Positions 1 through 24,444 of a stretch of 24,444 nucleotides of DNA are shown in pieces. Within the stretch, counting starts at the first letter, position 1; each line of letters starts with the position of its first letter. Source of the DNA: a virus. The position numbers were made by a program, and so were the translations under genes. Location: the IMG/VR virus record IMGVR_UViG_3300025719_000007, positions 1-24,444 of that record; one strand, written 5' to 3'. A model generated the notes under the pieces. It worked only from the letters and a program-made list of their open reading frames with translations, was not told where the DNA came from and made no database searches.

Positions 1-43
1 TCTTTCCTTTTTTAAATTCTAATTGTTCTACCGATATAGTCAT
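1..43 (-). CDS. start of an unidentified gene (partial, runs off the left edge)
   Basis: Only the first 14 codons lie in the window, reading MTISVEQLEFKKGK. The start is well supported: an AAGGAG ribosome binding site at 49-54 sits five bases before the ATG. The gene follows directly after an intrinsic terminator at 55-86, so its expression should depend on read-through, or on relief of that terminator. Function cannot be judged from 14 residues. Confidence 0.7.
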   Translation of the reverse strand, partial: MTISVEQLEFKKGK

Positions 44-54
44 TTTATCTCCTT

Positions 55-86
55 AAAAAAACGGGGGTTAGCAGGTCGGTACCCCC
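55..86 (-). terminator. intrinsic terminator directly before a ribosome binding site
   Basis: Read on the minus strand, GGGGGT (86-81) pairs with ACCCCC (68-63) around a 12-nt loop. One G and then seven U residues (61-55) follow. The U tract runs straight into the AAGGAG ribosome binding site of the next gene, whose ATG is at 43. This is the second of two terminators in tandem and could act as an attenuator for that gene. Confidence 0.8.
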
Positions 87-126
87 AGAACCGCCACAAA
101 GAAGCCACCCTGCCTGTAGCGAATTT

Positions 127-174
127 AAATAAAAAAAGAGGTACAAGCCCACTTGAGAAAGCCCGTACCCCTTT
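127..174 (-). terminator. intrinsic terminator with a 10-bp stem
   Basis: On the minus strand AAAGGGGTAC (174-165) pairs with GTACCTCTTT (144-135), ten pairs with one G-U. The loop is 20 nt, and the U tract continues to 131, followed by A and three more U. The loop holds CTCAAGTG (157-150), which is perfectly complementary to CACTTGAG further upstream at 248-241. It probably ends the short transcript that starts near 261. Confidence 0.8.
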
Positions 175-261
175 AGACATAACATCAAAGCCCAGACCAT
201 GAACTAGGCTAGTTATGCAGATAGTATTATTGTTGTGATACTCAAGTGTGTAGTTCATAGT
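127..261 (-). ncRNA. candidate structured phage small RNA or leader RNA
   Basis: A strong promoter (268-296) should start transcription at about 261, and an intrinsic terminator ends at about 127, giving an RNA of roughly 135 nt, or about 205 nt if it reads to the second terminator. The first 11 bases (261-251, ACTATGAACTA) pair with 206-196 (TAGTTCATGGT), ten Watson-Crick pairs and one G-U, so the 5' end would be sealed in a stem. The enclosed 44 nt can form a smaller AGTAT/ATACT hairpin (242-238 with 227-223). CACTTGAG (248-241) can pair with CTCAAGTG (157-150) in the terminator loop, which would make a pseudoknot. GGGCTT occurs three times (193, 164 and 150 as 5' ends). The only long ORF here crosses both terminators and has no ribosome binding site. 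I do not recognise a known RNA family. It could be a trans-acting RNA or a cis-acting leader of the gene starting at 43. Confidence 0.6.
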
Positions 262-267
262 ATGGTT

Positions 268-296
268 AATTTACACCCACACTAAGAGATTGTCAA
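268..296 (-). promoter_or_regulatory. sigma70-type promoter for the candidate small RNA
   Basis: On the minus strand a perfect -35 box TTGACA (296-291) is separated by exactly 17 bp from a -10 box TAAATT (273-268, four of six consensus bases). Initiation is expected near 261. It lies in the only gap between the virion gene block and the gene starting at 43, which is where a new transcription unit would be expected. Confidence 0.75.
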
Positions 297-303
297 CCCC
301 TTT

Positions 304-1413
304 CTAAAAGTTTTTAGGTTGCGGATACATGCTTCTTGACTTAAACTTTTTCTTTTCTGGGTACATCCCTACTTTTGATCTTCTGTCGTGAGTTTCTCTT
401 AGCCAAGGAAAAGGATCTAAGGCTGGCTGTACCTGTGCTGTCTCTGCCGCTTCCTGTAATGATGGAAGTCTTTGTTGTCGGTATCTACTCGTATCTGTCG
501 TTGCCCCACCAATATGGTGTGGAATGTTTCCAAGAGACATAGACCTAGCATTTGGATCTCCACCGGGTTCTATATATCTTCCAGTTAATCTGTCGTAACC
601 ACCAGCATCCACAACTTCCTGTATAGCATCTTTTTGGTTTAAAATACTACCATCATATATACTTGGGATGTGTGTTAACGCCTTGTTATTTATTCTTGGG
701 TCTGTAACGCCAACCGAATATTCAGAAGATTTACCACCTTGATTATTCAAAAACAATGGTCTTCCTTCTGGGGTGTATTCACCTGTTGGTTCACCTAATT
801 TTAGTGGTGGTGGAGTTCCAAAACCTTCCATAGCAAATTGTGGTGGTAGACCTACTTGTGGTTGCATTTGGGGGCGTTGCTCTTGCTTTGGCTGTTCCAT
901 GTCTATAGCCATGTCAATTATATGTTGTGGAAGACTAGCACCCCCACCTTCCCAACTAATTATTGGATTAATTATTTTACTTTTTACAGCACTATCATTA
1001 AAATCAATATCCCCTATCTTTATATCTTTTGGGTTTCTGGAATCTCCCATAGATTTTGCTATCATACTTGCATAATCAGCGGTCTTCTGTTCCCCTTGAT
1101 TTTTCCCATGCCATCGTGCTATTAAATCGTACAAGGATTTTTCATCACCAAGATTCTTGGCTTGTATTCTCAGGTTTCTTATGCCTGCCCTCAAGCCATG
1201 TGCTGGATCTATATATTGACCCATCGTATCTGTAAGTGACTTTTCATATTCCCCCTGCACCCCAAGTAACCCATTATATGGAATAACATTACCACTAGAA
1301 TTTCTTAAACTAACAGCCATCGGGTTGTTGTTATAAACCGTTCTTTTTGTTGTGTCAACATTCCTAGAACCTTTTAATCCCATCATAGAAACATCGTTTA
1401 GCAAACCTGCCAT
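304..1413 (-). CDS. virion protein with a putative peptidoglycan-hydrolase-like N-terminal domain
   Basis: This is a 369-residue protein. Residues about 28-130 follow the pattern of virion proteins that begin with an NNP motif, then a G.QG stretch, a G.RA..RNL segment, an L..LI.RW helix and a final Y...IAKSMG. That layout matches the P5-like structural proteins often annotated as virion transglycosylases; the match is by motif order only and the catalytic residues are not certain. Residues about 170-215 are Pro/Gln-rich linker. Residues about 220-300 hold a second motif seen in phage virion proteins (SVGVTDPRIN, then HIPSIYDG). The start has a G-rich ribosome binding site and overlaps the stop of the preceding gene as TAATG. 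As the last gene of the virion operon, it may open the cell wall during DNA entry, or serve in lysis, since no other endolysin is visible. Confidence 0.6.
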   Translation of the reverse strand: MAGLLNDVSMMGLKGSRNVDTTKRTVYNNNPMAVSLRNSSGNVIPYNGLLGVQGEYEKSLTDTMGQYIDPAHGLRAGIRNLRIQAKNLGDEKSLYDLIARWHGKNQGEQKTADYASMIAKSMGDSRNPKDIKIGDIDFNDSAVKSKIINPIISWEGGGASLPQHIIDMAIDMEQPKQEQRPQMQPQVGLPPQFAMEGFGTPPPLKLGEPTGEYTPEGRPLFLNNQGGKSSEYSVGVTDPRINNKALTHIPSIYDGSILNQKDAIQEVVDAGGYDRLTGRYIEPGGDPNARSMSLGNIPHHIGGATTDTSRYRQQRLPSLQEAAETAQVQPALDPFPWLRETHDRRSKVGMYPEKKKFKSRSMYPQPKNF

Positions 1414-1811
1414 TATATCCCCCCACCAAAATCGTTAAATCGTAAAAAGTTATATGTTTGTTTATGTTCTGGTGTGTTTGGTGCGTGTTCTGGATAATCC
1501 ATAGGGGCATTGTATCTGCCAGATTCATCAACCCAACCAGATGCTTCGTTAGGGTCTGTGCCATAACTTAGTAAGCCTTGATCTCTTGGAAATGCGTATT
1601 GCATATCATTACCTAATGGCTGTGGTTGGGGCATGTCAGTTTCCAGCATACCACCTCTTGGAAAACTTGCCATCAATCTTTGCCTGTCAAGCATCTCAAT
1701 TATTCTTGGGTCATTATACTTTTGAGTCAATGGCTGGCGTAAGTGTGGGTTAGCCCACATACCCCTGTCCTCATCACTCATGTAATCCCAGAATGGTGGT
1801 AGCTCGTTCAT
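1413..1811 (-). CDS. uncharacterised virion-operon protein, 132 aa
   Basis: This short, proline- and aspartate-rich protein is predicted to be soluble, with aromatic-rich ends (PPFWDYMSDEDRGMW at the N-terminus, YNFLRFNDFGGGI at the C-terminus). No known domain is recognised. It overlaps the upstream 537-aa gene by four bases (ATGA) and the downstream gene by one base, so the three are translationally coupled. The position among long internal-type proteins suggests a minor virion component, an inference from context only. Confidence 0.7.
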   Translation of the reverse strand: MNELPPFWDYMSDEDRGMWANPHLRQPLTQKYNDPRIIEMLDRQRLMASFPRGGMLETDMPQPQPLGNDMQYAFPRDQGLLSYGTDPNEASGWVDESGRYNAPMDYPEHAPNTPEHKQTYNFLRFNDFGGGI

Positions 1812-3421
1812 TTGTTGAGTAGACTTTTTAATTCTTTTAGTTCATCTTCAAGGTCTTTGATTCTTCCTGTTTGGAACAAGGTACGACTTGCTTGTTTGTA
1901 TGGAATACCATCTTTTAACCCTAACTTCCTTCCTAATGCCTCACCGCCTTTATATATTTTCCTTGGGATATAGCCAACTTTACCCAGACCTCTTGCTATC
2001 TCTCCTGTAAGTCTTGGTGACTGGGCACCCATGACACCTGCAATTGCAGGATTAAAACCAGATGCTCCTTGCATCCCAAGACCTGCAAAACCTGCCCCCA
2101 TTCTAGCTATACCTCTTGGTGTTTTTGGATTAAGTGCTTGGCCTGCAAGCGTATCAAATATTTCACCACTTTCATCTAGTGTCTTGAGTAGTTTTTCTCT
2201 ATGCCCTAAGCCTGCATTGACATTATCTCTCATGGCAGATTGGAGTTTTCTTAAAGTTGTATCTACTGGGACATCACCCCCCAAAGAAAGTGTTTTTTCA
2301 AGTTCCTTTTCTAATCTAATCGCTCCTGCGTAGTCATCCATCGCTTTAGCATACTCTGGCACATTTAACTTAATTTGATCTCTTATGTGTTTGTTCATGG
2401 ATGTGCGTAGTCGATTTGCGTGTTTGTGTTTTGCAGGGTTTATGTCTATAGAGTCCAATGCTTTTTTTAAAGAATCAAATCCTAACGCATCGTGCATATT
2501 GGGTCTTTTAGCCCAGTCCTCTAAGACTTGATACATCCTTTTCATCTTAGCCCTGTCTGTTGAATTTCTTACGAGTGAAACGCCACGATCTTGAGTAGTT
2601 CTCATTAGTTCACGCCAATGCTTACGAACCCCATCAAAATCTATTTTATTTGTTAAACCACTCCATTGTTCTTTATTAGCCCTATAATGATCTATTCTTT
2701 CTTTTGCCATTTTCTTCATCTGATCGTGGGCTTTTCTTACAACTTCTTCTGCTTCTACTGCTGTGCCACGCATACTTTTTGCTACCGTATCGCCACCTTC
2801 CAGTCCCTCTCTAAAAGCAGTTTTTAACGGGGTTGAACCCGAACCAGATAAAACTCCACCAACAACATCGGCTGATAAGTTACCTATTCCTTGTGCTGTG
2901 CCTGCGATACTTTTACCTGCTAAAGACAACGGATCTATACTAGAACCAAATTTAGCTACCACCTGCCCTGCTTTTGTAAGCCCCGGTATCTTTGCTGCCA
3001 ATGTACCACCACCACTTAACAACATGGACACATCACCCAAAGCACCTACAGGATCTTTTGCAATTGTTCGTTTTATATTTTCAAGGCCACCGTATCTTTC
3101 AGCAAAGAACCTACCTACTCCTCTGGCTAATTCCTCGTTGCCTTGTTCTTCTGGGATAGCTAGTTGGACTACACCCTTACCTAATTCATAAATTGATTTG
3201 GCGGTGTTGATAGGTTCTGAAACTGCTGTGTATATGTCAGTACCATATTGCCTAGCACTTCTACCAAAATTCTTGACAGCACCACCCATAACATCTTGTG
3301 CAGACATAGAACTTGGTTCTGTAGGCATGGTATCACCACCTCCTGCCCTAGCTTGGAGAGTGGCTAGTTCTTCCCTTTCTGACCGTTCCTTTAATATTTC
3401 GTATTCTTCTCTTTCAGTCAT
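1808..3421 (-). CDS. putative internal virion (DNA ejection) protein, 537 aa
   Basis: The N-terminus is a charged helix (REEYEILKERSEREELATLQ). Next comes a stretch of amphipathic and weakly hydrophobic segments, about residues 100-200, including a DPVGALGDVSMLLSGGG segment of the kind found in podovirus internal core proteins. The middle (about 220-430) is a long charged helical region, and the C-terminus returns to Gly/Ala-rich hydrophobic sequence before a closing acidic coil (LEDELKELKSLLNK). This alternation is typical of proteins stored in the capsid and expelled into the cell envelope. No enzymatic motif is seen. The ATG has no clear ribosome binding site and follows the previous stop by five bases, so reinitiation is likely. 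Confidence 0.6.
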   Translation of the reverse strand: MTEREEYEILKERSEREELATLQARAGGGDTMPTEPSSMSAQDVMGGAVKNFGRSARQYGTDIYTAVSEPINTAKSIYELGKGVVQLAIPEEQGNEELARGVGRFFAERYGGLENIKRTIAKDPVGALGDVSMLLSGGGTLAAKIPGLTKAGQVVAKFGSSIDPLSLAGKSIAGTAQGIGNLSADVVGGVLSGSGSTPLKTAFREGLEGGDTVAKSMRGTAVEAEEVVRKAHDQMKKMAKERIDHYRANKEQWSGLTNKIDFDGVRKHWRELMRTTQDRGVSLVRNSTDRAKMKRMYQVLEDWAKRPNMHDALGFDSLKKALDSIDINPAKHKHANRLRTSMNKHIRDQIKLNVPEYAKAMDDYAGAIRLEKELEKTLSLGGDVPVDTTLRKLQSAMRDNVNAGLGHREKLLKTLDESGEIFDTLAGQALNPKTPRGIARMGAGFAGLGMQGASGFNPAIAGVMGAQSPRLTGEIARGLGKVGYIPRKIYKGGEALGRKLGLKDGIPYKQASRTLFQTGRIKDLEDELKELKSLLNK

Positions 3422-3426
3422 TTGAT

Positions 3427-5208
3427 TTAATCATTACCAAATTTTTCCTCCAAATATTTCAGCCTGTCTCGATCTTTTTCGTTCAACGGTGTCAAAACTG
3501 CTTTCCCCACACCACTAGGATTATTCTGTGGGGTTCTGTATTTCTTTTTGTCCGTAATCTTTCCATCAGCATCTCTTTTGTAATAATAATTACCCATAGC
3601 GGCTCGTCTTGGGTCATAATACTTACCAACTTTTTTACCCCAGTCGGTGGTAGACTCCAAATCCAAACCTTCAGTGCTAATGCTATAATCAAGACCCTGA
3701 CCACCTGCCTCTTTAAGTGCTTTAATAAATGGGCTACTTTTTCTCTGGTAGTTTTTAATTTTATGCCGATACATTTTTTCTTGGATACGCATAAGCTCTC
3801 TTATTGATGCTTCGGTAAGTGATCCCGGATCTCCACCTACAATCTTTTCTGCGTACTCTCTATCAGCATCAGACAACCCAGTACCTGCACCAAATTGTTT
3901 AATAATCTGACCAACCTGATTACCCATTGAAGCAGCAAAAGCCACTGTGTTTTCAGCCTCTGAACCAGTATTTATACCAAACCTAGATTTAAGCATCATA
4001 TGGAACCCTGCTATTGGGTTTGCAAATGCACCTGATATTATTCCTTCGTCTAGGAATTTCTTAGATTCATAAAGGTTTCTCAAACCCAAGACATCCTGTT
4101 CAGCTTCAATTTGCATATCTGGGAGTTGCCTCATGGTATGCTCATACCCTTTTTTTAGGGCACCTGCCATTGGTGATTCAGTCCCTGCTTTCAGCCTATT
4201 CATTTCTCTTAAAAAATCTGTGTAATTACCTTCATACCCCTGTTTTTTTGCAACTGTAAATTCTTTGTAAGATGAAGGTTGACCTTTCATTGTGTCACCT
4301 GCTTCAGCTTTTAACTTCGCTGTTTCAGCTTCTGCTTTCCTTCTATCTGTAACACTCTTATATCCTTTTACGCCTGCACCCAATCCTGCTCTTAATCCAG
4401 TCCAAGGGCTACTGAATCCTTCTTTGTCGTAATAGCTATTTGGATCTAGTGCTGTTAATCCACTTGATAGCATAGCCATTCTATTAGGGTCATTAAATAA
4501 CCTACCAAAAAATCCAGACATACCAAACCTGCCCTGATCTCCACCTTGCGGCATACCAAATATGTTTGTATTAGGTCTTTGCTGCTGTTGTTGTTGCTGT
4601 TGTTGCCTATTAGCCATTATAGCTTGATCGACACCTGCACCACGAGGCATAGGACTGGGCGGCAATTGATTCGTAATTGGTTGTTGTGGTGAACTTGGTA
4701 TTGGATATTCACCGCCCGGTATTACTCTCCCAGTCATTTCATTTAACGGCATACCATTTTGAGTCAATCCTCCTGTAAATGGATTATCATTTGGGCTTGC
4801 AACTCGTGGCACAACATTTTCTCTTGGGAAGTTTGACGCAGGAGGTACTGCCACCATTGGAGGTGGATTTTTAGGCATAGCGTTTACATTGTCAATAAAT
4901 CTTTGATCTTGTTGTAATGGTGGGGGTCTGGAAAAGTTAGGTCTAGCCCCACCCCCAACGCCCTGCCCAAGTACACGCTGATCTTTAGTATCCAAATACT
5001 GTGCAACACCGCCAGTTGGGTTTGATGCTAAATGTTCTTTAATTGATATTTCGTTAGGTTGATTAATCAGTCCGGGTTGTGTTGGTGGAGCAGGTGGGTA
5101 CTTCGCCTTCTCACCTTCCATGAGTCTTCCAAACAGAGCCATTTTTTGTTCTTTACTGACGTTTAAACTCTGTATTCTGTCTATTTTTTCTTTTAATTCA
5201 GGGTTCAT
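3427..5208 (-). CDS. putative internal virion protein with polyglutamine tract, 593 aa
   Basis: Residues about 1-200 are low-complexity, rich in Pro, Gln and Asn, with an uninterrupted run of nine Gln encoded at 4579-4605 by mixed CAA and CAG codons. Residues about 225-300 hold FFGRLFNDPNRMAMLSSGL and a Gly/Ala-rich segment, an arrangement frequent in phage internal and ejection proteins. The C-terminal 250 residues are helical and charged, with a conserved-looking block from LPDMQIEAEQDVLGL to LREL-type helices. A GGAAG ribosome binding site precedes the start. The role is inferred from size, composition and position next to the other ejection-type genes; no catalytic signature is visible. 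Confidence 0.6.
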   Translation of the reverse strand: MNPELKEKIDRIQSLNVSKEQKMALFGRLMEGEKAKYPPAPPTQPGLINQPNEISIKEHLASNPTGGVAQYLDTKDQRVLGQGVGGGARPNFSRPPPLQQDQRFIDNVNAMPKNPPPMVAVPPASNFPRENVVPRVASPNDNPFTGGLTQNGMPLNEMTGRVIPGGEYPIPSSPQQPITNQLPPSPMPRGAGVDQAIMANRQQQQQQQQQRPNTNIFGMPQGGDQGRFGMSGFFGRLFNDPNRMAMLSSGLTALDPNSYYDKEGFSSPWTGLRAGLGAGVKGYKSVTDRRKAEAETAKLKAEAGDTMKGQPSSYKEFTVAKKQGYEGNYTDFLREMNRLKAGTESPMAGALKKGYEHTMRQLPDMQIEAEQDVLGLRNLYESKKFLDEGIISGAFANPIAGFHMMLKSRFGINTGSEAENTVAFAASMGNQVGQIIKQFGAGTGLSDADREYAEKIVGGDPGSLTEASIRELMRIQEKMYRHKIKNYQRKSSPFIKALKEAGGQGLDYSISTEGLDLESTTDWGKKVGKYYDPRRAAMGNYYYKRDADGKITDKKKYRTPQNNPSGVGKAVLTPLNEKDRDRLKYLEEKFGND

Positions 5209-5222
5209 ATTATCACTTCCAA

Positions 5223-6362
5223 TTAAATAAATGCGTAAGGTATTTCACTTAAGCCGAATGTAAAGTAAGCGGCTGCGGCTCTTATTGCAGCATCACCTGC
5301 TGTACTACCTGTTATCTTTTCACTTCCCGGCCCACCCATTATTAAATCTTTACCTATATTTGCGTATGCCAACCAAGGTTGTCCACCGCCACCTTGTAAT
5401 CCTGATGCTGCATCAGCAGTGCTTGAACCTGCTTGGATACTTCCAGTAGGCGTGCCACCTGCATTAAGTGAAGACCCAAATGGGGCACTGCCACCACCAA
5501 AACCGCCTTCAAAACCGCCTGTACCTGTCAAGCTGAGATGTCCAAGACCCTGTATACCTTCTGCCCCACCACCAAAACTACCAAGATGCCCAAGTCCTTG
5601 CAAACCACTTCCTGCACCTGCACCACTAAGCAAATTACTACTAGCTCCCATGCCACCACCACCAAAACTACCCGGTGCTGTTAATTGTGACATCTGCCCT
5701 GCTTTAGTGGCATTTTGAGCCGCTAACATAGGATCAGTAAGTTGATTACTTGCCCCAGTTGGGAGATACGGATTATTTTCGACTGGTTTCCAAGCTCCCT
5801 TCCCTAACTGTGAAGGAGTTGTTGGGTTATTCATCATATTGGTCAGCCGCATTCCTTCGTTTAGGTTGGCTTGTGAAGGAGGTATTATAGGATCTCCACC
5901 AAAACCAACATTAGCTTTTTCTAATTGTGCTAATTCTGACGGGCTTGGCTGTGGGTTAAATAAATTGCCTAAATCTCTTGGTGCATTTGAAAATCTATCA
6001 CTAACATCTGTTCCATACTGGCTTATTCTTTCTGATATAGTCTTATCACCAAGACTCCAAGGTTCTTTTCCTTCTACCCATACACCTGCTTTGTTATAAC
6101 CACCTTCAGTCCCTGTTGCAAAATCGTGTATGCCCTTGCCACCTTTAAACGCAAGACCTGCTTGGGTTATATCGTCACCAACATTTGACTGCGGAAATTT
6201 AGGAGCTTGTACGGTATTAACGTAACCAGAACCACGGTTCATAGGTGTTCTTTGACCTTGACCTTGAGTCCCAACTAGCTGGCTTAGATTTCGTCTACCT
6301 CTAGCCATTCTTTTGCGTTGTTCTTGTTCTCTTTCTCTACGAGATTTTACACCAAAACTCAT
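5223..6362 (-). CDS. glycine-rich virion-operon protein, 379 aa
   Basis: A very basic N-terminus (SRREREQEQRKRMARGRR) is followed by a long low-complexity region rich in Gly, Ser, Asn and Gln. Residues about 230-300 carry an imperfect repeat built on LQGLGHLGSFGGG and IQGLGHLSLTGTGG. The last 50 residues become more ordered and include an Ala-rich segment (GDAAIRAAAAYFTFGLSEIP). No enzymatic domain is recognised. The gene follows the previous stop by a single base and lies within the run of internal-protein candidates. A flexible virion or ejected protein fits best, but this is inference. Confidence 0.6.
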   Translation of the reverse strand: MSFGVKSRREREQEQRKRMARGRRNLSQLVGTQGQGQRTPMNRGSGYVNTVQAPKFPQSNVGDDITQAGLAFKGGKGIHDFATGTEGGYNKAGVWVEGKEPWSLGDKTISERISQYGTDVSDRFSNAPRDLGNLFNPQPSPSELAQLEKANVGFGGDPIIPPSQANLNEGMRLTNMMNNPTTPSQLGKGAWKPVENNPYLPTGASNQLTDPMLAAQNATKAGQMSQLTAPGSFGGGGMGASSNLLSGAGAGSGLQGLGHLGSFGGGAEGIQGLGHLSLTGTGGFEGGFGGGSAPFGSSLNAGGTPTGSIQAGSSTADAASGLQGGGGQPWLAYANIGKDLIMGGPGSEKITGSTAGDAAIRAAAAYFTFGLSEIPYAFI

Positions 6363-6363
6363 A

Positions 6364-7521
6364 TTATAGCCCCATTAATCCACCAAGAGCGGCAAGACCA
6401 CCTACACCTTGACCCAATTGGCCTGCTAATCCAAGTCCACCACGTTCTGCTGAAGCAGTTGTCGTTCCACCGTAGTTACCTTGAATCAGGTTCATGTAAT
6501 TCTGTAATTTCTGATCTTCTACGTTCTGATCGAACTGGTATCTATTGACATTTTCATCCAGTTGTTGCTGTGTCATTTCTCGTTGTCCATAACCCACATC
6601 ACCAAGACTTGTCATCATATCAATAGGTGCCTGTGCTACTGTTGGGTAAGCTCCTAGTCCAGCCCCTAACTTACTAGAAATTAAGGATTCTCCAAGTAAT
6701 GCTGGTTGGAATGCACCACTTGCTTGGGCTAACGCTTCTTGTGACCTTTGGCCTCTGGATTGCTCCATTAATTGAGCCGCACCCATCTGCTGTTGCTGTG
6801 CAGAATTAAAAGCATCCATACGAGATTGATTTGCAAAATCAGCAATTGATCTACCGACATTTCCTGCTGCAATACCTCCTGCTATATCACCTCTTGAACT
6901 ACCGCCCGGTTGATATGCTATTTGACTGGCTCTTAACGCAGGCATGACCTGCTCTTGAAAATTACCTACTGCATCACTAGTAAAACTATTTATTGCTTGA
7001 TCTATAAATGGATTCTGTTGAACACTGCCTGACAACATCTGCTGCATCAATGGACTTGCGTTTGCTTCGTCTAATATAGGTGCCCCAGTAAAGCCTGCTG
7101 AAGTTTGTAACGCTCCTTGACCAAAATCGCCCAAGCCTCTAGTTGCATTAAATATCGGGTTCGTATAAGGGTTAGCAAGCATCTCTCCAGTCAACGCACT
7201 TTCTGCACCAAAACTCATATTGGCAGGTCTTGCTCCTGTCGTATAATCTATAACTCCTTGTTGAAACGCAGTCTCATTCTGATTAAAAGGAGCAATCGTG
7301 TTACCGGGATAAAAATTAGGTTGACCTGAATTATATCTATTTTCTGCTGCTTCAAAGCCAGTTTTTAGGAATGGTTGTTGTCCTTCCCACGGATCAGCTT
7401 TTTGTATGGTTTGTGTGGAACCACCACCACCTGAACTACCGCCTTTTCCTCCACCCATCGGTGGGAGTTGACCTGTGATTAGATAATATGTGTATGCTTT
7501 TTTACTAAGGATTGTTTGCAT
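6364..7521 (-). CDS. putative internal or tail-associated virion protein, 385 aa
   Basis: The frame is open back to 7629, but the start is placed at the ATG at 7521, where GGAG lies six bases upstream; the longer version would overlap the preceding gene by 125 bp. The N-terminus is followed by a Gly/Ser linker and a segment WEGQQPFLKTGFEAA, then PNFYPGNTIAPFNQNETAFQ, a pattern I associate with a family of phage structural proteins of unknown function. The middle is Gln/Ala-rich and helical, and the C-terminus is a Gly/Leu-rich hydrophobic tail. It overlaps the upstream gene by 17 bp. Neighbours point to the ejection-protein set. Confidence 0.6.
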   Translation of the reverse strand: MQTILSKKAYTYYLITGQLPPMGGGKGGSSGGGGSTQTIQKADPWEGQQPFLKTGFEAAENRYNSGQPNFYPGNTIAPFNQNETAFQQGVIDYTTGARPANMSFGAESALTGEMLANPYTNPIFNATRGLGDFGQGALQTSAGFTGAPILDEANASPLMQQMLSGSVQQNPFIDQAINSFTSDAVGNFQEQVMPALRASQIAYQPGGSSRGDIAGGIAAGNVGRSIADFANQSRMDAFNSAQQQQMGAAQLMEQSRGQRSQEALAQASGAFQPALLGESLISSKLGAGLGAYPTVAQAPIDMMTSLGDVGYGQREMTQQQLDENVNRYQFDQNVEDQKLQNYMNLIQGNYGGTTTASAERGGLGLAGQLGQGVGGLAALGGLMGL

Positions 7522-8179
7522 TTCCTGCTCCTGCTCCGAATAGGCTAGTTGGTGCTGTTCCCCATCCACCTGATTTAACACCGTATGATGGAAATGGATT
7601 ATTAGTGTGTATACCGCCACCACCACCAATATTTAAGTTACTTCCTACAGATGGCATTGTTGGCATTGGGCCTTGACCCGGTGCGTTGGCTAATATCTGT
7701 TGTACTGATTGTGATTGTTGTGGCCCTAAGTTACCAAAAAATGAACCAATCCTACTAAGGTAATCATCAATACTACCCAATCGTGCATCGTAGTACCCTT
7801 GCTCATTAAAAATAGATGGCCCCGGAACCCACTTAGTTCCTCCTCCTTGACCCCCTGAACTTACTTGTTGCTGTGGCCCAGCAGTTGTAAAGCTAGCCCT
7901 TGTTCCTTCGTATGGAGAATATTGTGGAGTGCCTTGAAATTTTTCACCAGTTACCATCGGGTTTATACCGAAATTATTTACAGCATCAAATAAACTTTGA
8001 AATTGTTGACCAGAGTAATCTTGAAATTGTCCTTGTCGCAAATTCTGCTGTGACTCATCCCACTGTGGGCCAGTCTGACCGCCACCCCAATTACCCTCCT
8101 CGGGTCTATAAGTAGGTCTTTCTCCACCCTGTTCGTATTGAAAAGGGTTGTATTCTAGTGGTTTAAAATAATAAGCCAT
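7505..8179 (-). CDS. Gln/Gly-rich virion-operon protein, 224 aa
   Basis: This is a low-complexity protein rich in Gly, Gln, Pro, Asn and Tyr, with a tyrosine-rich N-terminus (MAYYFKPLEYNPFQYEQGG) and a Gly-rich C-terminus. One more ordered stretch near residues 120-150 (YYDARLGSIDDYLSRIGSFF) may form a helix. No family is recognised. Its ATG overlaps the stop of the GNAT-like gene by one base, which implies coupled translation. Composition matches the next three proteins, so a shared role as an internal or adhesive virion component is plausible but unproven. Confidence 0.6.
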   Translation of the reverse strand: MAYYFKPLEYNPFQYEQGGERPTYRPEEGNWGGGQTGPQWDESQQNLRQGQFQDYSGQQFQSLFDAVNNFGINPMVTGEKFQGTPQYSPYEGTRASFTTAGPQQQVSSGGQGGGTKWVPGPSIFNEQGYYDARLGSIDDYLSRIGSFFGNLGPQQSQSVQQILANAPGQGPMPTMPSVGSNLNIGGGGGIHTNNPFPSYGVKSGGWGTAPTSLFGAGAGNANNP

Positions 8180-8613
8180 TATATGTTTTTCCTACAAACT
8201 TGGTAAACTTGTTTATAATCAAGTTCAGCTAATTTTTTTGCTAAACCTCTTCTTGCCAATGTTTCCATCTGCGTACAGCCCTGTTCTCTTGCCCAATCTT
8301 CAAACACGGGTGTCTGTGCCTGCCATAAATCCATACTTAAGCCACCCATGAGAACTACTCTGCAAATCTTCTTACTTGGGTGTATAATGATTTCCGTACA
8401 ACCTGCCATCACTACATCGTGAGTAGAAATATCATACAGCACCCATAACTGCATGGCTCTATTAAGTAAGAATTGAAGAACATCGTCAATTTTAAACTCA
8501 CCATCGCTATGCTCCAATGCTTTTTCTAAGTGAGGTTTAGCCTGTTCCCATATGGACTGAACCATATCTTGGCGTATCCCCATTAAAGCAACATCCTCTA
8601 CTGATTTTACCAT
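8179..8613 (-). CDS. GNAT-like protein, 144 aa
   Basis: The fold pattern resembles small phage GNAT-type acyltransferases. An N-terminal helix pair leads to a central strand set (MQLWVLYDISTHDVVMAGCTE, shown here only in outline), a second strand pair ending in RVVLMGGLS, then a helix with WAREQGC, a strand METLARRG and a C-terminal helix with LDYKQVY. This matches the usual GNAT order, though a clear acetyl-CoA loop (Q/RxxGxG/A) is not visible, so activity is uncertain. A gene of this kind commonly follows the tail nozzle gene in T7-like genomes, where gp13 is needed for assembly of the internal core. Here it also lies between the nozzle block and the internal proteins. Confidence 0.55.
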   Translation of the reverse strand: MVKSVEDVALMGIRQDMVQSIWEQAKPHLEKALEHSDGEFKIDDVLQFLLNRAMQLWVLYDISTHDVVMAGCTEIIIHPSKKICRVVLMGGLSMDLWQAQTPVFEDWAREQGCTQMETLARRGLAKKLAELDYKQVYQVCRKNI

Positions 8614-8623
8614 ATATATCTGC

Positions 8624-9130
8624 TTAAAACCCTAAAACCAATGCTTTCCCAGTTGTTGAGTGGATGCTTGTTCCTAGTGTTGTGGATTCACCGCCAAATA
8701 TAATATGCCAATTAGCCCCATCTGATACAATTTCTACTACATCATATTGACTGGATAATTCCTTCGTAGTTGCCCCATCTATAGTCTGCGTACTATTACC
8801 ATCTATTGTGACAGTCCCAGTACCAATATTTTTTATAACCAGCCGTCTACCTGCATTTATCTTGTTACCAACTTCGTCTGTCTGCCCACCTGCGTCATAC
8901 AAATTTACTGAAAAAGTACCGTTACACAATACAACGTCATCAAATATTGAGGCTGTATATGTTGTTGTCTTTACAGGGCTTACATTCCTTTTAGGGAAAT
9001 ATTCATCTGACAGCAGGTCTATCGAAAACGATATCTTGTTAAATTCATCTATAAAATAGTTACGCCTGTATTCATCAGGAGGTTCGTACTGCCTGTACTT
9101 AATATGGCTGAATTTAGTATAATCAACCAT
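8624..9130 (-). CDS. small tail protein with beta domain and shared C-terminal tag, 168 aa
   Basis: The first 50 residues are charged and aromatic (FSHIKYRQYEPPDEYRRNYF) and may attach to the nozzle, whose stop codon overlaps this start by one base. Residues about 55-150 form a beta-rich domain with the pattern ASIFDDVVLCNG, then RRLVIKNIGTGTVTIDG and VVEIVSDGANWHIIFGG, common in phage tail-fibre and decoration proteins. The protein ends in TGKALVLGF, the same nine residues that end the 370-aa fibre protein at 13058-14170, although almost every codon differs. The role is probably structural at the tail tip. Confidence 0.65.
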   Translation of the reverse strand: MVDYTKFSHIKYRQYEPPDEYRRNYFIDEFNKISFSIDLLSDEYFPKRNVSPVKTTTYTASIFDDVVLCNGTFSVNLYDAGGQTDEVGNKINAGRRLVIKNIGTGTVTIDGNSTQTIDGATTKELSSQYDVVEIVSDGANWHIIFGGESTTLGTSIHSTTGKALVLGF

Positions 9131-10707
9131 TAGTTTCTCCCAGCAGGCACCACATCCATATCATAACTATTTAAACGCCAAGCAACATCAGTCGTTGACT
9201 CAACCTTAAATCCTAATAATCTTCCTGTCACTCTACAATCTATTTTGTAATCAGTTGACGGATCAAAAGGAAACGGGCCTTCCCAAGTTGTCGTTTCGCT
9301 TGGACTCATTTGTTTACCTACATAAACATTGACTGGGCCACCGTCCATACTTAGCCTTACCCCACGGCAGAATTTAAGCGTATCCATGCTGTCAAAAAAT
9401 AAAGATTCTCTAACAACATTAGAAGTCATATTGTCTGCATCTTCTTTGTTCCCAGAATCAGCTAAATACAATTCACCGCTACCACCAAGAGGGCCGGGTG
9501 ATGCCATTAATAATTTTGTTTCTGTTATGTCAAATGTAGTGATTTCGTCCCATTGTCCAAGTGAATTATCCCAAGTAGAACCACCAGTCCAAGTGGTACT
9601 ATCACCACCACCCATTGTAGTAGGCACAGCCCCTGCATGAATATACGCCACGTTTGGCAAGTCTCTTAGGCCGATACTATTGTCTTTCCAGTTCCATACG
9701 ACTGCTTTGTTAGCATAATCGGCAGTTCTGTCTGGGTAGCAAGCCCATATTTCTGATCTTTGAAAATAAGGAACAACAAAACATTTGTCAAAATTTGATG
9801 TGTTTAGATTGTTGAATACTTCTCTACGCATACGCTGATCTAACACACTGGTTAAGTTCTGTCCATCATTAATAAAACAATCATTAATACCAAAAACAAA
9901 ATGACCATTATTTATTTCTGCCATACAGCGTCTTGACAAAGCACCTGTCGTTTCACTAATCTTGTAAAATCTAAATACAAATGGCGGCCCTACAAACTGC
10001 ATTCCCCATATACTGTCTTCTTTGTAGATAACAAACGTATCTCTAAGTTCAGCCCCGTCTACAACTTCACCGGGTGTATCTGCAAGTTCATATTCACCTG
10101 CATCTAACGTAGAATCTGTTTCATCCCAACTACTAGGCACAGAATTAAAACTAGCACCAGTAGACCATTTAATCAACCTTGGATAATTAGTGCCTGCCCC
10201 GTTGGTATAGTCCATAGCAATCATAAACTGCTTAAACGATCTCAACGATTGGCACAAGGCACCTGAAGGCCAGTTAGCTAAATCTGTTAATTTGTTTGTT
10301 AAGGAAGGTGGCCCTACCCAAGCCTGTGGTGCGTCAACACCATTATTAAGAAATACAACGCCACCCATAACACCACCAGTCCACCCCTTGGATGTACTCA
10401 TAGAGTAGTCACCTCCTGTGGATCTTGTCATATCGTAGTGTGTAGAACCTTCTGTTGCGTATACCTTTTTTTGACCTGCATACACAACATACATGTCAGA
10501 GCCTTGCCTGATAGATGTAAGCCAGTAAGGTTGGACAATAGGGCTTTCAATTTCACCACTAAAAGCATTAGTATGACCTAAAAACTTTTCTACCGAATTT
10601 TCATAGAACCTTACATTCTGCCCATCTGAAAATGCGTTCTGTGGAAGTTGATAAGGCAGCACATCTTTAACAACGCCTATTTTACCAAGGTCGCTTATTA
10701 TGGGCAT
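9130..10707 (-). CDS. tail nozzle protein (SU10/T7 tail-tube-B type), 525 aa
   Basis: This is a beta-rich protein with an N-terminal segment (LPYQLPQNAFSDGQNVRFYE) that I recognise from the nozzle or tail tubular protein B group of short-tailed phages. It continues with repeated short beta motifs consistent with a propeller (FVIYKEDSIWGMQFVG, FVFGINDCFINDG, SEIWACYPD) and ends in a beta-sandwich-like region with VNVYVGKQMSPSETTTWEG. Known members form the hexameric nozzle below the adaptor ring and close the DNA channel. The ATG follows the preceding stop directly (TAAATG). The nearby adaptor gene and the position before the internal proteins agree with this call. Confidence 0.75.
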   Translation of the reverse strand: MPIISDLGKIGVVKDVLPYQLPQNAFSDGQNVRFYENSVEKFLGHTNAFSGEIESPIVQPYWLTSIRQGSDMYVVYAGQKKVYATEGSTHYDMTRSTGGDYSMSTSKGWTGGVMGGVVFLNNGVDAPQAWVGPPSLTNKLTDLANWPSGALCQSLRSFKQFMIAMDYTNGAGTNYPRLIKWSTGASFNSVPSSWDETDSTLDAGEYELADTPGEVVDGAELRDTFVIYKEDSIWGMQFVGPPFVFRFYKISETTGALSRRCMAEINNGHFVFGINDCFINDGQNLTSVLDQRMRREVFNNLNTSNFDKCFVVPYFQRSEIWACYPDRTADYANKAVVWNWKDNSIGLRDLPNVAYIHAGAVPTTMGGGDSTTWTGGSTWDNSLGQWDEITTFDITETKLLMASPGPLGGSGELYLADSGNKEDADNMTSNVVRESLFFDSMDTLKFCRGVRLSMDGGPVNVYVGKQMSPSETTTWEGPFPFDPSTDYKIDCRVTGRLLGFKVESTTDVAWRLNSYDMDVVPAGRN

Positions 10708-10899
10708 TTATTTCCCTTTTGGTTCTTCGTTTTTGTTCTTTAAGATATTTAAGGAAACCCAGTCTAACAATGTCATTACAGTGCCCAAAAATTCATTATC
10801 TTTAGCCCAGTGTTTATGCACAAACATAGTTAGCATATTTGCCAGTAGTACCAGTTCGCCTGCCATCGCATACCAAGGCTGATTTGTAAATATTTCCAT
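10708..10899 (-). CDS. small membrane protein, holin candidate, 63 aa
   Basis: Two hydrophobic segments are visible, residues about 9-28 (WYAMAGELVLLANMLTMFVH) and about 37-53 (FLGTVMTLLDWVSLNIL), followed by a lysine-rich tail (LKNKNEEPKGK). Size, two membrane spans and a basic C-terminus fit a holin. The upstream neighbour is a coiled coil with a C-terminal membrane segment, as in XhlA/XhlB-type pairs. A GAGGAG ribosome binding site precedes the ATG. No endolysin gene is adjacent, which weakens the call. Confidence 0.5.
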   Translation of the reverse strand: MEIFTNQPWYAMAGELVLLANMLTMFVHKHWAKDNEFLGTVMTLLDWVSLNILKNKNEEPKGK

Positions 10900-10941
10900 T
10901 TTTTAGCTCCTCTGAGTTTAAACTATAATTATGACCCTGAT

Positions 10942-11208
10942 TCATTTTCCAGTCATTCCTATCCAAGCTGCTGCGGCCCCTAAAGCTGTAGCTATAGCAG
11001 TTCCTATCCCCTGTACCGTCTTGATCTTTGTTTCTATTTGGTCAACACGAGTGTGTACTCTACGAATTGTACCTTCGTTGCCTTCTATTTCCTTGTTGTA
11101 ATGGTCAAGAAGTTCATTAATACGTTTATGTCTAAGAGCTTCAATTTCCTCGTGGTTTTTGAATTTCTCTGTTATATGTTCTTTTAAAGAATGTATTTCT
11201 TCTGTCAT
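10942..11208 (-). CDS. coiled-coil protein with C-terminal membrane segment (XhlA-like), 88 aa
   Basis: The frame is open to 11301, but the ATG at 11208 is preferred because it lies four bases after the upstream stop and the longer form would overlap that gene by nearly 90 bp. The protein is a long charged coiled coil (about residues 1-65, with EGTIRRVHTRVDQIETKIKT at the end) followed by one hydrophobic segment (GIGTAIATALGAAAAWIGM, about 67-85) and a short tail. This layout is that of XhlA-type lysis or membrane-associated proteins. The next gene encodes a two-span small protein, so the two may work as a pair at the inner membrane. The function is inferred from topology only. Confidence 0.55.
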   Translation of the reverse strand: MTEEIHSLKEHITEKFKNHEEIEALRHKRINELLDHYNKEIEGNEGTIRRVHTRVDQIETKIKTVQGIGTAIATALGAAAAWIGMTGK

Positions 11209-11212
11209 CTTT

Positions 11213-11635
11213 CTATGGCTTCGGATGAGCTTTTTTAACATCTGCTCTTTTCTTAGAGATTGCATCCCACATAGTTGAATCACCTTCAGCCTTTTCAGCA
11301 AGAGCTACCGTTACATCTTCGATAGATGGGTAGGCTTCTCTTCTCTTATCCTCCCAAGTCATGGCATCAACTCTCTTTTTTTCATCTGCTATAGCATCGG
11401 TTACAACCTTTGCTTCAGCATCAATTTTTGCTTGCCCATGTTTTGCTGTGAGTGATTCAAGTTCAGGAAATTCTGTAATGTCAGTATTAGGTGAACCATC
11501 GTTATATTCAATATGACCCTTTGATCCGTCCCATTGGATTGCCCAAATGTTATCATCCAACCCTAAATCAAAATTCATAGAATCACCATCTATGGTCATA
11601 GCTTTATCTTCAGTAACTACCGTAACTATACTCAT
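11213..11635 (-). CDS. XkdW-like tail-associated protein, 140 aa
   Basis: The N-terminal 60 residues look beta-rich (FDLGLDDNIWAIQWDGSKG). The C-terminal half is helical and ends in a recognisable pattern, W.DKRR.AYPSIEDV..AL, then MWDAI..KRADVKKAHPKP. That resembles the C-terminal motif (YPS..DQL..L, then I..VK..YP) of XkdW-like and tail-fibre-assembly-like proteins. It overlaps the upstream gene by four bases (ATGT/TAA region) and follows the collar fibre by one gene, so a chaperone or fibre-associated role is plausible. The motif match is by eye and was not tested by a profile search. Confidence 0.5.
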   Translation of the reverse strand: MSIVTVVTEDKAMTIDGDSMNFDLGLDDNIWAIQWDGSKGHIEYNDGSPNTDITEFPELESLTAKHGQAKIDAEAKVVTDAIADEKKRVDAMTWEDKRREAYPSIEDVTVALAEKAEGDSTMWDAISKKRADVKKAHPKP

Positions 11636-11934
11636 GTTGTATTCCCCAAAAGATTATTTCGTTTTTCTACCAAGGTATTAAAAATCTTTTGCCCTTTAAC
11701 CGTTTCGTTTCTGAAAGATTCCAGAGCATGTGTTTGCCCTCTATTTGTTTGGCTCATTTCAACTTGTAACATTGGCAACCACGATATAGCACACGCCCAA
11801 TCTTCGATCTGTTCCTCCGATTGTGGATTTTTACCAACAATCTTTGTGTACCAAGCACAACGATGAATCTTGCCATCTTTAACTTCCTCACACGTTGAAC
11901 CTAACGGACAAGTGTTTTCTATTTCTAAACTCAT
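11632..11934 (-). CDS. four-cysteine protein, possible metal binder, 100 aa
   Basis: Four cysteines lie in the first half: Cys9, Cys15, Cys26 and Cys48, with His24 and several acidic residues nearby (CPLGSTCEEVKDGKIHRC). The second half is helical and charged (NRGQTHALESFRNETVKGQK). The spacing suggests a structural zinc or iron-sulfur site, but matches no motif I can name with certainty. The gene lies in the fibre region and overlaps the next gene by four bases. It is probably a conserved accessory gene of this phage group. Confidence 0.6.
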   Translation of the reverse strand: MSLEIENTCPLGSTCEEVKDGKIHRCAWYTKIVGKNPQSEEQIEDWACAISWLPMLQVEMSQTNRGQTHALESFRNETVKGQKIFNTLVEKRNNLLGNTT

Positions 11935-11936
11935 AA

Positions 11937-12701
11937 TTAATCCTTAGTTGCTATAATGACATCCATGTAAGCTGGCGTTGTTATCGAACCAGACAAAGTA
12001 TGACTATGTGAACCACTGCTACCAGTAGATCCCGTGGTGCTACCTGTAGTGCCTGTAACTACAGAATAAGCATCATTACCCATAAACGAAATGGGTGCGT
12101 TTGGTTTGGTGTAAGAGTGACCATGACTCGGCATTTCACTCGTAGTCAATGTATGCGCTCCAGCCGACAAACTATGGGCTGGACTTGATATTCCAGCCGT
12201 ACCACCAGTTCCACCACCAGTTCCTGAAACCACTCTTAACATTTTATCGTTATTGGCAGTCGATTTTGTCCAATCCGTTGGTGCGCCTGACTGGAAAAAA
12301 ACAGCTACCGTACTTGACTCTAAACCACCGCCAGCTAAATCTAAAATTCCCTGTATCGTGTCCTTCTTTGTATTGCCTGAATCTGTAGCATCTCCATGAA
12401 GGAAATAGTCTGAGGCCGTTACCGTGGCATCGGTAAAATCCCCAACAAACGCATCCTTCATCAATGTTTCATCTATTTGATTTGTCGCAATATGGGCTGT
12501 ATCTATACTTGTAGCTGCATAATGTTCAGAATCAATTGCATCATCTGCTATGTGGGCATTATCTATACTACCATCAGTATAATGTTCTGAATCTATAGCA
12601 TCATCAGCTATATTAGCTCCTGAAACAACATCTGCTCCAACTGGAGTTACTATAACAACACCTGAACCTCTACCTAAATTTTTACCTACTATTCCACTCA
12701 T
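11937..12701 (-). CDS. tail fibre protein with collar-type C-terminal domain, 254 aa
   Basis: The N-terminal region (about 28-80) is built from near-repeats ANIADDAIDSEHY, NAHIADDAIDSEHY and TAHIATNQID, about 20 residues apart, a pattern seen in fibre proteins of uncultured marine phages. The C-terminal region matches the phage collar-fibre type: FQSGAPTDWTK, then a Gly/Ser/Thr-rich loop region, LTTSEMPSHGHSYT, SGSHSHTLSGSI and the closing YMDVIIATKD. The histidines in HGHSY and SHSHT are typical of trimeric tips that bind metal along the axis. The protein is likely trimeric and at the receptor-binding end. A GAAGGA ribosome binding site precedes the ATG. Confidence 0.75.
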   Translation of the reverse strand: MSGIVGKNLGRGSGVVIVTPVGADVVSGANIADDAIDSEHYTDGSIDNAHIADDAIDSEHYAATSIDTAHIATNQIDETLMKDAFVGDFTDATVTASDYFLHGDATDSGNTKKDTIQGILDLAGGGLESSTVAVFFQSGAPTDWTKSTANNDKMLRVVSGTGGGTGGTAGISSPAHSLSAGAHTLTTSEMPSHGHSYTKPNAPISFMGNDAYSVVTGTTGSTTGSTGSSGSHSHTLSGSITTPAYMDVIIATKD

Positions 12702-12718
12702 AATTTATATTCCTTCAA

Positions 12719-13048
12719 TTATAATGTTTGATCGAGATAACTGACCACAACATCCACATTGGCAGAACTAGCCGTTGCCGCACATAAATGATCTGTGCCT
12801 TCTATAACAAATTTAGAGGTATGCTCAAAAGTTTCATTAGCACCTAATGCTTGGTCTGAATAAATTTCATAATCCGTTCCACCTCCGTCATCGTCTATAT
12901 AAAGATCGAAAGTTTCTGCTGCTCCTGCTGTCTCACAAAATGTGATAGAGAGAATGGTATAAGTATGTCCACTCACTCCGTTGATGAGAACTGATTCCGA
13001 ATTGGTCACGCCAGCAGTGTGTGACACTTTTAGTAATTCTGTTGCCAT
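12719..13048 (-). CDS. small beta-rich virion protein, 109 aa
   Basis: This compact, acidic, probably all-beta protein contains SESVLINGVSGHTYTILSIT, FDLYIDDDGGGTDYEIY and FVIEGTDHLCAA. The sequence suggests a jelly-roll or Ig-like head-fibre or tail-decoration domain. No named family is recognised. It is one of three small genes set between larger fibre genes and has its own AGGAG ribosome binding site. It is likely a minor structural protein. Confidence 0.65.
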   Translation of the reverse strand: MATELLKVSHTAGVTNSESVLINGVSGHTYTILSITFCETAGAAETFDLYIDDDGGGTDYEIYSDQALGANETFEHTSKFVIEGTDHLCAATASSANVDVVVSYLDQTL

Positions 13049-13057
13049 AATTTTCTC

Positions 13058-14170
13058 CTAGAAGCCCAATACTAGGGCTTTACCTGTACTGGAAATTGAT
13101 GGGTTCATAATTGTTGTTGATGAAGTTATGTTATACGCTAAAATATCTAAATTAGCTCCAAGCTGTGGTGATGTGTCATCAGAAACTTCTGAAATCATAC
13201 CGCTTGTTGAGACTGCGGCAACTTGCCATGCTGATCCACTGTACACTCTTAAATTATCAGCAGAAGTATTAAAATAAAGATCGCCTGCACTTAATGCGTC
13301 ACCATCATTATCGGTTGCTGGGTCGCTTGACTTAGCCCCTAAATAGGTATCATCAAATGTATCGGCTGAAGCGGCTGCTGCTGTAGCTGAACTTGCTGCT
13401 GCGGTGGCACTTGAAGCACTTGCCGTAGCACTGGTTGAACCTGCACTCGCACTGGATGCGGCTGCTGTGGCTGAACTTGCCGATGCCGTGGCAGATGTTG
13501 CGGCTGCATTTTTTGAAGTGGTCGCTGATGAAGAACTTGCACTCGCTTTTATACTGTAATGTTTTGCTGAATATTCGGATGTGTCTACCGTGTCATCTTC
13601 TGCATTAGTTGCCCACTCTTTAGCGGCACCCTTACCTGAAGTATCAGTTACACCTGTACCGCCTATAGCATACGCTTTAGAAGAGTATTCACTGCTTGCA
13701 ACTGTCCCATCTGTTTTAGTAGCCCAGTCTTCTGCAAGATTTGCTACCCAGCTGAGTTGAGCCGAACCGTTTGTTTTTAGTATATAACCAGCAGAACCAT
13801 CGGCTTGAGGCCATTTCAACCCATCTAGGATTAAATCCCCTGTCCCGTTAGGCGTGATGGTGACATCACCATTACTGTCTGTTGATGTAATAGCATTACC
13901 ATTTATATCTAAATTATCTACTTTTAGGTTGTCTATCTTACTTGAACTGTCAACTACAATTGCCTTTGATGCAGTTAAAGCTCCTGCTGTGACATCAACA
14001 AAATTAAGTTCAGAATGCGTAGAAGAGACAACACCAGAAATATTGGGGAAGTCAGTCAACAACATGCTTTTGATATTTCTTATATGATCGTCACCTTCTG
14101 ACCTTGGATCAGTCCCAAGTGGGTTTGTAGCGTCAAGATCATCTAGGTGGGTTACACTTTCTAAGCCCAT
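13058..14170 (-). CDS. tail fibre protein with Ala/Ser stalk, 370 aa
   Basis: Residues 1-112 form an N-terminal domain closely related to that of the 289-aa protein at 14578-15447 (shared LESVT..DDL.A.NP, SEGDDHIRNIK, TDFPNI.GV.S, TDSNGD and PNGTGD), probably the virion anchor. Residues 147-170 and 185-209 hold two copies of an E.WA...V..SEYS.K.Y.I module common in fibres. Residues 208-268 are an Ala/Ser/Thr-rich stalk with a 21-residue repeat. Residues about 273-320 include SDPATDNDGDALSAGDLYF and VYSGSAWQV, another frequent fibre module. The protein ends in the tag TGKALVLGF. It is probably trimeric. Confidence 0.75.
   Translation of the reverse strand: MGLESVTHLDDLDATNPLGTDPRSEGDDHIRNIKSMLLTDFPNISGVVSSTHSELNFVDVTAGALTASKAIVVDSSSKIDNLKVDNLDINGNAITSTDSNGDVTITPNGTGDLILDGLKWPQADGSAGYILKTNGSAQLSWVANLAEDWATKTDGTVASSEYSSKAYAIGGTGVTDTSGKGAAKEWATNAEDDTVDTSEYSAKHYSIKASASSSSATTSKNAAATSATASASSATAAASSASAGSTSATASASSATAAASSATAAAASADTFDDTYLGAKSSDPATDNDGDALSAGDLYFNTSADNLRVYSGSAWQVAAVSTSGMISEVSDDTSPQLGANLDILAYNITSSTTIMNPSISSTGKALVLGF
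13385..13495 (-). repeat. Ala/Ser stalk repeat inside the fibre gene
   Basis: The 16 residues SATASASSATAAASSA occur at residues 226-241 and again at 247-262 of the encoded fibre protein, 21 residues apart. The DNA copies are diverged at third positions, so the repeat is kept at protein level. It probably sets the length of a helical stalk. Confidence 0.6.
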
Positions 14171-14180
14171 TTATTTCTCC

Positions 14181-14561
14181 TTACTGTAAACCAACATCTA
14201 TGACATAAGTACCGTTGTCAGCACCAAAAGCTAATTTTATGTCTACCGTGTCTATACCTTCTACATCCATGTAAAACCATCCAGTAGCACCACTTAAAGC
14301 TGTAAGGTTACCAGAAGCCCCTAACATCGGGCTGGTTGGACTTGTAAAATCCCCTGAAGCTGAAGCTATGGTCGCATAGACTGTATTTGCAGAATGTGGT
14401 TTTGCATAAACCGCAAACTGGTCAAATGCCTGTACTGAAGCAGTTACAAGACAAAAAAGCCTTTTATAATTTCTTGTTTGCACATTCACAACGCTGGTCA
14501 GCACTTGATCCAATGTTGCAGAAGTAGCAGTTTCACTATGAAACGGGCCTACATAAGCCAT
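14181..14561 (-). CDS. small virion-operon protein, 126 aa
   Basis: This beta-rich protein starts with MAYVGPFHSETATSATLDQV and ends with an aspartate/glycine-rich strand region (VEGIDTVDIKLAFGADNG). There is no signal peptide or membrane segment. It lies between the two paralogous fibre genes and has a strong AGGAG ribosome binding site. No family is recognised; a small structural or fibre-adaptor protein is the likeliest role. Confidence 0.6.
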   Translation of the reverse strand: MAYVGPFHSETATSATLDQVLTSVVNVQTRNYKRLFCLVTASVQAFDQFAVYAKPHSANTVYATIASASGDFTSPTSPMLGASGNLTALSGATGWFYMDVEGIDTVDIKLAFGADNGTYVIDVGLQ

Positions 14562-14577
14562 TTTTTATTCTCCTATT

Positions 14578-15447
14578 TTATGCGGATAATGGCCCAGTTG
14601 TGAGTCCACCTTGACCGACTATGTACCAGTTACCATTTGTAAAAAGCAGATGCACACTATCTCCTGCATCGCTAAAAGCTATCGTTGTATAACCACCTGC
14701 GTTACTTGGGGTCAGTGTACCAACACCACCATCTACTTTAAGAATGATAAACAAATGCTGTCCTTCCACTCCATCCGCCAAGGTTCCTGCATCGGCACTT
14801 GTCGTAGTCCATTCTGCGATTGATCCCGTTATTGGGATTGCTCCTGCACCACTTAAAGTAGCCGTTTCAGAAGTCATAAAACCACCTTGAACATCAACTT
14901 TACCAGACCCTTTTGGTATTAGATTTAAGTTGATATTAGAATCAGAACCTTCAGCCGCTAGAGCAGGCCCAGATGCAGAATCAGCATTATGTATTCCTAT
15001 ATAATTAACTGGGGTTGATGATTCAGTAAAGATAATATATTCGTCACCACCTGCGTCTTTAATTCCTTGGGTTGTATCAATCATGATAGAACAGGCATCA
15101 AAATCAACATCACCTGTTCCGTTTGGAGCAATCAATAAATCACCATTAGAATCGGTGGTTGATATAGTGTTGCCATCAAGGTCAATGTTATCAACATTAA
15201 TCGTATTTAGTTTGCTTGAGCTATCCAAGACTAACGCTTTAGAAGCTGCTACAGTACCTGCTGTTACACCATATAGTGCATTAAGCTCGGTATGTGTCGC
15301 ACTCATAACTCCACCAATGTTTGGGAAGTCTGTAGTAAGTGCTGTTTTTATGTTCCTTATGTGGTCATCACCTTCACTAACTGGATCACCCACAACAGGA
15401 TTTGATGCGTTTAAATCGTCTATGTTTGTTACAGATTCTAATGCCAT
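14578..15447 (-). CDS. tail fibre or tail-spike-like protein, 289 aa
   Basis: The N-terminal 125 residues match those of the 370-aa fibre protein downstream, so the two are paralogues sharing an attachment domain. The middle (about 130-195) reads as short beta repeats (GIKDAGGDEYIIFTESST, NYIGIHNADS, NINLNLIPKGSGKVDVQGG), a style seen in fibres and spikes. The last 80 residues form a separate beta domain (EGQHLFIILKVDGGVGTLTP, FSDAGDSVHLLFTNGNWY) that resembles capsid- or tail-decoration folds. It lacks the C-terminal tag of its paralogue. An AGGAGA ribosome binding site precedes the ATG. Confidence 0.7.
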   Translation of the reverse strand: MALESVTNIDDLNASNPVVGDPVSEGDDHIRNIKTALTTDFPNIGGVMSATHTELNALYGVTAGTVAASKALVLDSSSKLNTINVDNIDLDGNTISTTDSNGDLLIAPNGTGDVDFDACSIMIDTTQGIKDAGGDEYIIFTESSTPVNYIGIHNADSASGPALAAEGSDSNINLNLIPKGSGKVDVQGGFMTSETATLSGAGAIPITGSIAEWTTTSADAGTLADGVEGQHLFIILKVDGGVGTLTPSNAGGYTTIAFSDAGDSVHLLFTNGNWYIVGQGGLTTGPLSA

Positions 15448-15455
15448 GATGTCTC

Positions 15456-15638
15456 CTAATCAGACCAAATTTCGTTAATGGTATTCCAGTTTTGTCTTAT
15501 ATTTTCCCAACTCATACCAAGATCAACACTCCATTCAGTCCAGTTATCATCCCAGTTGTCTGAATTTGTATTCCAGTTGTTACTAATGGTACTCCAGTAT
15601 TGTACTTGTGTAACTCTTGTCCACGTTGTACTTGCCAT
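15456..15638 (-). CDS. tryptophan-heptad small protein, 60 aa
   Basis: Nine of 60 residues are Trp (positions 6, 15, 22, 29, 33, 36, 44, 51 and 58). Seven of them fall on a near-regular seven-residue spacing: 15, 22, 29, 36, then 44, 51, 58. Asn and Asp surround them (NNWNTNSDNWDDNWTEW). A GAGGT ribosome binding site lies before the ATG, which directly follows the adaptor stop (TAGATG). The gene lies between the head-tail adaptor and the first fibre gene, so it may help attach fibres to the connector. No named family is recognised. Confidence 0.7.
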   Translation of the reverse strand: MASTTWTRVTQVQYWSTISNNWNTNSDNWDDNWTEWSVDLGMSWENIRQNWNTINEIWSD

Positions 15639-16259
15639 CTAAATACCTCTGTGGTCACTTCGTATAGCTAACGCACCACCAGAATGTCTGTCTTTTGCAT
15701 CAGCAGACGCTATTGCATCAATTGCCTGATTAAAATAAAGACCCCACATTTTTGCTGACTCTGGGTTTTTAACAAAGGGTTCTGCTTCTAATAAAGACCC
15801 ATAAAGCAAGAGGTCTGAATGATCTTCTAATAATTTATTGCTTGTGAGGCTGTCCGAAAGGTGGCTAAACTTCCTATAAAACACCATTTCCACGGTATAA
15901 ACTCCAGCAGGTTTCGGCCCTAAACGCAGTTCGTTACCAATTAAAGTATAATATTTCGGTTTTCCTGATCCAATTAAATCTGTGTCAAAACGCTCTGGGG
16001 TAAGATATTCTAAATCATTGTTAGGCGTACCCTGAACGGCAATATGTCGCATCTGTATGTAATTATCAGGCAAACCATAATACTCTTGGTTCGCTACAGT
16101 GGACATTTCTGCTCTATGTTCCATAGAACGCACCCTGATATGTCTGTTTATTCTGTCTTCTGCGAGGCTAATAAAATCAGGAATATTATCAGTCAGATCA
16201 TCTCTATCCAACCAAGAAGCAACAGAAGTTTTTAGTTTTGTGTATGAATCAATAGCCAT
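15639..16259 (-). CDS. head-tail adaptor (gp4-like / tail tubular A type), 206 aa
   Basis: The protein starts YTKLKTSVASWLDRDDLTDN with a long helix, and includes DFISLAEDRINRHIRVRSME, YYGLPDNYIQMRHI and ELRLGPKPAGVYTVEMVFYR. This order of helix, short beta region and C-terminal helices is that of the gp4-like adaptor proteins of short-tailed phages, including the SU10 group. They form the ring under the portal. Length fits the family. The position after the major capsid protein and ahead of the fibres and nozzle supports the call. Confidence 0.75.
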   Translation of the reverse strand: MAIDSYTKLKTSVASWLDRDDLTDNIPDFISLAEDRINRHIRVRSMEHRAEMSTVANQEYYGLPDNYIQMRHIAVQGTPNNDLEYLTPERFDTDLIGSGKPKYYTLIGNELRLGPKPAGVYTVEMVFYRKFSHLSDSLTSNKLLEDHSDLLLYGSLLEAEPFVKNPESAKMWGLYFNQAIDAIASADAKDRHSGGALAIRSDHRGI

Positions 16260-16261
16260 GT

Positions 16262-16591
16262 TTATAAGTTACAATCTATAGTTCTAAAAAGGCGGTTGTC
16301 TGGGTCGTTAAGCCACTTTCTAAAAGCAACCCTATCGAACCAGACACCACTTTTCATTAATTGGTCAACAACGACATTTGGAATAGAAGCTACTTTAGCA
16401 AACTCACCAAAACGACCACTACTGCTATTTTTATCAATAGCAAAAGCCTTACGATCCGCTCTGTTCTTTTTGACTATTTCGTTAATATCTTGAAACGTAG
16501 ACATATGGACATCACCAGTGTTTGTATCAACCCAACCTGTGGTTTTCACCATGTTGTTGCCCCAGTCTTCGCTTATTTTAACATCTGCCAT
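16262..16591 (-). CDS. conserved-looking head-region protein, 109 aa
   Basis: A soluble protein with a beta-like N-terminus (WGNNMVKTTGWVDTNTGDVH), a charged helix and a C-terminal part with VASIPNVVVDQLMKSGVWF and a basic KWLNDPDNRLFRT end. I have the impression of a family that regularly sits between capsid and adaptor genes in short-tailed phages, but cannot name it. It may be involved in head completion. The ribosome binding site (GAGG) is 11 bases from the ATG, which is long. Confidence 0.6.
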   Translation of the reverse strand: MADVKISEDWGNNMVKTTGWVDTNTGDVHMSTFQDINEIVKKNRADRKAFAIDKNSSSGRFGEFAKVASIPNVVVDQLMKSGVWFDRVAFRKWLNDPDNRLFRTIDCNL

Positions 16592-16604
16592 TATCGTTTA
16601 AACC

Positions 16605-16685
16605 TCAAAAAAGGTGATGATATACTGCCCCAACAATAACAATTGCCCACATCACCCAATTGTATTCGCATGTAAATTCTTTCAT
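16605..16685 (-). CDS. 26-aa membrane peptide after the major capsid gene
   Basis: A short ORF fills the gap between the capsid terminator and the next gene. It has a GGAG ribosome binding site six bases before its ATG. The peptide starts MKEFTCEYNW and continues VMWAIVIVGAVYHHLF, so most of it is one hydrophobic segment. It is too short to place in a family. Its function is unknown; a membrane peptide active late in infection is one option. Support is the good start signal and the clean hydrophobic profile. Confidence 0.5.
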   Translation of the reverse strand: MKEFTCEYNWVMWAIVIVGAVYHHLF

Positions 16686-16702
16686 GTGATTCTCCGTATA
16701 AA

Positions 16703-16722
16703 GGGGGGCTGTTACACCCCCC
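16703..16722 (-). terminator. G6/C6 hairpin terminator after the major capsid gene
   Basis: On the minus strand GGGGGG (16722-16717) pairs with CCCCCC (16708-16703) around an 8-nt loop (TGTAACAG), followed by TTTATA. It lies 22 bases after the capsid stop codon. A partial terminator here would leave much more capsid mRNA than mRNA for the tail genes that follow, as expected from virion stoichiometry. Confidence 0.75.
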
Positions 16723-16744
16723 AATATTGGTTTAACCTTCTAGA

Positions 16745-17725
16745 TTACAGAAGGCTTGTATTAAGATCAGCTACTTTAGCACTAGCTGCTTCGTTACGAG
16801 ATTCGAGAGTCCATTCCGACAAGAGTAATCTCTTCTCAGCGTCACCCGTCTTAGCAAGGTCATAAACCTTGAAAGGTCGTAAGTAAGCAACAGCCCACAT
16901 ATCTTTCTGAATAATTGAAATAGTACGATCTCGACTGAATCGTGAAGGCACAACTTTCAACTCACCAAAGTCACTGACATAAATATCAGCAGCACCGATA
17001 ATCGTACCCGGCCCAGTTCCTGACTGCTCACGATACATCGTGGCAATACCACTGAATTGACTTGAGATGTTTTGCTTATTAACAGCACCACAAAGCATCA
17101 TTTCTGGATCTCCACCAGAAGTCCAAGCTGATTGAATAGCTGATTTAGCCATCGCTTCAGTTAGATCCCGTTGAGTTCCATCGGTGATAACATAAGTAGA
17201 ACCATTCAAGGCATAACTGGTTCCTGAAGAAACATTACTACTCACCCAACTCTCCAAGGCACGAGTTTTACGTGTCGTGGTACCAGTGGATGCAACAGGT
17301 GCTTGCACTTGACAAAGAGAAAATTCAATGTCTCGTTTTAGCTCCTTACCTTTCTTAGCCACCTGATATGCTATTTCTGATTTTCTACCTGCTTTTAAAA
17401 CAGATTCGTGTGTACCAGAAATAATCAGTGTTTTAGCACTGATGGTCGTGTAGTTGCTAAGTCTGGTTGTAACAACTGAAGCATCAAGACCTGCTGAATC
17501 GTAATCTTCACCTTCAAGATTTTGGTTAACTGCTGCTGTTGCCAACGAATCTGTCTGCCATTCATGCGTTGTAGCTGAACATTTAGTTCTGCCGATGTTT
17601 GACATGAACGGTGTTTCCGTTGGGGCGATATTATAGATGACGTCTGTGAGGTCTTCTCTACCACCCACTGCTGTCGTGATGTTGGTTGCTGCACCAACAC
17701 CAAAAGTGTTTGCTTTTACTGACAT
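16745..17725 (-). CDS. major capsid protein, SU10 type, 326 aa
   Basis: The N-terminal part contains DLTDVIYNIAPTETPFMSNI followed by ATTHEWQTDSL and LEGEDYDSAG, which I recognise as the conserved start of SU10-type HK97-fold major capsid proteins. Later landmarks are the helix KKGKELKRDIEFSLCQVQAP, corresponding to the spine helix, the A-domain region PEMMLCGAVNKQNISSQF, and a beta-rich end with DIYVSDFGELKVVPSRF and KVYDLAKTGDAEKRLLLSEW. Length is normal for the family. The scaffold gene lies directly upstream, the start has an AGGAG ribosome binding site, and a strong hairpin follows the stop. Confidence 0.9.
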   Translation of the reverse strand: MSVKANTFGVGAATNITTAVGGREDLTDVIYNIAPTETPFMSNIGRTKCSATTHEWQTDSLATAAVNQNLEGEDYDSAGLDASVVTTRLSNYTTISAKTLIISGTHESVLKAGRKSEIAYQVAKKGKELKRDIEFSLCQVQAPVASTGTTTRKTRALESWVSSNVSSGTSYALNGSTYVITDGTQRDLTEAMAKSAIQSAWTSGGDPEMMLCGAVNKQNISSQFSGIATMYREQSGTGPGTIIGAADIYVSDFGELKVVPSRFSRDRTISIIQKDMWAVAYLRPFKVYDLAKTGDAEKRLLLSEWTLESRNEAASAKVADLNTSLL

Positions 17726-17759
17726 TTCATTTACTCCTTAAAGAACTTAAAAAAGGCTA

Positions 17760-18800
17760 CTACATTAATTCAAAGATAGCAGAAGCTATATCTTCAGTGC
17801 GACCACCTCTTTGTTTAGCCAAATTTAATTTAGATTTATATTTTCCTGTTTTACTATCACGAGCTTGGGTGTTCTTACTACCACCTTTAACTACTCTTGG
17901 AACCTGCTTTATTTTCCTTGGATTTGATTTTTGAATTTTGTCGTATAACCTAGCCTTGTTTAATATCAACAAGCTCCTATGGTCTGTGACTCCATCCAAA
18001 TCTTCCTTGGTATACCCGATATTAGTAGCGTATAGTTTAAGCTCTTCACTCAACTTTGCTCTCTTATCAGGGTTTTTCCAATCGGGCATTTTATCGCCCA
18101 ACAAATCCATCTCTTTTGCTACAAGTTCCTGATGCTGTCTTGCATATTGCTGTTGCTGTTGTTGAGTAACTTGCTGTTGTTCTTGAGCCGCCCTTTGATG
18201 TCTGGTCTCTATATCACGCATTTCTTCTTTGCGTGTCATATAACCAATAGGGTCATCCTCTTTCAACTGTGCCCAGTCAATATTGTTGTATTGCTGGTAT
18301 TGCTCATTCATCAACTGCTGAAACTGGGTTAATGCCTGATTATACTGTTGACGCTCTTGTATCACAGCATTTTTTTCAGCATCAAAAGCCCTTTTTTCTT
18401 CAGCAAGACCTTGAGTTTTTTGGGTGTAATCAGCACCTTTTTGATAGCCATTTTTGAGTTCTTCAAGGTCTACCTGTACCTGCTTACCCTTAACATTCAG
18501 GGTGTAGGTTGGTACCTCAACATCGTACTCTTCTGACTCTTCTTCACCTAATTCTGGCTCGGATTCGTCAACCTCTGGCTGTTCTCCTTCTTGTACTTCC
18601 TGCGTTTCTTCTGCCGTGGGTTCTTCTGGAGTGTGCCCACGATCTTGGGATGGCAGATAATCTTCTTCTACTTCATCCAAAATTCCTTTCTTTACAATTG
18701 CTTCAGCAGCATCTGTTTCACTATTAAACTGTTGATGTTCATCGACAGTAGCCACTTCTGGACTAACATCGACTCCCACACTTGGGTTGGTCTCAGCCAT
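17760..18800 (-). CDS. scaffolding protein, 346 aa
   Basis: The first 95 residues are very acidic (EEPTAEETQEVQEGEQPE and more). Next is a short beta/helix unit, YTLNVKGKQVQVDLEELKNG with GYQKGADYTQKTQGL, typical of phage head-scaffold proteins. Residues about 130-230 form a long Gln-rich coiled coil with a QQQQQQ run, and the C-terminus is strongly basic (KSNPRKIKQVPRVVKGGSK), as expected for the part that binds the capsid protein. The order scaffold then capsid is the usual one. A TAAGGAG ribosome binding site precedes the ATG. Confidence 0.85.
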   Translation of the reverse strand: MAETNPSVGVDVSPEVATVDEHQQFNSETDAAEAIVKKGILDEVEEDYLPSQDRGHTPEEPTAEETQEVQEGEQPEVDESEPELGEEESEEYDVEVPTYTLNVKGKQVQVDLEELKNGYQKGADYTQKTQGLAEEKRAFDAEKNAVIQERQQYNQALTQFQQLMNEQYQQYNNIDWAQLKEDDPIGYMTRKEEMRDIETRHQRAAQEQQQVTQQQQQQYARQHQELVAKEMDLLGDKMPDWKNPDKRAKLSEELKLYATNIGYTKEDLDGVTDHRSLLILNKARLYDKIQKSNPRKIKQVPRVVKGGSKNTQARDSKTGKYKSKLNLAKQRGGRTEDIASAIFELM

Positions 18801-18828
18801 TTATTTTCTCCTTAATGTACGATTTTAC

Positions 18829-18857
18829 TTGACAAGCCCTTTTTTGAGGGTTATATT
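18829..18857 (+). promoter_or_regulatory. near-consensus promoter on the plus strand, opposite to the operon
   Basis: A perfect TTGACA (18829-18834) and TATATT (18852-18857, five of six consensus bases) are separated by exactly 17 bp. The spacer contains the inverted repeat CCCT/AGGG (18837-18840 and 18847-18850). Transcription would start near 18864 and run against the head genes, across a 162-bp gap and into the 3' end of the decoration-like gene. The site is predicted from sequence only. Confidence 0.5.
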
Positions 18858-18865
18858 AGAAAAAG

Positions 18866-19000
18866 ATGTTCAAAAAGTTTAACCAACTACTAAAAGCAAA
18901 AAGCAAAACCTTTGAAGCCTCTCTTCAAACTTCACTCAAAATCAAAGGGATAAACCATAAAATTAACTTGTTGACGCTCCAATTCCAGCAACTACAGTAG
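18866..19000 (+). CDS. possible short antisense ORF, 44 aa
   Basis: An ATG lies eight bases after the -10 box of the plus-strand promoter and opens 44 codons, starting MFKKFNQLLKAKSK and basic throughout its first half. There is no clear ribosome binding site, so it would have to be translated as a nearly leaderless message. It overlaps the end of the decoration-like gene by 38 bp in the convergent direction. The coincidence with the promoter is the only support; the transcript may instead act as antisense RNA. Confidence 0.25.
   Translation: MFKKFNQLLKAKSKTFEASLQTSLKIKGINHKINLLTLQFQQLQ
18911..18929 (-). other. small perfect hairpin in the gap before the scaffold gene
   Basis: TTTGAAG (18911-18917) and CTTCAAA (18923-18929) form a perfect 7-bp inverted repeat with a 5-nt loop. 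On the minus strand it is followed by a T-rich stretch (GGTTTTGCTTTTTGCTTTT). It could be a weak terminator after the decoration-like gene, but the stem is AT-rich and the U tract is interrupted. Confidence 0.35.
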
Positions 19001-19415
19001 CCATACCTGATACACACCAGATAGTCCCATTACAGATTATATCAACATAATCACCTTGCACGGATGTAGAACTAAAAGTAATGACATCGTGCGTTGATCC
19101 ATCAAAAATAGCTGAATCGACAGTAGTGTCATGTGTCGCAGAAGAGATGGTGCCAGCGAAAAATTCACCAGATCCATCAATCGTAACCGTACACACAGCA
19201 GTGCTGTAATCCTCAACTAAAATAATCTTGTAATTTAAACCTGCTTCTGGAGTGCTAGGCAGAGTTACATCAACTCCATTCGCCCCCAGAAAAATAACCT
19301 TTCCACTGTCTGTCGGGGTTAGAGTTGTATCTGCTGTTACTCTCTCGAAAGCCAACTTACGAGGTTGGAAAGCCCCGTGTACTACCATCTGATTATATCT
19401 TCCACCACCACTCAT
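18963..19415 (-). CDS. putative capsid decoration or head fibre protein, 150 aa
   Basis: This beta-rich protein contains LAFERVTADTTLTPTDSGKV and VDVTLPSTPEAGLNYKIILV, followed by CTVTIDGSGEFFAGTI and DIICNGTIWCVSGMA. The same strand pattern appears in small phage decoration and fibre domains, including the domain at 8624-9130. No membrane or enzymatic signature is seen. It lies between the portal block and the scaffold and has a strong AAGGAG ribosome binding site. A decoration role is an inference from fold style and position. Confidence 0.6.
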   Translation of the reverse strand: MSGGGRYNQMVVHGAFQPRKLAFERVTADTTLTPTDSGKVIFLGANGVDVTLPSTPEAGLNYKIILVEDYSTAVCTVTIDGSGEFFAGTISSATHDTTVDSAIFDGSTHDVITFSSTSVQGDYVDIICNGTIWCVSGMATVVAGIGASTS

Positions 19416-19425
19416 AACTTACTCC

Positions 19426-19611
19426 TTATTTTTGATACATACCTTTGTTCTTAGATGCTCCACCTGAACGCCCTTTTTGACACATAGACATTGACTGGTC
19501 TTTATTCTCAAAACTAGAACTTGAAACACTTTGTCTCAACTCTGATCTGCCACCGCCACTGTCTTTATAATGTGCGTTCTTAGGAGTTGGATATTTACCC
19601 ATTTTTTCCAT
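19426..19611 (-). CDS. small Ser/Gly/Lys-rich protein, 61 aa
   Basis: A short, basic, probably disordered protein (MEKMGKYPTPKNAHYKDSGG, then Ser-rich, then KGRSGGASKNKGMYQK). The ATG at 19611 is supported by GGGAG six bases upstream; a second ATG at codon 4 is possible. The gene starts one base after the stop of the 89-aa gene. Proteins of this type often sit between portal and scaffold genes. No function can be assigned. Confidence 0.6.
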   Translation of the reverse strand: MEKMGKYPTPKNAHYKDSGGGRSELRQSVSSSSFENKDQSMSMCQKGRSGGASKNKGMYQK

Positions 19612-19612
19612 A

Positions 19613-19882
19613 TTATGCTCCCATATCTTCTAATTGTTTTTTTGCCAGTTTACCTGTATCGGCATATGTTTTAATATGTCCATGTACAGCATCCAGCGTT
19701 TTATACATCATCCAGACGTTTTCTCTTGACTTGGAATCCTCTACAGAGGTTTGTTCCCACGCCTTAAAATAAGCATCTTTCAAGTAATCGAAAGTTTGTT
19801 GGAATACAGGGTTATCTAAAAGATATTCTGCATCTCGCCCTTGCTTAACTTCTTGATGTAACGATGCTCCATCATCATTCAT
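19613..19882 (-). CDS. small helical head-region protein, 89 aa
   Basis: An all-helical, acidic protein: AEYLLDNPVFQQTFDYLKDA, then WEQTSVEDSKSRENVWMMYK and HIKTYADTGKLAKKQLED. The combination of NPVF, an AW.QT segment and an RE.VW helix recurs in small proteins near phage portal genes, which I have seen without an assigned function. It may be a head-assembly or packaging accessory. The ribosome binding site is weak (AAGG, eight to nine bases from the ATG). Confidence 0.6.
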   Translation of the reverse strand: MNDDGASLHQEVKQGRDAEYLLDNPVFQQTFDYLKDAYFKAWEQTSVEDSKSRENVWMMYKTLDAVHGHIKTYADTGKLAKKQLEDMGA

Positions 19883-19901
19883 ATAATACCTTATTTAAAG
19901 G

Positions 19902-21110
19902 TTATTTACCTAACAAGCCACCTATTGGCTGTTGGTTACGCTCCAATATTTTTGGGATGTTTTCATCAAACACAACAAAGTTGCTTGTTCCTTGTCCTGC
20001 ACCCCTAGAACCTTGATCTAAATATTTAATACCGGGGATGCCTTTAGATTTTAAAAATTCAGACGCTCCGGGGGCATCTAAGAACCCACCCATACTTTGA
20101 TTTGGGTTCCCAAGTTTAGCCCCAATAGAATGATATATACTCTCCCCAGAACTTGGCATCTGTGGTGTGCGAATTTTTACCTCACGCATAGATAACTCTG
20201 CTTGCCGAAACTCATTGAGTAAATTCTGGTATTCTTTCTGGACTTTCTTTGGGGCATGGCCTATAGCTTCCTTATAAGATTCTCCTGATTTTCCATATTT
20301 ATCTGCCATTTCTTTAAGATTATTACGAATTTTATCCATCTTTATACCCAAGTTCCATTGTTCTGGGTGTTCAGACTTGACTAAATTTTGTATGTGCTTT
20401 CCTTGTTCACTCAAAGGCTTATCCCAATCAAGCATATTTTTTATTTGGTCATCAGGGAGATCAACTTTGTAGAGGTTGCCGATTTCTTCAATCTTTTTCC
20501 CTTTTAATGACCTTGCAAAATCTATATTTTCATCCCTTATTTCATATAAAGCCGTTAGTCTTTTAGGATTTCCTTTAAGTTCATTAATGTCGTTGGTAGA
20601 GACAAAATCTTTCTTCGTTTTTGCTATAAATTTATCTATATCACCTTTATGGGCTGTTTGTATTTCGTGTATAACATCATCCATATACCCGTCAGTTTTT
20701 CCTTCCACCGTATATCTAGGTGCTTTCGCTAATAGACCCCCCTGCCTAGATAAACGCTCCTTATACCCTTGAGCAACATTAGGATTCTCCGCAAAATACA
20801 ACCCATGCCCATACGCCTGTGCCCCTTCGCCTGTCCCAATCTTATCCATTCTAAACTTGTTAAATATATGCGGTGAACCGTGGTATGTAGTCATCCCAGC
20901 CATAGGCATCATAGCTAGTGTGCTTTCTAACATCTGACGATCCATCCTTGCTTTATCAGCAGGGTCTTGCATTAAGCTACCGTACATACTCCCACCACGC
21001 ATGGCTCTTTGAAGTGGTTGGTCATCGTTTAATATACCGTGCCTTGATCTACTGGCATCCCTTGCTAACTGTGCCTGCTCTGCCTGTCTTGATACATCAA
21101 GTAGTCCCAT
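19902..21110 (-). CDS. ADP-ribosyltransferase-fold protein (ART-PolyVal-like), 402 aa
   Basis: Residues 76-110 read YHGSPHIFNKF, then GTGEGAQAYGHGLYFAENP, and residues 368-390 include GQGTSNFVVFDENIPKILER. These correspond to the core motifs of the ART-PolyVal-type domain of phage and plasmid polyvalent proteins: the His of YHGS (77), the Tyr of GLYF (105), and an acidic residue in VVFDE (382-383). A helical insertion of about 200 residues separates the motif groups. The N-terminal 70 residues are helical and may target the protein to the capsid. The ATG directly follows the stop of the 42-aa gene. Placement between portal and scaffold suggests a protein packaged in the virion and delivered to the host, where it could modify a host target with NAD+. 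Activity and target are unknown. Confidence 0.7.
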   Translation of the reverse strand: MGLLDVSRQAEQAQLARDASRSRHGILNDDQPLQRAMRGGSMYGSLMQDPADKARMDRQMLESTLAMMPMAGMTTYHGSPHIFNKFRMDKIGTGEGAQAYGHGLYFAENPNVAQGYKERLSRQGGLLAKAPRYTVEGKTDGYMDDVIHEIQTAHKGDIDKFIAKTKKDFVSTNDINELKGNPKRLTALYEIRDENIDFARSLKGKKIEEIGNLYKVDLPDDQIKNMLDWDKPLSEQGKHIQNLVKSEHPEQWNLGIKMDKIRNNLKEMADKYGKSGESYKEAIGHAPKKVQKEYQNLLNEFRQAELSMREVKIRTPQMPSSGESIYHSIGAKLGNPNQSMGGFLDAPGASEFLKSKGIPGIKYLDQGSRGAGQGTSNFVVFDENIPKILERNQQPIGGLLGK

Positions 21111-21239
21111 TTATTCCCATGAAGGTATAGTGTAGTCTTTCTTCTTATTTGGTACAATACGAGTTCTAAATTCCTTGTCTTCACCGAACTGTTTAGCGAC
21201 AGCGTTGGCACCAGACTTAGTTTTAACTCGCTTAATCAC
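21111..21239 (-). CDS. 42-aa basic protein between portal and ART-like gene
   Basis: A GTG start at 21239 overlaps the portal stop (GTGATTAA) and opens 42 codons: IKRVKTKSGANAVAKQFGED, later RIVPNKKKDYTIPSWE. Its TAA is followed directly by the ATG of the next gene, so it fills the 121-bp gap exactly, which argues for a real gene. It is strongly basic, with no membrane segment. The ribosome binding site is poor (AAGG about 13 bases upstream), so translation is probably coupled to the portal. Function is unknown; DNA or portal contact is possible. Confidence 0.6.
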   Translation of the reverse strand: MIKRVKTKSGANAVAKQFGEDKEFRTRIVPNKKKDYTIPSWE

Positions 21240-23433
21240 CAATCTTGACCGACCTTGCTTGTTCCCTTTCAACTTCCAGTTCCTCAATCTTTAATGCGTG
21301 TTCAGCAGCTTCCATTTGCATTTCAGCCATTAACTTCTCTTTCTCAAAACGAACCTTTTCAATTTCAACTTGTGACTTTTGCATTTCAATCTGGTTTTGC
21401 TCACGTTCTGCTTGTAATTGCGATTGTAATTTAGCCACTTCGATTTGGTTCTTTTGCTGATCTTTAGACATATCAACCTGCATACGCATTTGTTCCAAAC
21501 CTTGTTTCTCCTTGTCCATCTGCATTTCTGCTTGCATCTTCTGACCTTCCATCTGCATCTTCTGCATTTCGATCTGTGCTTTCATCTTATCGGCTTCAGC
21601 TTTTGGATCAGGTGGAGGTGGTTGAGGTTGTGTCGTGTCAGGGTTGCTTATGAAGCGATCAAAGTTTTTATAACCCATTGACTTTAACGCTTCCCCGACC
21701 ATATTGTAGACATTCTTTGGACTAACCATGTGCCTAAATTCTGGATCTTGTCGTATAGCGACATAATTTTGAGCCAATAACGCCATATGGTTGATTGCTT
21801 GATCCCTGTTACCGTGCCCAAGGCCGACATTAACCGATACATTTGTGTTGCCCTTCCATTGTGTTGGATCTATCTGCACCCATTTATTTCTTAGTTTAAT
21901 CATTTCTGCACGATCCTGATTTTTAAGGATCAAACCGTACATCTTCTTAAACATATCTTTAATGCCAGTTTCAGAAAAAATACGAACCATCAGTTCTAAT
22001 CGAGCATTAGCAGCATCCATTTGTGCATTTGCTGGGCCTGCTTTAGCATTATTCAACACATCTGGGTCTATCCCTGTTCTGAACTTTGAAACACCTGTGC
22101 GACCATCTCTGATCTGGTCTACATAATTCAACAACTCAAAACTACCGTTAGGCAAAGGTGGAGTGTCTAAGCGTGTTACCGCATTAGGAGTCTTGACTCT
22201 AATCACACCACCGGGTCTACTTGTTAGCAAGTCATCAAGGTTAGCCTGACCTTCGAGCATCGTAAAACGCCCGTTATTCAAATTATAAATATTGTCAAGA
22301 ATGTTTCTAATGATTGTTGATTTTACAATCTGTATGTCCACTACCTTATCTGACAACGACAACCCGTAATATTTATGTGGAACTGGAATGGGGCAAATAG
22401 AGGCAAAGGGCTTCTCTTCTATTGGGATATTCTCCAATATTTTATTTCCAGCCTTCGTTATCTTACGTAGCTCTGCGTGTCCGTCACCATCCCAATCCAC
22501 ATTCATATAGCCTTCTGTTATCCAAATCTTTCTCCCTGAATGTGTGTTATTAAAGGCACTATCTCTACTGGTATACGAGTCATCAAAATTATGTCTTGCG
22601 TTGGATTCATCATTCCATTCCTGATCGTCTTCCCCTGCCATCTCATCTAATTCATCATCTGAAACATCAGGGAACATGTCTTTAACTTCAGAAATTGTCA
22701 GACTCACTCTATGCCCAACAAAATCTGCATCATCTAAACTCTTTGCTCTTTTGGAAACTAATAATTCTTCTGGGGGGATTACTTCAACTCTTACTCTTCC
22801 GTTCTCTTTTATACGTTCTACAACCACATCGTGGAAACGCATCATTTGTGGCATTTGTCCTTGCATTTGTCCTTGCATTTGCCCTTGCCCGATAACTTCT
22901 TTTCCAGTTTCGGTATGCTCCACCACTTCAATTTCTTCATCACTAACCAGTTTAGCAAACGCAAAATCATCAAGGCCACTGTATTCCTCTCTTTCGATCT
23001 TAGGTGTGTCATCCCACCATATCTTTGAAACTCCAGTCTTCTCTAACAGGGCATCCTTCGCCATATCGTGTATAATGCTAAACCCGTTATTTCTTTTCTC
23101 AAATATATAATTTACATAGTCTGTAGCTTGTTCTGCTTCTTCTTCATCTTCTGGGCCAGTTGCTTCAAATTCTGCTATGCGGTCACTGCCTGTAAATACT
23201 TTCATAATATGTGGCATGGCCCATTCAACTACTTCAAATACATCATGGGACACCACTTGAGAACGCCCTTCAACCTCATTACCCAATGAATTACCGTAAT
23301 AATACTCTACAGCCATACGTCTTTGTTCTGAAAGCTCACTATCATGCCTGCCTATAGCATTGTCTGTCTCCCAGTCAAACATAGACTTTAATTCATCTTC
23401 AGTTAACTTCGCCTTTTTATTTTTTGCTCTCAC
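21232..23433 (-). CDS. portal protein (phiEco32/SU10 type), 733 aa
   Basis: The GTG at 23433 is chosen as start because AAGGTGGA lies four to five bases before it; the frame is open to a TTG at 23475, which has no such signal. Early residues contain GRSQVVSHDVFEVVEWAMPH with MKVFTGSDRIAEFEATGPED and EQATDYVNYIFEKRNNGF, a pattern I recognise from portal proteins of the phiEco32/SU10 group. Later landmarks are KDALLEKTGVSKIWWDD, RVEVIPPEELLVSKRAKSLD and the stem/crown region GVSKFRTGIDPDVLN. The last 150 residues are a Met/Gln/Glu-rich coiled coil (barrel). A three-unit 12-bp repeat encodes QGQM copies near residue 190. The protein forms the dodecameric DNA gate at one capsid vertex and docks the terminase. 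Confidence 0.85.
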   Translation of the reverse strand: MRAKNKKAKLTEDELKSMFDWETDNAIGRHDSELSEQRRMAVEYYYGNSLGNEVEGRSQVVSHDVFEVVEWAMPHIMKVFTGSDRIAEFEATGPEDEEEAEQATDYVNYIFEKRNNGFSIIHDMAKDALLEKTGVSKIWWDDTPKIEREEYSGLDDFAFAKLVSDEEIEVVEHTETGKEVIGQGQMQGQMQGQMPQMMRFHDVVVERIKENGRVRVEVIPPEELLVSKRAKSLDDADFVGHRVSLTISEVKDMFPDVSDDELDEMAGEDDQEWNDESNARHNFDDSYTSRDSAFNNTHSGRKIWITEGYMNVDWDGDGHAELRKITKAGNKILENIPIEEKPFASICPIPVPHKYYGLSLSDKVVDIQIVKSTIIRNILDNIYNLNNGRFTMLEGQANLDDLLTSRPGGVIRVKTPNAVTRLDTPPLPNGSFELLNYVDQIRDGRTGVSKFRTGIDPDVLNNAKAGPANAQMDAANARLELMVRIFSETGIKDMFKKMYGLILKNQDRAEMIKLRNKWVQIDPTQWKGNTNVSVNVGLGHGNRDQAINHMALLAQNYVAIRQDPEFRHMVSPKNVYNMVGEALKSMGYKNFDRFISNPDTTQPQPPPPDPKAEADKMKAQIEMQKMQMEGQKMQAEMQMDKEKQGLEQMRMQVDMSKDQQKNQIEVAKLQSQLQAEREQNQIEMQKSQVEIEKVRFEKEKLMAEMQMEAAEHALKIEELEVEREQARSVKIGD
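22852..22887 (-). repeat. three tandem 12-bp repeats inside the portal gene
   Basis: The unit catttgtccttg occurs at 22852-22863 and 22864-22875 identically and once more at 22876-22887 with one change (t to c). It encodes three copies of a QGQM-type tetrapeptide in a surface-loop region of the portal. The high identity suggests recent slippage expansion. Confidence 0.85.
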
Positions 23434-23620
23434 GCTTATCCACCTTTGCTTTTTGTTTAACTGCTTTTGGTTCAACAGTCTTTCTTTTAATCAGGTCTAT
23501 AATTCCAACCTCGTTAGTCGTGAAGCTCTCGCTGTTACCAAAAATAAGTTCAACCTTGGATTCTAAATCTTTAACACGTTCTTCTAATTCAATTATTTTA
23601 AAGCTGTCTTTAAGGCTCAT
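23417..23620 (-). CDS. small coiled-coil protein, 67 aa
   Basis: The N-terminal half is a heptad-rich acidic helix (FKIIELEERVKDLESKVELI), and the C-terminus is strongly basic (IKRKTVEPKAVKQKAKVDKR). The ATG has AGGAG six bases upstream. It overlaps the HNH gene by 11 bp and the portal start by 17 bp. It may be a small oligomeric accessory of packaging; no family is recognised. Confidence 0.65.
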   Translation of the reverse strand: MSLKDSFKIIELEERVKDLESKVELIFGNSESFTTNEVGIIDLIKRKTVEPKAVKQKAKVDKRESKK

Positions 23621-23855
23621 GGTACTCTCCTATATTATGGCATATCCTATGACAATTAGCACATAGCATTATGCACTTATCCCACTCTTCCTTAATTTTC
23701 TTCCAAGACCTATCCATAGAACTGGAGTTAAGAGTAAACTCCTTCGCTTCGATATGATGAAAATCAAACACTACATCAGGGAATGTTCTTCCACAATCGT
23801 TACATCTACTGTTAGACATTTTGACTAACTTAGTTCTACGCTTGGTACGTTTCAT
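23610..23855 (-). CDS. HNH endonuclease, 81 aa
   Basis: The zinc-type HNH motif is complete: Cys18-x2-Cys21 (CNDCGRTF), the paired histidines of VVFDFHHIEAKEF (His33, His34), the Asn of CANCH (67) and Cys65-x2-Cys68-His69. A basic N-terminus (MKRTKRRTKL) probably binds DNA. The start is placed at the ATG at 23855, preceded by GAGG six bases upstream; a GTG at 23885, abutting the terminase stop, would add ten residues. It lies directly after the terminase gene. HNH proteins next to terminase genes can be part of the packaging machine, as shown for HK97-type phages, or can be freestanding mobile endonucleases. The sequence does not decide between these. Confidence 0.8.
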   Translation of the reverse strand: MKRTKRRTKLVKMSNSRCNDCGRTFPDVVFDFHHIEAKEFTLNSSSMDRSWKKIKEEWDKCIMLCANCHRICHNIGEYHEP

Positions 23856-23885
23856 TTTCTTCCTCACTTTAGATAATAGTTTCAC

Positions 23886-24444
23886 TTAAACTATACCCAT
23901 ATTGTTATACTCCAATGGTTTGTTAAAGCTACCTCCGAAACTTTGGTAAGCAAAAGTCAGGCAAAACGCATCCGCTAAATCAGGAGACTTTAGCCCACGT
24001 TTCTTCATATCTTCTTTACTCTCTGCTTGTAACTTGCCTAGACTTGTATAAGCAAATTTAACATTAGCCAGTTCATCAATCAGGTCTTCATCTCTAGGCA
24101 TACTGACTGACATTGTGTCAAACCAGTCACGAGCGTTAAACCATAGTTCATCTCTTAACCGATTGTAGAGATGTTCCACTGCTGGCCTTTCTGCGACATT
24201 GACTCCCCTAACAGGTAGCCCCATCTCCATGAGTCTATCCACCACGCCACTCCCCAGTCCAATCGAATCCACCAATATTTCCGTGGGCCTTTCGTTAGGA
24301 TGTATTTCTGTTTTTTTGTATTTACTGGCGATAATTCCACAGGTCTGCATAAGGTCTTTGCCTCGCCATGATTCGACCTTACCAACAATTCTCCTGCCTT
24401 TCCTAATACATAAAGCGGTACTGTCCGAACCAAATCTGGCAACG
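23886..24444 (-). CDS. terL: terminase large subunit, C-terminal nuclease part (partial)
   Basis: The reading frame is open to the right edge, so only the last 185 residues are visible. They start VARFGSDSTALCIRKGRR, the first strand of the RNase H-like nuclease domain; the first catalytic Asp would be just outside the window. The second acidic site is in EILVDSIGLGSGVVDRL (Asp59 of the visible part) and the third in SPDLADAFCLTFAY (Asp158). Conserved ESWRG and LRDELWFNARDWF segments also fit. The enzyme cuts concatemeric DNA during packaging, and its ATPase domain must lie beyond 24444. Internal ATG codons in the same frame, for example at 24350, are not the true start. Confidence 0.9.
   Translation of the reverse strand, partial: VARFGSDSTALCIRKGRRIVGKVESWRGKDLMQTCGIIASKYKKTEIHPNERPTEILVDSIGLGSGVVDRLMEMGLPVRGVNVAERPAVEHLYNRLRDELWFNARDWFDTMSVSMPRDEDLIDELANVKFAYTSLGKLQAESKEDMKKRGLKSPDLADAFCLTFAYQSFGGSFNKPLEYNNMGIV

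Follow-up and report, generated by a model that had tools for sequence, protein, structure and literature searches.

The locus at the end of this phage record raises the question of why a strong promoter should stand directly ahead of a strong terminator at the border between the virion operon and the next gene. The stretch that we analysed (the window, 24,444 nt) is a 24.4-kb record and a fragment of an uncultured phage whose lineage is podovirus-like and without cultured members. Its minus-strand genes run in the order large terminase, portal, scaffold, major head protein, tail and ejection proteins, and a last virion gene of 369 aa (304-1413). With its counterparts in Microcystis phage Mel-JY34 and in Pseudomonas phages, tf among them, the 525-aa virion protein shares no more than 36% identity, and by this measure the named phages are only distant relatives. 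A blastn search with the first 8 kb of the record returned no match, and no relative was found with the last virion protein, a 593-aa protein or the start of the next gene as queries; the close relatives that we found via the capsid and ejection proteins stop short of the leader locus.

We note several features elsewhere in the virion operon. A hairpin of the GGGGGG/CCCCCC type (16701-16722) lies directly 3' of the major head protein gene, after which phage tf likewise has an annotated terminator. Two tail-fibre-like genes (13058-14170 and 14578-15447) share a related N-terminal region, as judged from cross matches, and are probably a duplication. Between the scaffold gene and the preceding gene is a gap (18801-18962) that contains a plus-strand TTGACA-17-TATATT that is exact and invariant in 10 contigs while its spacer varies; adjoining it on the minus strand is the stretch GGTTAAACTTTTTGAACATCTTT, nearly invariant and unique in the window, which may be a late promoter or operator. 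The same gap holds a hairpin, TTTGAAG/CTTCAAA, with a compensatory change in one contig (L005).

The promoter at the border was described in an initial annotation of this DNA as TTGACA, a 17-bp spacer and TAAATT at 296-268 on the minus strand, and we find this sigma70-type match to be exact, with GTG directly before the -10 element. The unit that it opens starts 8 bp beyond the last virion gene, whose stop codon is at 304, at the border between virion operon and next gene where it had been placed, and a homologous border in a distant relative, the contig L154, is arranged alike. It is very unlikely that the promoter match is due to chance and that the terminators alone are real. Over the whole region promoter-like sites are as common as chance would have them (46 observed against 51 expected in shuffled sequence), but an exact TTGACA with 17-bp spacing and at least four of six matches at -10 occurs in dinucleotide-shuffled copies of the gap with a P of 0.0012, and L154 has an equally placed exact TTGACA-17 site. 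Promoters were called by the rules of E. coli.

A 72-aa open frame (40-258, minus strand) spans the element, and we judge it not to be a gene. Its codon score against this phage's own usage is -0.23 bits per codon, below all 90 windows taken from real genes (lowest score, -0.05), and it has no Pfam or PHROGs family and no matching contig in the viral collection. We rejected a coding reading, which is largely refuted, because of this low score and the lack of relatives, and the initial annotation's view that no convincing gene follows the promoter is thereby upheld. There is scarcely any chance that the frame is a leaderless or translationally coupled gene: an ATGAA at +4 in both the window and L154 and the overlap of the frame's TGA with the next ATG would suit such a gene, but the frame has no Shine-Dalgarno sequence and L154 has at its position only an unrelated 20-codon frame.

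The RNA predicted from this promoter would run from a start near 261 to the U tract of an intrinsic terminator, T1, and would be about 132 nt long (130-261, minus strand). T1 (135-174, minus strand) is a G+C-rich hairpin with a 16-bp stem followed by U7, has a folding energy of -21.9 kcal/mol on its own (z -6.2) and is the only strong terminator at the virion/RecE border. A second terminator-like hairpin, T2 (55-87, minus strand), is weaker (-10.9 kcal/mol, z -1.6) and is followed by U7 that abuts the Shine-Dalgarno sequence AAGGAG of the next gene (ATG at 43-41). Tandem terminators had been proposed here; T1 is strong, but T2 is weak and has no counterpart in L154, from which the tandem arrangement is absent. 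Between T1 and T2 lies a further hairpin (91-122, minus strand), the left part of which can form an H-type pseudoknot with T2 ahead of the RecE-like gene (61-115; GGCAGG/CCTGCT with TGGGGGT/ACCCCCG). This possible pseudoknot is matched by 5 of 500 shuffles, and none was found before the RecE ribosome site in L154.

The 5' end of the predicted RNA coincides with that of an 11-bp stem (251-261 with 196-206, minus strand) that has one G-U pair and begins at the predicted first base. Stems of 11 bp with at most one G-U pair arise in 0.6% of shuffled leaders, and in 0.05% do they start within the first 3 nt. This stem is dominant only when the first ~70 nt have been made, with pair probabilities mostly above 0.88; in the full leader its pairing probability is 0.002 and a mutually exclusive middle hairpin of 7+7 bp (218-177, minus strand) takes its place. 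Because of this displacement, folding predictions present the 11-bp stem as a nascent rather than a final feature of the leader RNA. Thus the earlier observation that stem and promoter agree on one 5' end survives as a coincidence of position, not as a fold that is stable in the complete RNA. The 142-nt stretch as a whole is more stably folded than any of 200 shuffles (z -4.1), largely owing to T1, and the middle of the leader is unpaired and A/C-rich. Searches of Rfam returned no match for the window at the gathering score and none for the window and L154 loci at a lax threshold, which supports the initial annotation in that it recognised no known RNA family, and tRNA and tmRNA searches found nothing.

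Comparative evidence comes from L154, a 33.6-kb contig that we found on scanning with the alignment of a 144-aa protein that is conserved. Its gene order is that of the window, and the virion proteins are 31-62% identical (62% for the 525-aa virion protein, 61% for the ejection protein, 40% and 31% for two further large proteins); next after these genes comes one for a 269-aa transglycosylase-like internal virion protein, the positional counterpart of the window's last virion gene. Compared with named phages, L154 proteins give distant, non-syntenic matches only. Seventeen bp past the last virion gene of L154 is a promoter, TTGACA-17-TAGAGT (11358-11386), and about 127 nt past its predicted start is a strong intrinsic terminator (~11477-11520), again a G+C-rich hairpin before a U run, with a long stem, U6 and an energy of -21.7 kcal/mol. 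Window and L154 thus have in common the border position, the exact TTGACA, the 17-bp spacer, the GTG before the -10 element, the distance from the -10 element to an ATGAA, and the placing of that ATGAA within the first hairpin arm; terminator strength is alike, and the predicted RNAs measure 132 nt and ~127 nt.

What the two phages do not share is the sequence of the leader. From +1 to T1 the two loci, on which this comparison rests, align no better than shuffled sequence (the score was reached by 86 of 500 shuffles). The specific 11-bp stem put forward by the initial annotation is not kept as such, since L154 has instead a 7-bp hairpin with a different loop. Outer pairs differ beside an AUGAA/UUCAU core common to both phages, which, from two loci, is only a hint and not a claim of covariation. 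A switch between competing stems (the 11-bp stem and the middle hairpin) was considered and dropped, there being no such competition in L154. The recurrence of the promoter-terminator unit at the corresponding place in a distant relative makes it probable that the unit at the virion/recombination border is a real regulatory RNA. We also note that L154 has a second strongly structured stretch (11521-11665; MFE -45.8 kcal/mol over ~150 nt) between the counterpart of T1 and a 46-codon TTG frame.

The unit is also rare. For scanning, a unit was taken to be a good promoter that has, 60-220 nt farther on, a stem of 10 bp or more together with a U run; on both strands of the window, of L154 and of the rest of the L154 record there is exactly one such unit per phage, at this border. 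Over all the related loci examined (3.83 million strand-bases), the same kind of scan returned, apart from L154 and L172, which duplicates L154's record, a single unit; this one, in Venkman, falls within a gene and was set aside as a spurious coding-sequence artefact. Many of the scanned loci overlap, so that this count shows rarity and does not give an exact P value. In the more distant relatives looked at (G009, phage tf and contigs of 30-37 kb) the unit is absent and the border is convergent or different. In one further locus, L086, an apparent gap before an exonuclease gene (6516-6738) can be read, once the frame is shifted, as a coding stretch that resembles a signal peptide, and may be a sequencing frameshift and not an intergenic region.

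What lies beyond T1 bears on the purpose of the unit. The window covers only the first 43 bp of the next gene (1-43, minus strand), which is cut by the end of the record; because its predicted start, MTISVEQLEFKKGK, resembles the first residues of L154's RecE-like exonuclease, MTITAEQIKFRKGK, this gene is very probably RecE-like. In L154 the 46-codon TTG frame is followed by the RecE-like exonuclease (phrog_434, E 2e-37), an Erf-like annealing protein and a single-strand binding protein, so that the block reads recE, erf, ssb and then dnaB. Between T1 and the RecE gene we find no clear sigma70 promoter in either phage: the best sites match at 8 or 9 of 12 positions and have a poor -10 element or a predicted start that comes no earlier than the first frame's start codon. 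As no clear promoter follows T1, expression of the RecE gene from the border promoter would need readthrough of T1.

A promoter that is kept ahead of a terminator through deep divergence must make something useful, which is either the short RNA or, past T1, the RecE operon. The absence of a good sigma70 site between T1 and the RecE gene leads us to favour, tentatively and at something short of an even chance, the possibility that the unit is the terminated leader of a recombination/replication operon that is opened by antitermination. That the unit is transcribed, where its RNA begins and ends, that termination takes place in vivo and that antitermination follows are all inferred. A host-type RNA polymerase would start near 261 and by default stop at T1, freeing an RNA of ~130 nt, while T1 would also keep late virion transcription out of the RecE-like operon. 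The genes behind T1 would be switched on once polymerase becomes terminator-resistant, through an N- or Q-like phage factor that loads at the promoter or leader, through the folded leader itself (put-like), or through a change in leader folding. Consistent with a terminated leader, L154 has the unit at the homologous border, its -10 to ATGAA spacing unchanged and its RNA nearly as long, despite leaders that no longer align, and the unit is otherwise almost absent from the loci scanned. The layout of promoter, two hairpins within the first ~85 nt and terminator resembles promoter-proximal antitermination sites, and recE, erf, ssb and dnaB are the kind of genes found behind terminators in lambdoid early operons, where early genes are preceded by terminators (PMC9378689).

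The initial annotation had instead proposed a dedicated small RNA of about 135 nt. An RNA with its own promoter and terminator, near 130 nt long and noncoding, fits what we find, but "dedicated" is one of two readings, and a terminated leader fits the unit's position at least as well. We rank second, as possible but rather unlikely, a free trans-acting phage RNA of ~130 nt that ends at T1 and acts by binding a protein or by pairing with messages of the host or the phage. Its strong promoter, its strong terminator with U7, the 5'-terminal stem, the unpaired A/C-rich middle and the conserved length and position would all suit such an RNA; nevertheless, the leader sequence is not conserved across the two phages, so that there is no seed to point to, and a terminated leader would yield every such RNA too. 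Third, and unlikely, is ordinary punctuation, whereby T1 ends the virion operon and the promoter gives low RecE expression via partial, unregulated readthrough. That T1 is the sole strong terminator at the border, and that the virion operon of phage tf ends with annotated terminators, would agree with punctuation, but a promoter upstream of a terminator is unusual, and both the promoter and its distance to the terminator are kept in the two phages.

Some observations count against the terminated leader that we favour. Of the L154 phage's proteins, ~20 distinct ones were scanned and none was recognised as an antiterminator of a known family; the window is without that half of the genome, and the unit is seen at two loci. 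On reading the leader we saw no nut box A, the promoter spacers of the window and L154, read directly, share no Q-binding repeat, nor is there a conserved alternative structure that overlaps T1. The promoter that drives recE could also be a phage-specific one outside the rules of our scan. Of the ways to resistance, it is quite unlikely that the leader RNA alone, without a phage protein, gives readthrough of T1, which would make it a put-like antiterminator of a new sequence class on a RecE/Erf operon.

If a terminated leader is the correct reading, then the unit would be what switches between two blocks of genes in a group of phages that only metagenomes have revealed. A small, clean construct (promoter, ~130 nt, terminator and reporter) could then test whether readthrough takes a phage protein or the RNA alone. 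The unit also adds a candidate noncoding RNA of a kind missed by family libraries, in which the sequence drifts while the layout stays.

In the PL operon of bacteriophage λ, antitermination through nutL and N controls a block of recombination genes. Here we recognise no box A, and no N-like gene lies between promoter and terminator. Distant relatives of the phage carry annotated Q-like genes. The unit resembles the lambdoid pR'/tR'/Q arrangement in its strong promoter, short terminated RNA and gene block behind the terminator (PMC6606751), but the genes behind pR' are lysis and late genes rather than recombination genes, and here neither a Q-binding repeat nor, among the ~20 L154-phage proteins scanned, a Q gene was recognised. 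As a short phage RNA, possibly free, the leader recalls PreS of λ and VpdS of VP882 (PMC12197685), from which it differs in having no target, no evidence of Hfq and no conserved sequence. In HK022, two put hairpins downstream of PL make polymerase resistant to terminators (PMC9378689). The put RNAs have a sequence core in common, whereas the leaders of the window and L154 have none in common with each other, and hairpin spacing and length differ from those of put. Two hairpins are nevertheless predicted before T1 in both phages, the 5' hairpin of the window differing between the nascent and the full-length fold, and their place just past a sigma70 promoter, before a terminator and an early operon, is like the layout of HK022 putL (PMC9378689).
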